From: Acetivibrio thermocellus ATCC 27405
GTDB lineage: Bacteria; Bacillota; Clostridia; Acetivibrionales; Acetivibrionaceae
DNA length: 64,000 nucleotides
Reading direction: 5' to 3'
Assembly (NCBI RefSeq): GCF_000015865.1
Contig: NC_009012.1
Location: 930,001 to 994,000, forward strand
Notes under the pieces: generated by a model
The model's database searches: none
What the model saw: only the letters and a program-made list of their open reading frames with translations
Told to the model about the DNA's origin: nothing
Shown: one piece after another, positions 1 through 64,000 of the stretch
Layout: each line of letters opens with the position of its first letter
Numbering within the stretch: position 1 is the first letter of the stretch
Position numbers and translations under genes: made by a program

Positions 1-2
1 TT

Positions 3-347
3 TTACTCCAATTTTGTTTTAACTTTTGCTGATTTACCAACTCTCTCACGCAGATAATAAAGCTTCGCTCTTCTGACTTTACCTTTTCTGATAACTTCAA
101 TACCAGCAACTCTTGGTGAATGAACAGGGAAAATTCTTTCCACTCCAACTCCGTAGGATATTTTCCTTACGGTAAATGTTTCACTTATTCCGGAGCCTTT
201 TTTGGCAATTACAGTACCTTCAAAAGCCTGAATTCTTTCCCTGTTACCTTCTTTAACTTTTACGTTAACTCTTACATAATCTCCAATTGAAAAATCAGGT
301 ACGTCTTTCTTAAGCTGCTCCTGTTCAATAGCTTTTATTATGTCCAT
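3..347 (-). CDS. rplS: 50S ribosomal protein L19
   Basis: Ribosomal protein L19 of the large subunit, which lies at the 30S-50S interface. The 114-residue product has the usual L19 length and pattern: an N-terminal helix with [12 protein letters not shown], a central [11 protein letters not shown] strand, [11 protein letters not shown], and a basic C-terminus with [13 protein letters not shown]. The start is the ATG at 347, because AGGAGG lies a few bases upstream. An extension to 416 would add 23 residues not found in the family. It is the last gene of the ylxM-ffh-rpsP-khpA-rimM-trmD-rplS order, about 150 bp downstream of trmD. The stop codon lies at the window edge, so any terminator is outside. 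Confidence 0.97.
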
Positions 348-498
348 TCCTATCCTCCTCCCTCGCAGACGTTCTTGTATAAAACAGCGGACCGTCCGTA
401 TTCCACAGGATGACATTATACCATAGACTTAATATATTGTAAATATTTTTTTTGCCATTTTATTTATATTTACGAAAATTTAATATTTAATTTAATGC

Positions 499-1242
499 TT
501 ACTCCGAAGTCTCTTTCAACGCTTCTTCCAGAAGTTTCTTGTCCGTCTCATCCAAAGACAGCCTGGCAAACAAATCAGGCCGTTTTAAATAGGTCCTCTT
601 TAACGACTGCTGCCTTCTCCACCTGTTTATGTTTTCATGATGTCCTGACATCAGCACGTCAGGAACTTTTCTGTTGCAAAATTCATAAGGCCTTGTGTAT
701 TGAGGATACTCCAAAAGTCCTTCATAATGGGACTCTTGAGAGTAGGATTCCTCACTGGACAAAACTCCCGGAATAAGCCTGCTGACAGAGTCTATAAGTA
801 CCATGGCCGGAAGCTCCCCGCCTGTCAGCACATAATCTCCTATGGAAATCTCATCGTCCACTATTTCTTCTATAATCCGCTCATCAACACCTTCATAGTG
901 ACCACAGAGCAAAATCAAATGGTTCTCCTTTGAAAGCTCTTTGACAATTTGCTGATTTAGCACTCTTCCCTGCGGGCTTAGGTAAATAACCCTTGGCTTG
1001 TAGGAAAGCTTTTCTGCAATGGATAAATAAGCGTCATAAATCGGCTGGGCCATCATCACCATGCCACCCCCGCCGCCATAAGGATAGTCATCCACTTTCC
1101 TGTGCTTGTTCGTAGAAAAATCTCTTATATTTATAGTGTTAATTTGTATTATATTGTTTTTCCGGGCTCTGCCTATAATGCTTTCGCCAAGCACGGCATC
1201 AAAAACCTCGGGAAAAAGTGTCAACACATCAAACCTCATCAT
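499..1242 (-). CDS. trmD: tRNA (guanine-N1-)-methyltransferase TrmD
   Basis: TrmD methylates G37 of tRNAs that read CNN codons, using S-adenosylmethionine; m1G37 prevents +1 frameshifting. The protein (about 247 aa) starts MRFDVLTLFPEVF and carries the trefoil-knot SAM site: LCGHYEGVDER followed by IGDYVLTGGELPA. Length and motifs are typical of the SPOUT family. Two consecutive ATGs (1242 and 1239) follow AAGGA. The upstream TTG at 1245 is less likely. The start overlaps the end of rimM by 14 bases, so translation is probably coupled. Confidence 0.96.
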   Translation of the reverse strand: MMRFDVLTLFPEVFDAVLGESIIGRARKNNIIQINTINIRDFSTNKHRKVDDYPYGGGGGMVMMAQPIYDAYLSIAEKLSYKPRVIYLSPQGRVLNQQIVKELSKENHLILLCGHYEGVDERIIEEIVDDEISIGDYVLTGGELPAMVLIDSVSRLIPGVLSSEESYSQESHYEGLLEYPQYTRPYEFCNRKVPDVLMSGHHENINRWRRQQSLKRTYLKRPDLFARLSLDETDKKLLEEALKETSE

Positions 1243-1753
1243 CAATCAATCCTTGAGGCAAATCTACCACCATTTTATTGTCTTCAAAACAAACTTTCTT
1301 TACCACAGACTTTAGTGCAGGTATTAAAATTTCCTTATTATTATCACTTTTTACCACATACACATCATTGCTTCCGGTACTCAGCACATCGGTAAGTACC
1401 CCTAATTTCTTTTCTTCTGTGTCAAACACATTCATACCAATGAGGTCACAAATAAAAAATGTGTCCTTTGGAAGCTTTACAGCATCTTTTCTGTCAATAA
1501 TTACAAAATGTTCTTTAAGTTTTTCGGCAGCATTCATATCATCTATTCCACTGAACTTTAAAATTACAAAGTTCTTGTGATGTTTTACAGATACAATATC
1601 AAATTTTGGCATTTCATTGGATATTTCTTTGGACACATAGGCCCACTTAAGTTTGTTAAATCTACGGGGATTGTCAGTAAGCGGAATAGCTTTGACCTCT
1701 CCCTTTATACCATGAGTATTTACTATTTTTCCTACTTGCAAATATTGTATCAC
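1229..1753 (-). CDS. rimM: 16S rRNA processing / ribosome maturation factor RimM
   Basis: RimM binds protein S19 and helps mature the head of the 30S subunit. The 174-residue protein has the N-terminal barrel signature VGKIVNTHGIKGEVKA and a C-terminal PRC-barrel (LIGMNVFDTEEKKLGVLTDVLSTGSNDVYVV). The start appears to be GTG at 1753, preceded by a weak GGTGGTG. There is no in-frame ATG near the conserved N-terminus. A hairpin separates it from khpA upstream, and it overlaps trmD downstream. Confidence 0.95.
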   Translation of the reverse strand: MIQYLQVGKIVNTHGIKGEVKAIPLTDNPRRFNKLKWAYVSKEISNEMPKFDIVSVKHHKNFVILKFSGIDDMNAAEKLKEHFVIIDRKDAVKLPKDTFFICDLIGMNVFDTEEKKLGVLTDVLSTGSNDVYVVKSDNNKEILIPALKSVVKKVCFEDNKMVVDLPQGLIDDEV

Positions 1754-1830
1754 CGGTCTTACACCACCATCTAAATCTCTTAATCCAGCTGGATTTTACC
1801 AAAAGCTTGGCCATCAACTCCAACAAGCTA

Positions 1831-1870
1831 AAAAATGTGGACAAGAGACTGACCCCTGCCCACATTTTTT
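1831..1870 (-). terminator. Intra-operon hairpin between khpA and rimM
   Basis: Arms AAAAATGTGG (1831-1840) and its complement (1860-1869) enclose about 19 bases. The hairpin starts directly after the khpA stop codon. On the minus strand the second arm ends in a run of T, as in a Rho-independent terminator. Because rimM-trmD-rplS follow, this is probably a partial terminator that lowers expression of the distal genes. That role is inferred. Confidence 0.6.
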
Positions 1871-2100
1871 TACTGTAATATTTCCACAGATACTCTCTTG
1901 TTTTCCTTTACTGCTGCCGCCTTCATCACTGTCCTGATTGCCTTCGCTATTCTTCCTTGTTTTCCAATTACCTTGCCCATATCATCTTTTGATACCTTTA
2001 ATTCAAGGATAACGGATTTTTCTCCTTCAACCTCATTTACATAAACATCTTCCGGGCAGTCTACCAATGCTCTGGCAATCGTCTCGAGAAGTTCTTTCAT
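1870..2100 (-). CDS. khpA: KH-domain RNA-binding protein KhpA
   Basis: A 76-residue single KH-domain protein of the KhpA (YlqC) family. In other Firmicutes it works with KhpB as an RNA chaperone that influences cell division and elongation. The type II KH fold shows the signature GKVIGKQGRIAKAIRTV (GxxG loop = GKQG), followed by a strand with VSVEIL. The start is ATG at 2100 behind GGGAGG. An upstream in-frame extension to 2136 lacks family similarity. It sits between rpsP and rimM, the usual position. Confidence 0.93.
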   Translation of the reverse strand: MKELLETIARALVDCPEDVYVNEVEGEKSVILELKVSKDDMGKVIGKQGRIAKAIRTVMKAAAVKENKRVSVEILQ

Positions 2101-2173
2101 TATATATACCTCCCGTATTTTTACCTTTAATGTCACTGTTAATTCAAATTTAAGTATATCTGTTGTTATAATT

Positions 2174-2419
2174 TTAGGATATTACTCCAACTTTCTTTAG
2201 CAAAGCTCTTACGGTATCTGTAGGCTGTGCACCGTTTTTAAGCCACTTTTGAGCCTTTTCTGTATCAATTTTAATCTCGCTCGGCTCTGTAAGAGGATTG
2301 TAAGTTCCTATTTCCTCTATAAACCTGCCGTCGCGAGGATATCTCGAGTCAGCAACAACAACTCTATAGAAAGGCCTCTTCTTTGCTCCCATCCTTTTTA
2401 ACCTTATCTTAACTGCCAT
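2174..2419 (-). CDS. rpsP: 30S ribosomal protein S16
   Basis: S16, an assembly protein of the 30S body. The 81-residue product begins [26 protein letters not shown] and continues [13 protein letters not shown], the highly conserved S16 N-terminus. The length matches short Firmicutes S16. The ATG at 2419 follows a GGAGGTG-like site. It is flanked by ffh upstream and khpA downstream in the standard order. Confidence 0.97.
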
Positions 2420-2458
2420 TTTTTCACCTCCCGCAACTATAATTAGAACTATTTTTTA

Positions 2459-3799
2459 TTAAAACGGCATTCGGAATTTTTTCAATCCCTTTTTACCGCG
2501 TTTACCCATTTCAGTCATCATTTTCATCATCTTCTTCATTTCTTCAAACTCTTTTAGAAGCTTGTTTACCTCCTGAACGGTGGTACCGCTTCCTGCAGCA
2601 ATTCTTTTTCTCCTGCTGCCGTTTATTATTGAAGGATTGTTCCTTTCTTCCTTTGTCATGGATTTTATAATAGCCTCGACACGGGCCATTTTCTTCTCAT
2701 CCAGTTCTATATCTTTCATGACATTTGCATTGAACCCCGGAATCATTGCCAACAGTTGATTCAAAGGTCCCATCTTTTTAATCTGCTGCATCTGTTCTAA
2801 AAAGTCCTCCAGCGTAAACTGCTGGGTGCGCATTTTCTTTTCAAGCTCCAATGCCTTTTTCTCATCAAAGGCTTCCTGGGCTTTTTCAATGAGACTTAAA
2901 ACGTCTCCCATGCCAAGAATTCTTGATGCCATTCTGTCAGGGAAAAACGGCTCAATATCATTTAATTTTTCGCCCATACCTATAAACTTGATGGGCTTTC
3001 CTGTAACAGCTTTGACAGAAAGCGCCGCTCCTCCACGGGTATCGCCGTCAAGCTTGGTAAGTATGATACCGTCAACACCCAATTTTTCGTTAAAGCTTTC
3101 TGCAACATTTACGGCATCCTGACCGGTCATTGAGTCTACCACAAGCAGAATCTCCTGTGGCCTGACGGCTTCTTTTATGTTCTGAAGCTCTTCCATAAGC
3201 TCTTCATTAATATGGAGTCGACCGGCCGTATCTATTATAACAAGATCATACTGTCTTGATTTCGCATATTCAACAGCCGCTTTGGCTATGTCAACGGGAT
3301 TGGTCTTGTCTCCCATCGAAAATACTTCAATCCCCAGTTGTGAACCAACCACCTGCAGCTGCTTTATAGCAGCCGGCCTGTATACGTCGCAGGCAACCAA
3401 AAGAGGCTTTTTGCCCTGCTTTCTCAAAAGGTTTGCCAGTTTTCCCGACGTGGTGGTCTTACCGGAACCTTGAAGTCCTACCATCATATATATCGTAGGT
3501 GGTTTTGATGAAAATGTTACCTTGCTGTTTGCAGAACCCATGAGGTTGATAAGCTCTTCATGGACAATTTTTATAACCTGCTGTCCGGGCGTAAGGCTTT
3601 CCAAAACTTCCTGCCCCACGGCTCTTTCGGACACTTTTCCAATAAAGTCCTTGACAACTTTAAAGTTAACGTCCGCCTCCAAAAGCGCAAGCTTTATCTC
3701 GCGCATCATTTCTTTTACGTCTTTTTCAGTAACTCTTCCTTTGCCTCTGAGCTTCTTCATTGCCTCCTGAAGCTTGCCTGACAATCCTTCAAACAACAT
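2459..3799 (-). CDS. ffh: Signal recognition particle protein Ffh (SRP54)
   Basis: GTPase and signal-sequence-binding subunit of the SRP, which with 4.5S RNA delivers nascent membrane proteins to FtsY. The roughly 446-residue protein has an N-terminal helical bundle, then the NG domain with GLQGSGKTTTSGKLA (P-loop), DTAGRLHINEELM and TKLDGDTRGGAAL, and a methionine-rich C-terminal M domain (repeated MKKMMKMM) ending KKFRMPF. Start chosen at ATG 3799 (MLFEGLSGKL), which matches the family. GTG at 3814 overlaps the ribosome binding site. The gene follows ylxM by about 40 bp. Confidence 0.97.
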   Translation of the reverse strand: MLFEGLSGKLQEAMKKLRGKGRVTEKDVKEMMREIKLALLEADVNFKVVKDFIGKVSERAVGQEVLESLTPGQQVIKIVHEELINLMGSANSKVTFSSKPPTIYMMVGLQGSGKTTTSGKLANLLRKQGKKPLLVACDVYRPAAIKQLQVVGSQLGIEVFSMGDKTNPVDIAKAAVEYAKSRQYDLVIIDTAGRLHINEELMEELQNIKEAVRPQEILLVVDSMTGQDAVNVAESFNEKLGVDGIILTKLDGDTRGGAALSVKAVTGKPIKFIGMGEKLNDIEPFFPDRMASRILGMGDVLSLIEKAQEAFDEKKALELEKKMRTQQFTLEDFLEQMQQIKKMGPLNQLLAMIPGFNANVMKDIELDEKKMARVEAIIKSMTKEERNNPSIINGSRRKRIAAGSGTTVQEVNKLLKEFEEMKKMMKMMTEMGKRGKKGLKKFRMPF

Positions 3800-3840
3800 A
3801 ATACTATGTGACACCTCAATTCCATAAGGATATCGAATAC

Positions 3841-4194
3841 TCAGCTTTCCACAATTTCCTCTATTCTCTCTTCAACTCTCTTTAAAATTTTCGCATCTTC
3901 AACACTCATGCTGCTAATATCAATACTTTTTATATCCTTTAGTATTTCCAATGCTCTGTTTTTCTGCTGCAAAAATTTATGCACAAGTCCGAGTTTTTCT
4001 TCCATACGGTCCAGCATAGCTCTACCGCGCTTTATATTGTCATAAACACCCTGCCTGCTTATATTAAGGTGCTCTGCAATCTCACCCAAAGAATAATCAT
4101 TATTCAAATAAAGATCCAATATTTCAAACTGCCTTTTTGTAAGCAGCTGTCCGTAAAAGTCCAGCAAAAGCGCAGCTTCATACACCTTATCCAT
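3841..4194 (-). CDS. ylxM: YlxM-family helix-turn-helix protein (SRP-associated)
   Basis: A 117-residue member of the YlxM/p13 family, encoded just ahead of ffh in Firmicutes; in streptococci and mycoplasmas it is thought to modulate SRP function. An N-terminal HTH shows DYSLGEIAEHLNISRQGVYDNIKRG, resembling a sigma-70 region 4 fold, and the C-terminus is helical and charged. The start is ATG at 4194 behind AGGTGA. The longer reading to 4230 begins upstream of this site. It is the first gene of the translation operon. Confidence 0.9.
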   Translation of the reverse strand: MDKVYEAALLLDFYGQLLTKRQFEILDLYLNNDYSLGEIAEHLNISRQGVYDNIKRGRAMLDRMEEKLGLVHKFLQQKNRALEILKDIKSIDISSMSVEDAKILKRVEERIEEIVES

Positions 4195-4292
4195 ATGTTC
4201 ACCTGTAAAGTAAAAATACTTTACACACAATTTTAAGCTATATTTTGCAATTAGTCAAGCTTTTTTAAAAAAATAATAATCTGTAAAAGAAA

Positions 4293-4324
4293 AAAGTACC
4301 CTTTTTCATTGAAAAGAGTACTTT
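4293..4324 (-). terminator. Rho-independent terminator downstream of the yneA-like gene
   Basis: Arms AAAGTACCCTTTT (4293-4305) and AAAAGAGTACTTT (4312-4324) pair with one mismatch. The minus-strand reading runs into a T tract. It would end the LysM gene transcript before ylxM. A second long inverted repeat lies closer to the gene, at 4335-4389. Confidence 0.65.
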
Positions 4325-4334
4325 AAAGCAATAT

Positions 4335-4389
4335 CCGGCTTTAAAACAACATCAAGCTTAAAAAATATTAAACCCACTTTTAAAGCCGG
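4335..4389. repeat. Inverted repeat with 12-bp perfect arms
   Basis: CCGGCTTTAAAA at 4335-4346 is complementary to 4378-4389, enclosing 31 bases. It lies directly downstream of the LysM-protein stop codon and lacks a clear T tract. It may be an mRNA 3' stabilising structure or an accessory terminator. Confidence 0.55.
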
Positions 4390-4420
4390 TAACATTTTAT
4401 ATCAAAACCACTTGTCAAAA

Positions 4421-4708
4421 CTACTCGACAATCACCTTAAGTTCCATTCCTTCAATTATCTCACAGTCTTCAAGATTGTTTAAAATCATAATATCATATA
4501 TGTATTTTCTGATATCCCCGCGCTTATTGTAGTTTTCGGCTATGCTCCACAGGGTATCCCCTCTTTTTACCGTAATCGCCTCATATGAAGGCTCCCGGTA
4601 TCCATAGATACTCGTGGCTCGGCTTATAACAGCCGTCAAACCCATCAGCACAAAAAGAACAAATACAAAAAATCTTCTTTTATTCTTTAAAACATATTTC
4701 TTTTTCAT
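4421..4708 (-). CDS. yneA: LysM-domain membrane protein, YneA-like SOS division inhibitor
   Basis: A 95-residue protein with a basic N-terminus, one transmembrane or signal segment at about residues 12-30, and a C-terminal LysM domain at about 43-93 (ITVKRGDTLWSIAENYNKRGDIRKYIYDIMILNNL) that binds peptidoglycan. Size, architecture and divergent orientation to lexA match YneA of Bacillus, which delays septation during DNA damage. The three LexA boxes between it and lexA support the same role here; one lies 15 bp upstream of the start. The sequence itself is not diagnostic beyond LysM, so the symbol is given by context. Confidence 0.8.
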   Translation of the reverse strand: MKKKYVLKNKRRFFVFVLFVLMGLTAVISRATSIYGYREPSYEAITVKRGDTLWSIAENYNKRGDIRKYIYDIMILNNLEDCEIIEGMELKVIVE

Positions 4709-4722
4709 AAAAAATCCCTCAC

Positions 4723-4736
4723 CGAACTAATGTTCT
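4723..4736. promoter_or_regulatory. LexA (SOS) box 1
   Basis: CGAACTAATGTTCT matches the Gram-positive SOS consensus CGAAC-N4-GTTCG except for the last base. It is close upstream of the yneA-like start, where bound LexA would block its transcription. Confidence 0.8.
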
Positions 4737-4752
4737 ATACCGATATTATAAA

Positions 4753-4766
4753 CGAACACACGTTCT
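4753..4766. promoter_or_regulatory. LexA (SOS) box 2
   Basis: CGAACACACGTTCT matches CGAAC-N4-GTTCG except for the last base. It is the middle of three boxes, spaced 30 bp from box 1. Confidence 0.8.
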
Positions 4767-4793
4767 TGTGTCAATATAAATTAAAAAAAATAT

Positions 4794-4807
4794 CGAACAT
4801 TAGTTTG
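4794..4807. promoter_or_regulatory. LexA (SOS) box 3
   Basis: CGAACATTAGTTTG matches CGAAC-N4-GTTYG. It lies about 100 bp upstream of the lexA start and 41 bp from box 2, placed for lexA autoregulation. Confidence 0.82.
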
Positions 4808-4907
4808 ATTTGTTCCAAGATTAATGATATAATACTGTCAAGCAAGTATTAACATTATTAGCATGAGGTTTTACCAGCAGCATAAAAATGTATCCGAGGT
4901 GAAAAGA

Positions 4908-5549
4908 ATGCAAAATAAAATAAACGAAAAGCAGCAAAAAATCCTTGATTTTTTGAACGAACAGATAGAAAAGAACGGATATCCACCTTCTGTTCGAGAA
5001 ATATGCAATGCCGTTGGTTTCAAATCCACGTCCACCGTGCACAGCTATCTGGAGAAATTGAGAAAACAAGGACTTATCCAAAAAGACCCTTCAAAGCCGA
5101 GAGCCCTTAAAGTTATTAATAATAAAAAGAATTCCAAAACAGATGAACCTAAGAACATATATTCCGGAAAGGAGCTTGTTGAAGTCCCCATTATTGGAAA
5201 GGTAACTGCGGGTCAGCCCATACTTGCAGTTGAAAATATTGAAGATACTTTTCCGCTCCCTTTGGATTTTGTCCAAAATTCAACGGTTTTCATGCTCCGC
5301 GTCCAGGGTGACAGCATGATAGAAGCAGGTATTTTTGATAATGACTATATTGTTGTAAAACAGCAGTCGACGGCAAACAACGGTGACATAGTCGTAGCAC
5401 TTATCGATGATGAGGCCACGGTTAAAACCTTTTACAAGGAAAAGGGGTTCATCAGGCTGCAGCCGGCAAACAAATTCTACGACCCTATTATAGTAAGAGA
5501 CAATTTGTCCATTTTAGGAAAAGTCATTGGGGTTTTCAGGAAAATGTAA
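4908..5549 (+). CDS. lexA: LexA repressor (SOS response)
   Basis: Transcriptional repressor of the SOS regulon that self-cleaves when activated by RecA. The 213-residue protein has an N-terminal winged HTH ([29 protein letters not shown]) and a C-terminal S24 peptidase domain. The cleavage site is the Ala-Gly in VTAGQP, the catalytic Ser is in GDSMIEAGI, and the general-base Lys is in ATVKTFY. The start is ATG at 4908 after GAGGTGAAAAGA. The open frame extends to 4863, but that part has no family match. It is divergent from the yneA-like gene and shares the LexA boxes. Confidence 0.97.
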
Positions 5550-5603
5550 AAGAGTTATTAAAAGATTCGCTGCGAAATTCAACAGGAAAGTTCAATATAA
5601 AGA

Positions 5604-5640
5604 CAAAAGCTCCCTTAAGCGCAATGCTTTGGAGCTTTTG
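5604..5640. terminator. Bidirectional terminator between lexA and hfq
   Basis: CAAAAGCTCC (5604-5613) and GGAGCTTTTG (5631-5640) form a 10-bp perfect stem whose A/T-rich base provides a T run on both strands. It separates the convergent lexA (plus) and hfq (minus). Confidence 0.75.
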
Positions 5641-5677
5641 CCTATTTATTATCATTTATTGTATAGTTGTTAACACC

Positions 5678-5926
5678 TTATTCCGATCTGTTATTGTCGT
5701 TGAAAATCAAGCTAACAATTTTCATGGGGCTTATTGTTGAAATTGCATGTTTATAAATCAGCTGCTGCCTTCCCTCACTGTCAAGCACAACGGTAAAATT
5801 GTCAAATCCCTTTACCGTTCCTTTTAACTGGAATCCGTTGGTAAGATAAACAGTAACCGGAATATGTTCTTTTCTTACCTGGTTTAGAAAAACGTCCTGT
5901 AAATTAATATTATTTTTGCTCACCAC
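5678..5926 (-). CDS. hfq: RNA chaperone Hfq
   Basis: Sm-like hexameric RNA chaperone. The 82-residue protein has the Sm1 motif ([40 protein letters not shown]) and the Hfq-specific Sm2 motif YKHAIST. The start is probably GTG at 5926, seven bases after AGGAGG. An ATG at 5930 in another frame opens only a six-codon reading that overlaps the start. It is the last gene of the mutS-mutL-miaA-hfq block, as in many clostridia. Confidence 0.96.
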
Positions 5927-6032
5927 TCATAATCCTCCTCTATTTCTCTCTTTTTTATCTTTATATAAAACATTTATTGCGTACAAATTTACCTTAAAAT
6001 TTTATTAACAAATTTATTTTGTTATTCTTATT

Positions 6033-6974
6033 CTACAAGAAAATACCAAACGTTGCAAGATAATATTTAAGATTTTTTATTATTTTCTCATCACTGTCAA
6101 ACTCATCTTTGTTTATCCAGTAAACATTTTCAATTTTCCTAAACCACGTCATCTGGCGTTTGGCATATCGCCTTGTATCTCTCTTTAAAATTTCAACTGC
6201 CTCATCAAGGCTTCTCTCTCCTCTTAAGTAAGATAATATTTCCTTGTACCCGAGCCCTTGCATGGCAATCGTACTTTTATCATATCCCATTTCAACAAGT
6301 TTCTCAACCTCTTTGACAAGTCCTTTTTCAAGCATCAAATCCACTCTTTTGTTGATTCGGTCATATAGCTTTTCTCTGTCCATTGTAATACCGATTAATA
6401 TAAAATTGTGCCTGGGAGGATTCTTTCTCGACTCCTCCTGATGAACGGAAATAGGCTTCTTTGTGTAAGTATACACTTCTATTGCCCGTATTACCCTTTT
6501 TACATTGTTCATATGTATTTTTTCCGCTGCTTTAGGGTCAATCTCTTTAAGCTTGTTGTGAAGATATTCGTTGCCTTTTTCTTTTGCTTCCTGTTCAAGT
6601 TTCTTTCTAAGCTCCCAATCACAAATAGTATCGGAAAATTCAAGATTATATATTAGTGAATTAATATAAAGTCCTGTTCCTCCGGCAACTATGGGAAGCT
6701 TGCCCTTGCTTAAAATTTCGTCAATATATTTTAAAGCAAGCTCTTTAAACCTTGCAACGCTAAACTCTTCATCCGGCGTCACTTCATCTATAAGATAGTG
6801 CTTTATACCTTCTTTTTCTTCTTCGTCGGGTTTTGCCGTACCTATGTCCATATATTTGTAAATCTGCATGGAATCCGCAGAAATTATCTCACCGTTTGCA
6901 CGCTTGGCTATCTCTATGGCAAGCTTCGTCTTTCCCGAAGCTGTCGGACCGATTATCACAAGTACGTTGTCCAC
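6033..6974 (-). CDS. miaA: tRNA dimethylallyltransferase MiaA
   Basis: Transfers the dimethylallyl group to N6 of A37 in tRNAs reading UNN codons, the step before MiaB. The 313-residue protein has the P-loop GPTASGKT, DSMQIYKYMDIGTAKP (catalytic and prenyl-donor region), VAGGTGLYI, and the C-terminal KRQMTWFRK motif. The start is most likely GTG at 6974, five bases after GGAGG; the TTG at 6986 lies ahead of that site. The gap to mutL is only 17 bp. Confidence 0.95.
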   Translation of the reverse strand: MDNVLVIIGPTASGKTKLAIEIAKRANGEIISADSMQIYKYMDIGTAKPDEEEKEGIKHYLIDEVTPDEEFSVARFKELALKYIDEILSKGKLPIVAGGTGLYINSLIYNLEFSDTICDWELRKKLEQEAKEKGNEYLHNKLKEIDPKAAEKIHMNNVKRVIRAIEVYTYTKKPISVHQEESRKNPPRHNFILIGITMDREKLYDRINKRVDLMLEKGLVKEVEKLVEMGYDKSTIAMQGLGYKEILSYLRGERSLDEAVEILKRDTRRYAKRQMTWFRKIENVYWINKDEFDSDEKIIKNLKYYLATFGIFL

Positions 6975-6991
6975 TTCATCCTCCAAACAGA

Positions 6992-9259
6992 TTAAACTAT
7001 TCTTTTAAACATTTTTTCAAATTCATATTTTGTAATCTTAACAACAGTCGGTCGCCCGTGAGGACAAGTATATGGATTTTGAAGCATGTTGAGCTTGTCC
7101 AAAATGGCTTTTATTTCGATTTCATCAAGTTTCTTGTTTGCTTTTACCGCCGACTTGCATGCTATCTGGTATAATGCATCTTCCTCAATAATTTTATCAT
7201 ATTTCCTGCCCTTTGACATTAAAAAATCCACAACTTCCAAAAAGGCTTCTTTAACGCCGACACCCTCGTCCGGGATCGGCACCGAACGAAGTATAATAGA
7301 ATTATTGCCAAAGCTTTCGAAAATAAAACCTAATTTATTAAATAATTCTTTTTCTTCTTCAAGAAAAACAATTTCCTGGTTTGTAAGCTCTATAACCACA
7401 GGTGTCAAAAGGTACTGCGCGAGACTCTCATTTCTCGCATACTTTTCTTTGAGCTCTTCAAAACGTATTCTTTCATGGGCCGCATGCTGATCAATAATTA
7501 TCAGGTCATCTTCGTTCTGAAGCAGAATATATGTTGAGAAAACCTGTCCGATTATTCTGGCATCAAGAAATACATTTCGTTCAATATCCTGCTGCGGCCG
7601 GGTATCTTTACCGTCACGGATTTTCTCAAAATTCGTATCAGCATTATTATCGACATCATTACGATTATCTTTAGGCTTATCGCTGACATCTTTTAAAATA
7701 TTATCATAACCGCTTTTGTCAAAATTATAACACTCTTCGCCAGTGCCCTTTAAAGCTGTGCCATCAGATTTTTCAATCAGCTTGTCATTAGTCTTGTTAA
7801 TTGGCTCATTAATTGCCCAATTAACCAAGCCACTGATTTGCCCGTTAATCAAATTATCAACCGACTCGTTTTCAACTTCGTTTACATTAACCTTATTTAC
7901 AACTTCACCTTTATTTATAACTTTATCTTTATTTATAACTTTGTCTTTATTTATAACTTCATCTTTATTTATAACTTCATCTTCACTTATAACTTTATTT
8001 TTATCTCCAACTTCATTTTTGTTTATAACTTCATCTATAGTTTCATCTTTTCGTTTATTAATATTGGCGCTCTCTTTAACAATTAAATTTTCCCACGTGC
8101 TTTTAGACGTATTGGTCTTTTCAGTTTTAAAATCTTCATCATAATTGTATCCTGAAAACTTCCTGTCCGTATCCAGCCTCTGCTGCACATAGTCGGCTTC
8201 CTTTTTTGAAGACTGCTCAAATTTGAAATAATTCTTCGGACTGTCTTTAAGGGAAACATTTCTTATATGGGTTTTACTGAGCAGAGCATTGTTTACGGCG
8301 TGGTAAACGGCTCTGAATATCTCCTGTTCCCTCGAAAACCTTACCTCCATTTTTGTAGGATGCACATTGACATCCACCAACAGCGGATTTAATTCTATAT
8401 ACAGCACAATAAAAGCAAATTTGTTTTTCATAAGATATGTTTTATATGCTTCGTCAATCGCCGAAGATATAACCTTGTTTTTTATATATCTTTTGTTTAA
8501 ATATATGGACTGATAATTCCTGTTTGCTCTTGCTATTTCAGGACTTCCAGCATATCCGGTTATCTTTACGGTCTCATCCTCATAGGAAATCTCCATGCAT
8601 TCTTTTGCAGTCTCTTTTCCGTACAAACTGTATATGGTACTCAAAAGATCGTTATTGCCCGGGGTATGAATAACAGTGTTTTTGTTGTTGATTAGTCTGA
8701 AGGAAATATCGGGATTTCCAAGAGCAATTCTGCTTACTATATCGGAAACATATCCAGCCTCGGTGGAATCCTTTTTCAAAAATTTAAATCTGGCAGGAGT
8801 GTTGTAAAAAAGATCTCTTACTATAAATGTTGTACCGGCAGGACATCCTACCTGGCCGGACTCTAAAACAGTTCCGCCCTGGATTTTTACATACCTTCCG
8901 TACTCCCTGTGGGCCGGTCTTGAAGTTACCTCAACGGTGGAAACAGAGGCAATACTGGCAAGAGCCTCACCTCTAAATCCAAGGGAGGTAATCGCCTCAA
9001 GGTCACTTGCCCTTCTTATCTTGCTGGTAGCATGTCTTTCAAAGGCAATTTCAATATCGTCCTCTTCGATTCCGCTTCCGTTGTCAACCACCTTTATAAA
9101 AGATATTCCGCCATTGTTTATTTCCACCGATATATTGGTACTTCCGGCATCAATAGAGTTTTCAACAAGCTCTTTTACCACGGAAGCCGGCCTTTCCACC
9201 ACTTCTCCGGCCGCAATCTGATTTGCCGTATTTTCATCGAGTATAATGATTCTCCCCAT
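6992..9259 (-). CDS. mutL: DNA mismatch repair protein MutL
   Basis: Links MutS mismatch recognition to strand removal. The 755-residue protein has the GHKL ATPase domain at about 1-330 (TANQIAAGEVVERPASVVKELVENSIDAG, DNGSGI, LGFRGEAL) and a dimerisation/endonuclease domain at about 560-755. The metal-binding nuclease motif is DQHAAHERIRFEE, followed by ACKSAVKANKKL and CPHGRPT, so strand nicking is expected. The linker holds a hexapeptide repeat encoded by an 18-bp tandem repeat (7893-8036). Start is ATG at 9259 (MGRIIILDENTANQ) after AAAGG. Confidence 0.97.
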   Translation of the reverse strand: MGRIIILDENTANQIAAGEVVERPASVVKELVENSIDAGSTNISVEINNGGISFIKVVDNGSGIEEDDIEIAFERHATSKIRRASDLEAITSLGFRGEALASIASVSTVEVTSRPAHREYGRYVKIQGGTVLESGQVGCPAGTTFIVRDLFYNTPARFKFLKKDSTEAGYVSDIVSRIALGNPDISFRLINNKNTVIHTPGNNDLLSTIYSLYGKETAKECMEISYEDETVKITGYAGSPEIARANRNYQSIYLNKRYIKNKVISSAIDEAYKTYLMKNKFAFIVLYIELNPLLVDVNVHPTKMEVRFSREQEIFRAVYHAVNNALLSKTHIRNVSLKDSPKNYFKFEQSSKKEADYVQQRLDTDRKFSGYNYDEDFKTEKTNTSKSTWENLIVKESANINKRKDETIDEVINKNEVGDKNKVISEDEVINKDEVINKDKVINKDKVINKGEVVNKVNVNEVENESVDNLINGQISGLVNWAINEPINKTNDKLIEKSDGTALKGTGEECYNFDKSGYDNILKDVSDKPKDNRNDVDNNADTNFEKIRDGKDTRPQQDIERNVFLDARIIGQVFSTYILLQNEDDLIIIDQHAAHERIRFEELKEKYARNESLAQYLLTPVVIELTNQEIVFLEEEKELFNKLGFIFESFGNNSIILRSVPIPDEGVGVKEAFLEVVDFLMSKGRKYDKIIEEDALYQIACKSAVKANKKLDEIEIKAILDKLNMLQNPYTCPHGRPTVVKITKYEFEKMFKRIV
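7893..8036 (-). repeat. 18-bp tandem repeat inside the mutL linker
   Basis: Eight 18-bp units on the plus strand resemble TTATTTATAACTTTATCT. The central four (7911-7982) differ at only one or two bases; the outer units are more diverged. On the coding strand each unit gives a charged hexapeptide such as DEVINK or DKVINK. The unit is a multiple of three, so gain or loss changes linker length without shifting frame. Confidence 0.9.
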
Positions 9260-9328
9260 AACAAATAACCTTTCTATAGTTAAAATTGACAACCCTTTTA
9301 AATTGCCTTTAAGTTACCTCAACTTTTT

Positions 9329-11941
9329 CTACCCTTTTACCTTTTTTTGAAGATTGTATAATACATTTATTGCATCAAGCGGTGTCAAAGTCGTAATATC
9401 AAGACTCTTTAATTCATTCAGAACCTCATCATAACTTCTCTGGGCGGCGTTAAACGTAAATACGTCAATTTGCCCCTCAATGGGCTGTTTTCTCCTTGTA
9501 ATACGTTTTTCCTTCCTGGTTATGTCCGCATCTTCCAATTTTTTTAATATTTCTTTTGCCCTGTGAATAACAGGATCCGGTATGCCTGCAAGCCTTGCAA
9601 CCTGCACGCCGTAGCTGTTGTCGGCTCCGCCCCTGAGTATTTTTCTTAAGAAAATTATATCTTCTCCCTTTTCCTCCACGGATATGCAATAATTCTTTAT
9701 TCCTTCAATTCTTTCTTCCAGTTCGGTAAGTTCATGGTAATGGGTGGCAAAGAGCGTTCTTGCCCCTATCTTCTCACCGATATACTCAATTACAGCCCAT
9801 GCGATACTCAGTCCGTCATAGGTGCTTGTACCCCTGCCTATCTCATCCAATACCAACAGGCTTTTTGACGTGGCATTGCCAAGGATATTCGCAACTTCGG
9901 ACATTTCCACCATAAAGGTACTCTGGCCTGCTGCCAGGTCATCCGAAGCGCCTACCCTTGTAAATATCCTGTCAACTATGCCTATTTTGGCACTTTTGGC
10001 GGGAACAAAGCTTCCTATTTGGGCCATAAGCACAATCAACGCCACCTGCCGCATATATGTCGACTTACCCGCCATATTAGGCCCGGTAATTATAGCAATT
10101 TGGTTTTCATCCATGTCAAGATAGGTATCATTGGGAACAAAGGCTTCCTGCCCGATTATCTTCTCTACCACAGGATGCCTTCCGTCTTTAATTTCAATTT
10201 TGTCGTCATCGGTCACTTCCGGCATAGTATAGGATTCCCTGTCCGCCACTTCCGCCAGTGAGCATAAAACATCGATTCTGGCAAGACTTCTTGCCGTGGT
10301 CTTTAATCTGTTTATTTCTTTTGCAACCTTGTTCCTCACATCCACAAATATCTGATATTCAAGCTCTACAAGCCTGTCCTCCGCACCCAATACGGTATTT
10401 TCAATTTCCTTCAGCTCCGGTGTTATGTACCTTTCGCAGTTCGCCAAGGTCTGTTTCCTTATATAATCATCCGGTACTTGTGAGTAGTAGGATTTGGTCA
10501 CTTCAATGTAATAGCCGAAAACCTTGTTAAATCCCACTTTCAAATTTTTAATACCGGTTCTTTCCCTCTCTTTGCTCTCTAAATGTGCAATCCACTTCTT
10601 TCCGTCTTTTGATGCGCTTCTTAGCCTGTCCACCTCCTCATTAAAACCTTCTTTTATGATTCCGCCTTCTTTAACCGCAACAGGCGGGTCATCGACTATA
10701 GCCTTGTCAATAATTTCATACACATCAGTTAGTGTATCCAATTCATTGTAGCTTAAAACATTAAGATCGGCTTTTAAATCACGAAGAAGCTCCTTTATAT
10801 ACGGAACCTGTCCGATAGAGTGTTTTATCGATATCAAATCGCGGCAATTGGCACTTCCCAGAATAACCTTTGTCATCAGCCTCTCAATGTCATAAACCGC
10901 TCTTAAAAGCTCCCGTACTTCGCTTCTTATCATAAACCTTTCTTTAAACTCGTTTACCGCATCAAGCCTGTCCTTTATATCATGGAGGTTTATAAGGGGC
11001 TGTTCAATCCATTTTCTCAGGGTTCTTCCGCCCATGGAGGTCATGGTTCTGTCCAAAACCCAAAGAAGGGAGCCTTTTCTGTTCTTTTCCCTCATGGTCT
11101 CCGTAAGTTCAAGGTTTCTTCTGGTGGCCATGTCCAGAATCATGTACTCTTCAATCCTGTAGACGTTAAAATTCTGAATATGGCTTAAATTCACTTTCTG
11201 CGTCTGCTCCAAATATTCCAAAAGAGCTCCGGAAGCATTTATGTATAAATCAAACGCATTTTCTTCAATCACATAATCCTTAAAATAATTTCTTACCTTC
11301 TGTATGGAAAACTCCTTTTCAAAAAATTTGTCCTCCAAACCGGAGATATAAACATCAAACCTTTGTTTTAAAGTCTTTTTGATGTTTTCGTCATGAAAAA
11401 ACTCACCGTTTACAACAATTTCCGATGGTGAGAATTTCGCTATTTCATCCATTAATTTGTTGAAAGTGTTGCCGAAGGTAATGTGTGTCGACAAAAACTC
11501 TCCTGTGGTAAGATCAACACATGCAATACCGTAATAGTTTTTGTTTTTATAAATCGACATAAGATAGTTATTCTTTTTTTCATCCAACATAGCGGAATCG
11601 GTCACTGTACCGGGAGTAACAATCCTGATTACGTCCCTCTTGACCAATCCTTTTGCCAGCGCAGGATCTTCAATCTGCTCACATATCGCAACTTTATAAC
11701 CTTTGCTAATCAGTTTCGCAATATATGAATCCGCTGAATGAAAAGGCACTCCGCACATGGGAGCTCTCTCTTCAAGGCCGCAATCTTTTCCCGTAAGCGT
11801 TATTTCCAGTTCCCTTGAAGCTACTTCCGCGTCAGAGAAAAACATTTCATAAAAGTCTCCCAATCTGAAAAAAAGGATACAGTCCTTGTACTGCTCCTTT
11901 ATTTCAAGATACTGTTGCATCATAGGTGTCAATGAAGCCAT
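9329..11941 (-). CDS. mutS: DNA mismatch repair protein MutS
   Basis: Mismatch-recognition ATPase. The 870-residue protein has the N-terminal mismatch-binding motif FFRLGDFYEMF (Phe-x-Glu), connector and lever domains, and a C-terminal ABC-type ATPase with GPNMAGKSTYMRQ near residue 620, LLVLDEIGRGTSTYDG (Walker B and D-loop) and ATHYHEL. The start is ATG at 11941 after GAGGTAAGAAAAG. It precedes mutL by about 70 bp and follows a YlbF-family gene by about 30 bp. Confidence 0.98.
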   Translation of the reverse strand: MASLTPMMQQYLEIKEQYKDCILFFRLGDFYEMFFSDAEVASRELEITLTGKDCGLEERAPMCGVPFHSADSYIAKLISKGYKVAICEQIEDPALAKGLVKRDVIRIVTPGTVTDSAMLDEKKNNYLMSIYKNKNYYGIACVDLTTGEFLSTHITFGNTFNKLMDEIAKFSPSEIVVNGEFFHDENIKKTLKQRFDVYISGLEDKFFEKEFSIQKVRNYFKDYVIEENAFDLYINASGALLEYLEQTQKVNLSHIQNFNVYRIEEYMILDMATRRNLELTETMREKNRKGSLLWVLDRTMTSMGGRTLRKWIEQPLINLHDIKDRLDAVNEFKERFMIRSEVRELLRAVYDIERLMTKVILGSANCRDLISIKHSIGQVPYIKELLRDLKADLNVLSYNELDTLTDVYEIIDKAIVDDPPVAVKEGGIIKEGFNEEVDRLRSASKDGKKWIAHLESKERERTGIKNLKVGFNKVFGYYIEVTKSYYSQVPDDYIRKQTLANCERYITPELKEIENTVLGAEDRLVELEYQIFVDVRNKVAKEINRLKTTARSLARIDVLCSLAEVADRESYTMPEVTDDDKIEIKDGRHPVVEKIIGQEAFVPNDTYLDMDENQIAIITGPNMAGKSTYMRQVALIVLMAQIGSFVPAKSAKIGIVDRIFTRVGASDDLAAGQSTFMVEMSEVANILGNATSKSLLVLDEIGRGTSTYDGLSIAWAVIEYIGEKIGARTLFATHYHELTELEERIEGIKNYCISVEEKGEDIIFLRKILRGGADNSYGVQVARLAGIPDPVIHRAKEILKKLEDADITRKEKRITRRKQPIEGQIDVFTFNAAQRSYDEVLNELKSLDITTLTPLDAINVLYNLQKKVKG

Positions 11942-11972
11942 CTTTTCTTACCTCACGTACAAGATTTATTAT

Positions 11973-12365
11973 CTACAAAGATTTATTTCTACAGCCGCTG
12001 CATGAACTGCAGTCATCTGACGGACAAGGCTCTTCGCCGGAAATTGAATAAACCAGCACATCATTAACTTTTTTTATAAGCCTATCCAATTTTTCTTTTG
12101 ACTCAATATAATTTCTGGTTATTTCATTATTGTTTATTTCATCAAATTTCGACAACAGTCTTTCCTTTATATCATCTATAACACTTTTATCCTTGTCTTC
12201 CTGTGCCGCTCTGACCATTTCCGTCTGCAAATATTGATACTCACGAAGTATGGCCCTTGCTTTGTGGTCTCTTTCAAGGCTTGCTTCCCACTTTTTGTAG
12301 TTTGTCATTTCGTCCGAATTGCTGATCAATTCTCCAAGCTCTTTCGCCTTCGTAAAAATATCCAT
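11973..12365 (-). CDS. YlbF/YmcA-family regulator
   Basis: A 130-residue, mostly helical protein of the YlbF/YmcA family. Bacillus relatives join the Y-complex that promotes RNase Y mRNA maturation and influences Spo0A activation. The family pattern KAKELGELISNSDEMTNYKKWEASLERDHKARAILREYQYLQ is visible in residues 5-46. A cysteine-rich tail (PCPSDDCSSCSGC) could bind an Fe-S cluster or metal, as Bacillus YlbF and YmcA do. Start is ATG at 12365 behind GGGTGA. It is next to mutS, as in many clostridia. Which paralogue it represents is not certain. Confidence 0.85.
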   Translation of the reverse strand: MDIFTKAKELGELISNSDEMTNYKKWEASLERDHKARAILREYQYLQTEMVRAAQEDKDKSVIDDIKERLLSKFDEINNNEITRNYIESKEKLDRLIKKVNDVLVYSISGEEPCPSDDCSSCSGCRNKSL

Positions 12366-12508
12366 ACCAATCACCCTTTATCCGGTATTATATTCATTAT
12401 TTCATTATTGCAGCCAGCAAAGCTCTGTATAATCACGTAAATTTAACTGTTTTTCTCACTAACTCTTATTAACCTATTGTACCATAAAATTATCGAAAAA
12501 ATAACATT

Positions 12509-13861
12509 CTAGTAGAAAAATTTATTAAATCTCATAGGGGTATAGAAATTTTGAGTATAGGTAATTTCGTTTTCATTACCAATGTAAACTCCGACTCCAA
12601 GGCGCTCAAAGTTTCCAAGTATATTTAACCTGTGTCCCTGGGAATTCATCCATCCCTCATGGGCAAATATCGCCTCCGTTTGTCCCATTGCAATGTTTTC
12701 TCCAGCAGATGAATACGATATTCCGGCTTTTTTCATTCTGTCAAAAGGACTTTCCCCTTGCAAATTTGTATGGGAAAAGTAATTGTTTAAAACCATATCT
12801 TCACTGTGAGCCCTTGCAACTTTTGCTATCTCATCATCCCATTCAAAGGGTTTTAATCCATACCTTGCTCTGACGGTATTTGCAAGATCAAAAACTTCCC
12901 TCTCAAAGCTTATTCTAAGCTCTTCGGAAGGCTTGCCGTAATAACCGTGAAGGGCTCTTTCCGTCTCACAATCAATCAAAAGGTACGACGTAACTTTGTT
13001 CTCATCAAAGATATCAAAAAATACAGTCACAAAATATTGATCATTTACATTGAACACCTTCTGTTCATTCGAATTTTTCATCATGTAATAAGTATTTCCT
13101 TTTTTTATGTATTCCAAAGGTTTTCCCAGTTCTTTTTCCGCACTTATACCATCCGTTCCAACCCCTATGGCTTCATTGAGCCGGTAGTAAGGAGAGTTGG
13201 TAAATACTCCAACCACTTTGTCATCTTCTATCCCTATTTGAATATATTTCAGAAGATTATTATTATAAATATACCAGTCAAAACCGTATTTGCTCAAATC
13301 AATACGGTCAGGTTCCCCAAATGTCTCTATTACGTCACTTAGGGATGCCCCAATTAACGTGCTTACCTTCCCGTCAAATACAAATTCCTGAGTTTCAGGA
13401 TCTTCGTCCTCAACATTTTCGTCATATGTATTGATAATAACCGTTCTTGTAGCATCATCCCATCCTACACTTGCGCCAATACTTTCAGATATAAATCTTA
13501 CAGGAACAAGGGTCCTTCCTTCTACAATCCTGGCCGGTACGTCAAGCCTCACCGCATTGTCATTTATATAAGCTATGTTACTGTTGATTTTAAGAGTGAT
13601 TACAATGTCATTTTTATAAACATTTACTTTTTTCGATTCCGGAACCCATTCAACATCTGCATTGATAGACTCAAACACCCCACGAACAGGCACAAGGGTC
13701 CTACCGTTTTCTATAACAGGCGGCACATCCAATTGTAAGTATTGACCATTTACGCATATTTTTATATCACTTAAAGAATAAATATCAAAAGCACCGATTG
13801 AAAACAAAACCGTAAATACAGTAAGAAAAAGAGCCAACCTTTTTAGCATTAATTTTTTCAT
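12509..13861 (-). CDS. Secreted CAP/SCP-domain protein with copper-amine-oxidase-like N-terminal domain
   Basis: A 450-residue exported protein. A signal peptide covers about residues 1-30. Two stabilising repeats of the copper-amine-oxidase N-terminal type follow at about 35-145 (ENGRTLVPVRGVFESI and VEGRTLVPVRFISESIGA), then a CAP-associated region at about 165-290, and a C-terminal CAP (SCP/PR-1) domain at about 325-445 with ARAHSEDM, AGENIAMG and GHRLNILG. Clostridial and Bacillus relatives (YkwD-like) are cell-wall or spore associated, and their chemistry is mostly unknown. Start is ATG 13861 or the adjacent GTG 13864, both after AGGAG. Confidence 0.9.
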   Translation of the reverse strand: MKKLMLKRLALFLTVFTVLFSIGAFDIYSLSDIKICVNGQYLQLDVPPVIENGRTLVPVRGVFESINADVEWVPESKKVNVYKNDIVITLKINSNIAYINDNAVRLDVPARIVEGRTLVPVRFISESIGASVGWDDATRTVIINTYDENVEDEDPETQEFVFDGKVSTLIGASLSDVIETFGEPDRIDLSKYGFDWYIYNNNLLKYIQIGIEDDKVVGVFTNSPYYRLNEAIGVGTDGISAEKELGKPLEYIKKGNTYYMMKNSNEQKVFNVNDQYFVTVFFDIFDENKVTSYLLIDCETERALHGYYGKPSEELRISFEREVFDLANTVRARYGLKPFEWDDEIAKVARAHSEDMVLNNYFSHTNLQGESPFDRMKKAGISYSSAGENIAMGQTEAIFAHEGWMNSQGHRLNILGNFERLGVGVYIGNENEITYTQNFYTPMRFNKFFY

Positions 13862-13913
13862 CACAATTCATCTCCTGATAAAAAATAACGCAATTTACTT
13901 ATAATAATATACT

Positions 13914-13933
13914 ATACGATTATAATATCGTAT
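13914..13933. promoter_or_regulatory. Perfect inverted repeat upstream of the CAP-domain gene
   Basis: ATACGAT at 13914-13920 and ATCGTAT at 13927-13933 flank TATAAT, about 50 bp upstream of the start. The spacer resembles a -10 hexamer, so the palindrome may be an operator over a promoter. No regulator can be named. Confidence 0.4.
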
Positions 13934-13966
13934 ATTTTGCCGCTTCTTTCAATAGGAAATTATTTT

Positions 13967-14650
13967 TCAAAGCACAACTTCTTCTTTCAAGCTTTCAAGC
14001 AAATTTATCACTTCATGCAGTGATTTTAATTCTCTATACACCAATTCTTCGACTTCGTCAGGTCTTCTCATGTCAGGAATAAGCACCGGAAACATTTTGG
14101 CTCTTGAAGCCGCTTTTATGCCGTTCGCAGAGTCCTCCAGCACAATACACTCTTCAGGTCTTTTGCCTGTTCTTCTTGCAGCCTCAAGGAATATGTCGGG
14201 TTCGGGCTTTCCTCTCTCCACTTCATCTCCGCAGACAATGGCATCGAAACGTTCTCTGATGCCGGCCAAAGTTAAATATTTTTCCGTTCTTTTTCGCTCT
14301 GTAGACGTTGCGACAGCTTTCATTATGCCCCTATGGTCAAGATAGTCCAAAAGTTCGAAAAGCCCCGGCTTTACAGGCATACCGTTTTTTTCAATATAAT
14401 CCAGCACATATTTCACCCTAAGGTCTCTTATATCATAAAAGGGCAAATCGTTGCCGTAATATTTTTTGAAAACTTTCTCTATGCTCTTGACATTCAAACC
14501 AGTCATATCCCTTAAAAATTCTTGCTTTATTTCTATACCGAAAGATTTTGCCGCCTCATGCCAGCCTAAAACTCCAATTCTTTCGGTGTCAAACATCAAG
14601 CCGTCCATATCAAAAATAACCAATGAAATCTTATACTTTTTCATAGCCAC
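13967..14650 (-). CDS. HAD-superfamily hydrolase, beta-phosphoglucomutase-like
   Basis: A 227-residue subfamily IA HAD phosphatase/phosphomutase. Motif I is VIFDMDGLMFDTE (nucleophile and acid Asp), motif II is VATST, the motif III lysine is in VERGKPEPDIF, and motif IV is CIVLEDSANGIKAA. A small four-helix cap lies between motifs I and II. Substrates in this group are sugar or nucleoside phosphates and cannot be fixed from sequence. The GTG at 14650 lies ten bases after AAGGA; ATG at 14644 is an alternative. Confidence 0.88.
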   Translation of the reverse strand: MAMKKYKISLVIFDMDGLMFDTERIGVLGWHEAAKSFGIEIKQEFLRDMTGLNVKSIEKVFKKYYGNDLPFYDIRDLRVKYVLDYIEKNGMPVKPGLFELLDYLDHRGIMKAVATSTERKRTEKYLTLAGIRERFDAIVCGDEVERGKPEPDIFLEAARRTGKRPEECIVLEDSANGIKAASRAKMFPVLIPDMRRPDEVEELVYRELKSLHEVINLLESLKEEVVL

Positions 14651-14712
14651 TTTACCATTATCCTTTTCTTAATTTTTTTAAATTTTTTATAAAATTATTA
14701 AAAATTTTTTTC

Positions 14713-15201
14713 TTATACTTCTTCTTTTAATTTTTCTGCCTTTACAAGCATTTTTGACATTTTGTGAAAACAAAGAACATGTCCGTTTTTCGTAACAATT
14801 TTGTTGTATTCTATCGGAACATAGCCCCTTTTTTCGTAAAGACTGTACGCAGGCAGAGAAGAATCCAGCACAACATTGGCATAACCTTTGTTTGCTGCTT
14901 GTTGCTCAAGTCTGTCAAGCAACATGCTACCGTATCCTTTGCCTTGAAATTCCGGCAAAACAAACATTCTTTTAATTTGATTTTCATAAATGGCACCTGT
15001 GCCGACAATCTCTCCGTCACATTCAATCAGAAGAATAAATTCAATGTTTACGGCTTTCTTGATATTCTCCAATGAATGGTGTGTAAGAAAAAAATCCACT
15101 ACTCCTTCCGGGTAATATTTTGGATACACTTCTTTAATTGTGGAATGAACAATACTGTGTATTACTTCAACATCCTTAAAATCGGCTTTAATAAATTTCA
15201 T
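14713..15201 (-). CDS. GNAT-family N-acetyltransferase
   Basis: A 162-residue GNAT acetyltransferase. The acetyl-CoA binding motif A appears as IKRMFVLPEFQGKGYGSMLLDRLEQ (QGKGYG loop), followed by VVLDSSLPAYSLYEKRGY, a typical C-terminal motif B. The substrate is unknown. Start is ATG at 15201 after GGGTGAG. It shares the minus-strand run with the HAD gene, 60 bp downstream. Confidence 0.9.
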   Translation of the reverse strand: MKFIKADFKDVEVIHSIVHSTIKEVYPKYYPEGVVDFFLTHHSLENIKKAVNIEFILLIECDGEIVGTGAIYENQIKRMFVLPEFQGKGYGSMLLDRLEQQAANKGYANVVLDSSLPAYSLYEKRGYVPIEYNKIVTKNGHVLCFHKMSKMLVKAEKLKEEV

Positions 15202-15373
15202 AGACACTCACCCTGTTTTCCCGGCATCTACACATTTTTTGGATGTTTTCTTTTTATTATTATTATAACATATACTATTCTAGTTTTTTACCATATGTCA
15301 ACCTTGGCCGGCCGCCTCATTCAATCGGAATTTCAGGCAATCGGAATTTCAGGGTAAATAAATATTGCGCGCG

Positions 15374-15930
15374 TCAATTAATTTTAAACTTGCCCACCAA
15401 TTCATGCATATCCTTTGCCGATTGCGCCAACAGGCTTGATGAATTTGTAATTTTATCCATAGTTTCCGTTTGAGTTTCCAAAGATGCTGCTATTTCTTCA
15501 ATAGAAGCAGAAGTGCTTTCGGCAACTTCCATTGTTTGATAGAAGGATTTTGTAAAGAGTTTACTGCTCGAAACCACCCTTTCGGTGACAACCACCAAAT
15601 CATTGACCTTTTCAATAATATCTCTGGTATTGTTATTTATCATATTAAAGGCGTTCTTGGCATCGGATACCACCAAAATACCTTTTTCAGACTGTGCTAT
15701 TGTCGCATCCGCTATATTTATGGTTTTATTTATATATGTCTTTATATCCGAAATTATTTTATTTATTTCAACAGTTGAGATGTGTTCTTCTGACTTTCCT
15801 GATTTGGAGTAATTGTTTCCGCTTTGGGTTTGCTGGCGCATGCAGCAGTAAAAATTAATGAAAGTGTGACAGCAAATAAAAGCGCACACTTCCATTTGTT
15901 ACTAAATGCCATTTTCATTTTTTTATTCAT
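15374..15930 (-). pseudogene. Broken fusion: lipoprotein N-terminus joined out of frame to a chemoreceptor signalling tail
   Basis: From ATG 15930, after AAAGGA, one frame encodes 55 residues: a basic start, a hydrophobic stretch and a lipobox (LIFTAAC, lipidated Cys at about residue 31). It stops at TAA 15763-15765. In a second frame from about 15790 to 15374 lies the C-terminal half of a methyl-accepting chemotaxis signalling domain, ending ASIEEIAASLETQ ... LAQSAKDMHELVGKFKIN. That half has neither the conserved hairpin tip nor a membrane part. A lipoprotein is extracytoplasmic and an MCP tail cytoplasmic, so this is best read as a deletion scar between two genes. The open frame up to 15895 in the MCP frame is an artefact of the lipoprotein sequence. 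Confidence 0.75.
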
Positions 15931-16307
15931 TCCTTTCACAAATTAAAATTTTTTATTGATTAGATCAATTACTACATATAATGCCAACCACAAAAAAGTT
16001 TTATAAGCCTTTTGCTTGGTTGACGCATTTGATTTTATGTAAACCTAGATTCTGAAAATTTTATCGGAAGGGATATAAATTTACTGAATAATTCTTTTGA
16101 TATTAGACTTTGATAAAATATTGACAGAATTAATAGCCATACCCATGGAATTTTCCTGTTTGTAACGCAATTTCAATAAAAAAAGCCGTATAGGCTTTTA
16201 ATAAACATTTCTTAAAAATTATCCTTTTATTTTAAACTAAGAAGCAAGATAAGCACAATGAAAGTACTGTTATTCTCTTGCCTTTTTACTTGTAAATCAT
16301 TCTATTT
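15931..16307. other. Non-coding stretch between miaB and the broken lipoprotein gene
   Basis: About 380 AT-rich bases with no supported gene on either strand. The only clear structure is the miaB terminator at 16181-16199. The part next to 15931 should hold the promoter of the lipoprotein remnant, but no convincing -35/-10 pair was found. Confidence 0.6.
16181..16199 (-). terminator. Rho-independent terminator of miaB
   Basis: AAAAGCC-GTATA-GGCTTTT forms a short stem. On the minus strand the second arm runs into a T tract. It lies about 110 bp downstream of the miaB stop. Confidence 0.7.
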
Positions 16308-17750
16308 TCACCTTACTATGCTGCCCTCCAGCGACCAAGTTTTTACAGTATTTATTCTTACATTCACCAACTTACCTATCAAACTTGCATCAGCCTCAAA
16401 ATTAACAACTTTGTTTCCCCTTGTCCTTCCTGTAAAAATCTTATCATTTGTCTTGCTGACACCCTCAACAAGAACTTCAACCACTTTGCCCAAAAAAGTG
16501 TCATTTATTTCCTTGCTTATCCTGTTCTGCGTTTCAAGAAGTCTCTGGAATCTTTCCTTCTTCACTTCTTCCGGAACCTGATCCTCCATTTTGGCCGCAG
16601 GCGTACCGGTTCTCTTTGAATACAGGAAAGTATATGCGTTGTCAAATCTGACTTTTTCAAGAATATCCAGTGTGTCTGAGAAATCTTCCTCCGTCTCACC
16701 GGGAAATCCCACGATAATATCAGTGGTAAGTGCAATATCCGGTATATTTTCCTTAATCTTTGCTACAAGATTAATATAATCCTCCTTGGTATACTTTCTG
16801 TTCATCAATTTCAGTATTCTGGTGCTTCCCGCCTGAAACGGAAGATGCAAATGTTCACATACCTTTTCACAGTCTCTCATGGCATAAATCAAATCATCGG
16901 ACAAATCTTTCGGATGGGATGTGGTAAACCTGATTCTTTCAATCCCGGGTATCTTGTTAACCTCACGTATCAACTCGGCAAAACTTGTACCGTCTCCAAT
17001 GTCTTTTCCGTAAGAGTTTACATTCTGCCCCAGAAGTGTTATCTCCTTAAACCCTTGACGTCCTAACATCCTTACTTCTTCAAGAATGTCATCCATTGAT
17101 CTGCTTCTTTCCCTGCCTCGTACGTAAGGAACAATACAATAGGTGCAAAAATTATTGCAGCCGTACATTACCGTAACCCAGGCCTTCACCCCGTCTTTTC
17201 TCTCAATTGCCACATTTTCAGCTATTTGGCCGTCGCAATCCCAGACATCAACAACAGTTGTCTGAGAATCCATCGCACTGTACAAAAGCTCAGGAAACTT
17301 ATACAGGTTGTGCGTTCCAAATATCAGGTCAACATGACTGTATGTCTTCTTTATATGCTCCACAACTTCCGGCTGCTGCATCATACAACCGCATACAGCG
17401 ATCACAAGATCCGGTTTTTGATTTTTAAGGGGCTTTAACATTCCAAGATGCCCGTATACCTTAAGCTCGGCATTTTCCCTTACGCAGCATGTATTGTAAA
17501 TAACCAAATCGCTTTCGTTTACGTTATCCGTTTCAGCATATCCCATTTCAGCCAACATTCCCGCAAGTTTCTCCGAATCATGTTCATTCATCTGGCAACC
17601 GAAAGTATTAAGACAATAAAGCTTCTTCTTTCCGGTCTTTACTTCCTTCCGATAGTTTAATTCTTTAATCTCGTCAATAAACCGCTGCTGTCTTGCCATT
17701 TCCTCCGGAGAAACATAAATATTTTTCCTGTCCCTTGTACCCTTACTCAA
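16308..17750 (-). CDS. miaB: tRNA-2-methylthio-N6-dimethylallyladenosine synthase MiaB
   Basis: Radical-SAM methylthiotransferase that turns i6A37 into ms2i6A37, acting after MiaA. The 480-residue protein has the UPF0004 domain with three cysteines ([23 protein letters not shown]), the radical SAM motif [20 protein letters not shown] and a C-terminal TRAM domain. The start is TTG at 17750, nine bases after GGAGG, with no better ATG nearby. miaB normally sits next to ylbF-mutS; here about 3.6 kb of other genes lies between them. Confidence 0.96.
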
Positions 17751-17811
17751 CTTTGCTAACCTCCATCAATTGAACCTTTTTAAATTTTTGTAATTTTTAA
17801 GCTTTACATGC

Positions 17812-18687
17812 TCAGCTAAGCTCAATATTCAAACCGTAAAAGTCTTTCTCAATGCAAAGCTTTGCCCTTTCTCTGGTTTTATCATCTGCCATAAGCGCTT
17901 GCTTTATAAATTCCGGATTCTTCCTTAGAAACTTTGCCATCGATTCTTTTGGATCAAGAATATATTGTTCAATCATTTCAAACTGTCCCCTGTCTATAAG
18001 CCCCATATCCAAAACCCTTTTAAAAAGGCCAATATCTATGTCAACCATTGAAAAAGACTTAATATCATAGGATTTGAGCAGTTCAGCGCCTCCCTGTTTT
18101 CTGTCCACCACAACGACACTCCATTTTATCCTGCCGCCGTTGTTTTTTATTGCAGGTATCCATGCCCTCTCATAGCTTGAAGCTTCTGTAATCAGGTCTG
18201 CAATATGAAGAACGCTTTCGCCGTTTAACTCTTTTAGTTCTTCTGTCTTTCCGTCACTTGAAACCACCGTGGTCAAATCTTTATATATGGTTATATGAGG
18301 CTTATTAAGAAGCTTCGCAATAATCGGCGAAAAGAACCAGTCCCTTCTTTCGCCTCCTGAAATATAATCAACTTCGTTTACATCTATGTTGTTTTTTATA
18401 AAATCGCACATTTCATCAATCAATCCCCGATATATGGGGTCAGACTGATAATTTTTCATTGTTTCTTCCAAAATTCTATCCGGGCACTTTAAAATATTCT
18501 CTTTTTCCTTGTCTATAAACTCCAGGAGCTTATTGGCTTTTTCCTCGCTGCCGTAAAGAAAATGAGTATTTATGTAATACGGGCCTATAGTTCCCGATGT
18601 ATACCAAAAAGGCTTGTCCTTGGGACATACTCTTATGGCATTTGTATCAAAAAGCCACTTTATCAACTTTTCGTTATTCTTAACCAA
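17812..18687 (-). CDS. Phosphoribosyltransferase-like protein (orotate PRTase-related)
   Basis: A 291-residue protein resembling clostridial proteins annotated as orotate phosphoribosyltransferases. Residues 28-45 show WYTSGTIGPYYINTHFLYG, like the OPRTase substrate region, and DYISGGERRDWFFSPIIAKLL matches the following segment. The usual PRPP loop (two acidic residues, then TxGxS) is replaced by HIADLITEASS, so binding or catalysis may be altered. It is longer than classical PyrE (about 190-220 aa), and no other pyrimidine gene is nearby. The start is TTG at 18687 behind GGAGGAG. Confidence 0.7.
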   Translation of the reverse strand: MVKNNEKLIKWLFDTNAIRVCPKDKPFWYTSGTIGPYYINTHFLYGSEEKANKLLEFIDKEKENILKCPDRILEETMKNYQSDPIYRGLIDEMCDFIKNNIDVNEVDYISGGERRDWFFSPIIAKLLNKPHITIYKDLTTVVSSDGKTEELKELNGESVLHIADLITEASSYERAWIPAIKNNGGRIKWSVVVVDRKQGGAELLKSYDIKSFSMVDIDIGLFKRVLDMGLIDRGQFEMIEQYILDPKESMAKFLRKNPEFIKQALMADDKTRERAKLCIEKDFYGLNIELS

Positions 18688-19137
18688 TTTTATACTCCTC
18701 CTCTGAAAAACTGTAATTATTTTATTAATAATACTATAAATTATTGTATTTATATGGTATAATATAAGTGTATTAAGCTATATAATTATACTATAAATTA
18801 TGCCACTCAAAATATGAAAAATAATATTTTGTTCAAAATGTTGACGAAGACGCGATTTATATTTTCAATTCTGTTTTTGGGGCGCAAACAATCGCGTTGT
18901 CAATATTCCGTTGAGTTGGCATGATATATGGTATATATACTTATATAATATATTAGATTAACTCCAATTGGAAGAATAATTTTTAAAATCAATCCCCTTT
19001 AAGAATTGACATAAAACGCATTAACTATTATGGAGCGATATTATAGATAATTTTTATATAAAAAAGATAAACTACCGACTCTTGTTATTTTATGTATTCC
19101 ATCTTCACTTATTTCTGGAACAATGTGGGAGGAATGT
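18688..19137. other. Divergent AT-rich intergenic region
   Basis: About 450 bases without a supported gene. It lies between a minus-strand and a plus-strand gene and should contain both promoters. A 14-bp perfect direct repeat (ATACTATAAATTAT) occurs at 18731-18744 and 18788-18801. A loose promoter-like pair (TTGAGT ... TATATA) occurs near 18910-18940 for the plus strand. Neither is strong evidence. Confidence 0.5.
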
Positions 19138-19440
19138 ATGATGAGCAGTAGCAGATTAATTTCGTGTAACAGGGACTGGACCGGAATTACAGTACTCGAC
19201 AAAAAAGGTAAACCGATTTTCCTTGACTACCACCAGATAAGTGAAATCAGGTTTGGTTACCACACTATAACAAAACTGTTTTCAAAAAAAACCAGTGAAA
19301 AAATCGAAATACGCTTAAAGGATTCAACCAAACCGATACTGGTTCTAAAACCAATGGATTGGGACCGTTTCGATCAATACAAACAAGAAATAACCAGGTT
19401 TGCAAAGGAAAACAGAATAAGGCTGGTAGAGTACGAATAA
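19138..19440 (+). CDS. Conserved small protein of unknown function
   Basis: A 100-residue soluble, basic protein that I do not recognise. It has alternating hydrophobic strands (WTGITVLDKKGKPIFLDYHQISEIRFGYHT, KIEIRLKDSTKPILVLKP) and a C-terminal amphipathic helix, suggesting a small beta-barrel or PH-like fold; this is inference. GGGAGG lies five bases before ATG 19138, with a second ATG at 19141, so it is very likely translated. It is monocistronic, followed by its own terminator, and is the only plus-strand gene between lexA (5.5 kb) and the two-component system (36.2 kb). Confidence 0.75.
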   Translation: MMSSSRLISCNRDWTGITVLDKKGKPIFLDYHQISEIRFGYHTITKLFSKKTSEKIEIRLKDSTKPILVLKPMDWDRFDQYKQEITRFAKENRIRLVEYE

Positions 19441-19453
19441 TTTCTAATTTTAA

Positions 19454-19476
19454 CTCCAGGGCTTTATGCACTGGAG
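19454..19476 (+). terminator. Rho-independent terminator of the small protein gene
   Basis: CTCCAG (19454-19459) pairs with CTGGAG (19471-19476) and is followed by a T-rich tract, 14 bp after the stop codon. Confidence 0.75.
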
Positions 19477-19633
19477 CTTTTACTTTATTTTATTATTTTT
19501 TTATTTTATATCAGGTTGTACCCGTCAAAAATTAAACATCCTCCACGCATATATATTACGCGTACACTTAAATTAAATAATTTAAATAATTGATTTTCCC
19601 ATTCCGACAAACTTAATCTCAAAAGTACAAAAA

Positions 19634-19667
19634 AGCCAGCCTTCGCTGTCATTCACCAAGGCTGGCT
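19634..19667 (-). terminator. Terminator overlapping the aroB stop codon
   Basis: AGCCAGCCTT (19634-19643) and AAGGCTGGCT (19658-19667) form a 10-bp perfect stem, followed by a T run on the minus strand. The stem includes the last codons and the stop of aroB. Confidence 0.85.
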
Positions 19668-20731
19668 ATTACCCTCTTTATCAAATCTTCATCATCGATA
19701 GTGCACTGTATTACTTCTCCGATTCTCTTCCTTGGAAGTACAAAGGTAAGCTTGCTCCCTTTAATTTTCTTGTCATAAAACATTTGATTGTAAACCTTGT
19801 CCACATCAATGCCTTCAAGCCTTGTCGGAAGCCCGATTTTATCCAAAGTGTTCTTTACACGGTTAACGCTTTGCTCATCAATCATCTCAAGATACAGGGC
19901 CATCCTCATGGCGCCTACCATTCCCAATGAAACACATTCTCCGTGCAAAAGCTCAAAATTCATTACCGTCTCGATTGCATGGCCTATCGTGTGGCCAAAG
20001 TTCAGGATTGCCCTAAGGCCCCCTTCTTTTTCGTCCTTTTCAACTACCGAAGCTTTTATGGAGCAATTCCTTTTGGCAATATATTGGAGCACAGCTTCAT
20101 CATGGTTTAATATTTTGTGAACATTATAGTCTATATATTCATAAAACTCTTCATCCATAATTACGCCATGCTTGACCACTTCTGCAAGTCCTGCCTTAAG
20201 TTCCCTTTCGGGCAGGGTTTTTAATGTATTGACATTTATATATACAAATTTCGGCTGGTAAAAAGCGCCAATAATATTTTTGGTTCCTTCAAAGTCAACT
20301 CCTACTTTTCCGCCCACACTGCTGTCCGACTGGGCAAGAAGAGTCGTGGGTATCTGGACAAAATTTATTCCCCGAAGAAAAGTGGCAGCGGCAAAACCGG
20401 TTATATCTCCGACAACTCCACCGCCCAACGCCATCAGCGTAGCACTTCTGTCCAGTTTCAGACCAAGCAGGTATTTGTAAATATCCCTGGTGGTATCCAA
20501 ATTCTTGTTTTCCTCTCCTGCGGGAATAACAAACTTACTTACTTCATATCCCGCATCCGAAAAAGCTTTTACACATTCTTCCGCCTGGTATTTGTCTACA
20601 TTGGTATCGGTTATTAAAACCATCTTGCCTGTAAGTTTTGCACTTTGAATGCATTTACCTATTTGGGAATAATCCGTACTTATATAAATTGGGTAACTTC
20701 TGTCCTGTAAATTGACGTTTAGTTTTATCAT
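19649..20731 (-). CDS. aroB: 3-dehydroquinate synthase
   Basis: Second step of the shikimate pathway, DAHP to 3-dehydroquinate, using NAD+ and a divalent metal. The 360-residue protein has the NAD-binding motif ALGGGVVGDITGFAAATFLRGINF, then IPTTLLAQSDSSVGGKVGVD, the metal ligands in AGLAEVVKHGVI, FGHTIGHAIE and LLHGECVSLGM. Length and motifs are standard. Start is ATG at 20731; the upstream SD is weak. No other shikimate gene is visible. Confidence 0.97.
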   Translation of the reverse strand: MIKLNVNLQDRSYPIYISTDYSQIGKCIQSAKLTGKMVLITDTNVDKYQAEECVKAFSDAGYEVSKFVIPAGEENKNLDTTRDIYKYLLGLKLDRSATLMALGGGVVGDITGFAAATFLRGINFVQIPTTLLAQSDSSVGGKVGVDFEGTKNIIGAFYQPKFVYINVNTLKTLPERELKAGLAEVVKHGVIMDEEFYEYIDYNVHKILNHDEAVLQYIAKRNCSIKASVVEKDEKEGGLRAILNFGHTIGHAIETVMNFELLHGECVSLGMVGAMRMALYLEMIDEQSVNRVKNTLDKIGLPTRLEGIDVDKVYNQMFYDKKIKGSKLTFVLPRKRIGEVIQCTIDDEDLIKRVIASLGE

Positions 20732-20763
20732 CTTGCAATCAGCCTGCCCTTCGTTATTTGTAT

Positions 20764-20792
20764 CAGGCTAAAAGGATAAACCTTTTAGCCTG
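20764..20792. terminator. Perfect hairpin between ileS and aroB
   Basis: CAGGCTAAAAGG (20764-20775) and CCTTTTAGCCTG (20781-20792) form a 12-bp stem with a 5-base loop, directly after the ileS stop. No strong T tract follows on the minus strand, so it may be a weak terminator or 3'-end stabiliser. Confidence 0.6.
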
Positions 20793-20809
20793 TAAAATCA
20801 ACCGCAAAC

Positions 20810-23605
20810 TTAGCCAACTACTTCTGCACATCTGTCGCAAAGAGTGGGATGTTTTTCATTCTTTCCAACTGATTCGCTAATCATCCAGCATCTTTCGCAT
20901 TTAGATCCCGAAGCCATGGAAATATTAACTCTTATTCCCTTAACATCCGGATCTTCATAGTACTTACCGTCCGAAGCTTCATCATAACCCTTAAGCTCAA
21001 AGTCTGAAACTATGAAAACTGTAACAAGGTCTTTCTTAATAGGCTCTATAAAGTCATAGTTTTCCTTGTCCGCAAAGATTGTAACCTTTGCATTCAAAGA
21101 ATGCCCTATTATTTTTTCCGTTCTTGCAATTTCAAGAGCCTTAGATACCACGTCACGGATTTCAATTATCCTGTCCCACTTTTCCTTAAGCGCCGCATTT
21201 TCATACTTCTCATTCGGTTCAGGCCAATAGTTGAGCTGCACACTTTCAGGGTCGTTGGTGCTTCTGTGAGGCATAAACTGCCACACTTCCTCGCTGGTAA
21301 ACGCCAGTACCGGAGCCAGCATTTTCACAAGAGCCTCCAATATTTCATACATTGCAGTCTGCGCCGATCTTCTTTCTTTCGAGTCAGCCCTGCTGGTGTA
21401 AAGTCTGTCTTTTATAATATCAAGATAGAAGTTGCTCATATCAACAACACAGAAATTGTGTATTGCATGGAACATCAAATGGAACTCATATTTTTCATAG
21501 GCATCGTTAACTTTCTTAATAAGCCCGTTGAGCTTCATGAGTGCCCATTTATCAAGCTCGTTCATCTCATCATAGCTTACCATATCTTTATTCGGGTCAA
21601 AATCATATATATTGCCCAAAATATATCTGCAAGTATTTCTAATCTTTCTGTATACTTCAGAAAGCTGCTTTAATATATCCTTGGATATCCTGATGTCCGT
21701 CCTGTAGTCCGAAGATGCAACCCATAATCTTAATATATCCGCTCCGTATTCTTTTATCACATCTTCAGGGTCTATTCCGTTGCCCAGGGATTTGGACATT
21801 TTTCTTCCTTCACCGTCAACCACATAGCCGTGGGTCAGCACTGTCTTGTAAGGAGCCTGGCCTTTTGTGGCAACCGCCGTAAGGAGCGATGACTGGAACC
21901 ATCCCCTGTGCTGGTCGCTTCCTTCCAGATACATGTCCGCAGGCCATGTCAAGCCTTCCGTTGTTTCAAGAACGGCAGCATGGCTGGAACCGGAATCGAA
22001 CCATACGTCCATGATGTCCTTTTCCTTGGTAAATTCTTTGCATCCGCATTCACATTTCGTACCTTCGGGCAGGATATCCTTTGCATCATACTCATACCAT
22101 GCATCGGAGCCCTTTTCCGCAAACAGCTTGGCCACAGCTTTAATCGTGTCATCATTTATAAGTTCTTTCTTGCAATCCTTGCAGTAGAATATCGGAATAG
22201 GCACTCCCCATATCCTTTGCCTTGAGATACACCAGTCACCGCGTTCTCTTACCATGTTTGTAATTCTTTCCTGACCCCATTCAGGAATCCACTTTACAGT
22301 TGAAATGGCATCAATTGCTTCCTTTCTGAAGCCTTCTATCGACGCAAACCACTGCTCTGTAGCCCTGAATATTATCGGATCCTTGCATCTCCAACAGTGA
22401 GGATACTGGTGAACAATCTTTTCCGATGCCAAAAGATTGTTGGTGGATTTCAGCTGCTCAATAATTGCAGCATTTGACTTCTCATAATACAAACCTGCAA
22501 ACTGTCCTGCTTCGGACGTAAGATAACCTTTGTCATCCACCGGCACTATCACAGGTATGTCATACTTTTTACATACTTCAAAGTCTTCCGCACCATGTCC
22601 CGGAGCGGTATGAACACATCCCGTACCTGCTTCTGCAGTAACATGGTCTCCCAATATAATGACAGAATCCCTGTCAAGGAACGGATGCCTGCAAAGCATG
22701 CCTTCCAGTTCCGCTCCCGTAAATTTCGCCTTAACCTCGTATTCTTCTATCCCTGCAACCTTCATAACATTTTCAAGAAGCTCCAGCGCAATTATATAGT
22801 ACTCGCCGTTTGCCTTCACCAATCCATACTCAAATTCTCCGTTTAAGCAGATTGCAAGGTTGCCCGGAAGTGTCCAGGTGGTGGTGGTCCATATTACAAA
22901 ATATGTATTTTTTAAACTATCCACCAGACCGCCAAACTTGCCCTTGTCGTCTTTTACCTCAAACTTAACGTATATAGAAAGTGTGGTGTCTTCCGCATAC
23001 TCAATTTCAGCTTCCGCAAGGGCAGTCTCACATTCGGGACACCAGTACACAGGCCTTAATCCCTTGTATATATAACCTTTTTTGGCCATTTCACCGAATA
23101 CTTCTATCTGCTTTGCTTCAAACTCCTTGTTCAATGTAATGTAAGGATTATCCCAGTCCGCTCTTACACCAAGTCTTTTAAAGGCTTCCCTTTGTACATC
23201 CAGGTACTTTAAGGCAAATTTCTTGCATGCCTGCCTGAATTCCACAGGACTTACCTCATGTCTTTTAAGCCCAAACTCTTTTATAGCCCGCTGCTCAATC
23301 GGAAGTCCATGGGTATCCCATCCAGGAACATAAGGTGTTTCATAGCCCTTCATACTGTAATACTTTATAATAATATCCTTTAATATTTTATTTAAAGCAG
23401 TTCCCAGATGAATTCCGCCGTTTGCGTAAGGAGGACCGTCATGGAGTACAAACTTAGGCTTTCCGGCATTTTTCTTAAGTTGCTTGTGGTAAATATCCAT
23501 CTCTTCCCACTTTTTCAAAAACTCCGGCTCTCTTTGAGGAAGATTGGCCCTCATAGGAAAATCAGTATTGGGTAGATTTAAAGTTTTTCCGTAATCCTCT
23601 GCCAT
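20810..23605 (-). CDS. ileS: Isoleucyl-tRNA synthetase
   Basis: Charges tRNA-Ile. The 931-residue class I enzyme has the HIGH-type motif HDGPPYANGGIHLG near residue 60, the editing domain (WTTTTWTLPGNLAI, HTAPGHGAEDFEV), KMSKSLGN near residue 600, an anticodon-binding domain, and a C-terminal zinc site (CERCWM ... CDRC). The start is ATG at 23605 (MAEDYGKTLNLP) behind GGAGG. A reading from 23647 would lie within the leader. Expression is controlled by the T-box upstream. Adjacency to divIVA and the ylm genes is the normal Firmicutes order. Confidence 0.98.
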   Translation of the reverse strand: MAEDYGKTLNLPNTDFPMRANLPQREPEFLKKWEEMDIYHKQLKKNAGKPKFVLHDGPPYANGGIHLGTALNKILKDIIIKYYSMKGYETPYVPGWDTHGLPIEQRAIKEFGLKRHEVSPVEFRQACKKFALKYLDVQREAFKRLGVRADWDNPYITLNKEFEAKQIEVFGEMAKKGYIYKGLRPVYWCPECETALAEAEIEYAEDTTLSIYVKFEVKDDKGKFGGLVDSLKNTYFVIWTTTTWTLPGNLAICLNGEFEYGLVKANGEYYIIALELLENVMKVAGIEEYEVKAKFTGAELEGMLCRHPFLDRDSVIILGDHVTAEAGTGCVHTAPGHGAEDFEVCKKYDIPVIVPVDDKGYLTSEAGQFAGLYYEKSNAAIIEQLKSTNNLLASEKIVHQYPHCWRCKDPIIFRATEQWFASIEGFRKEAIDAISTVKWIPEWGQERITNMVRERGDWCISRQRIWGVPIPIFYCKDCKKELINDDTIKAVAKLFAEKGSDAWYEYDAKDILPEGTKCECGCKEFTKEKDIMDVWFDSGSSHAAVLETTEGLTWPADMYLEGSDQHRGWFQSSLLTAVATKGQAPYKTVLTHGYVVDGEGRKMSKSLGNGIDPEDVIKEYGADILRLWVASSDYRTDIRISKDILKQLSEVYRKIRNTCRYILGNIYDFDPNKDMVSYDEMNELDKWALMKLNGLIKKVNDAYEKYEFHLMFHAIHNFCVVDMSNFYLDIIKDRLYTSRADSKERRSAQTAMYEILEALVKMLAPVLAFTSEEVWQFMPHRSTNDPESVQLNYWPEPNEKYENAALKEKWDRIIEIRDVVSKALEIARTEKIIGHSLNAKVTIFADKENYDFIEPIKKDLVTVFIVSDFELKGYDEASDGKYYEDPDVKGIRVNISMASGSKCERCWMISESVGKNEKHPTLCDRCAEVVG

Positions 23606-23677
23606 TTTCAAACCTCCATTAATGTAATATTTATTTGAATAACACAAATTTCACATAAAAGTAGCCAAAACAAAAAA

Positions 23678-23946
23678 CTCTCATCCCAAAAAGGGACGAG
23701 AGTATTCTCACGCGGTACCACCCAAATTTATTATGAATATATATTCATATATATATTCATAATCACTCAATTTGATTAACGGCTCATCACCGGCCAAGCT
23801 TACTCGGAAAGCTTTGACCCCTTTCAGCCGGCAACTCGTAGATGATTTTCAAAGGCTGGCTTTACAGGATTCGCACCGACCACCTGCTCTCTTCAAAAGC
23901 TTCACCTTCTACTCGTTCTACTCATCGCTTTTGTCACTATTCAATT
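23678..23946 (-). promoter_or_regulatory. T-box riboswitch leader of ileS (tRNA-Ile sensing)
   Basis: On the minus strand the leader contains the T-box core GGGTGGTACCGCG (about 23711-23723). It is followed by a terminator with arms at 23678-23687 and 23693-23702 and a T run. Upstream, a Stem I with an AGAG-like box and an AAAATCATC segment offers ATC (Ile) as specifier codon at about 23841-23846. Uncharged tRNA-Ile would stabilise the antiterminator and allow ileS transcription. The long AT palindrome at 23731-23760 lies just before the antiterminator. Confidence 0.93.
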
Positions 23947-23953
23947 AAAGAAA

Positions 23954-23983
23954 ATTATACAATATATAATATTTGAATGTCAA
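23954..23983 (-). promoter_or_regulatory. Sigma-A type promoter of ileS
   Basis: Reading the minus strand, TTGACA (23978-23983) and TATAAT (23954-23959) are both perfect hexamers with an 18-bp spacer. The predicted start near 23947 falls at the beginning of the T-box leader. Confidence 0.8.
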
Positions 23984-24005
23984 GAAACCAGCTTCAACAT
24001 TTTAA

Positions 24006-24470
24006 TTATTCCGCTTCTTCCTCCTCAACTATGGGTTTTAATATCTCCAATTGGGAAAGAAGAAGGGATTCCACCTTGCTCTTGTAAGAATGAAGCTTTC
24101 TTTTCAATTCCTCATATTCAAACTTTATTTTAAGGACTTCCTGATTTGCCTCATCTATCATTTTTTGAGCTTTGATTTCAGCTTCTTTGATAATATTCTC
24201 CGCCTTTTGGTAGCTGTTTCTTTTTATCTCCTCGCTCGTCTGCTGTGCCATCAGCAAAGTGTTCTGCAAGGATTCTTCTATATTCTTGTAATGAGCAATA
24301 GCTTCATTTAACATTGCCACTTTGTCTTTCAGCTCGATATTCTCACGTATGTATGCGACATAATCTTCAATTATCTTATCCAATACTTCATTTACCATGT
24401 CCTCACTGTATCCGCCGACAACACTTCTTTTAAACGTCAGATTCTCCAAATCATTAGGCGTATAGTTCAT
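24006..24470 (-). CDS. divIVA: DivIVA-family coiled-coil protein
   Basis: A 154-residue DivIVA/GpsB-type protein that binds curved membranes at poles and septa and recruits division or chromosome-anchoring partners. The N-terminal lipid-binding module is recognisable (YTPNDLENLTFKRSVVGGYSEDMVNEVLDKI), followed by a long coiled coil (about residues 35-140) and an acidic tail. Position next to sepF-yggT-ylmH and ileS matches Bacillus. Start is ATG at 24470, six bases after GAGGTG. Confidence 0.92.
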   Translation of the reverse strand: MNYTPNDLENLTFKRSVVGGYSEDMVNEVLDKIIEDYVAYIRENIELKDKVAMLNEAIAHYKNIEESLQNTLLMAQQTSEEIKRNSYQKAENIIKEAEIKAQKMIDEANQEVLKIKFEYEELKRKLHSYKSKVESLLLSQLEILKPIVEEEEAE

Positions 24471-24483
24471 AGCAAACACCTCG

Positions 24484-25275
24484 TTATATGAATTTCTTTA
24501 GTAAAATGTGGATTCTGTCTTTTTTGGTTGTATTGCCTACTTTCTCAACAACTACCCTGCCTTTTCCCCGGATTGAAATTGTATCACCCTCCTTGACAAG
24601 CCTTGCAGGATTGGTGGCCGTCTCCCAATTGACGGCCACTTTTTCCCCTCTTATCAAATCGGCCGTCTTGCTTCTGGATATGCCAAATCCGGCACTTGCT
24701 ACAGAATCAAGTCTTAGGGACGCAACCGTGGAGCTTATTTCTTTTACCTTCGGCTCTAAAATGTCAAGCTCATCAGGGTTTACAATATCAATTTCAACGC
24801 GGGCGTTGCCCACTTTCGTCAAATTTATCCTTATATAATCTGCAATATCTTTTAATACAACCACAAAAGCAAAATCTTCTCTTACAAGAATATCTCCAAT
24901 TTTTTCTCTTTTAATACCTAATCCCATTAATGAGCCTAAATAATCTCTATGGGAAAAATTCTCCCTTGTGTTTGGCTTTATTTTAAGTATTTCAAAAAAC
25001 CCGGAAAATTCACTTTCTATGTTCTCAGGCATATAATAAGGGCAGAAAACCACGACCGTTCTCTCTGCCCCACTAAATCCCCCATAAAAGACATGATCCC
25101 TTATACCGCTCATTTCAAGACATTTTCTAACCACATTTTGCTGATAAGGGTCCAAAAAATCCGAATGGGTGTAACTCATAATTTTCTGGGATAAGGTATA
25201 CTTGTCTAAAATTCTTGCTACCAAAAGTTTGTCCTCTGCCTTCGAAATCCCTCTCAATATCACTTCTTTATTCAT
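24484..25275 (-). CDS. ylmH: YlmH-type S4-domain RNA-binding protein
   Basis: A 263-residue YlmH homologue. The N-terminal and central part resembles the YlmH RNA-binding fold (FYGGFSGAERTVVVFCP, HRDYLGSLMGLGIKREKIGDILV). The C-terminal S4 domain is at about 185-245 (SVASAGFGISRSKTADLIRGEKVAVNW). The family has been linked to rescue of obstructed 50S subunits carrying peptidyl-tRNA. The start is ATG at 25275, preceded by AAGGTG; the frame is open to 25338. Confidence 0.9.
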   Translation of the reverse strand: MNKEVILRGISKAEDKLLVARILDKYTLSQKIMSYTHSDFLDPYQQNVVRKCLEMSGIRDHVFYGGFSGAERTVVVFCPYYMPENIESEFSGFFEILKIKPNTRENFSHRDYLGSLMGLGIKREKIGDILVREDFAFVVVLKDIADYIRINLTKVGNARVEIDIVNPDELDILEPKVKEISSTVASLRLDSVASAGFGISRSKTADLIRGEKVAVNWETATNPARLVKEGDTISIRGKGRVVVEKVGNTTKKDRIHILLKKFI

Positions 25276-25301
25276 ACAGCTCAATACACCTTGACTTCTG
25301 T

Positions 25302-25586
25302 CTATATCATAATATCTATAAACCCGGATACAACCCAAAGTATTAACAGCGCAATGACCGGAGAAAAATCTACCGTTGAGTTTTTTCCAAAAGAAGTATT
25401 CTCAAGTAGACTACGAATAGGCGACAATATCGGCTCAGTAAGTTGTAATATAAACTTTACAAATATGTTATTTTTTGGTATCGAAAACCACGACAATAGA
25501 ACCCTTATCACAATGGCCCACTGAATAATTTCCAATAAAAGCCCCAAGGCTCTAAGTGCCGTGATAGTCAGATTGTCACCTTCCAT
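25302..25586 (-). CDS. yggT: YggT-family membrane protein (YlmG)
   Basis: A 94-residue integral membrane protein with two hydrophobic segments (about 8-30 and 70-93) around the conserved family motif VLLSWF ... ILQLTEPILSPIRSLL. YlmG/YggT proteins are encoded with sepF in Firmicutes and cyanobacteria, where they influence nucleoid or division placement. The exact function is unknown. ATG at 25586 follows GGAGG. The gap to sepF is 19 bp. Confidence 0.92.
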   Translation of the reverse strand: MEGDNLTITALRALGLLLEIIQWAIVIRVLLSWFSIPKNNIFVKFILQLTEPILSPIRSLLENTSFGKNSTVDFSPVIALLILWVVSGFIDIMI

Positions 25587-25605
25587 TTACATCTCTATCC
25601 TCCAA

Positions 25606-26073
25606 CTATTTCAGCCACGGGAAAACAGCTTTTCCTGTTATATCACCTTTAAAATCTCCCATAATATCCACATTATGCGGAGCAACGATGAATATATCAT
25701 TTGAAACTTTTTGAATACTTCCGTCAAGAGCATATACGGAGCCGCTCAAAAAGTCAACTATTCTCTGGGCTACTTCCTTTTGCACACTTCCAAGATTCAC
25801 AACTACCGGCTTCTTGCTCTTTAAATGGTCACAAACATCTTTTGCGTCATTAAAGCTCTCCGGCTGCATAACAATTACTTTAAATTGCGATGCCGAATGA
25901 ATGTTAACAACCTTGTTCTGAGTCCTTCTGCTGCTTAAAGGTTGGATAAATTGAGGCTTTTTTGACTCCTCCTCTTCAACATCCTCAGACTCTTCCACGG
26001 TTTCAACATCCTCTTCTTCATCCTCTGTTTCCCAGCCCACAAAATTCAAAACCTTGTTCAATATTGTTGACAT
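25606..26073 (-). CDS. sepF: Cell division protein SepF
   Basis: FtsZ-associated membrane anchor that shapes the Z ring. The 155-residue protein has a short amphipathic N-terminal helix (MSTILNKVLNFVGW), an acidic linker (about 17-37) and the SepF core at about 62-150 (VIVMQPESFNDAKDVCDHLKSKKPVVVNLGSVQKEVAQRIVDFLSGSVYALDG). ATG at 26073 follows GGAGG. Confidence 0.95.
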   Translation of the reverse strand: MSTILNKVLNFVGWETEDEEEDVETVEESEDVEEEESKKPQFIQPLSSRRTQNKVVNIHSASQFKVIVMQPESFNDAKDVCDHLKSKKPVVVNLGSVQKEVAQRIVDFLSGSVYALDGSIQKVSNDIFIVAPHNVDIMGDFKGDITGKAVFPWLK

Positions 26074-26158
26074 ATTTTCTCCCTCCTGTATTTATCTTTT
26101 GTAAAATATATTATTAATTGTGAATATCAGCCTCAATAAAACTTTCACAATTAAAATT

Positions 26159-26863
26159 TTAGCTTCTGCTTCCAAAAAGAGCAGTACCAATCCGAACCAT
26201 GTTGGCTCCTTCTTCTATTGCAATTTCAAAATCGTTGCTCATTCCCATGGACAAAATCTCCATATTACTATTATCAAACTTTTCTTTGCCAATGTCAATA
26301 GATAAGTCCCTTAATTTACTAAAAACATACCGTACGCTCTCGGGATTTTCAGCATATGGAGCCATCGTCATAAGGCCCTTCACCCTTATATTGGGCATGA
26401 AACTTATTTCCCTGACAAGCCCATAAGCATCGTCCACAGAAACACCGAATTTGCTTTTCTCACCGGAAACATTCACCTGAACCAGAACATCTACAGTTTT
26501 CCCCACAGACTCGGCTCTTTTTTGTATTTCCCTAGCCAATTCAATCCTGTCAACAGAGTGTATCAGGGAAACTTTATCAACAATATATTTTACCTTGTTG
26601 GTCTGAAGGTGTCCGATTAGGTGCCATTTACATTTCCTGCTGTTTAATATATCGTACTTTTTTGTTAATTCCTGAACCCTATTTTCACCCAAATCCACAA
26701 CACCTTCATCAAGAATTTTCATAATACGTTCCGGTTCAACGGTTTTTGTCACCGCAACAAGCGTAATGTCCTTTGCACTTCTGCCGCTCTTTTGTGCGGC
26801 CTTTTCAATTCTCTCCATGACAGAATATAGATTTCTTTTGATATAATCCAACTCCCCGTTCAT
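26159..26863 (-). CDS. PLP homeostasis protein (YggS/PLPBP family)
   Basis: A 234-residue single-domain alanine-racemase-fold protein that binds pyridoxal 5'-phosphate; the family controls vitamin B6 and amino-acid balance rather than catalysing a known reaction. The PLP lysine is in TLVAVTKTVEPE. Family motifs LGENRVQEL, WHLIGHLQTNK and LSMGMSNDFEIAIEEGANMVRIGTALFG are all present. Start chosen at ATG 26863; upstream in-frame TTG (26887) and ATG (26881) lack an SD. It corresponds to ylmE of the division cluster. Confidence 0.94.
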   Translation of the reverse strand: MNGELDYIKRNLYSVMERIEKAAQKSGRSAKDITLVAVTKTVEPERIMKILDEGVVDLGENRVQELTKKYDILNSRKCKWHLIGHLQTNKVKYIVDKVSLIHSVDRIELAREIQKRAESVGKTVDVLVQVNVSGEKSKFGVSVDDAYGLVREISFMPNIRVKGLMTMAPYAENPESVRYVFSKLRDLSIDIGKEKFDNSNMEILSMGMSNDFEIAIEEGANMVRIGTALFGSRS

Positions 26864-26899
26864 TTTGACCCGACTCCCCATTTGCAAATTATTCGTCAG

Positions 26900-28168
26900 T
26901 TAATTTATGACTTGTCCTTCCTCTATGTTTTTTGGATTTATAATATAGCTTGAATACAAGCTGACTCCTCCATCTTTGTAATCTTCAACATTATCTATCA
27001 CAGCAAAATTGTCATTTTTTCCGACAATTTTGACAGGAACAAAAGTTGCCCTTCTTGCCTTAACCAATGCAATTTCCGCCCTCATCGTATTCATATCAAT
27101 ATTGACAAGGCTTTTAACTGGAACAATCAGCCCTTCATAACGGCTCTTGATAAGATCGACATTTATTACCCTCAAACCTGCGGTATCACTCAAAGCCTTG
27201 TCCGTCCGCACCGCAATCACAAATTTTCCGTCCATTTCATTGGATTTGTACGCAATCGTCCCGTCAACAACTCTGCCAATATCATTAATACGGACTCTTA
27301 AATAATTATCCACTTTAAAATCATCGGCTTTTTCCCTGTCCAGGACAAAAACTATATAATAGTCTATGCCGCCAATCACCTTGACAAAAGGTTTGTTGTA
27401 CTGCGTACTCAAGTCATCCGTTTTTTTTCTGTTTTCCACGACTTTTATCATACCAAGCATTTCCGGAGTAATTTCCGGTATTTTTTCAGGATTGAGAATT
27501 TCTTCATATCCGTCAATCACATAAGATACTATTCCTGATAAATTTGAAACAATATTTCGTTTGTTTGCGTTTATACTGTCCTGAAGTATCCTTTTTTCAT
27601 TTTCAAGAGCTTTTATGTTGGCGTCCGTATAGCTCAAGTCTCCTGAAATGGTAGCCTTCTTTTTAATAAGTTCATCAATTTCGTTTTTTATTTGCTTAAC
27701 CTCCGAAATGCTGTTTTTATTGCTCTTCTTTATCACAAGCACCAGCTTTTCCTGTATTTCCTGGTCAAGCTTTTTTATATCCTCGGAAAAAAAATTGTCG
27801 TTTTTGGTTTTCTCCCTCTTTGCCTCAATTATTCTTAGGTCAAGAGTCTTCAAATCTTCCAGAAGTTTCTCCGAAGATTTGTTTAATACTGTGGCAATAG
27901 TATCTCCCACTCCCACTTTTTCTCCTTCTTCCACATTCCTTATGCTGATTCCGTCGGAAGGAGAGTTGATTACTGTCTCGTCTCTTACAATGTAGGCATC
28001 AGTGGTCACATAGTCTTCCAATTCCCCCATTCTTATTATATCCGTGTGGATATTTTTGCCGTAAATCCAAAATATAAAAGATGGAATATACAGTAGCAAA
28101 AACAGGGCAATCAAAAGACCTCCCAGCTTTACCTTTCCATTGATTTTTCTTTTGTTCTCTTCCGGCAT
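26900..28168 (-). CDS. HlyD/RND-adaptor-like single-pass membrane protein
   Basis: A 422-residue protein with one N-terminal transmembrane helix (about 13-36). A lipoyl-like barrel half follows (SPSDGISIRNVEEGEKVGVGDTIATV), then a coiled-coil hairpin (about 98-215), the second barrel half (NLSGIVSYVIDGYE) and a C-terminal beta domain. This is the membrane-fusion (HlyD) layout, but no transporter is beside it. Proteins of this type precede yggS-sepF in several clostridia. The partner is unknown. ATG at 28168 follows AGGTGG. Confidence 0.75.
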   Translation of the reverse strand: MPEENKRKINGKVKLGGLLIALFLLLYIPSFIFWIYGKNIHTDIIRMGELEDYVTTDAYIVRDETVINSPSDGISIRNVEEGEKVGVGDTIATVLNKSSEKLLEDLKTLDLRIIEAKREKTKNDNFFSEDIKKLDQEIQEKLVLVIKKSNKNSISEVKQIKNEIDELIKKKATISGDLSYTDANIKALENEKRILQDSINANKRNIVSNLSGIVSYVIDGYEEILNPEKIPEITPEMLGMIKVVENRKKTDDLSTQYNKPFVKVIGGIDYYIVFVLDREKADDFKVDNYLRVRINDIGRVVDGTIAYKSNEMDGKFVIAVRTDKALSDTAGLRVINVDLIKSRYEGLIVPVKSLVNIDMNTMRAEIALVKARRATFVPVKIVGKNDNFAVIDNVEDYKDGGVSLYSSYIINPKNIEEGQVIN

Positions 28169-28187
28169 TTTTATCCACCTTCCGGCG

Positions 28188-29480
28188 TTAGATTTTTATT
28201 ATTCCCTTCTCCAGCATTTTTTGTATGGCTACCATAATTCCAAGCTTTACATGTTCAAAAACCAATCCTCCCTGCATATAAGCAGTATATGGAGATTTAA
28301 TCGGCGCATCGGCACTAAGTTCAATGGACGAACCTTGAATAAAAGCTCCGGCGGCCATTATTACAGGACAATCATAGCCGGGCACGTCCCAGGGCTCCGG
28401 TGTGACAAAAGAATCCACAGGCGAACCCTTCTGGATTCCCTGGCAAAAAGCAATAAGACTTTCGGGGTTATTAAACCTGACGGCCTGAATAATGTCACCC
28501 CTTCTGTCGTTTACTTTAGGACTTGTCTCAAAACCCAACGCCTCCATAACCCCAGCGCAAAATACCGCTCCCTTAAGGCTTTCGGCAACCACGTGCGGCG
28601 CCATGAACAATCCCTGAAACATCAGCCTGTTATGTCCCAAAGATGCTCCCACATGTTTGCCAAGTCCCGGAGTTGTAAGCCTGTATGCCGCTTTTTCAAC
28701 ACATTCTTTCCTTCCGGCAACATATCCTCCCGTAGGAGCAAGACCACCGCCGGGATTTTTTATAAGAGAACCAGCCACAAGATCCGCTCCAACCTCTACG
28801 GGCTCCCTCTCTTCAACAAACTCACCGTAGCAATTGTCCACAAGAACCACTATATCTTTTTTTATACTTTTTACAATATTTATAGCCTTTTCAATCTCAT
28901 CTATGGACAAAGCCGGTCTCCATTCATATCCTCTTGACCTTTGAATCAGAACCATTGCGGTTCTTTCATTTATCGCACTTTCAATTGACTCGTAATCAAT
29001 ACTGCCATCCTTCAACAAATCCAGTTGGCGGTATGTTACGCCAAATTCCTTTAAAGAGCCTCCCCCTTCTCCTCTTAAGCCAATAACCTCTTCCAATGTG
29101 TCATAAGGCTTTCCCGTAATCGCCAAAAGCTCATCTTTCGGCCTGAGATGTCCATAAAGGCATACGGCCAAAGCATGGGTTCCGGATACAATTTGATGTC
29201 TGACCAAAGCATCCTCTGCTTTGAAAATATCCCTGTAAACATCATCCAAAACGTCTCTGCCCTTGTCATCATAGCCGTATCCTGTAGTGCCTACGAAATG
29301 GGAGTCGCTCAATTTATTGTTCTGCATTGCCTTGATTACTTTATACTGGTTGTACTCCCGGACAGAATCAATCCTGTCAAATACGGGAGTTATCTTGCTC
29401 ATCACCGATTCACAAATTTCAAGTACCTTGTCATCAATTCCAAATTCATTCTTTAAATAATTTTTTGACTCAAAATTCAT
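28188..29480 (-). CDS. PLP-dependent Cys/Met-metabolism-like enzyme (aluminium-resistance / YnbB family)
   Basis: A 430-residue fold-type I PLP enzyme of the family often named aluminium resistance protein or methionine gamma-lyase family protein. Visible features are IVSGTHALAVCLYGHLRP, LVDNCYGEFVEEREP (PLP-ring Asp region), LVAGSLIKNPGGGLAPTGGY (lysine forming the Schiff base) and PGLGKHVGASLGHNRLMFQGLF. The true substrate of this family is not established. ATG at 29480 follows GAGGG. The 19-bp gap to the next gene suggests co-transcription with the ylm cluster. Confidence 0.88.
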   Translation of the reverse strand: MNFESKNYLKNEFGIDDKVLEICESVMSKITPVFDRIDSVREYNQYKVIKAMQNNKLSDSHFVGTTGYGYDDKGRDVLDDVYRDIFKAEDALVRHQIVSGTHALAVCLYGHLRPKDELLAITGKPYDTLEEVIGLRGEGGGSLKEFGVTYRQLDLLKDGSIDYESIESAINERTAMVLIQRSRGYEWRPALSIDEIEKAINIVKSIKKDIVVLVDNCYGEFVEEREPVEVGADLVAGSLIKNPGGGLAPTGGYVAGRKECVEKAAYRLTTPGLGKHVGASLGHNRLMFQGLFMAPHVVAESLKGAVFCAGVMEALGFETSPKVNDRRGDIIQAVRFNNPESLIAFCQGIQKGSPVDSFVTPEPWDVPGYDCPVIMAAGAFIQGSSIELSADAPIKSPYTAYMQGGLVFEHVKLGIMVAIQKMLEKGIIKI

Positions 29481-29623
29481 TGCTTTCCCTCAAATCCTAT
29501 ATATTTTTATCGTCAAAAGTTTGTCTCCTTCAACCATACATATTATTCTAGCACATTCGCTTTTAATTTCAATAATATCCAATCACAAAAATAAAAATGG
29601 ATACTGAACCTTTCCCGCATTGT

Positions 29624-31351
29624 TTATAATTCGCCGCAGGCTTTGTAAATCCTCCACTCAAACGGATTTAAGCATATGTTTATCCTTTTTTTGTCAACAT
29701 TCAGTCTTTCTTCGTCTTTCAAAGACTCAAAAGCTTTTACCGTGTCAAAAGAATCTCCTGTTTCTACTACGACATTTTCCTTTCGGTCCAATGTATTCAT
29801 GGCAACAATAATTCCGTTTTCTCCCCGGCCCCTTCTGTATGCCAGTATCCCATTGCATCCTGTTACAGGAAGTTCTCCATATTCTCCAGTTCTCAAGGCA
29901 TCGAACCTCTTCCTCAAGCCAATCAGGAATTTATACAACTCGAGAGTTTTTTTGTTCCATTTCGCTTCGTCCCATATCATCGGTCTTCTGCAATCAGGGT
30001 CTCCTTCGCCTTCCATCCCTATTTCATCGCCGTAGTATATGAGGGGAACTCCAGGAAAGGTAAACTGGAACACTACTGCCATCTCAAACCTCTTTTCATC
30101 TCCGTTGCAAAGAGTCAAAAACCTTGGCGTGTCATGAGTGCTTATTATATTTACCAGGCTGCTTAGCACCTTTTTGTTAAACTTCATAATATAGCCGCTT
30201 ATTCTGTTCCTGAAAGTCTCCACATCAATGGACCTATAGGCAAAAAGGTCATTTATCATGGCTTTCAACGGATAATTTATCACCGAGTCAAACTGGTCTC
30301 CCCAAAGCCACGAAGACGCCTCGTCAAATATTTCGCCAATCAGCACCACATCCTTGTTCAAATCTTTCAGCATATCCCTAAGCTTTCTCCAAAACTTTCG
30401 GTCCACCTCATCCGCCGCATCAAGTCTCCATCCGTCCACCCCAAACTCCACTGTCCAATACTTTACCACATCAAGAAAGTATTTTGCCGTCTCAGGATTT
30501 CCGGTGTTAAGCTTCGGCATTCCTCCATAAAAGGAAAAGCATTCATAATTGGGTCTTGGATATCCCTGAACGGGAAAAGAATTTATAAAATACCAGTTTG
30601 CATACTTTGATTTTTCTCCTTTTTCCACAACATCTCTGAATGCAAAAAACTTGTCTCCGGAGTGATTAAAAACTCCGTCAAATATTACTTTTATACCGTT
30701 TTTGTGACACAAGTCCATCAATTCCCTGAGCTCTTCTTTACTTCCAAACATCGGGTCAATTTCATAATAATCGACAACATCATAGCGATGATAAGATTCC
30801 GATTTGAATATGGGATTTAAATAAACCACATCAACTCCAAGTTTGACTAAATGATCAAACCGGTCGATTATCCCTTTAATATTGCCCCCATGTATCGTTC
30901 TTTTGCCCGAATTTTCGGTATCCGGCGGAAACTTTGCAAATCTGTCGGGAAATATCTGATATATTGTTGAATTACGAAACCATTCAACCTCATGAAATAT
31001 GTCGTCTTTGCATATATAAGAATAGGTAAAATGTCCCCACTGAGGCATATAATCAAAAAATCCGTCGCTGCTGTACCATTTTATTGAATAATTATCCTCA
31101 AGATAAAACATATACTTAATTCTCTTTATACCGACATTAAGCTCCACCTCGTAATAGTCAAACATTCCATCGCTTGCAACTTTATCCATTTTCACTTTTC
31201 CTCTTTGTGACGTATCATACTTTTCATGATAGATGAGAATGCAGGTGTTTACATCGTTTTTAGCCGTCCTGAGCCGTATTACCAGAGTGTCGGGAGCAAC
31301 AGGAAATGCAAACTCGCTGTAAGGTTTGTGATATATTGCCTCAAGTTTCAT
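29624..31351 (-). CDS. Intracellular GH13 alpha-amylase (neopullulanase/cyclomaltodextrinase type)
   Basis: A 575-residue glycoside hydrolase family 13 enzyme with an N-terminal CBM34-like beta domain (about 1-120) and a TIM barrel. The catalytic residues are Asp311 in DGWRLDAADE, Glu340 in IGEIFDEA and Asp407 in STHDTPR; further motifs are DGVFNHSG and GVPLIYYGDEIGM. There is no signal peptide, so it should act on imported maltodextrins or cyclodextrins, unlike the secreted cellulosomal enzymes upstream. The SD before ATG 31351 is weak. Confidence 0.9.
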   Translation of the reverse strand: MKLEAIYHKPYSEFAFPVAPDTLVIRLRTAKNDVNTCILIYHEKYDTSQRGKVKMDKVASDGMFDYYEVELNVGIKRIKYMFYLEDNYSIKWYSSDGFFDYMPQWGHFTYSYICKDDIFHEVEWFRNSTIYQIFPDRFAKFPPDTENSGKRTIHGGNIKGIIDRFDHLVKLGVDVVYLNPIFKSESYHRYDVVDYYEIDPMFGSKEELRELMDLCHKNGIKVIFDGVFNHSGDKFFAFRDVVEKGEKSKYANWYFINSFPVQGYPRPNYECFSFYGGMPKLNTGNPETAKYFLDVVKYWTVEFGVDGWRLDAADEVDRKFWRKLRDMLKDLNKDVVLIGEIFDEASSWLWGDQFDSVINYPLKAMINDLFAYRSIDVETFRNRISGYIMKFNKKVLSSLVNIISTHDTPRFLTLCNGDEKRFEMAVVFQFTFPGVPLIYYGDEIGMEGEGDPDCRRPMIWDEAKWNKKTLELYKFLIGLRKRFDALRTGEYGELPVTGCNGILAYRRGRGENGIIVAMNTLDRKENVVVETGDSFDTVKAFESLKDEERLNVDKKRINICLNPFEWRIYKACGEL

Positions 31352-31436
31352 TACGGATACCCCATTTCCAAGTTTGATGCAACTTTAAGCGGATTTCCTT
31401 TTTATTGTACAACACTTTCAAAATAAGATGTGCCAT

Positions 31437-31470
31437 ATAATATGTCGTATAATGTATAATATGTTGTATA
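31437..31470. repeat. 15-bp direct repeat upstream of the amylase gene
   Basis: ATAATATGTCGTATA (31437-31451) and ATAATATGTTGTATA (31456-31470) differ at one base and are 19 bp apart, about 90-120 bp before the amylase start. This could be a regulator binding site. Confidence 0.45.
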
Positions 31471-31552
31471 GTATTATAATACCATATTTCACAGCCAAAT
31501 TTAACCTTGTTTTCCCCGTCACCTTTTCTTTCACTTGGAGTGCCGGCATAAA

Positions 31553-31585
31553 AATGACCCCTGCCATCAGGCAGAGGCCGTCTTT
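31553..31585 (-). terminator. Terminator of celE
   Basis: A G/C-rich stem (TGACCCCTGCC, ATCA loop, GGCAGAGGCCG, with mismatches) is followed by T runs on the minus strand, directly after the celE stop at 31597. Confidence 0.75.
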
Positions 31586-31596
31586 TTAAAATCCTT

Positions 31597-34041
31597 TTAC
31601 CATCCAAGCTTGTTTTTTATTTCCGCAGTAAGCCGCTCAGCCATCAGCTGGTGGGTGGCAATACTTGGATGCCAGTCTTCTCCGTATCCGGTGCTTCCGT
31701 CCTGCTGCGGAAACTCAACAAAATACACCTTTAAATCCCCGCTTCTGTTACAATCATTTACAACTTCCGTAACATAACTGCGGCACAAATCCAGGCCCGT
31801 TCCCCAAAGCATCGGACCGACACAGCAGAATATATGGGCATCCGGATAGTTCCTGCGAACTTCACTTATAAGGTTTTTATATGCCGTTACAAACTTTGTT
31901 TTATCTGCAAATGATGTAGAAAAATCATTGGTACCAAGATTGATTACAACAACCTGAGGCACATATTTGCTAAAATCCCATCTGACTCCGCTGTAAGGAA
32001 GGGTATAAGGATAACGGTCCATTATAAGAGGTCCGGGGGCTCCGCCGTAGTTCATGGTAAGTCCGATTCCGGACCACGCAATCATATTTGCACTTGCATT
32101 CAAATTACGGGCTGTAATTGCCGCATAAGACATATAGCTGTTTTCATTTTTCGGTGTAAAAGACTGCTCCTTGCTTGTTCCTTCATTTCCGTATGCACAT
32201 GTGATGGAGTCTCCGATAAACTCAATCTTTCTTTCCAAAGGCTTCGGTGCGGCAAGAAGCTTTCCTGAACCAAAATCAAACCCAAGGAACTGAACTTCTC
32301 CCAAGGATGCCTCTGTCCTCTTCCACAATACAAGATGATGAGCTCCTTCTGCAAGACCGCTTACAAGCTTTACGGTAGAGGTAGTAGCGTTAACCGAAAA
32401 AGGAGGAAGAGGATTGCCGTCTACAATAGCCTGGAACCAGTTCTCACCGCCGGATTTGATAGTCACACTTGCTTCCGTGCCGTAAAAATTCAGCTCAACA
32501 TTGCTGCCGGACCAGGCGCATTTCGGACCGTTCGGATCTGAAAAATCGAATCTTCCGTTATACAAAATGCCCGGATTGTCTTCATCAGGTGTTTGAGAAT
32601 CCTCCGCAGGAAATTTGTCTATTGAGCGCAGTAGATATTTTTTCATCAATACCAAGTCGGTGGAATTGATTTTCAGATCCGCATTTACGTCAGCGGCTAT
32701 AATTCCGCTAGGACTTGGGAATTCTTCTATGCCACGCAAAATATATCTCTTTAGCATTGTACAGTCTGTAGAATTTATTTTTCCGTCCCCGTTTACGTCA
32801 CCGTACAAAATATTTGCTGTCACCGTGGGCGAGGGGGTCGGCATTAATGTAGGTGTAGGAGTCGGTGAAACTAAAGGTTCAACGCCGGCACCTCTCATAA
32901 GAGCCTGGACAATTTCAGGATAATACCATGAGAGAGTTTTTCTGTTCAGCAATGCATAAGTCTCTGCATCACCCGGATTGTAATAGCCGTTATCCCACCA
33001 GAAAACAGCAATTCCTCTTGAAACTGCTTCTCTTGCATAGTGCTCGGCATGAGCCACCCTTGAAGACAGGTTGTTCTTGTCAATGGTTCCGAATTCTCCG
33101 ATAATTACAGCCCTTCCGTTTTTCACAAATCTGTTGTAAATAGCATCAAGTTCACTTGTAAGAGAAGCCTTGTCATAGTCACTTCCCCAATATGAAGTTC
33201 CGTTGACATCCATAGCAAAGAAATACGGTGAATAAGCATGTATGGATACTATGACTCTGCTGTCATTGTTCGGAATGACAAGGTCGTTTAATGCAACATC
33301 CAGGCCGGTTGCCGCATTGGTCGGAACCAGTATGAATCTTTTATCGTTATTTCCGCCGCTTGCTCTGATGGTATTAACAACCGCCAAATTAAATCTGTTT
33401 ATCACATCTCGGTTTTCATACGTTCCGCCCATCCATTCCATAGGTGAACCTACTTCTCTCGGTTCGTTCATTGTCTCAAACAACAAATGGTCGTCATAAT
33501 CTTTAAAACGGGTTGCTATTTGTTCCCAAACTTTTACAAGTTTTTCTTTACTCCTTTGCTCATTGGCATATGTAGGTATAATCCATGTATTGTCATGGTG
33601 AACATTTATGATCGCGTACATACCGCAGTCAAGAACATAGTTTACCACTTCCTCAACTCTGTTCAGCCATGCTTCGTCAATTTTATAGTCCGGAGCAGGT
33701 CCGATGTGCGTATCCCAGGTAACAGGCACTCTGACGGCATTAAAGCCCATTTCCCTTACCTTTTCTATCATTGCCTTGGTTGTCCTTGGATTTCCCCAGG
33801 CAGTCTCTGTAGGAGCATCCAAAGTATTTCCCAAATTCCATCCGATTTTTATTTCTTTAACCAAATCTATTGCTGAAATATCACGCATGCCCCTCATTAC
33901 AAGCTCGTTTCCGCTTGCATCCAAAAGCTTTGTTCCCGATACCTGAAAGCCTTTTACCGGTGATGCCGCTACGACTGAAAACGAGCCTAAGATGCTTACC
34001 AGCATCACAAGCACACAAACCAAAGAAACAATTTTTTTCAC
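31597..34041 (-). CDS. celE: Cellulosomal endoglucanase/esterase CelE (GH5 - dockerin - CE2)
   Basis: Bifunctional cellulosome subunit of 814 residues. A signal peptide covers about 1-35. The GH5 catalytic domain (about 50-395) has acid/base Glu193 in ETMNEPR and nucleophile Glu316 in VIIGEFGT. A Pro/Thr linker leads to a type I dockerin (about 410-470) with two calcium-binding repeats ([40 protein letters not shown]). The C-terminal CE2 acetylesterase has a jelly roll plus SGNH fold, with Ser612 in GDSITCAYG and His791 in EDWHPS. The start is GTG at 34041 behind GGAGAGGG, giving exactly the 814 aa I recall for CelE. It cleaves beta-1,4-glucans and deacetylates plant polysaccharides. Confidence 0.97.
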
Positions 34042-34050
34042 ATTACCCTC

Positions 34051-34076
34051 TCCTTTACAAAAATCCTTTACAAAAA
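34051..34076 (-). repeat. 13-bp perfect tandem duplication at the celE ribosome binding site
   Basis: TCCTTTACAAAAA occurs twice in direct succession (34051-34063 and 34064-34076). On the minus strand each copy carries AAAGGA, so the leader has a second, upstream SD-like sequence. Confidence 0.85.
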
Positions 34077-34165
34077 ACAATAATCTTTTACTTTAAATCC
34101 TCTTTTCTTGCATCAATCAACTTTATTCTTACAGCTCCCCCTTCCTATTTGGCTTGAAATAAAAC

Positions 34166-34198
34166 ATTATAACAAACTAAACGGTAATGTTACTGTTT
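34166..34198 (-). promoter_or_regulatory. Candidate celE promoter with overlapping palindromic operator
   Basis: On the minus strand TATAAT (34166-34171) lies about 125 bp before the celE start. The expected -35 zone is covered by a 20-bp imperfect palindrome, AAACGGTAATGTTACTGTTT (34179-34198, one mismatched pair). A recognisable TTGACA is absent, which would fit an activated or repressed promoter. The regulator is unknown. Confidence 0.5.
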
Positions 34199-34306
34199 AT
34201 TATATTAATTCGAAAAATCATTTTCTTTTGGACAGCGCAAAGCAAAAAATAATTAAAAACATAGTAACCTCTGCTGAAAAAAGGTTGCACTTTGTTGGAA
34301 ACCCGG

Positions 34307-34353
34307 GATATATAAAAGAAGCTCCAAAGAATTTGGAGCTTCTTTTATATATC
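34307..34353. terminator. 22-bp-arm perfect hairpin terminator after the CE3-type esterase
   Basis: Perfectly complementary arms 34307-34328 and 34332-34353 with a 3-base loop. The core is AGAAGCTCCAAA/TTTGGAGCTTCT, flanked by A and T runs on both sides. It ends the esterase transcript and isolates celE. Confidence 0.85.
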
Positions 34354-34390
34354 CGTTTATTAAAAACTTTAAAAATCCACAATATATTTT

Positions 34391-35977
34391 CTAATTTCTA
34401 AGAAGTATTCTCTTTAGTATTGAAATGTCTGTAGAGTTGATATTGCCATCATTGTTCATATCAGCATTTGTCACATTTATTGAATTTATATCCACAACTT
34501 TCAGTATATATCTTTTCAAAAGGCTGAAATCTGTCGAATTGACCTGACCGTCCAAATTAACATCACCTTTTTTAACCAGAGGAGAATCTGTGGGAGTCGG
34601 AGACGGACTTGGAGTTGGCTGCGTTTGTCCTGCCAAAGCTTTTAGTATGTCAATCGTATACTTGTACCAAATATTTGCAATCTTTGTGTATCCTATTTCG
34701 CTCAAGTGCAAACCATCCCATGAAATATCGGTGTTCCTGTCAAACTGAATCTCACTAAGCTTTACAAAATAAACTTTCTTGCCGGCATTGGCCTTCTGTT
34801 GAACTATTCCCGGAATCACCGCATTGTATTGCTTGACCGCTTCAGGCCACGGATAATAATCGGCCACAAACAGTGTTACATTGGGTTTCACTGTGAAAAT
34901 CTGGTCTATAAGATTACTAAGGCCTGTTGCATTCACGTTTCCGCTCAAAAGCAGGTCATTTCCTCCAATCCACAGAAATACCACATCCGGGTTATGGGTA
35001 TTAAGCCAGTTGTTGATATTGCTTGCTATCTGGGGAATCGTCCATCCTGAGTGACCTTCATGATCTTTGTCGGGCAAACTGCTTGGCCCGCTTCTTTGCG
35101 AACCAACAAAGTCAATACTGAGCCCGGCTTGTGTCAACAGTCTGTACAATTCCGTACGGTAAGAACCCATCTCTCCTCCACCCATACCTTCGGTGCAGGA
35201 ATCTCCGACAGGCATGATTTTTATCGTTTTCGTCGTATTCGGAGTTGAGCTTGGACTTGGGTTTGGCTGTGTTTCTCCAGCCAAAGCTCTCAGTATGTCA
35301 ATCGTATACTTGTACCAAATATTTGCAATCTTTTTGTATCCTATTTCGCTCAAGTGCAAACCATCCCATGAAATATCGGTGTTCCTGTCAAACTGAATCT
35401 CACTAAGCTTTACAAAATAAACTTTCTTGCCGGCATTGGCCTTCTGCTGAACTATTCCCGGAATCACCGCATTGTATTGCTTAATCGCTTCAGGCCACGG
35501 ATAATAATCGGCCACAAACAGTGTTACATTGGGTTTCACCGTGAAAATCTGGTCTATAAGATTACTAAGGCCTGTTGCGTTCAAGTTTCCGTTCAAAAGC
35601 AGGTCATTTCCTCCAATCCACAGAAATACCACGTCGGGGTTATGGGTATTAAGCCAGTTGTTGATATTGCTTGCTATCTGGGGAATCGTCCATCCTGAGT
35701 GACCTTCATGATCTTTGTCGGGCAAACTGCTTGGCCCGCTTCTTTGCGAACCAACAAAGTCAATACTGAGCCCGGCTTGTGTCAACAGTCTGTACAATTC
35801 CGTACGGTAAGAACCCATCTCTCCTCCACCCATACCTTCGGTGCAGGAATCTCCGACAGGCATGATTTTTATCGTTTTTGACGCAGCCGGTGCTTCCATA
35901 TTTATTAACGATATAACCGTAATGAAGATTAATAGAGTTGATAATACTTTTGCTGCTAAATTTTTCGATTTGTACAT
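34391..35977 (-). CDS. Cellulosomal esterase with two tandem SGNH (CE3-type) domains and a dockerin
   Basis: Secreted protein of 528 residues. A signal peptide covers about 1-33. Two nearly identical SGNH/GDSL domains follow (about 35-240 and 251-455), each with IMPVGDSCTEGMGGGE (Ser44 and Ser260), WIGGND and SWDGLHLSEIGY. Pro/Ser/Thr linkers follow each, and a C-terminal type I dockerin has GDVNLDGQVNSTDFSLLKRY and ADMNNDGNINSTDISILKRI. The architecture matches carbohydrate esterase family 3 acetylxylan esterases of cellulosomes. It lies about 350 bp upstream of celE with its own terminator. ATG at 35977 follows GGAGGAG. Confidence 0.93.
   Translation of the reverse strand: MYKSKNLAAKVLSTLLIFITVISLINMEAPAASKTIKIMPVGDSCTEGMGGGEMGSYRTELYRLLTQAGLSIDFVGSQRSGPSSLPDKDHEGHSGWTIPQIASNINNWLNTHNPDVVFLWIGGNDLLLNGNLNATGLSNLIDQIFTVKPNVTLFVADYYPWPEAIKQYNAVIPGIVQQKANAGKKVYFVKLSEIQFDRNTDISWDGLHLSEIGYKKIANIWYKYTIDILRALAGETQPNPSPSSTPNTTKTIKIMPVGDSCTEGMGGGEMGSYRTELYRLLTQAGLSIDFVGSQRSGPSSLPDKDHEGHSGWTIPQIASNINNWLNTHNPDVVFLWIGGNDLLLSGNVNATGLSNLIDQIFTVKPNVTLFVADYYPWPEAVKQYNAVIPGIVQQKANAGKKVYFVKLSEIQFDRNTDISWDGLHLSEIGYTKIANIWYKYTIDILKALAGQTQPTPSPSPTPTDSPLVKKGDVNLDGQVNSTDFSLLKRYILKVVDINSINVTNADMNNDGNINSTDISILKRILLRN
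34628..35883 (-). repeat. Near-identical 648-bp tandem duplication encoding the two SGNH domains
   Basis: About 34628-35235 repeats as about 35276-35883, offset 648 bp (216 codons). Differences are few single bases, for example the codons giving LNGNLN versus LSGNVN and Ala versus Val after WPEA. Boundaries are approximate. Confidence 0.93.
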
Positions 35978-36100
35978 CTTATCTCCTCCTTATCAAAAAT
36001 ATATATTTTTATGCAACATCATTTTAAAAAATCAATCTTAATCTTTTCTTAAAAAAAGCCTAAAAAATAAAAAAGCTTTGAAACCAAATTTCTCTCAGTC

Positions 36101-36123
36101 ATTGAGATAAATTATTGAGATAA
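36101..36123. promoter_or_regulatory. Tandem 10-bp repeat upstream of the two-component system
   Basis: ATTGAGATAA occurs at 36101-36110 and 36114-36123 (13-bp period), about 110 bp before the response regulator. OmpR-type regulators often bind such direct repeats, so this may be an autoregulatory site. Confidence 0.4.
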
Positions 36124-36228
36124 TATAAAAAATACGGTATTTTATGATAAAATAGTACATGTAAAGACAACGCTTCATCAAAAAATACAAAAGAGAGCCT
36201 TTTGATTTTGGGAAAGGATGAATTTAAA

Positions 36229-36906
36229 ATGAAAATACTGCTTGTCGAAGATGAAGTACGCCTTTCCGAAGCACTTGTACATACTTTAAAAAAGAACAAT
36301 TACATAGTTGACGTCGCTTTTGACGGGATAACAGGCCAGCAGATGGCTGAGACAAATATGTACAACGTCATTATCCTTGACAGAATGTTGCCCAAAAAAG
36401 ACGGGCTTGACGTTTTAAGAGATCTCAGAAAACAGGGTGTCACAACTCCTGTTCTGATTCTAACCGCCAAAGATTCGGTAAAAAACAGAGTTGAAGGTCT
36501 TGACAGCGGCGCCGACGATTATCTGACAAAACCTTTTTCCAAAAGCGAATTACTTGCAAGAATACGAGCTTTGGGAAGAAGACAAAGCGAAATATTTGTA
36601 AATGAAGAAATAAATATAGGAAACATGAGCTTTAACTGCATGAAGGGAGAAATAAAAGTAAACGGGCAAACCATAAAACTTACGTCAAAAGAATCGCAAA
36701 TTTTGGAAATACTCATTAAAAACAAAAACATAGTGGTTTCAAAAGAGCAACTCCTTGAGAAAGTATGGGGCTTTCAAACAGATATTGAGCTTAACAATAT
36801 TGAAGTATATCTCTCATATCTTAGAAAAAAACTTTCAAAACTGGACTGCGGAATTGTGATTGAGACAATAAGAGCAAGGGGCTATTGCCTTAAGGAGGCA
36901 CTGTAA
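36229..36906 (+). CDS. OmpR-family response regulator
   Basis: A 225-residue DNA-binding response regulator. The receiver domain has the acidic pair in LLVEDE, the phosphoacceptor Asp in VIILDRMLP, Thr in LTAKD and Lys in TKPFSK. A C-terminal winged-helix domain follows (about 128-222: LTSKESQILEILIKNKNIVVSKEQLLEKVWG ... IETIRARGYCL). ATG at 36229 follows AAGGA; the frame is open from 36202. The histidine kinase gene starts two bases after its stop. Target genes are unknown, but the pair is divergent from the dockerin-esterase gene. Confidence 0.93.
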   Translation: MKILLVEDEVRLSEALVHTLKKNNYIVDVAFDGITGQQMAETNMYNVIILDRMLPKKDGLDVLRDLRKQGVTTPVLILTAKDSVKNRVEGLDSGADDYLTKPFSKSELLARIRALGRRQSEIFVNEEINIGNMSFNCMKGEIKVNGQTIKLTSKESQILEILIKNKNIVVSKEQLLEKVWGFQTDIELNNIEVYLSYLRKKLSKLDCGIVIETIRARGYCLKEAL

Positions 36907-36907
36907 T

Positions 36908-38119
36908 ATGTTTAAAAAGCTTAAAATAAAATTTGTCATGACCAATATTGTCAGCATAACAACCATTCTGGTTATTATTTTTTTTGGTATATATTTGTCA
37001 GTAAAGGCGTTTTTGAAACTTCAGGCCGATATAATACTGTACACCATTGCAAATGAAGAAAAACTAAATTCAAATTTTGATTCCGGATTTGTAAGATTCT
37101 TTTCTATAAAAATAGACACATCAGGAAAAATTATCGGGTATCTGATGAATATCAACATTTCCAGTGAAGAAATGGAAACACTCAAAGAAAAAGTAATAGA
37201 AAAAGGAGAAACAAGAGGAAAAATTTCAAATGACAAGTTCAAATTTAAATTTTTGAAAATTCCCAAGGAATATGGATATATAATTGTATTTCTTGATTAC
37301 ACTGTAGAAGAAAAAATGTACAAACCACTCATTATCATAAGTATCTATATTGTTCTATTGTCCATAGTACTGGTTTTTACAGTAAGTTTTTTCCTTGCAA
37401 ACAGATCCATAAAACCAATAAAAACCTCCTGGGAAAAGCAGACTGCTTTTATTGCTGACGCATCCCATGAACTCAGGACACCTCTCGCAGTAATAAATTC
37501 CAACCTGGAAATAGTGATGGAAAACGAAAATGAAACTGTCGGAAGTCAAATGAAGTGGCTTGGTAACATCCAAAGCGAATTGGAGCGCATGAAAAAACTT
37601 GTTGACGATTTATTGTTTCTGGCAAGAGCGGATGCTGAAGATGAAATGCCTAAGGAATATTTTGATTTAAGCAGGCTTGTACACAAAATTTATGACGAGT
37701 TTACACCCCTTTGCCAAAAGAAAAGCTTGGAATTTTTATTGGACGCTAAAGACAATATTGTGTTTTACGGCAACGAATTTCGCATAAAACAGCTCATAAC
37801 AATATTATTGGACAATGCAATAAAGTTCACGGGTGAAGGAGGAAAAATCATACTTAAGTTAAAAGTGCATGCAAACAGTATTCAATTGTCTGTCAGCGAT
37901 ACAGGAGAAGGCATTGCCAAAGAACATATTGACAAAATTTTTGACAGATTTTACAGGGTGGACAAATCCCGTTCACGAAACCACGGAGGCTCGGGATTGG
38001 GCTTGGCCATTGCCAAATGCATAGTAAATGAACATAAAGGCACCATCGATGTTTTCAGTGAAGTGTCCAGAGGAACGGAATTTACAGTATCTTTGCCATA
38101 TAAAGCATCCCAGTGTTAA
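36908..38119 (+). CDS. Sensor histidine kinase
   Basis: A 403-residue membrane kinase partnered with the preceding regulator. Two transmembrane helices (about 12-36 and 140-163) flank an extracellular sensor of about 100 residues. The HisKA domain carries the phospho-His in FIADASHELRTPLAVI. The HATPase domain has an N-box (LLDNAIKFT), DTGEGI, FDRFYRVDKSRSR and GGSGLGLAI. The ligand is unknown. The sensor is too short for a PAS-plus-HAMP layout, and no HAMP is evident. Confidence 0.93.
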   Translation: MFKKLKIKFVMTNIVSITTILVIIFFGIYLSVKAFLKLQADIILYTIANEEKLNSNFDSGFVRFFSIKIDTSGKIIGYLMNINISSEEMETLKEKVIEKGETRGKISNDKFKFKFLKIPKEYGYIIVFLDYTVEEKMYKPLIIISIYIVLLSIVLVFTVSFFLANRSIKPIKTSWEKQTAFIADASHELRTPLAVINSNLEIVMENENETVGSQMKWLGNIQSELERMKKLVDDLLFLARADAEDEMPKEYFDLSRLVHKIYDEFTPLCQKKSLEFLLDAKDNIVFYGNEFRIKQLITILLDNAIKFTGEGGKIILKLKVHANSIQLSVSDTGEGIAKEHIDKIFDRFYRVDKSRSRNHGGSGLGLAIAKCIVNEHKGTIDVFSEVSRGTEFTVSLPYKASQC

Positions 38120-38251
38120 ATAATAAAATATCCTTTTACAAACTCAAAGCATTTGCATGCCGCAAAATAAAAGGCAGTGTAAATATTTTTGTGTAAACTA
38201 ATTTTCCTTCTATGTTAGTATTTAAATATATTTTAAGACTCGAAAGTCTGC

Positions 38252-38320
38252 TTTGTCAAATTTTATAGATTCAAAAGAATTTCTGATAAGAAATTCTTAC
38301 AAAAGAAAAATTTGACAAAG
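38252..38320. repeat. Nested inverted repeat inside the IS, downstream of the transposase
   Basis: CTTTGTCAAATTTT (38252-38265) is complementary to 38307-38320, and inside it AAGAATTTCT pairs with a second block, giving a long cruciform-capable structure near the left terminal repeat. Confidence 0.6.
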
Positions 38321-38343
38321 ATGATGCGTATAAAATATTACAG

Positions 38344-38378
38344 AGGGGTTCAGGAAACCAGAGTTTCCCTGAACCCCT
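38344..38378 (-). terminator. Transposase terminator
   Basis: AGGGGTTCAGGAAAC (38344-38358) and GTTTCCCTGAACCCCT (38363-38378) form a strong stem with a one-base bulge, right after the transposase stop. Confidence 0.75.
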
Positions 38379-38386
38379 TGATTATA

Positions 38387-39610
38387 CTATATACGCCCTT
38401 CGAACATAATCTGTAGCTGTCCCAGTATCAAACCCCAGTTTTTGTAACGCATCGTCCATTTTGAAGTAATCTTTACTGTAGCTAAATATATGCTCTTTAA
38501 AAGTGACTGGTCGCCAGGAAATACTGTCCTTGATTTGTTTATCCTTCTATAACTGCTATTCAGGCTCTCAATAGTATTGGTCGTATACATGATTTTACGT
38601 AGTTCCTCCGAATACTTAAAAAATGGACAAATAACATCCCAATTGCTCTTCCAGCTCTTCATAGCTGCCGGGTATTTCTTCTCCCATTTCTCTGAAACCT
38701 CAAGCATCTGGTCGTACCCTGCCTTCTCATTCGGAGCCGTATATATCCGTTTCAAGTCCCTGGCAAATTCCTTTCGGCCTTTATCTGACACATACTTTAG
38801 CGTGTTTCTTATCTGGTGTACTATACACCTCTGATATTCAGTATTCGGAAAAGCCGCATTGATTGCATCCTTTATCCCTGAAAGTGCATCAGCACAGAGA
38901 ATCAGGATGTCTTTAACTCCTCTGTTTTTAAGGTCTTTTAAGACACTCAGCCAGAATTTTGAGCTCTCATTTTCTCCTACATAAATACCGATAACATCTT
39001 TCTGCCCTTCTATATCAATTGCCAGCACAATATATACGGCCTTCTTCGAAACAATGCCGTCATTTTTTACTGAAAAATGAATTGCGTCAATAAATACTAT
39101 CGGATAAACCTCTCCCAGAGGCCTTTTCTGCCACTCTTCTATCTGAGGTAGTATTTTATCAGTGATCTTACTTACCATCTCGGCAGATACTTCAAATCCG
39201 TAGATTTCCTGTATCTGCTCATTGATTTCTCTGGTAGACATCCCCCGCGCATACATTGCTATTATTTTATTTTCAATTTCTGAAATGTCCCTTTTATACT
39301 TGGGAACAATTTTCGGCTCGAATTCTGCATTCCGGTCCCGCGGGATATCTATTTCTACTTGCCCTACACTTGACTTTAATGTTTTTGATGTGTACCCGTT
39401 ACGGTAATTTGATTTCGCTTCTTCAGTTGATTCGTACTTTTCATATCCGAGATGTTCATCCAGCTCTGCTTCCAACATATTTTGTATCGTATCTCCGAGC
39501 AGATCCTTCAATGCTTCCTGCAAATCCTTTGCTGAAGTAATGTTGTACTCAGAAATGAGATTTCTGATAAGCTCTTTCTTTTCTGGTGTTATTATCCTTT
39601 TTCTTGCCAT
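38387..39610 (-). CDS. IS256-family transposase
   Basis: A 407-residue mutator-type DDE transposase. The acidic triad falls in VFIDAIHFSV (D), ILCADALSGIKDAI (D) and TTNTIESLNSSYRRINKSR (E). CIVHQIRNTLKYVSDK is the conserved C/HxxH-type segment between the second D and E. Length is standard for IS256. ATG at 39610 follows GGAGG. The gene is intact, so the element may be active. Confidence 0.95.
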   Translation of the reverse strand: MARKRIITPEKKELIRNLISEYNITSAKDLQEALKDLLGDTIQNMLEAELDEHLGYEKYESTEEAKSNYRNGYTSKTLKSSVGQVEIDIPRDRNAEFEPKIVPKYKRDISEIENKIIAMYARGMSTREINEQIQEIYGFEVSAEMVSKITDKILPQIEEWQKRPLGEVYPIVFIDAIHFSVKNDGIVSKKAVYIVLAIDIEGQKDVIGIYVGENESSKFWLSVLKDLKNRGVKDILILCADALSGIKDAINAAFPNTEYQRCIVHQIRNTLKYVSDKGRKEFARDLKRIYTAPNEKAGYDQMLEVSEKWEKKYPAAMKSWKSNWDVICPFFKYSEELRKIMYTTNTIESLNSSYRRINKSRTVFPGDQSLLKSIYLATVKITSKWTMRYKNWGLILGQLQIMFEGRI

Positions 39611-39692
39611 AAAAAACTCCTCCTATACTTTATTATTCTATCATAGAAGGAGTCAATTAGTTTACATAAAATATTTTGCAATCTCAAATAAA

Positions 39693-39716
39693 AACACAGG
39701 CAAAAAATCCTGTGTT
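39693..39716. terminator. Hairpin terminator between the 57-codon ORF and the IS
   Basis: AACACAGG (39693-39700) and CCTGTGTT (39709-39716) pair, with T-rich tails on both strands. It lies just after the stop of the small minus-strand ORF. Confidence 0.7.
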
Positions 39717-39729
39717 CTTTTTTAAAATT

Positions 39730-39903
39730 CTATATTTTACCTGCCAATTTCTCGGCAACAATCTTCTCACCAATTTCAGCTTTCTTGCTTCTTTCTGTTA
39801 CAACACTGCAAGAATAATTCTTTACATCTCTGGGTCTTGCATCCCGTTTTACTTTTCTTCCCTCAACAAGTTTTTTTAATGGTGAACTAACTCCCTGGGT
39901 CAT
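39730..39903 (-). CDS. Small basic protein of unknown function (57 aa)
   Basis: A short open frame encoding 57 residues, starting MTQGVSSPLKKLVEGRKV and ending KIVAEKLAGKI. Eighteen residues are Lys or Arg, so it is strongly basic, and it has one Cys. ATG at 39903 has a GGGA site nine bases upstream, and a terminator follows directly after the stop, which supports a real gene. It lies outside the IS, next to its target duplication. I do not recognise the family; DNA or RNA binding is possible but unsupported. Confidence 0.5.
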   Translation of the reverse strand: MTQGVSSPLKKLVEGRKVKRDARPRDVKNYSCSVVTERSKKAEIGEKIVAEKLAGKI

Positions 39904-39955
39904 TTTACAACATTCCCTATATTTATATTATATCTTAAATTTCAAAAAAATTCAA

Positions 39956-40216
39956 TTATTCCTCCTTAGTAGCAATATATAACTCTGTATCAAATATTGA
40001 AACAATATTTTGAATAATTAAATGCTCATATACAAACAAACTTCCTTCATTACTTTTTATTACCACCAACAAATCCGGAAACACAAAAGATGTTGTAATA
40101 TGCGCATAAATTACTCTCAGTTCGTCCTGAGGCGGAATACAAACACCATTAACTAATAATGAATATTGAATGGCTGAAAACTCAACATCAGACAAATTAT
40201 TATTTTTCTTTGACAT
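39956..40216 (-). CDS. Hypothetical protein (86 aa)
   Basis: An 86-residue protein starting MSKKNNNLSDVEFSAIQYSLLV, with mixed hydrophobic strands (LRVIYAHITTSFVFPDLLVVIKSN, LFVYEHLIIQNIVSIFDTELYIA). There is no signal peptide or recognised motif. The ATG at 40216 lies nine bases after GAGG. Its start overlaps, in another frame, the last codons of the broken lipoprotein gene (40200-40430). It may be a real gene coupled to that remnant or a chance frame in a decaying region. Confidence 0.5.
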   Translation of the reverse strand: MSKKNNNLSDVEFSAIQYSLLVNGVCIPPQDELRVIYAHITTSFVFPDLLVVIKSNEGSLFVYEHLIIQNIVSIFDTELYIATKEE

Positions 40217-40430
40217 TTGTCTTTTCCTCAATATATTTTTCAACTTCCTTCATCAGTTCCGGATCAACGGCTTCCCCTCCTCAACCTGTCTGAGACATAC
40301 AAAATGTGAGCTTTGCCCTCTCTTCGGTACTGTTTTTCTGTGTCTCTCCATCTTTTTGGCATCCGGCAAAGAGGTAAGCCAACATCAGCAAGCAGAGCAA
40401 AAGTATAGAGACCTTTTTCCGAGAATACAT
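40200..40430 (-). pseudogene. Truncated extracellular solute-binding lipoprotein
   Basis: From ATG 40430, after GAGGG, the frame gives a lipoprotein signal (basic start, hydrophobic core, lipobox LFAGC with Cys at residue 24) and then KLTFCMSQTG. TGA at 40281-40283 interrupts it. The same frame continues GGEAVDPELMKEVEKYIEEKTNV until TAA at 40200-40202. This is how an ABC sugar-binding protein starts, with a Trp expected where the TGA stands. The remaining several hundred codons are missing, so it is a remnant. No permease genes remain nearby. Confidence 0.7.
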
Positions 40431-40587
40431 TTTTTGCCCTCTTTTTAACAGCTTTCCACTCTTAATTTTATTCTACAATAAAAACGCTTTTCAAGCAAAA
40501 CTGCCGCTTTAAGCTGATTTATCCTTTTAAATACACGGGCCTTGAATTTTTAAACGGGCTGTAATAATATTTATATGGTGATAGCAT

Positions 40588-41544
40588 TTGAATCTAAAGT
40601 ATACAGTCGATAAAGAAACTTCGGGCAAAACCGTAAAACATATACTGAAAAAGCAGCTAAAGCTTTCCGAAAGGCTTATTAAAAAGCTAAAACGTCAAGG
40701 CAAAATTTTGTGCAACAACCGTCCTGTTTATGTCAATGCCGTTGTATGCGAAAACGATATAATCGAAGTTGATCTCGACTTTGATGATTCGGGTATTTTT
40801 ATCCAACCCGAAGACATACCCATAGATATAATCTATGAAGATGAATTTCTTATTGCTTTAAACAAGCAGCCCGGCATCGTGGTTCATCCGACATGCTCAC
40901 ACCCCGGCGGCACCCTTGCCAATGCCGTGGCATTTCACCTTCAGAAAAAAGGAATTGTAAAAAAGATTCGCCCGGTTATAAGGCTGGACAGAGATACTTC
41001 GGGCATCATCATATTTGCAAAAAATCCATATTGCCAGGAATTTCTCATTCGCCAGATGAACGACAAAACTTTCATCAAAGAATACATTGGCATTGTGCAC
41101 AAGGTATTGGAAAATGACAACGGAACAATAGATCTTCCCATTGCCAGAAAGCCCGGAAGCATTATGCTTAGGCACATTTCTCCTGACGGTGATCCTGCCG
41201 TGACACACTACACGGTACTTGAGCGTCTTAACGGCGCCACCCTGGTAAAATTCAGACTGGAGACCGGCAGGACTCATCAGATAAGGGTTCACTGCCAGGC
41301 AATCGGTCATCCCCTTCTGGGTGACACTCTGTACCCTTTTGAAGATACTCCATACTCTCTTTCGGGAAATAACCCCCATATTACCCAAGCCAACACTCCT
41401 TCCATAACTTCGGGAATTATCACAAGGCAAGCACTTCATTCCCAAAGAGCAGTCTTTTTGCATCCTTTTACAAAAAAAATCCTTGAAATTACCGCTCCTA
41501 TACCCGAAGACATGAAATCTGCTTTGGAAATATTGAGAAAATAA
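40588..41544 (+). CDS. RluA-family pseudouridine synthase
   Basis: A 318-residue enzyme that isomerises uridine to pseudouridine in rRNA or tRNA. An N-terminal S4 domain (about 13-60: GKTVKHILKKQLKLSERLIKKLKRQGKILCN) precedes the catalytic domain, with the motif RLDRDTSGIIIFAKN (catalytic Asp) and LETGRTHQIRVHCQAIGHPLLGD. Similarity is to RluD/YlyB-type paralogues, and the target uridine cannot be told. The start is TTG at 40588, five bases after GGTGAT. The gene is alone between two transcription units. Confidence 0.93.
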   Translation: MNLKYTVDKETSGKTVKHILKKQLKLSERLIKKLKRQGKILCNNRPVYVNAVVCENDIIEVDLDFDDSGIFIQPEDIPIDIIYEDEFLIALNKQPGIVVHPTCSHPGGTLANAVAFHLQKKGIVKKIRPVIRLDRDTSGIIIFAKNPYCQEFLIRQMNDKTFIKEYIGIVHKVLENDNGTIDLPIARKPGSIMLRHISPDGDPAVTHYTVLERLNGATLVKFRLETGRTHQIRVHCQAIGHPLLGDTLYPFEDTPYSLSGNNPHITQANTPSITSGIITRQALHSQRAVFLHPFTKKILEITAPIPEDMKSALEILRK

Positions 41545-41751
41545 TCGCCCAAACATTTACACAATAAGGTATTGGTGTTATTATAGTACTTGCCTTCATT
41601 ATAAAGGTATTATTTAGGTTAAGCCTCTTGGTCCATGCGTCCTGTTGGCTTTATCGCCGGCTGTACGCCAAAAATGAATGGGCTTTATATTTCTGGAAAG
41701 TGTAATTCTAACCTGCTTATAATATGCTGCAAAAGAAACGGAGGTATTTAC

Positions 41752-42324
41752 GTGGAAGTTATAAAAGACCGTTATTCTATCACAGAACTTAGCGGATATC
41801 TTAATGTTACCGATCATACCTTAAGATATTATGAGAGGGAGTTTAATCTGTATGTCCCAAAGGACAAAAGGGGCAGGAGATACTACACTCCGGAGCTTGC
41901 CAATATTATGTACAAGATTAAGACCATGAGGGATGAAGGACTTGAAATTAAAGCCATAAAAAAAATTCTCCAATCGGAGAATGTAATAACGGAGCCTCCA
42001 CCGGTCGTAACCGAGGATATTAGTGTGCCTGTTGCAAAGCATAATTACGGCGAAAACCTCGTTGATATAAAAACTTTCTTTCAGGAATTTGAAAAACAAC
42101 TGACCAACAGCGTCGCCCTCGAGGTAGAGCTGGCAAAAGAACACATGACCAACGAACTTAATAAAACAAAGCTTGAACTGGGTGCATGTCTCGAAAACAA
42201 TATCAGACGACTTGAGAGCAAGCTTGACAAGCATTTTGAAAATGTTGACCGTTCCATATCAATGTGGAGGGAAAAAAACAAAGACAGCCTCTTAAAACGC
42301 CTCAAAAAAAAGGTTTTCAAATAG
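41752..42324 (+). CDS. MerR-type regulator with C-terminal coiled coil
   Basis: A 190-residue protein. An N-terminal MerR-like winged helix (about 6-70: YSITELSGYLNVTDHTLRYYEREFNLYVPKDKRGRRYYTPELANIMYKIKTMRDEGLEIKAIKKIL) is followed by a Pro-rich linker and a long charged coiled coil (about 105-190). It resembles RacA-type chromosome-anchoring or MerR proteins without an effector domain. GTG at 41752 lies seven bases after GGAGG. Whether it acts on transcription or chromosome organisation is open. Confidence 0.8.
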   Translation: MEVIKDRYSITELSGYLNVTDHTLRYYEREFNLYVPKDKRGRRYYTPELANIMYKIKTMRDEGLEIKAIKKILQSENVITEPPPVVTEDISVPVAKHNYGENLVDIKTFFQEFEKQLTNSVALEVELAKEHMTNELNKTKLELGACLENNIRRLESKLDKHFENVDRSISMWREKNKDSLLKRLKKKVFK

Positions 42325-42332
42325 CAAACCGA

Positions 42333-42361
42333 ACAAAAGGGGCATTTGCTTCCCCTTTTGT
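42333..42361. terminator. Bidirectional terminator between convergent genes
   Basis: ACAAAAGGGG (42333-42342) and CCCCTTTTGT (42352-42361) form a 10-bp perfect stem. It serves the plus-strand MerR-type gene and the minus-strand chemosensory operon. Confidence 0.8.
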
Positions 42362-42370
42362 CTTTATATG

Positions 42371-42781
42371 CTATTTTGTTTCACACTCGCTGATTAGTCC
42401 AATTCTCTTTAAAACTTCGGTAAACTTCTTTGTGTCTATGGGCTTTGCCGCATAGGCCTCACATCCTGAATCAAAAGCGTTATAGACATTTGTAGTGTCA
42501 TTTAAGGCCGTTGTCATTATAACTTTGACCCGACTGTCTCCTTCAATTCCCCTTTGCTTTTCCACATCCCTTATTGCCTTTAAGGCCCTTGTTCCGTCAA
42601 GCTTTGGCATCATAATATCGAGGCATACCAGGTCATAGGGTTTTCCTTCGTCAAGAGCGAGCATAAATGCATCTACTGCTTCAATTCCGTCTATTGTAAT
42701 GTCACATTCCCCGTAGGCGGAAAGAAACTTGTACAAAAACTTCCTGCTTGCATAGTCGTCTTCTGCAATAAGTATCCTCAT
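42371..42781 (-). CDS. Single-domain (CheY-like) response regulator
   Basis: A 136-residue stand-alone receiver. It has the acidic pair in LIAEDD, phosphoacceptor Asp in LVCLDIMMPKLDG, Thr in IMTTALND and Lys in YAAKPIDTKKF. It has no output domain, so it must act through protein contacts. It is the last gene of the chemosensory operon, 50 bp after the hybrid kinase, and is a likely phosphate acceptor from it. ATG at 42781 follows AAAGGGG. Confidence 0.9.
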   Translation of the reverse strand: MRILIAEDDYASRKFLYKFLSAYGECDITIDGIEAVDAFMLALDEGKPYDLVCLDIMMPKLDGTRALKAIRDVEKQRGIEGDSRVKVIMTTALNDTTNVYNAFDSGCEAYAAKPIDTKKFTEVLKRIGLISECETK

Positions 42782-42829
42782 ATTATAACCCCTTTCCATG
42801 GATATTTTTGTATGTGTTTAATTCTTGAA

Positions 42830-45538
42830 TTAATTAAATTTGCTGATTTCCTGCTTTAGCACCTCATACAGTTTTTTGACATCCTCTAGCTGATTTTTCC
42901 TGGCAGAAAGTTGTATTTTGAACGCAAGATTTTTTACTTTGTCAAATCCTCTGTTTTGTGCAAATTCTTTTACTGCCAAAGCACTCTTGTCAATTGCCGT
43001 AAAGTTTCCATTCAGTATGGAAAGATCCAGTCGTTCCATTATATCTTTCAAACTATAATCCGGACCCGTTTCATTTACAGTTCCACTTTCAGATAAAGTT
43101 TCATTAACTTTTTCATCCGGATCCAAACTTCCTTTTTCATCTTCTTTCTCTTTTTGCATATCATCACTCGATTGCTCATCTTTGTACAGCACTCTGTTTA
43201 TTGCTGCATAAATGTCATCAAAGGAAAAGGGTTTTGAAATGTAATCATCCATTCCGGCTTCCAAAATCTTCTCCCTGTCATTCTCAAAAGCAAATGCAGT
43301 AACCGCAATAATGGGAATGTGCCTGAAAGTTCCTTCTTCCATTTTTCTTATTCTTTTTGTCGCTTCAATACCATCCATTTCCGGCATTTGGACATCCATC
43401 AGTATAAGGTCAAACTCATTTTCTTCGAAGAGTTTAATTGCCTCAAAACCATTTTCAGCAATTGTAAGAGAACATTGCTCTTTTTTCAGCATGCCTGCTA
43501 TAACCTGCTGATTGACCTTGTCATCTTCGGCAAGAAGAATGTTGAGTTTCCTCCCAAGTACCCGCTCATCGGCATTTGAAGTACACTCTGCCTTAACACT
43601 GCTTTTGGCTTTTCTTTTAAAACCTGCAGTAAAATAGAAAGTGCTTCCTTTCCCTTTTTGACTCTCTACCCAGATTTCGCCACCCATCATCTCTACAAGC
43701 TGTTTTGAAATTGCAAGTCCCAAGCCTGTACCTCCATATTTTCGGGTAATGGAGCTGTCAACCTGGCTGAAACTTTTAAACAGCATGTTCATCTTGTCAC
43801 CGTCTATACCTATTCCCGTATCTGACACAGTAAATTTCAACTTTACAGAATCATCTCTTTTTTCAATAATATCCACATCTATTCTTACTTCGCCGATATC
43901 AGTAAATTTTACGGCATTGGAAATCAGGTTGTTTAAAACCTGCTGAAGCCGTCCGGGATCCCCCACCAAAATCCTCGGTATGCCTTTTTGCACAGTGTAG
44001 CTTAATCTCAGTCCTTTTTCGTTTGCCTGTACAATATGGGCTTTGTATGTCTTTTCCAAAAGGTTGAAGAAATCAAACTTGACATTTTCTAAAGTCATTT
44101 TGCCGGCTTCTATCTTGGAATAGTCCAAAATATCGTTTATAACCCTAAGAAGCAGTTCCGCACATGAATTTACAATATTGAGGTTTTCCCTTTGCTCATC
44201 AGTTAATTCTGTCTGTAAAGTAAGGTTGGTCATCCCGATTATTCCGTTTAAGGGAGTCCGTATTTCATGGCTCATGTTTGCAAGAAATTCGCTTTTTGCC
44301 CTGTTTGCAGCCTCGGCAGCTTCTTTTGCCTTGAAAAGGTTTTCCGACATTAACTTTCTTTCAGTAATATCTTCGGAAACTTTAAGATAATTAGTTACGA
44401 CACCTTCCGAGTTGATTATCGGAGAATAATATGCATATTCCCAAAATACCACATTGTTTTTTGATTTATGCCTGATTTCACTTCTCCATTCCTTGCCTGA
44501 AAACACTGCCTGAATCATATCTTTGCATTTTTCTTCGCCATTTTCTTCTAACTCCATGAAAAAAAGGCTTTTTCCCTTTACCTCATCAAAGCTGTATCCT
44601 GTAACTTCAGTAAATCGGGGATTTACATATTCAATATTTCCACGCGTGTCTGCCATCACAATGATACCGGGACTTTGCTCCACTGCCTGGGATAATTTCT
44701 GAAGCTTCTCTTCCGCTTTTCTTATCCTAGTTATGTCTCTGAAAACTACAACAACACCCATTATTTCCCTGTCAGAACTTTTTATCGGAGCGGTGCTTGC
44801 CGAAACATACCTTAAAGTACCGTCTTTTGAAACCAGCATGGTATTTTTCCTAAGGCCCACGGTCTTCCGCTCGGACAATACCCTCTCATAGGGATCGGGC
44901 TCAGGCTCACGGTTTACACCGTTTATTATCACAAAAACTTCCGACAGCGGTTTCCCAATTGAATTACAGGACAAATACCCTGTCAGTTCCTGGGCCGCTT
45001 TGTTCATCATGATTACACAACCCGCCTTGTCGGTAACAATTACGCCGTCCCCTATGCTTTCCAAAGTTGTTAACAGTCTTTCATTTTCCTCCTTCAGCCT
45101 TTTTTCAAACCTTATTCGTTCTCTTTCCCGTTCAAGCTCCCGGCATCTTTTAAATATAATGGATCTTAGCCTTGAGGAATCTTTCTTTTCGAGATACTCA
45201 CAGGCTCCCAGTTTTATCATTTCAAAACCATGCCTACTTCCGTCTTCTTCCAAAACTGCAACAACGGGCATTTCTTTTTTAAGATTTTCAAAACTCTCCA
45301 TCACATCGGCAAAAGAAATGTCAGAAGAACAGTCAAAAAAAACAATATGAAAATTATTTTTTCTTAAATAGTTTTTAAATTCATTAAATGTAGCAGCACT
45401 TTTTACGGAATGCTTGCACCCCACGTCCAAAAGAGCGTTCTTTAGGGATGCTGCAAACTCCTCGTCATTTCCTGCCACCATCACCTCGAGGTTCACATTC
45501 AAATCATCCCTCACCTCGTTTTTTACTCTGCAATCCAT
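42830..45538 (-). CDS. Hybrid sensor histidine kinase (REC-PAS-PAS-HisKA-HATPase-REC-degenerate HPt)
   Basis: A 902-residue soluble kinase without transmembrane segments. Order: a receiver-like domain (about 14-130, Asp in VFFDCSS), a short coiled coil, PAS with a following PAC (about 150-275), a second PAS/PAC (about 280-400), HisKA with FLANMSHEIRTPLNGIIG, HATPase (NLISNAVKFT, DTGIGI, GGTGLGLAIS), a receiver (LAEDDKVNQQ, LILMDVQMPEMDG, ISKPFS), and a C-terminal helical bundle resembling HPt. In that bundle the expected His of AHKLKGSA is Phe873 (NLAFKIQLSA). It directly follows cheB. The SD before ATG 45538 is weak. Confidence 0.9.
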   Translation of the reverse strand: MDCRVKNEVRDDLNVNLEVMVAGNDEEFAASLKNALLDVGCKHSVKSAATFNEFKNYLRKNNFHIVFFDCSSDISFADVMESFENLKKEMPVVAVLEEDGSRHGFEMIKLGACEYLEKKDSSRLRSIIFKRCRELERERERIRFEKRLKEENERLLTTLESIGDGVIVTDKAGCVIMMNKAAQELTGYLSCNSIGKPLSEVFVIINGVNREPEPDPYERVLSERKTVGLRKNTMLVSKDGTLRYVSASTAPIKSSDREIMGVVVVFRDITRIRKAEEKLQKLSQAVEQSPGIIVMADTRGNIEYVNPRFTEVTGYSFDEVKGKSLFFMELEENGEEKCKDMIQAVFSGKEWRSEIRHKSKNNVVFWEYAYYSPIINSEGVVTNYLKVSEDITERKLMSENLFKAKEAAEAANRAKSEFLANMSHEIRTPLNGIIGMTNLTLQTELTDEQRENLNIVNSCAELLLRVINDILDYSKIEAGKMTLENVKFDFFNLLEKTYKAHIVQANEKGLRLSYTVQKGIPRILVGDPGRLQQVLNNLISNAVKFTDIGEVRIDVDIIEKRDDSVKLKFTVSDTGIGIDGDKMNMLFKSFSQVDSSITRKYGGTGLGLAISKQLVEMMGGEIWVESQKGKGSTFYFTAGFKRKAKSSVKAECTSNADERVLGRKLNILLAEDDKVNQQVIAGMLKKEQCSLTIAENGFEAIKLFEENEFDLILMDVQMPEMDGIEATKRIRKMEEGTFRHIPIIAVTAFAFENDREKILEAGMDDYISKPFSFDDIYAAINRVLYKDEQSSDDMQKEKEDEKGSLDPDEKVNETLSESGTVNETGPDYSLKDIMERLDLSILNGNFTAIDKSALAVKEFAQNRGFDKVKNLAFKIQLSARKNQLEDVKKLYEVLKQEISKFN

Positions 45539-45553
45539 ACTTCCAACAGTCTG

Positions 45554-46588
45554 TTACAACATTGAATATACCAATTGTGGTATTGCTTCCAAAGAAACCT
45601 GCTTTTCAACGGCGCCAATTTCAAAGGCAACTTTTGGCATACCGTATACAACGCAGGATTTTTCATCCTGTCCCAATGTCCTCGCTCCTTTTTGTCTCAT
45701 GGCCAAAAGGCCTTTTGCACCATCTTTGCCCATGCCTGTAAGTATTATGCCTATGGCATTTTTACCCGCAACTTCGGCAACGGAATTAAAAAGCACATCC
45801 ACCGAGGGACAATGTCCGCTGACCTTTTCTCCTTTGGTACACTCGACTATATAACCTGAACCGCTTTTCTTTATTGTCATGTGATGATCCCCCGGTGCAA
45901 TCAAGACTCTTCCCTGGCAAACTCTGTCTCCGGTCTGAGCTTCTTTGACTTCCATAAGGCACGAATTGTTCAGCCTTTCCGCATACATTCTGGTAAATAC
46001 CGGGGGCATGTGCTGAACAATAACAGTACCCGGGATGTCCCTCGGAAACGCTCTGAGCAGATTGTATATCGCCTCGGTCCCTCCGGTGGAGGCACCAATG
46101 GCAATGATTTTGCTCGAGGCTTCTCTGTTCATGCTTCCTATGGTTTTTAAATCAGCATACTCTTTTTTCCAGTGTCCCACTTTTGCCATTGAAGCAATCT
46201 TTATCTTTATAATCAATTCATTTATCAAAAAGTCAAATCCTCTTTGGGTTGACAAATCCGGCTTTGTAACAAAATCAACGGCACCGGCGTTGAGAGCGTC
46301 AAACACATTGTGGCTTACAGCACTTACTACCACAACAGGAATAGGATATTGAGGCATGAGCCGCTTTAGAAATTCAATCCCGTTCATTCTCGGCATCTCA
46401 ACATCCAAGGTCATAACATCCGGCTTAAATTCAATAATCTTGTCCCTGGCTTCATAAGGGTCTGATGCTGTTGCTACAACTTCAATTGATGCATCCTGAG
46501 CTATTCCTTTTGAAATTTTCTCTCTGAACAAAAGAGAATCATCAACCACCAAAACTTTGATTTTTCTTTTCATGTTGCTGGTTCTCAT
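45554..46588 (-). CDS. cheB: Chemotaxis protein methylesterase CheB
   Basis: Response-regulator-controlled methylesterase/deamidase that removes methyl groups from chemoreceptors. The N-terminal receiver has VLVVDDSLLFREK, VMTLDVEMPRMNG and FVTKPD. The C-terminal catalytic domain (about 155-345) has the catalytic Ser in IIAIGASTGGTEAI, His in VIVQHMPPVFT and Asp in ILTGMGKDGAKGL. The start is uncertain: ATG 46588 (about 344 aa), TTG 46597 with better SD spacing, or ATG 46573. It follows cheR by about 10-20 bp. Confidence 0.95.
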   Translation of the reverse strand: MRTSNMKRKIKVLVVDDSLLFREKISKGIAQDASIEVVATASDPYEARDKIIEFKPDVMTLDVEMPRMNGIEFLKRLMPQYPIPVVVVSAVSHNVFDALNAGAVDFVTKPDLSTQRGFDFLINELIIKIKIASMAKVGHWKKEYADLKTIGSMNREASSKIIAIGASTGGTEAIYNLLRAFPRDIPGTVIVQHMPPVFTRMYAERLNNSCLMEVKEAQTGDRVCQGRVLIAPGDHHMTIKKSGSGYIVECTKGEKVSGHCPSVDVLFNSVAEVAGKNAIGIILTGMGKDGAKGLLAMRQKGARTLGQDEKSCVVYGMPKVAFEIGAVEKQVSLEAIPQLVYSML

Positions 46589-46604
46589 AGTATTCAAGCT
46601 CTAT

Positions 46605-47423
46605 CTATTCCTTTCTGTAAACCGCCGGCATTACATATTTGTATTTGGTTTCATCCCGGTTTAAAGATTCGGAATGGCCGATAAACAAATATCCTCCCGG
46701 CTCAGTATACTCATAGAACCTGTTTACCAGTTCCATTTTGGTTTGTTGGTCAAAATATATCATTACATTTCTGCAGAATATGACATGAAACTTTCTTTTA
46801 AATGGGAAGACAGTATTCATAAGATTAAAAATCCTGAATATTACCTCATTTCGAATACTGTCCACCACGGCCCAATTGTTTTCGTCTACCTTTCTGAAGT
46901 ACTTTCTTTTCCACGCTTCAGGAACTCCTTCAATCCTCTCATTGGAATAAATTCCAGCTTTGGCTTTCTGAATCACATTTACTGAAATATCTGTTGCCAA
47001 AATTCTCGTATCCCATAATGGCTTTTGAGGACCAAAGAAGTCTGCTATTATCATTGCAAGAGTATAAGGTTCCTCACCGCTGGAGCAGCCTGCACTCCAT
47101 ATCCTAAGGTCCAGCGGCCTTTTTATAGTGGCAGAAAGATACGGCAACACAGTTGAGGCAAAAAAATCAAAGTGATCCGGTTCCCTCATAAAGAAAGTAT
47201 GATTTGTGGTTATCTTGTTTATAAGTGTTGTTACCGCTTCGCCGGTTGTATCGGACATAACATAATCATAGTAATCCGAAAAACTTGTGAAATTCATCTG
47301 CTGCAAAATATTTTGAAGCCTTCCCACAACCAATGTCTTTTTCTTTTCCGTCAGGTTTATTCCATAGTTGCTTTTTACATAAGCGGCAAGCTGGTCAAAT
47401 TCTTTTTTGCTAATATGCAACAT
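46605..47423 (-). CDS. cheR: Chemotaxis protein methyltransferase CheR
   Basis: Methylates glutamates of chemoreceptors using SAM. The 272-residue protein has the N-terminal all-helical domain, then INKITTNHTFFMREPDHF, the SAM motif IWSAGCSSGEEPYTLAM, ATDISVNVIQKAKAGIY and FCRNVMIYFD. ATG at 47423 follows GGTGAGATG. It forms the adaptation pair with cheB. No intact chemoreceptor gene is in the window. Confidence 0.96.
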   Translation of the reverse strand: MLHISKKEFDQLAAYVKSNYGINLTEKKKTLVVGRLQNILQQMNFTSFSDYYDYVMSDTTGEAVTTLINKITTNHTFFMREPDHFDFFASTVLPYLSATIKRPLDLRIWSAGCSSGEEPYTLAMIIADFFGPQKPLWDTRILATDISVNVIQKAKAGIYSNERIEGVPEAWKRKYFRKVDENNWAVVDSIRNEVIFRIFNLMNTVFPFKRKFHVIFCRNVMIYFDQQTKMELVNRFYEYTEPGGYLFIGHSESLNRDETKYKYVMPAVYRKE

Positions 47424-47448
47424 ATCATCTCACCGGCTACCTCATTTT

Positions 47449-47940
47449 TTATATATTGAGCAAATTTTCACAATCTTCGTCATTTAACAGCTTGTTGCAG
47501 TCAAGCAGAAGCTTTACTTCATCGCCGACCTTTCCGATTTGCTTGATATAGCGGTTGTTAAAACCGGTATTGGCTTCCGGAGGAGGCACTATATTCTCTT
47601 CCGGAATGGATACCACTTCTGCAACACTGTCCACAATAAGGCCCACGGAAACATCTTTTATGTCAACAACTATAATGCATGTCCTGTCATTGTACTCCAT
47701 TGGCTCTTTTTTAAATCTAAGCCTTACATCTAAAACAGGTATGATTTTCCCACGCAAATTTATAATACCTTTAATATATTCCGGCAGCTCGGGAACTTCG
47801 GTTATCTGCTGCATGCCGATTATCTCCGTAACATACTTGATTTCTATTCCGTATACTTCTTTCCCGATAATAAATGTTAGATATTTGCCTTTTTGAGTAT
47901 CTTCTTCGTATTCCAAAACATTTTCCAAAGCTTCACTCAT
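47449..47940 (-). CDS. cheW: Chemotaxis coupling protein CheW
   Basis: Adaptor joining receptors and CheA. The 163-residue protein is a single CheW-like domain (about 19-155) with YGIEIKYVTEIIGMQQITEVPELPEYIKGIINLRGKIIPVLDVRLRF and VGLIVDSVAEVVSIPEENI. ATG at 47940 follows GGAGGG. It lies between cheA (16 bp away) and cheR. Confidence 0.96.
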   Translation of the reverse strand: MSEALENVLEYEEDTQKGKYLTFIIGKEVYGIEIKYVTEIIGMQQITEVPELPEYIKGIINLRGKIIPVLDVRLRFKKEPMEYNDRTCIIVVDIKDVSVGLIVDSVAEVVSIPEENIVPPPEANTGFNNRYIKQIGKVGDEVKLLLDCNKLLNDEDCENLLNI

Positions 47941-47956
47941 AAATAGATCCCTCCTA

Positions 47957-50104
47957 CTAGCTTACTAACCCTGCAACATCCAATATCAGGCTTATGCTTC
48001 CGTCACCTAAAAGCGTACAACCTCCGATACCTTTTACTTTCTTTATATACTTTGGCAGTGCCTTGACTACCACCTGTTGTTCTCCTAAAAGTTCATCCGC
48101 AAATATGCATATTACCCTGGAGTCGCTCTCAACCATAACAATTATTCCGTCATTTATATTTGTAACCTCAGTGTTGATTTTATAGAATTTGTGAAGTCTC
48201 AATACAGGATAAACCTCTCCTCTGACCATGATCATTTCATTGCCTTCAGAGTCTGTAATTACAGCTTCGTTTTTCACTTTAAAGGATTCTTTGATTGATA
48301 TGGTCGGTATTGTATATCTGGATTTTCCGACTTTGATACTCATACCGTTGATAATGGCCAGTGTCAGAGGCAGCTTTATGGAAATTGTCGTTCCATTATC
48401 CGGCACGCTGTCAACAAAAATCGTTCCACCCACCATGGAGATGTTGTTGCTTACAATATCCATTCCCACACCGCGCCCGGAAAATTCAGTAACATTTTCC
48501 TTTGTTGAAAAGCCCGGAGTAAAAATAAATGAATATATTTCTTTATCGGTAAGCTCGTTTTCCGGTTTGTGTATAAGTCCTGCTTCTCTTGCTTTTTTAA
48601 GTATTTTTTCCCGGTCAAGTCCTCTTCCGTCATCCTTTACAAATATCCATACATCCCCTCCGGCATTCTTTGCCTCAAGAGTAATCTTTCCCGCCGGAGG
48701 TTTTCCCTTTGCCACCCTCTCATCAGGATCTTCAAGCCCGTGGTCCACGGCATTTCTTATAAGATGAATGAGGGGGTCGGATATACGTTCAATAATATTT
48801 TTGTCAACTTCGGTTTCCTCTCCGATTATCTCCAGCTCTATTGACTTGTTTAATTTCTTACCCATGTCTCTGACTATCCTGTTCATCTTTTGGAAAGTCA
48901 TTGAAAGGGGAACCATTCGAATTGACATCACCACATCCTGCAGCTCATTTGTCAACTTGTTGAGCTGTCTTGCTGCCTTGTGAAAATTGTCGAGCTGAAG
49001 GCCCTCAAGATCGGGATTCTGCGTTACCATGGCTTCGGAGATGACTATTTCTCCAACCAAATCCATTAATTTGTCAAGTTTCGCTATGTTAACACTTATA
49101 ACACTTTGCTTGCTTGAAGATGCAGTATTATCTGCCGACGGACCTGTTTTCTTCTCATTTGAAAGCTGTCTGCCGGAAGAATGCTCGTTTTGCTCCGAAG
49201 CTTGAGAAGAATCATTCAAAACATTAGCTTTCCCGTCCATTTTCAGCTCTTGCTCTTTTAGCTCAGTTTCCCGGGTATCCGGCATATCGCCCATTATATC
49301 CTCAAGATCTTCATTTATTACATAAACGTCGAGGCTTTTGAGCAAAATGGTATGGGACAGTCTTTCTTTTACCTCGTCAAGTCCTAAATCGGTACTGAAC
49401 ACCACCCTGAAGCCATCTTTCTGGATGATCTCACTATTTTCACTTTTTCCGCCGCCGTCAATGACATCCTCAGGGTAGAAATAATTCACATCGGCTATTT
49501 CCTTTAAGTCATGAATTACGGAAAATGCCCTGATGTTCTCCATACCGCACTGTTCTTCAAATTTAAGGACGGCTTCGTATTTATGACTTTTGGGAGTTGA
49601 CGCCGCTTTATTTGAGCTTATGTAATATTTTTGGTCTTTTTCAACTTCCAAAGTATGAGATGACTCAGAATCAGGAGAATCACTTCCGGCATTATTTATA
49701 CTTTTTAAATTACCCAGATAATCCCTTATTTCTTTTATAAGGTCAGAGGCATCTCCGTCCGGTTCCTGTCCGTTTTCAAGTTTAACGGTCTCATTTTTTA
49801 TAAAGTCAACTCCGTTCAGCACAATATCAATAATTTCTGTCGAATTAACATTTTCAGGCTTTTCTTCGCGAAGGTAAAAGAACAGATCTTCAATAGAATG
49901 GGCAAGTTTTGATATATCGTCAAAAAGCATCATTGCCGCTGAGCCTTTTATTGTATGCATGATTCTGAAAATCTCATCTATCGAAGATTCAAACCCACTT
50001 TCTTTTTCACTGTTAATCAAAGACTGCTCTAACTGATCTAATAACTGGAGTGTTTCAAATATAAACATGTCCAGCATCGGCTCACGGCTAACATTATCAG
50101 TCAA
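47957..50104 (-). CDS. cheA: Chemotaxis histidine kinase CheA
   Basis: Central kinase of the chemosensory array, about 715 residues. The P1 HPt domain carries the phospho-His in IFRIMHTIKGSAAMM. A P2-like regulator-binding domain lies at about 190-260, followed by a disordered linker, the dimerisation helices, HATPase (LIHLIRNAVDHGLEDP, KDDGRGLDREK, GRGVGMDIV) and a C-terminal CheW-like domain. The only good SD, GGAGGTG, lies six bases before TTG 50104. ATG 50119 overlaps that SD, so TTG is preferred. Confidence 0.94.
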   Translation of the reverse strand: MTDNVSREPMLDMFIFETLQLLDQLEQSLINSEKESGFESSIDEIFRIMHTIKGSAAMMLFDDISKLAHSIEDLFFYLREEKPENVNSTEIIDIVLNGVDFIKNETVKLENGQEPDGDASDLIKEIRDYLGNLKSINNAGSDSPDSESSHTLEVEKDQKYYISSNKAASTPKSHKYEAVLKFEEQCGMENIRAFSVIHDLKEIADVNYFYPEDVIDGGGKSENSEIIQKDGFRVVFSTDLGLDEVKERLSHTILLKSLDVYVINEDLEDIMGDMPDTRETELKEQELKMDGKANVLNDSSQASEQNEHSSGRQLSNEKKTGPSADNTASSSKQSVISVNIAKLDKLMDLVGEIVISEAMVTQNPDLEGLQLDNFHKAARQLNKLTNELQDVVMSIRMVPLSMTFQKMNRIVRDMGKKLNKSIELEIIGEETEVDKNIIERISDPLIHLIRNAVDHGLEDPDERVAKGKPPAGKITLEAKNAGGDVWIFVKDDGRGLDREKILKKAREAGLIHKPENELTDKEIYSFIFTPGFSTKENVTEFSGRGVGMDIVSNNISMVGGTIFVDSVPDNGTTISIKLPLTLAIINGMSIKVGKSRYTIPTISIKESFKVKNEAVITDSEGNEMIMVRGEVYPVLRLHKFYKINTEVTNINDGIIVMVESDSRVICIFADELLGEQQVVVKALPKYIKKVKGIGGCTLLGDGSISLILDVAGLVS

Positions 50105-50145
50105 TTTTTCCACCTCCATGTGTTTATATTACTACTTCCATGCTA

Positions 50146-50499
50146 TTATAATTTTTCAATAGCCTGTATAACATAATCTTCTTTGAAAGGTTTTACAATG
50201 AATCCTTTTGCACCTGCCAAAATTGCGTCCCTTACAAAGCACTCCTGGCCCATGGAAGAAATCATTATGACTTTTGCATCGGGATCAAACTCTTTAATCA
50301 TCTTAACCGCCTTTATCCCGTCACATACCGGCATGGTTATATCCATCGTAACTATATCCGGCCTGATTTCCTTATATTTTGTGACCGCAACCAAACCGTT
50401 TTCAGCTTCTCCAACCACCTGATGTCCATTTCTTTCCAACATCATTTTAAGTGACGCCCTCATAAATCCCGCATCGTCAACCACTAAAATTCTTTTCAT
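50146..50499 (-). CDS. cheY: Chemotaxis response regulator CheY
   Basis: A 117-residue receiver-only protein. It has ILVVDDAGFMRASLK, the phosphoacceptor in IVTMDITMPVCDG, IMISSMGQECFV and the Lys in GFIVKPFKED. The CheY-type DDAGFMR start, order and spacing indicate the diffusible output of CheA. ATG at 50499 follows GAGG. It is the first gene of the cluster; a 470-bp gap separates it from spo0A. Confidence 0.93.
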   Translation of the reverse strand: MKRILVVDDAGFMRASLKMMLERNGHQVVGEAENGLVAVTKYKEIRPDIVTMDITMPVCDGIKAVKMIKEFDPDAKVIMISSMGQECFVRDAILAGAKGFIVKPFKEDYVIQAIEKL

Positions 50500-50972
50500 T
50501 TCCTCACACTCCCACGTTTTTAGTTTTGTTGAATACTAAATCTCATGGTTTAAAATTGTGTTATTTCCCCTTCTATATTGGAAATTTAGAATAAACAATC
50601 ACAAGACTTGCGCTCCCCTCTTTTTATGAACAAATCAAGATGTGTATATTTGACCAATAAAATACTTTATATAAATATTATGTTATTATTTTTCAATTTA
50701 ATCAAGTAAAAAGTTTTATTTGATGTTTATATCGAAATCTATAATACTATTATTAACAGTAAATTTTTATTATTTTGTAGAATATCATGTTGAATACCTC
50801 GTAATCACCTAAAAAACTCAGGAAATTGACATGACTAAAATCCGCTAAAATAATCAGATTTTTAAAGCCAACATAAATGAAGCAGTAATAAATTCTAAGC
50901 TTATAACTTAAAATTTATTACTGCTTCCACACCTTATTACTGTTTTGTATTTTTTTGCATTTTTTTATTGTT
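50500..50972. other. AT-rich spacer between spo0A and cheY
   Basis: About 470 bases without a supported gene. It contains a spo0A-proximal hairpin: GAAGCAGTAATAAATT at 50879-50894 is perfectly complementary to 50912-50927, with a 17-base loop and no strong T tract. The remainder should hold the cheY promoter, but no convincing hexamers or flagellar sigma-factor site were found. Confidence 0.6.
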
Positions 50973-51782
50973 TTATGTAGCCATTTTCATTTCCAATCTC
51001 AATTTGTCTGCCACCATTGCTATAAATTCCGAATTTGTGGGTTTACCTTTTCCAACATTTATCGTATAGCCAAACAACGAATCTATTGTATCAATCTGTC
51101 CCCTGCTCCACGCCACTTCAATAGCATGTCTTATTGCCCTTTCAACTCTGCTGGGTGTGGTGTTGTATTCCTTCGCTATTGTAGGATACAGCTGCTTTGT
51201 AATTGAATTTATCACGTCAAGGTCTTTGACTACCATTATTATGGCATCCCTCAGATACTGATACCCTTTTATATGGGCCGGTACGCCTATTTCATGCATA
51301 ATATTTGTTACTTCAGCTTCAAGATTTTTTGGCTGCGGAGGATGATAAGACGACTTGACTTCACCGGACAAACCGTCCTGTCTTATAACATTGGGCTGGT
51401 TCACGTTCTTGAGTTGTCTTATTCTCGAAATTAAAACTTCCATGTCGAAAGGCTTTACAACATAGTATTCAGCTCCGAGTGCCAATGCTCTTTGTGTTAT
51501 CTTGTCCTGGCCCACTGCCGAAAGAATAATGAACAAAGGTCTTTTACTGATTGCAGTCGCGCCTATTTTCTCCAAAACACCCAAACCGTCCAAATGAGGC
51601 ATGATAATATCAAGTATAGCAATGTCAGGAAGTTTTTCAACTATAAGCTCATAAGCTTCAATACCGTCTCTTGCCACCCCTACCACTTCAATATCTTCCT
51701 GATTGTTAAGGTATTCATATAAAATATCGCCAAATTCCCTGTTATCATCAGCAATTACGACCCGAATCTTATTTGATGTCAA
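50973..51782 (-). CDS. spo0A: Sporulation master regulator Spo0A
   Basis: Phosphorelay response regulator that starts sporulation. The 269-residue protein has a receiver ([12 protein letters not shown], phospho-Asp in [22 protein letters not shown]) and the Spo0A-specific C-terminal DNA-binding domain ([66 protein letters not shown]). The start is TTG at 51782, five bases after GGGGGAG. It follows spoIVB, as in all endospore formers. A 0A-box-like palindrome lies upstream. Confidence 0.98.
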
Positions 51783-51840
51783 ATTGACTCCCCCTTAATT
51801 TTTTGTAAAAGACTGCTAGTTAATTTATACCATTATTATA

Positions 51841-51855
51841 TTGTCTATTCGACAA
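51841..51855 (-). promoter_or_regulatory. Candidate 0A box (Spo0A site) upstream of spo0A
   Basis: TTGTCTATTCGACAA is a palindrome whose minus-strand reading contains TGTCGAA, the 0A-box consensus. It lies about 60-75 bp before the spo0A start and would allow autoregulation. Confidence 0.6.
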
Positions 51856-52055
51856 AATTTCAATATACTGGGTAATGAAATTACTCTTTATATAACTTGT
51901 TTTACATTTATAATACTATATAATCATTTACTGTAAGTACTGGTATTTCTGGATTTTGTGACATAAAGAAACCTTTTATGAATTTTTTTATTCTAAAAGC
52001 AATATCTTAAAATTTTTTGGAAATATGCAAAACCCGGGAAATATGCAATTTATGT

Positions 52056-52094
52056 AAAATATGTGTATCCTCCTTACGAAAATACACATATTTT
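52056..52094 (-). terminator. Terminator after spoIVB
   Basis: AAAATATGTGTAT (52056-52068) and ATACACATATTTT (52082-52094) form a 13-bp perfect stem. A smaller palindrome, CTTCTTAAAAA-AC-TTTTTAAGAAG (52131-52154), overlaps the spoIVB stop codon. The 360 bp between spoIVB and spo0A otherwise holds only the spo0A promoter region. Confidence 0.6.
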
Positions 52095-52145
52095 TATAAT
52101 CTTACAAATTTATTATTTCGTTAATCTTTCTTCTTAAAAAACTTT

Positions 52146-53486
52146 TTAAGAAGCATTGGCCATTTCAACATTTTGCAAATTTGCATCAGTCATGTTTTTA
52201 ATCATCCACTCAATCAGTATGCCATAGCCTCTTGCAGGGTCATTCACCAGTACATGGGTTACAGCTCCCACCAGTTTGCCATCCTGTAAAATAGGGCTGC
52301 CTGACATTCCCTGAACAATACCTCCCGTTGCCTCAAGAAGTCTGTCATCAGTCACTCTGATAACCATTCCCTTCAAACCATTGGCGCTTTTTCTTGAAAC
52401 TTTTTCAATTTCAATACTGTATTCTTCAACTTTTTTGCCGTCTATATTGGCAAGTATGGTGGCAGGTCCCACCTTTATATCGTTTCTCAAAGCTATAGGA
52501 TATTTTACGTTCGGAAATTTATCCAACGCCGCGTCATTCAAAGTACCATATATGCCATAATGGCTGTTTTTCACTATTGTTCCAAGAACACCGCTGTCTT
52601 CTATCAATACACCTTTAAGTTCCCCGGGATTGCCTTTGGTACCTTTTTTTACGGTCAAAATATTTGATTCGACAAGCTCACCTCTTTGAACGGGCATAAT
52701 GGCTCCCGTATCAATATCGGTGATTCCGTGTCCCAAAGCCCCAAAGCCTTTAGTCACAGGGTCGTAAAATGTCAACGTTCCGATTCCTGCCGTGCTGTCT
52801 CTCACCCACATTCCGACACGGTACTTATTGTCTTCAGCCGATTTGACCGGCGTTACTTTTGTATTGTTGTAGCTGTTTCCTCTCTTATATTTTACCCATA
52901 TGTTTTCGCCCATGCTATTTTCTACTTCATTCATTAAATCATATGCAGTATCAACCTTGTTGTTGTTCACTTCAACAATAAGGTCACCGGGTTTCAGTCC
53001 GGAATCTCTGGCCGGAATCAACCTTCTTCCATCCGGGGTTTCAACATCCGACAATCCAATGACGAGTATACCGTCCACCTTTATTTTCACCCCTACTGTA
53101 TTTCCGCAAGCCACAACCTCTTTATACGGGACAACATCAACATACATGGTTTTTAAGGGAATGAGTCCCAAAAGCTTTAAGCTAAGGCTTGTTCTGCCAA
53201 GTTTGCTGGCTTTGAACATTACTTTGTTTTTGGTATCCTTATAATCATCATTATTGATTTTTATGTCTTCGCTGTCAAATATCAATATGTCATTATTATC
53301 TGATTTAAAGTTTACAAGGTTTACAAGAAGCGGGCTTTTGAATTTATAAATATATTCCTGGTTTTCAAACAATGTCAGCTGGTTTGGAAAGACGGAAATT
53401 AATCTTATATATGCTATGCTCAAAATTGCGGCACAAGCGCTAAAAAAAATTATAAGTTTTTTTTTAGCGGGTTTTATAAATTTCAA
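52146..53486 (-). CDS. spoIVB: SpoIVB peptidase
   Basis: Serine peptidase (family S55) made in the forespore that triggers processing of pro-sigma-K. The roughly 446-residue protein has an N-terminal membrane anchor (about 10-30), a PDZ domain (about 150-210: RDSGLKPGDLIVEVNNNKVDTAYDLM) and the S55 domain, with catalytic His in GFGALGHGITDIDTG and Ser in GIVQGMSGSPIL. TTG 53486 lies eight bases after GGAGG; GTG 53495 touches that SD and is unlikely. It lies between recN and spo0A. Confidence 0.95.
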   Translation of the reverse strand: MKFIKPAKKKLIIFFSACAAILSIAYIRLISVFPNQLTLFENQEYIYKFKSPLLVNLVNFKSDNNDILIFDSEDIKINNDDYKDTKNKVMFKASKLGRTSLSLKLLGLIPLKTMYVDVVPYKEVVACGNTVGVKIKVDGILVIGLSDVETPDGRRLIPARDSGLKPGDLIVEVNNNKVDTAYDLMNEVENSMGENIWVKYKRGNSYNNTKVTPVKSAEDNKYRVGMWVRDSTAGIGTLTFYDPVTKGFGALGHGITDIDTGAIMPVQRGELVESNILTVKKGTKGNPGELKGVLIEDSGVLGTIVKNSHYGIYGTLNDAALDKFPNVKYPIALRNDIKVGPATILANIDGKKVEEYSIEIEKVSRKSANGLKGMVIRVTDDRLLEATGGIVQGMSGSPILQDGKLVGAVTHVLVNDPARGYGILIEWMIKNMTDANLQNVEMANAS

Positions 53487-53678
53487 AAGGATCACCCTCC
53501 TGGTGTCTTGTTGGAAAAATAAAAAACATTATAAAAAATATCAACACAAATTGATTGTTTTCCCCTTGATTACTAACATTAAATTAACCTATAATAACTT
53601 TATTTATTCACTAAAAAACTCTGAAATAATGTAAAAAAACAGTAACCGATTTCACATAAAAGTTCGCGCAACAAAATA

Positions 53679-53713
53679 AAAAAGCCCGGGATTGTGATTC
53701 TCCCAAGCTTTTT
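53679..53713 (-). terminator. Terminator of recN
   Basis: AAAAAGCCCGGGA (53679-53691) and TCCCAAGCTTTTT (53701-53713) form a stem with an internal mismatch, followed by T-rich sequence on the minus strand, right after the recN stop. Confidence 0.75.
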
Positions 53714-53727
53714 ATCTATAGAAAAAC

Positions 53728-55440
53728 TTATTTCTTAAATTCTTTTGCTTTGTCAAGCATTTCTTCAGCATGCTTTAATGTTATGTCCGTAATACTCGCT
53801 CCACCGAGGATCCTTGCTATTTCGTCCCTCTTTCCCCTTTCATCAAGCTTTTTAACCACCGTCCTGGTATTGCCGTTTTCGGTTACCTTGTCAATATAAT
53901 AGTTATTGTCCGCCATACAGGCTATTTGTGCCAAGTGGGTTACAGATATGACCTGGTGGTTTTTCGAAATATAACAGAGCTTCTCTCCCACTTTTTGAGC
54001 CGCAACACCGCTTATTCCAATATCAATCTCGTCGAATATCATTGTGGGTATCTTGTCCACTTTTGCAAGAATTGTCTTTATTGCAAGCATCACTCTCGAC
54101 ATTTCTCCGCCGGAAGCTATCTTTGCCAAAGGTTTCAAAGGCTCTCCAGCGTTGGTGGATATCATAAACTCCACTCTGTCAAGACCGTTGTTATTGTATT
54201 TTCTTTCCCCATTCTCCGTTGAATCGTCAAAATCTATTCTCACCTTGAAACTGGTGTTTTTCTTTTCCAGGTCTTTAAGCTCCTCGCCGATTTTTTCTTC
54301 GAGAAGCTTTGACGCCTTAACCCTTTCATTGTTCATTTCCTTTGCCAGTCGGTACAGCTTCCCGTCTTCTTCCAAAAGCTCTTCATTTAACTTATTTACA
54401 ATTTCTTCATTATTTAAAATTTCATCCAGTTCCTTTTCTATTTTATCCTTGTACTCTAAGATTTCTTCCACCGAATCTCCATATTTCTTTTTAAGCCTGT
54501 ATAATACATCAAGTCTGCTTTCAATCTGCATAAGAAGGTCTGGATCATATTCCATATTATCGCGCAAATTGCGGATTTCCGAGACAATATCATCAAGTTC
54601 AATCGCAACCGCCTCAATCCTTTTTTTAAGTTCATCATATTTTGCATCAAACTCCTCTATACCGCCAAAATCCGAAGCAGCCTTGTTTATCATGTCCAGT
54701 GCGGATTCTCCGAATTTGCCTCCGCTTCCTAAAAGTTCATAGGCATTGGAAAGAGTGTTTGTAATTTTTTCAGAATTCACCAAAAGTTCTCTCTGTTTTG
54801 AAAGTTCCTCTTCTTCACCTGTCTTTAGCTTCGCCTTTTTTATTTCATCAATCTGATACTTGAGAATATCTATTTTACGCTCCCTTTCATTTTTGTCACC
54901 GGTCAGTTCCTTCAACCTGCTTTTAATCTTCCGGTATGTTTCAAGATGTTTTAAATACTCATCTTTCAAGCTTTGAAGCCTGGAAGACGCAAAAGAATCC
55001 AGAAGATCGATGTGGCTTTCGGTTCTTAAGAGGGATTGGTTGTCATGCTGTCCATGTACATCAATAAGCCTTTCTCCCAATTGTTTTAGCATTGACACCG
55101 TTGCAATTCTGCCGTTAATCCTGCAAGTATTCTTCCCTGAAGTGGTAAACTCTCTGGACACAACCAAAGTACCGTCTTCTTCCCAGTCTATTCCAAAATC
55201 CTCCAGCAAATCTTCCACCCTTTTTTTATCCACCTGAAAGACGGCTTCAACAATGGCTTTGTCCCTGCCCGTTCTTATAAGGTCTTTATACAGTCTTTGC
55301 CCTAAAATGGCATTTATTGAGTCAATTATGATGGACTTTCCCGCTCCGGTTTCGCCGGTCAGTACATTGAGCCCATCTCCCAACTCAATTTCAACCTTGT
55401 CAATTATTGCTACATTCTGAATTTCCAACCGTTGGAGCAT
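53728..55440 (-). CDS. recN: DNA repair protein RecN
   Basis: SMC-like ATPase that gathers DNA ends in double-strand break repair. The 570-residue protein has the Walker A motif GLNVLTGETGAGKSIIIDSI near residue 30, a Q-loop region (DVHGQHDNQSLL), a long coiled coil (about 150-390), the ABC signature KIASGGEMSRVMLAIK and Walker B TMIFDEIDIGISG. ATG at 55440 follows GAGGG. No LexA box was found in its short upstream spacer (argR is 55 bp away). Confidence 0.97.
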   Translation of the reverse strand: MLQRLEIQNVAIIDKVEIELGDGLNVLTGETGAGKSIIIDSINAILGQRLYKDLIRTGRDKAIVEAVFQVDKKRVEDLLEDFGIDWEEDGTLVVSREFTTSGKNTCRINGRIATVSMLKQLGERLIDVHGQHDNQSLLRTESHIDLLDSFASSRLQSLKDEYLKHLETYRKIKSRLKELTGDKNERERKIDILKYQIDEIKKAKLKTGEEEELSKQRELLVNSEKITNTLSNAYELLGSGGKFGESALDMINKAASDFGGIEEFDAKYDELKKRIEAVAIELDDIVSEIRNLRDNMEYDPDLLMQIESRLDVLYRLKKKYGDSVEEILEYKDKIEKELDEILNNEEIVNKLNEELLEEDGKLYRLAKEMNNERVKASKLLEEKIGEELKDLEKKNTSFKVRIDFDDSTENGERKYNNNGLDRVEFMISTNAGEPLKPLAKIASGGEMSRVMLAIKTILAKVDKIPTMIFDEIDIGISGVAAQKVGEKLCYISKNHQVISVTHLAQIACMADNNYYIDKVTENGNTRTVVKKLDERGKRDEIARILGGASITDITLKHAEEMLDKAKEFKK

Positions 55441-55495
55441 GCCCAACCCTCATTTCCTTAAGGATTAAAAATTTTGAAAAGAAATTGGAACTGTG

Positions 55496-55957
55496 TCATT
55501 TGTCATCGGATTTTGCAAGTTTACTTAACTTTTCAACAAATTCCTTGGCAATCTTTTCGCTTCTGCAAACAATGAGTACAGTATCATCGCCGGCTATCGA
55601 GCCCACTATCTCGGGATAGTTCATGGAATCAATTGCCGATGCCGCTGCCGGTGCCATACCCGGAAGGGTCTTTACCACCACGATATTGTTTGCATAATCA
55701 CTTGAAACATAGGATTTTGAAAATACCGTCATAAGCCTGTTGAATACGGTATTGTCAGTACTATTGAAAGGTGCGTACTTATATCTTCCGTCCTCTGTCA
55801 TTACTTTTATGAGTCTTAACTCTTTTATATCCCTTGATATTGTAGCCTGGGTAACTTCCATACCGGCTTTTTTCAGTCTGTCAGCAATCTCTTCCTGGGT
55901 CTCGATAACTTCTTTGTCGATAATCTCCAGTATCTTTGCCTGCCTGGCGTGCTTCAT
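55496..55957 (-). CDS. argR: Arginine repressor ArgR
   Basis: Hexameric arginine-responsive regulator. The 153-residue protein has an N-terminal winged HTH ([45 protein letters not shown]) and a C-terminal arginine-binding domain with [12 protein letters not shown] and [18 protein letters not shown] at 55957 starts one base after the nadK stop (TAATATG), so the two are translationally coupled. argR next to recN is conserved in Firmicutes. No ArgR targets are in the window. Confidence 0.97.
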
Positions 55958-55958
55958 A

Positions 55959-56828
55959 TTACTTCATGCTCTCTCCTCTGTCATAAATTTTACCTCTTAA
56001 CACATCGAAAAAGTTTTTTCCATTCAGCCTGACCATAGGCATCCTTATCCGGGACTTTTTTGTTATGATCACATCCCCGCCTCTTACCTCATAGCCATTC
56101 TGCCCGTCTACGGTAACCATAGCTTCATGGCTGCTGCTTTCGGCCACCACCACTTTTATCACCCTGTCGGCCGTAGTTATAAAAGATCTTGAATACAAAA
56201 GGTGCGGGCATATGGGGGTACAGATAATCAAATCCACATCCGGCTCCACCAAAGGTCCTCCCGCCGAAAGAGAATAGGCCGTAGAACCCGTCGGTGTCGA
56301 GATAATCAGCCCGTCTCCCGGATAAAGATCCATAAAGGCATCGTTAATATATGTTTTAAGATGCAAAATCCTGGATATTGCTCCCCGGGAAATAACAACA
56401 TCATTTAAGACAATATCCTCTGCAATTATTTTGCCGTCCCTTACAATAACGGTATCAAGCATCATTCTTTCGTCGACGGTAAATTTATCCTCAACCAGCC
56501 GCTTTACCGCATTTTCAATATCGTTCTTGTCGACATCCGCCAAAAAACCCAGCTTCCCAAGATTAACACCCAAAAGCGGCTTGCCTTTTACCACAGTCAT
56601 TCTGGCTGCCTTAAGAAAGGTACCGTCACCCCCAAGACATACCATGACATCGGACATATCCACTATGTTGTCCTCATTGATATTTGATTCTTTATCTCCG
56701 AGCTTTAATGCAATATCATCGCATACAATAGCCGTTCCGCCGCATTTTTTTATGCTGTCTACAAGAATCCTGGTATATTTAAGTTCTTCGTCCTTGTCTT
56801 CATTAGGTATTATTCCGATTTTCAACAT
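55959..56828 (-). CDS. nadK: NAD kinase
   Basis: Phosphorylates NAD+ to NADP+. The 289-residue protein has the GGDGT motif ([14 protein letters not shown]), [36 protein letters not shown] and the C-terminal [14 protein letters not shown] at 56828 ([11 protein letters not shown]) lies five bases after GAGGG. Upstream extension to 56861 has no family match. It is the first gene of nadK-argR-recN. Confidence 0.96.
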
Positions 56829-57180
56829 TATATCCCTCTTTGCTCTGAAAAAGTAAGCCAACCCAACATTCTAATATTTTGTATTATGGTCGTCTCCAAA
56901 TAATCCCATACATTTAATATGAAATTAAACAAGATCTTTTCGCAATAATTATATAAAATAAATTTCAAAAGCACAACATTTAACAATCTTTTAATCATAT
57001 TAATTATAATTATTTCTTTAGTTTTTTTCGATATTTAATAATAAGCGGTACAATGCTGTTTAAGCTGTACATGGCTTAATTTTCCGTATTTTAATTGTAT
57101 ATTCATCGGAGTTTTATACCTGTGTATTCAGTATACATTTTTCATGAACATTGTATGATTTTCAGGAGTTGATAACAAAT
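56829..57180. other. Divergent intergenic region, nadK / giant signalling gene
   Basis: About 350 AT-rich bases between the minus-strand nadK and the plus-strand signalling gene. It must contain both promoters. No ORF, hairpin or recognisable operator stands out. Confidence 0.5.
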
Positions 57181-60100
57181 ATGAACATCATTAACAACAG
57201 ATACAAGGTAATTACAACTATCAAGGAAGACTTGTCAAACACATTATACCTTGTTTCAGATATGATAAATGACAACAAAAAAATGGCTTTTAAAATCATC
57301 AATCCGGAACTTATATCTCCAAAAAACTTAGAACAGCTAAAGAAGGAATTTGTAACTCTTTCTTCACTGTCCCATCCCAATCTTATGCAAATTTACGGGT
57401 TTGGAACAATAAATTCCATTGACGGGAGCCTGACTTCATCCAAACAATTTTATTGCACCTATGAATATATAAAAGGTAAAAATATAATCAGCGCCGTCTC
57501 AGGCACGAGTTTTGAAAAGAAAATTGACATTATTCTCCAAATATGCAATGCACTTTATTATTTGCACAGAAGAGGATTTTTCCTCAAAAATCTTGACCAT
57601 AAAAGTGTTGTTGTAACCGAAACAGACGGCAATCTTTGCGTAAAACTGATTGGAATGCCGGGAAATGAAGAAATGGAAAAAGTAGTTTTTCGTTTAAAGA
57701 AAATATCCAATCAGTTTAAATTTCCGGAAGATTTAAAATCCTCAAATAATAACAGCAATCTTGCTGATCTCTATTCACTGGGCGTTTTAATCTTCTATAT
57801 TCTGACGGGTAAAAATCCTAACAGATGTAATTTCTTGAATATTTGGGAACAATGCAAAAACAATCCTTCCGTCTTAAAATCGGTACCGGACAACATAGAC
57901 AAAAAAAGGTTGCTGGGAATTATTTCTAAACTTACATTAACAAATCCTGAAAATCATTACAAGAGTGCATACTCTGTAATTAAAGATATTGAAAAAGTAT
58001 GCGGTATAAAAGAAACCCGTTTTCAGAAAAAATGGTTTGAAAAAATTATAACCAAAACCAAGCTGATAGGAAGAGAAGAAAACATAAACCGTTTGAATTC
58101 ATGGATAAACGATATTTCAAACAATAACTGCAGTCAAAAAATAACTTGTATAACCGGTGAAGCCGGTATTGGAAAAACAAGGCTTTTAGGTGAACTTATG
58201 TTCTCGCTGAGTCTTGAAAAAACAAGGGTATTGCATGGGGTGTCCTCTGAAAACGCGGAAAACACTTATGAACCGATAAAACAAATACTGGAGCAGTTAA
58301 TCCCTTATGCACCGGCCGAAATATTGGAAAGTTTCAAATCCGAGCTGGTAAAAATTTTGCCCGACGAAAAAAGTTTAAAAGGAGCGGTTCCGAGTCCGGC
58401 TCTGCCTGATGAAAAGGAAAAACTAAGGCTTAAGGTGAGAGTTGGAAATTTCATAGCCAATGTTTTGGAGAAAGAACTGTCTGTTTTGATATTTGACAAT
58501 GCTCAATGGATGGATGAAGCATCTTTAGAGCTTATCGACTATCTTGCCGGCTCAAAAAAGATTCCTCTTTGCATAATTCTGTCCTACCGGAAAGAGTCCA
58601 TGAACAAAAACAAGTCAGGACAAAAATACATCGAAAAATGGCTGAGCTCATCCATTGCCAACGAGATAACCTTAAGTCGTTTTGACTTTGAAGAAACTTG
58701 TGAATTTATAAAAAATGTTCTTGCAATAACAACCTCCCCTGCCGCTTTCTGTACGGAAATGTTCCGTTACACCGAAGGAAACCCGGGGTTTATAATAGAC
58801 GCTATTACGGCATTGTTCAAGGAAGGAAAGCTGTACATTGATGACAGCGGGCAGTGGAGCACTGATTTTGATGAAGATGCGGACTATTCCAGGCTCTATA
58901 TACCCCCAAGCATGCACGAAGCTGTGTGGAAGCATATCAATACTTTGGATAAGATTTCGTATGAAACTTTGGAAACAATTTCTGCTTTTAACATGCCTGT
59001 CTCTCTTGAGATAATCGAGTCAATATTGGAAGCCTCTCATAATGAGATAAAAGACATACTGGCAGAACTTATTTCCCACCAGATAATAGAACAGAGGCTT
59101 GCCGACTGGGGTTACACTTATGATTATCACTCAAAAAAAATTAAAAATGAAATCTACAAGAAAATTGAACCTTCCAGAAAAAAAGCACTTCACAAAAAGT
59201 GCGCCAAAATTTTGGAGGAAATGTATAAAGACGACAACAGAATAAACAAGGATGAGCTTATTTATCACTATATAAAAACCGGCGAAAAGCAAAAGGCACT
59301 GAACATCATTATAGAATCCGCCGACAGAATGTTAAAGCTCCACATCAATGCCCAGACCATGGTTTATCTCAAAAGAGGACGTCAGATAGCAAAAGAAATT
59401 TCTTCTGTAAAAGATACCATAAAAATCCTTTTAATGATGGGTGAACTCTACCGCAAAAAAGGAGAAAACCGTAAAGCCTTTGAATGCTACAATGAAGCTT
59501 TGAAATATGCCAGGGAACTTAATGACAAAGCAACAATTGCGAAAGTCAAGGAAATGATCGGAGCCCTGTACACAAGAAAAAATGATTTTGACCGGGCACT
59601 GCTTTTCCTCAATGACTCTTTGTCACTGTCCAAAGAAATAGGATATGTGGAAGGCTATCTTGAAGCCGTCCGCCGTATATGCTGGGTATATATATTCAAA
59701 GGAAAAAACAAAGAAGCAATAGACATGATTAACAATGTTCTTTCAGAGTACAGTGATGAAAAATACTCCCTCTATCATGCCTCGCTTTACAACGTTCTTG
59801 GTACCCACTATCTGGAGCAGTCAAATATAGACGAGGCTTTGAGATGCTACAATAAAAGTATAGAGCTTTATGAAAAAAACAATGAAAAAGTTGAAATAGC
59901 TTATCCCTTAAACAATATTGCCACTGTATTTGCCGAATTCTTAAATGATAATGCAAAAGCCCGGGAATATTTTGAAAAATCCCTTCAGATAAACCTTGCA
60001 AACAACATGGTTGAAGGGATATCCAGCTGTTACGACAACCTCGGCGAAACCTACCGGCTGGAAGACAATTACACCCAGGCTCTGGAATATTATTTTAAGT

Positions 60101-62661
60101 GTGAAGAGCAGGCAAGGGAATGCGAGCTCAATTCCCTTTTGTTCACGGTATATAAAAATATCATGCTTGCTTATCTGGAACTTTGCGAATACCAAAAATC
60201 CTATGAATATCTGCAAAAAGTAAAACAGGAAATGGAAAAAAATTCAGACCGCGGGCATGACGTTCAGATTTTCTATGAATATGCAGCAAAATATTACTTT
60301 GAAATAGGGTGTTTTGAAGAAGCAAAAAACATGGCTCAAAAAGGAATAAACACATGCAAAAAGTTATCCACCAGTGAAAGCCTGACTTTAAATTGCATTA
60401 TACTTCTTTCGGAATACTATGTCTCAAACCAAAAAGATTCAGAGCTTCTTTTCGAGGATGCTCTTACTCTGCTGAAAAGGCATAAACAAAGCTCAACTGT
60501 AAAAGAACAAAGAGACATGATTCATTTGCTTGCCGAAGCACTTATTGCTTCCGGCAACACGGAAGCTTCCCTAAGCCTTTTGGAAAAAAGCCTGGAGCTT
60601 AGCGCAACCGTAAATACAAAAAAGCTGGAAATAGAATACCTTATACTTTACGGTGCCAGCATAGGCGGGAACTGCGGAATAGAAACCATTAACAGCGGAC
60701 TAAAGTTAAACGCTGAGTACAAAAGCCTACGTTTAAAATGGAAAGGCTATAAAACAATTGGCGATATTTATTATTCCATGAAGGAAAAAAGTTTGGCCGG
60801 CATAAACTATATAAAGGCCTTGGACGCACTGTATCATCTTGTACAAAAAGTTCCTGTTGAATTTCACGGTTGCTTTTTGTATTCTCACAACCGCGAGGAG
60901 TCCAGGTTCAGGCTCCTTTCACTCAAGGCTGACGAGCTGAAAGAACAAGAATTGTCAATCGAAAAGCACATAAACAATAAAATCAACAGTGGTAAAAACA
61001 TCGTCCAACATTTCTTTGAAGGAATAAATCATGAATTCGTACTCAAAGGGGCCGAAAGCGCTATGGCGTTGGACAGCGCTCAAAGCCATGCTTCAAAAGC
61101 AATCGAAGAAAAGCTTGGGATGATAGAAAGCTTGTTTATGAAGTTTACGCCGGATTATTTAAGCAACCTCAAGATGATCCTTGAAACCGCATGCGACCTG
61201 ACATCGGCAGAGACAGGATATATACTGCGTTACAACGATAAAAACGAACTGGATGCCTTTGTTGCTTATGATAGCAACACTGAAGCCAATTATTACAGTT
61301 ACATAATCGAACGTACCAATGAAAATATTGAAGGAATATTTGCAGCTCAAAGTTTTGACAAAAAAGCAGGAAATATTGATATTTTCCTTCCCGGAAACAT
61401 CAAAGCCGTTATATGTATTCCCATATACAGCCATGAATCCGGGGACAGATATTCGTCTGTAAAACCGTCAAAAAGAAAACGCCGGGAATCAAACGATTAC
61501 AATATTAAAGGATATATTTATCTTTCAACCAAAAACGTATTCAACAGATTCTCATGGCAAACCTTCGGCATGGTTAAGCTTCTTTCAAAAATTGCGGCAC
61601 TGCAAATAGAAAATTACGACCTTAAAATAATTTCAACCACCGACAAATTGACCGGAACATATACAAGAAAATTCTTCGAAAATGCCATTGAAACACAACT
61701 TAAAAAGGCAAGCAGGGAAAAAAGCCAGATGTCAATAATTATGATTGATATCGACAAGTTTAAGAGCATAAATGACAACTATGGTCATCAAAAGGGAGAC
61801 GAGATTCTCTCAAAAGTCGGAAATATTCTGCTTAAGAATATCAGACCGACAGATATTTGCTGCAGATACGGAGGCGAGGAATTTGTAATAATACTTCCGG
61901 ATACAGGACCCTCCGAGGCCGAAGCCCTGGCTGAAAGGCTTAGAAGCACGGTGGAAAAAGCCCGCTTGATGGGACAAGGAAACAGTCTTACCATAAGTCT
62001 TGGTATATCCTGCTATCCGAAACACGGCAGCATACGCAATGAACTCATTGAAAAAGCCGACCAGGCCCTTTATCATGCAAAAGAATCGGGCCGAAACCGT
62101 TACTCTCTCTGGAATACAAAAATGAAAAAGCTGTCTAAAAGAATGGACAAACTTGCCGGCATTATATCCGGCAATGTAACCCACGATCAAAGAAATGTTC
62201 TGGCATTGCTGGAAATCGTCAGACTCTCCAACGAAACAATGCTTTTTGATGATAAAATATACCGAGTGCTTGGAACAATAATAGACACTTTCGATGCGGA
62301 ATACGGAGTTTTAATTGTCTGCCAGGAGCAAAATCCAAAAACTTTAAAGGTCTATGCAAGAAAAAGTACAGTACCGGGATGGGTTGAGGAAGAATGCTAC
62401 AACAAAAAAATCGTAGACAAAGTACTGAAACAAAAAGCAGGAGCTTACATGGTGGACTGGGACAATGCCAACGTAATTGATTTGCAAACCGGCGAAACCG
62501 TACTCAATTCAATATTGGTTGAACCCATATTAAGAGGAAAGGAAGTAAAAGGCGTCCTCTACCTCTCCCGCCCCATCAACCGGAAAGAATACGGCTTTAA
62601 TGAATTGAACTTCCTCAGTGCTTTGGGAAACGTTATATCCGGTATATTATCAATGCCGTAA
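57181..62661 (+). CDS. Giant signalling protein: pseudokinase - ATPase - TPR - GAF - GGDEF - GAF
   Basis: A soluble protein of 1826 residues. Residues about 8-275 have a Ser/Thr-kinase fold; the VAIK-type Lys38 remains, but HRD reads LKN (135-137) and DFG reads GMP, so it should be catalytically dead. Residues about 300-560 form an AAA16/STAND-type ATPase with GEAGIGKT (326-333) and LIFDNAQWMDE. About 700-1200 is helical TPR repeats. A GAF domain lies at about 1325-1475. The GGDEF domain has active-site GGEEF (1564-1568) and an inhibitory RxxD site RPTD (1555-1558), so it should make c-di-GMP. A second GAF lies at about 1690-1826. AGGAG precedes ATG 57181 by 12 bases. It is monocistronic. Confidence 0.88.
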   Translation: MNIINNRYKVITTIKEDLSNTLYLVSDMINDNKKMAFKIINPELISPKNLEQLKKEFVTLSSLSHPNLMQIYGFGTINSIDGSLTSSKQFYCTYEYIKGKNIISAVSGTSFEKKIDIILQICNALYYLHRRGFFLKNLDHKSVVVTETDGNLCVKLIGMPGNEEMEKVVFRLKKISNQFKFPEDLKSSNNNSNLADLYSLGVLIFYILTGKNPNRCNFLNIWEQCKNNPSVLKSVPDNIDKKRLLGIISKLTLTNPENHYKSAYSVIKDIEKVCGIKETRFQKKWFEKIITKTKLIGREENINRLNSWINDISNNNCSQKITCITGEAGIGKTRLLGELMFSLSLEKTRVLHGVSSENAENTYEPIKQILEQLIPYAPAEILESFKSELVKILPDEKSLKGAVPSPALPDEKEKLRLKVRVGNFIANVLEKELSVLIFDNAQWMDEASLELIDYLAGSKKIPLCIILSYRKESMNKNKSGQKYIEKWLSSSIANEITLSRFDFEETCEFIKNVLAITTSPAAFCTEMFRYTEGNPGFIIDAITALFKEGKLYIDDSGQWSTDFDEDADYSRLYIPPSMHEAVWKHINTLDKISYETLETISAFNMPVSLEIIESILEASHNEIKDILAELISHQIIEQRLADWGYTYDYHSKKIKNEIYKKIEPSRKKALHKKCAKILEEMYKDDNRINKDELIYHYIKTGEKQKALNIIIESADRMLKLHINAQTMVYLKRGRQIAKEISSVKDTIKILLMMGELYRKKGENRKAFECYNEALKYARELNDKATIAKVKEMIGALYTRKNDFDRALLFLNDSLSLSKEIGYVEGYLEAVRRICWVYIFKGKNKEAIDMINNVLSEYSDEKYSLYHASLYNVLGTHYLEQSNIDEALRCYNKSIELYEKNNEKVEIAYPLNNIATVFAEFLNDNAKAREYFEKSLQINLANNMVEGISSCYDNLGETYRLEDNYTQALEYYFKCEEQARECELNSLLFTVYKNIMLAYLELCEYQKSYEYLQKVKQEMEKNSDRGHDVQIFYEYAAKYYFEIGCFEEAKNMAQKGINTCKKLSTSESLTLNCIILLSEYYVSNQKDSELLFEDALTLLKRHKQSSTVKEQRDMIHLLAEALIASGNTEASLSLLEKSLELSATVNTKKLEIEYLILYGASIGGNCGIETINSGLKLNAEYKSLRLKWKGYKTIGDIYYSMKEKSLAGINYIKALDALYHLVQKVPVEFHGCFLYSHNREESRFRLLSLKADELKEQELSIEKHINNKINSGKNIVQHFFEGINHEFVLKGAESAMALDSAQSHASKAIEEKLGMIESLFMKFTPDYLSNLKMILETACDLTSAETGYILRYNDKNELDAFVAYDSNTEANYYSYIIERTNENIEGIFAAQSFDKKAGNIDIFLPGNIKAVICIPIYSHESGDRYSSVKPSKRKRRESNDYNIKGYIYLSTKNVFNRFSWQTFGMVKLLSKIAALQIENYDLKIISTTDKLTGTYTRKFFENAIETQLKKASREKSQMSIIMIDIDKFKSINDNYGHQKGDEILSKVGNILLKNIRPTDICCRYGGEEFVIILPDTGPSEAEALAERLRSTVEKARLMGQGNSLTISLGISCYPKHGSIRNELIEKADQALYHAKESGRNRYSLWNTKMKKLSKRMDKLAGIISGNVTHDQRNVLALLEIVRLSNETMLFDDKIYRVLGTIIDTFDAEYGVLIVCQEQNPKTLKVYARKSTVPGWVEEECYNKKIVDKVLKQKAGAYMVDWDNANVIDLQTGETVLNSILVEPILRGKEVKGVLYLSRPINRKEYGFNELNFLSALGNVISGILSMP

Positions 62662-62676
62662 ACTTTCAAACATTCC

Positions 62677-62709
62677 AGCCTCTTTTGCTTCACCCCAAAG
62701 AAGAGGCTG
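62677..62709 (+). terminator. Terminator of the giant signalling gene
   Basis: CAGCCTCTT (62677-62685) pairs with AAGAGGCTG (62701-62709), starting 15 bp after the stop codon. No strong T tract follows; a second, very stable hairpin (62716-62738) comes directly after. Confidence 0.6.
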
Positions 62710-62715
62710 AATTAT

Positions 62716-62840
62716 AACCACCGGCTCAGCCGGTGGTTTGCTCTAACCCTATACGGGCATGGTTCTTGCAGCGTTTTAAGACACATTGAATGGTTCGCCA
62801 ACCGCATATTCTTCTCAAGCCACCACTAAAGTGGTTTTAT
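62716..62840. repeat. Structured element bounded by hairpins; possible IS200/IS605-type end or MITE
   Basis: One side is a 10-bp perfect hairpin AACCACCGGC/GCCGGTTGG-like (arms 62716-62725 and 62729-62738). The other side is CCACT-AA-AGTGG (about 62822-62833), with a third possible stem GCCCGTATAGGG (minus strand) at about 62749-62760. The roughly 125 bp between are more GC-rich than the flanks and carry no ORF. Such hairpin-bounded, ORF-less segments resemble ends of IS200/IS605 elements or their guide-RNA region, but no tnpA/tnpB remnant is visible. Confidence 0.4.
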
Positions 62841-63133
62841 CTTTTGCTTTGGTTTGCTTCTATTATTTCTACTCCTTTCATTTCGCCCGGCTTTCTTAAT
62901 ATTTATCCCATGTATTTCCTTATATTTCCGTATACTACTTATTTCCTATATTTTGGTGCAAATACCATATGGTATTTACAATTCCCTTGCGTATGTGCTA
63001 AACTATATAATCCTTACCTGGCTTCAGCTATTATTCCGTAAAAAATTAGTATATAAAGGTACAAAGCCTCTTTATTTTCACTGGGTTCCTCATAATCCAA
63101 CCTTCATATTATAAATTATGACTTAAGTATACA
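62841..63133. other. Non-coding AT-rich stretch
   Basis: About 290 bases between the hairpin element and the end of the permease gene. Open frames on the plus strand lack an SD and look like chance hydrophobic frames. No terminator for the permease operon was clear. Confidence 0.5.
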
Positions 63134-63808
63134 TTATCTCATAAGATACTTACGCTGTTCTATTAAGAAAGCTGATACAACATACAACACCAGCCCTGTT
63201 AGCCAATGGGCCACGGCATATTTCAGCGAGGACTCAAAAGGCTTCGGATTAATCCATTGGCATGTATGCCAAAGCCAACTGGCCCCTCCTCTGTAAAAAA
63301 AGCTTATAGCAACCCACAAAATCGGAATGCCGTAACCAATTATAAGTTGTCTGCTCACTAAAAAAGCCGTCATTCCGAAACCTGACACAAAAAAGAGGGC
63401 TCCTGCAATTAAAAATATATCAACAATGCCATACTCAAGTCTGTCACCATCACTTATAGAATATATAAAATACAGTAGCAGCAATACAAAACCGGTATAT
63501 ATTGCAAACAGTCTCAACATTCTCAGAAAACCGTATTTAAACCCGTCTATGGGAAGTGACAATATCAATTCTTTGCTTTCCGGTTGTACAATTTCCATAT
63601 AAGGGGTTAGTATCCAGGCCAATACACCAACTACCGATACTACAAACACAGTCGTCTGAAGCAAAATATATTTTGTCGCCGCTCCTCCCATAAGCACAAG
63701 GAAGAATATCATAACTGCCGCAAAGGCAAGCAGTATAAAATACCCAACATAACTTACCGTTTTCAAATCAAAAATCAAAGGTACCATCTTATTTACGCGT
63801 TTATCCAT
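63134..63808 (-). CDS. ABC-2 type transporter permease subunit (probable)
   Basis: A 224-residue integral membrane protein with about six hydrophobic segments (near 15-38, 45-67, 95-117, 127-150, 155-175, 198-216). The intracellular loop PESKELILSLPIDGFKYGFLRM is like the coupling region of ABC-2 permeases. It overlaps the preceding ATP-binding subunit gene by 16 bases, so the two are translationally coupled. The substrate is unknown. ATG at 63808 lies nine bases after GGAGGAAGG. Confidence 0.75.
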   Translation of the reverse strand: MDKRVNKMVPLIFDLKTVSYVGYFILLAFAAVMIFFLVLMGGAATKYILLQTTVFVVSVVGVLAWILTPYMEIVQPESKELILSLPIDGFKYGFLRMLRLFAIYTGFVLLLLYFIYSISDGDRLEYGIVDIFLIAGALFFVSGFGMTAFLVSRQLIIGYGIPILWVAISFFYRGGASWLWHTCQWINPKPFESSLKYAVAHWLTGLVLYVVSAFLIEQRKYLMR

Positions 63809-64000
63809 GTCAAATAACCTTCCTCCACCGTTGGTTGAACCGCCTCCGCATCTTCCGACGGTTTTTCTTCGGAATAAACCCGAATTTCCAAATTATTATC
63901 CGCATTGGTGTTTGTTGAAAGTATCTTGTACTTGCCCTCTATTTTATAAAAATCATTACTGTTTATAACCATTTTCCATACTTTCCCTTTTGCCATGTTT
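63793..64000 (-). CDS. ABC transporter ATP-binding protein, C-terminal end (truncated by window)
   Basis: The last roughly 68 residues of an ATP-binding subunit; its 5' part lies beyond the right edge. Visible are GKVWKMVI, a short beta-rich segment (ILSTNTNADNNLEIRVYSEEKP) and DAEAVQPTVEEGYLTWIN, a C-terminus common in drug/antibiotic-type ABC-2 ATPases. The ATPase motifs are outside the window, so the assignment rests on this tail and the coupled permease. Confidence 0.65.
   Translation of the reverse strand, partial: NMAKGKVWKMVINSNDFYKIEGKYKILSTNTNADNNLEIRVYSEEKPSEDAEAVQPTVEEGYLTWINA

Follow-up and report, generated by a model that had tools for sequence, protein, structure and literature searches.

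An N-terminal pseudokinase joined to a MalT-type STAND NTPase and a predicted diguanylate cyclase in Acetivibrio thermocellus

What can a protein kinase fold contribute to an enzyme predicted to produce c-di-GMP once its catalytic residues are gone? This question is raised by one gene of Acetivibrio thermocellus (C. thermocellum) ATCC 27405, found at positions 57181-62661 (+) of the window, i.e. the whole stretch of 64,000 nucleotides that was analysed. According to the ORF translation and Pfam, it encodes a pseudokinase-STAND-TPR-GAF-GGDEF-GAF protein of 1826 aa. The ORF runs over 1826 codons without a stop, from an ATG start preceded by AGGAG. An earlier note, based on the letters of the DNA, had proposed a dead Ser/Thr kinase reduced to a scaffold or ligand sensor driving c-di-GMP synthesis. 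The idea of a non-catalytic module placed ahead of an intact GGDEF domain stands, and sensing through its ATP lysine, Lys38, is not supported. All features below lie on the + strand unless stated otherwise and are given in window coordinates.

The gene and its surroundings

The gene is probably Cthe_0817, since the adjoining NAD kinase corresponds to Cthe_0816, a name given to the NAD kinase of ATCC 27405 in two papers, one of them PMC5327387. In the literature on Cthe_0815-0818, mentions are restricted to this NAD kinase, and a literature search for a pseudokinase combined with GGDEF returned no relevant paper. The divergent nadK gene (55959..56861, - strand) lies on one side; on the other, the ORF list gives a convergent gene for a hydrophobic protein of 224 aa (63134..63808, - strand). 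Both are considered to lie outside the system, and the gene is indeed monocistronic, as had been proposed. Synteny with nadK, argR and recN is restricted to Acetivibrio, the neighbours being lineage-specific in other relatives, and no conserved operon partner was found in the relatives' loci. No riboswitch was detected by Rfam 5' of the gene, and the sites returned by a promoter scan were no better than shuffle expectation. The sole Rfam match in the window is a T-box leader (23689-23934), located upstream of an isoleucyl-tRNA synthetase-like gene. The window also contains cellulosome-type genes, assigned by eye, and a MutL-like ORF (6992-9292) with a low-complexity stretch of VINKDK-type repeats in its middle.

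A kinase fold without its catalytic residues

The pseudokinase domain covers residues 1-278 (57181..58014). Pfam detects a Pkinase match at residues 30-215 (E 7e-16), and the AF2 model of residues 1-740 has a pLDDT of 87 and a pTM of 0.83. Structure comparison of the modelled domain gave VIA Z scores of about 21-23 to protein kinases, for example 22.7 to PknS, with an rmsd of 3.1 over 246 aligned residues. The kinase fold announced for residues 1-290 is therefore predicted with high confidence, and the failed fold prediction that would have spoken against it did not occur. The positions of the motifs were set by alignment to the intact PrkC-type kinase of the same genome (G000 701466) and to related sequences. 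This alignment confirmed the replacements in the catalytic loop that had been read from the sequence: LKN stands at the HRD position (residues 135-137, 57583..57591), GMP at the DFG position (residues 158-160, 57652..57660), and the Lys and the Asn of the loop have become D139 and S142. The protein has the features of the pseudokinase class, namely a kinase fold in which the HRD Asp has become N137 and the DFG Asp G158.

The survey of homologues showed this loss to be conserved. The HRD Asp is found in 0/34 family members, being replaced by N in 19, by S in seven and by other residues in the rest, so that no homologue in the family has an intact HRD motif. The DFG Asp is present in 5/34 members and the catalytic-loop Asn in 9/34. 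Lys38 (57292..57294) occupies the ATP lysine position in the window protein, as had been noted, but is not family-conserved: Lys is found there in six of the 34 members and Arg in 20. The helix-C Glu (E56) is likewise a Glu in six, and no Gly loop is left. Judging from the residues at Lys38 and from the missing Gly loop, it appears unlikely that sensing ATP through the kinase site is a family-wide function. The APE motif is kept (Pro in 30/34 members, Glu in 29/34), as are the Asp and the Gly of DxYSLG (33/34 each); these residues are structural anchors which hold the kinase fold together. Between C. thermocellum and A. mesophilus, simple Nei-Gojobori counting, at a dS of about 1, gave dN/dS values of 0.125 for the kinase, 0.113 for the ATPase and 0.056 for the GGDEF domain. 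As far as sequences can tell, kinase catalysis is lost while the fold is under selection, because the catalytic Asp is absent throughout, the anchors are kept and the dN/dS of the module is low.

The orthologues of the window protein, 39-81% identical, come from the same genus and from related genera, and more distant relatives (23-30% identity) from several other families of the class; A. mesophilus, A. straminisolvens and Acetoanaerobium noterae are among the named members. A phylum-wide search was needed to find L150, from outside the class in the same phylum, in which the kinase is dead and GGEEF is kept. The dead-kinase proteins form one branch (SH-aLRT 100), in quick trees that contain some long branches and whose inner order is unreliable. 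Each of the 19 full-length members has GGDEF and TPRs. Whether the GGDEF output arose once was examined in a tree of this domain, which is too short to give resolution. Next to the family gene in L117, L119 and L125, a divergent M23-type peptidase-like gene was recognised by eye, together with a bactofilin-like gene in two of these genomes; CheW lies a few genes away in all three.

NTPase, TPR array and cyclase

The kinase module is followed by a STAND NTPase with its winged-helix part, residues 291-690 (58051..59250), detected by Pfam as AAA_16 at residues 294-466 (E 4e-19). Walker A, GEAGIGKT, lies at residues 326-333 (58156..58179) and the Walker B region, DNAQWMD, at 439-445 (58495..58515), both read from alignment columns. 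In the model, residues 291-740 superpose on the TPR-sensor STAND protein 6mfv (Z 22.8, rmsd 3.7, 349 aligned residues) and on MalT 8bob (Z 22.7, rmsd 3.7, 372 aligned), which they resemble in fold at an identity of 13-14%; Apaf-1 is among the Foldseek matches of the NTPase part. The features of STAND proteins are thus present, i.e. a P-loop with Walker A and a STAND fold that includes the part after the NTPase, and the STAND-like ATPase described earlier could be refined to the fold of MalT-type STANDs. MalT itself activates transcription and has neither a kinase nor a cyclase. The TIGR03903 model (TOMM system kinase/cyclase fusion) also matches residues 291-732 (E 4e-32), but far under its cut-off (111 vs 706 bits), and no TOMM genes were noticed within the window. 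A TPR array extends over residues about 700-1270 (59278..60990; Pfam TPR_12, TPR_MalT).

Walker A is invariant in 19/19 full-length members (G329, G331, K332), including those of the group f37. The acidic residue of Walker B is lost in part of f37 (L118:6242-11668, L121, L122 and L124), where VSG, LKD or IKG replaces FDN and Walker A is kept. ATP hydrolysis is therefore no universal step, and what the members would share is the binding of ATP. The Walker A and GGDEF motifs were all read from alignment columns; a plain regular expression misses real f37 motifs.

The GGDEF domain, residues 1482-1642 (61624..62106), was assigned by Pfam (residues 1486-1640, E 1.6e-50), by alignment and by its fold, its closest folds including YfiN, WspR and PleD (Z about 25-27 for the model). 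The model of the output part has a pLDDT of 79 and a pTM of 0.45, hence the folds of its domains are usable and their arrangement is not. Alignment columns place the GGEEF signature at residues 1564-1568 (61870..61884) and the RPTD of the I-site RxxD at 1555-1558 (61843..61854), exactly five residues before it (RPTD-ICCRY-GGEEF). Both had been described as intact, and the comparison agrees: D1488, T1491, D1523, D1525, N1531, D1532, D1558 and GGEE are invariant in the 19 full-length members, all of which keep the Asp and Thr of D-x-L-T, the metal Asp residues, N-D, G-H, GD and GGEE. RxxD is kept in all of them but L077, where the sequence reads IHSGD and the Arg is lost; this regulatory I-site is not universal among GGDEF diguanylate cyclases. 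The GGDEF domain is accordingly predicted to be a diguanylate cyclase making c-di-GMP.

Two GAF domains had also been proposed, although GAF is below the Pfam cut-off in the window protein. The second, GAF2 (residues 1672-1825, 62194..62655), could be established by a profile search with family sub-alignments, 16 of 18 members matching GAF_2 at E<=0.1. GAF1 (residues 1310-1478, 61108..61614) is a weaker assignment, which relies on the model and on a profile match to the PDE2A GAF domain (E 7e-4).

Genome-wide searches (3,843,301 bp, one contig) revealed about nine further GGDEF places, one EAL protein, 11 PilZ places and four c-di-GMP-I riboswitches. The c-di-GMP would thus have receivers, since PilZ, EAL and c-di-GMP-I riboswitches are all encoded in the genome. 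Two of these riboswitches lie in tandem on the minus strand (G000:C1 3637262-3637613), and another GGDEF place (G000:C1 2608112-2608747) has a TAG inside the match.

Related scaffolds and a possible mechanism

A protein of this type has been listed before. Krupa and Srinivasan (2005; PMC1262709) gave 'Kinase + 6 TPR repeats + GGDEF' for gi 23020879 of C. thermocellum ATCC 27405, 1826 aa, which we judge, from the organism, length and domain order given in the available part of that paper, to be the window protein. In that part, the protein is classed as a Ser/Thr/Tyr kinase (STYK) and shared downstream signalling is inferred, while the methods exclude kinases without the catalytic Asp; the listing as available there makes no mention of the lost motifs, of the NTPase or of the GAFs, and describes no family. 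More recently, the review of O'Boyle et al. (2025; PMC12599244) treated the CP1 (pseudo)kinases, a mixed group of which about 40% are dead, and described their linkage to a COG3899 ATPase together with FhlA/GAF or PAS; GGDEF, diguanylate and cyclase do not occur in the main text. The window family resembles CP1, HstK-type and trifunctional proteins in its kinase-ATPase-GAF scaffold, the kinases of which are often dead. Residues 1-740 are matched at 20-22% identity over 81-94% of their length by multi-kinase proteins and by trifunctional ones, the latter being those named 'trifunctional serine/threonine-protein kinase/ATP-binding protein/sensor histidine kinase'. Unlike the mixed CP1 group, the family is uniformly dead in our sample and has a GGDEF-GAF output, which also takes the place of the C-terminal histidine kinase of HstK-type dual Ser/Thr-His kinases. 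With proteins of Microvirga, Leptolyngbya and Legionella lytica as stand-ins for CP1-like scaffolds, the family falls into a separate clade (support 100). The Microvirga and Leptolyngbya proteins of the CP1-like clade are annotated as kinase-ATPase-histidine kinases or multi-kinases. The Legionella lytica protein (L184:5971-11769), encoded on a plasmid, has the order kinase-AAA_16-GAF-GGDEF-EAL, and its gene adjoins an annotated nucleotidyl cyclase gene.

Clostridial sister scaffolds (alignment A2) share the kinase-AAA_16-TPR-GAF order, most of them with 1600-1770 aa, and their outputs are GGDEF in 9/19 and HisKA_3/HATPase in another 9/19. They differ from the family by their separate clade and by their mostly intact kinases, with the catalytic Asp in 20/21 sequences and the DFG Asp in 18/21; in the member shown, the GGDEF domain stands at the extreme C-terminus without a GAF2 behind it. 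Independent partial decay of the kinase motifs (NFG, SFG, HRE, HRN) was observed in the sister scaffolds L083, L086 and L088 and in L154. Kinase-ATPase-GAF scaffolds with dead kinases are thus an already known category, and the new part is a uniformly dead, GGDEF-tied family.

The reading that we favour, and hold to be rather probable, is that the protein is a diguanylate cyclase gated by its STAND part, with a pseudokinase as an obligate N-terminal component. The TPR array, together with the GAFs, would perceive a signal, a partner or a metabolite; the ATP-bound NTPase would then open, and the protein would assemble like MalT-type STANDs. This assembly would pair two GGDEF domains, a step required by diguanylate cyclases, and the c-di-GMP made could shut off its own synthesis through feedback at the RxxD site. 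Beside the NTPase, the pseudokinase may act without phosphotransfer, either as a lid within the same molecule or by offering a partner protein a surface to dock on. The whole mechanism is inferred from MalT and from GGDEF enzymes in general.

The docking version has a special case, in which the pseudokinase binds a partner kinase, for example the PrkC-type enzyme (G000 701466), or its phosphorylated substrate, and turns on c-di-GMP synthesis by contact. Pseudokinases often act on active kinases by docking or allostery, and this intact kinase is available in the same genome; with no genetic linkage to a kinase or phosphatase in the loci examined, we nevertheless consider this special case rather unlikely. 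The NTPase could also be a rigid scaffold instead of a switch, control of the cyclase being left to the GAFs alone. GAF-GGDEF pairs regulate cyclases elsewhere, the GAFs directly flank the GGDEF domain on both sides here, and the degenerate Walker B of part of f37 would fit; a Walker A kept in every full-length member, f37 included, argues against such a passive role, to which we give a comparably low probability. The kinase domain might even be an enzyme or nucleotide sensor of unusual chemistry, with ATP at Lys38 as its input, since pseudokinases with other activities do exist, such as SelO and SidJ (PMC12599244), the latter catalysing polyglutamylation (PMC6858067). K38 and E56 are indeed present in the window protein and in its closest Acetivibrio relatives. 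The family counts given above for these two positions, for the DFG Asp and for the loop Asn speak against it, as do the absent Gly loop and the lack of any alternative catalytic residue set conserved across the family, which makes this chemistry improbable.

Local decay of an active kinase, or a sequencing error, was rejected and has hardly any probability left, given that 34/34 members are without the catalytic Asp and that purifying selection is observed. The family gene is split over three frames in the A. straminisolvens draft, but these breaks look like draft errors, because the spoIVB-, recN-, argR- and nadK-like neighbours are also split or shortened.

In favour of the STAND-gated reading, input and output are seen to be separable in genome G207, where two tandem family genes (L118:6242-11668 and 11806-17169) have 2322 bp in common at 99.8% identity. 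This common stretch comprises the last TPRs, GAF1, GGDEF and GAF2, whereas identity over the N-terminal 1000 residues is about 38%. Each input type has a clade of its own, which also takes in sequences of another genus. The duplication therefore predates the split of the genera, and the output halves have probably been homogenised since. An input made up of the N-terminal 1000 aa and an output made up of the C-terminal half would lead one to expect such a pattern. In many drafts of f37 and its kin (L096, L103, L105, L106, L107, L110, L112, L113, L128-L131), the matches run up to a contig end around residue 1020-1390 and go no further. In several of these genomes an output half is missing altogether; both observations are suggestive of a repeat collapsed in the drafts.

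The 2005 listing as a Ser/Thr/Tyr kinase, as far as the available part of that paper gives it, and the shared downstream signalling inferred from it are corrected by these results, and three themes are joined in one protein: bacterial pseudokinases, STAND switches and c-di-GMP. Among similar scaffolds, some have an active kinase, some a histidine-kinase output and some a dead kinase. This amounts to a natural experiment, so that the non-catalytic contribution of the kinase part can be tested, and this in a non-pathogenic organism. A bolder picture, which we put forward only tentatively, is that of a Bacillota diguanylate cyclase family run by a pseudokinase on a MalT-type STAND switch, in which some lineages would combine several input halves with one gene-converted output half. 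If true, a constant c-di-GMP output would stand behind different inputs.
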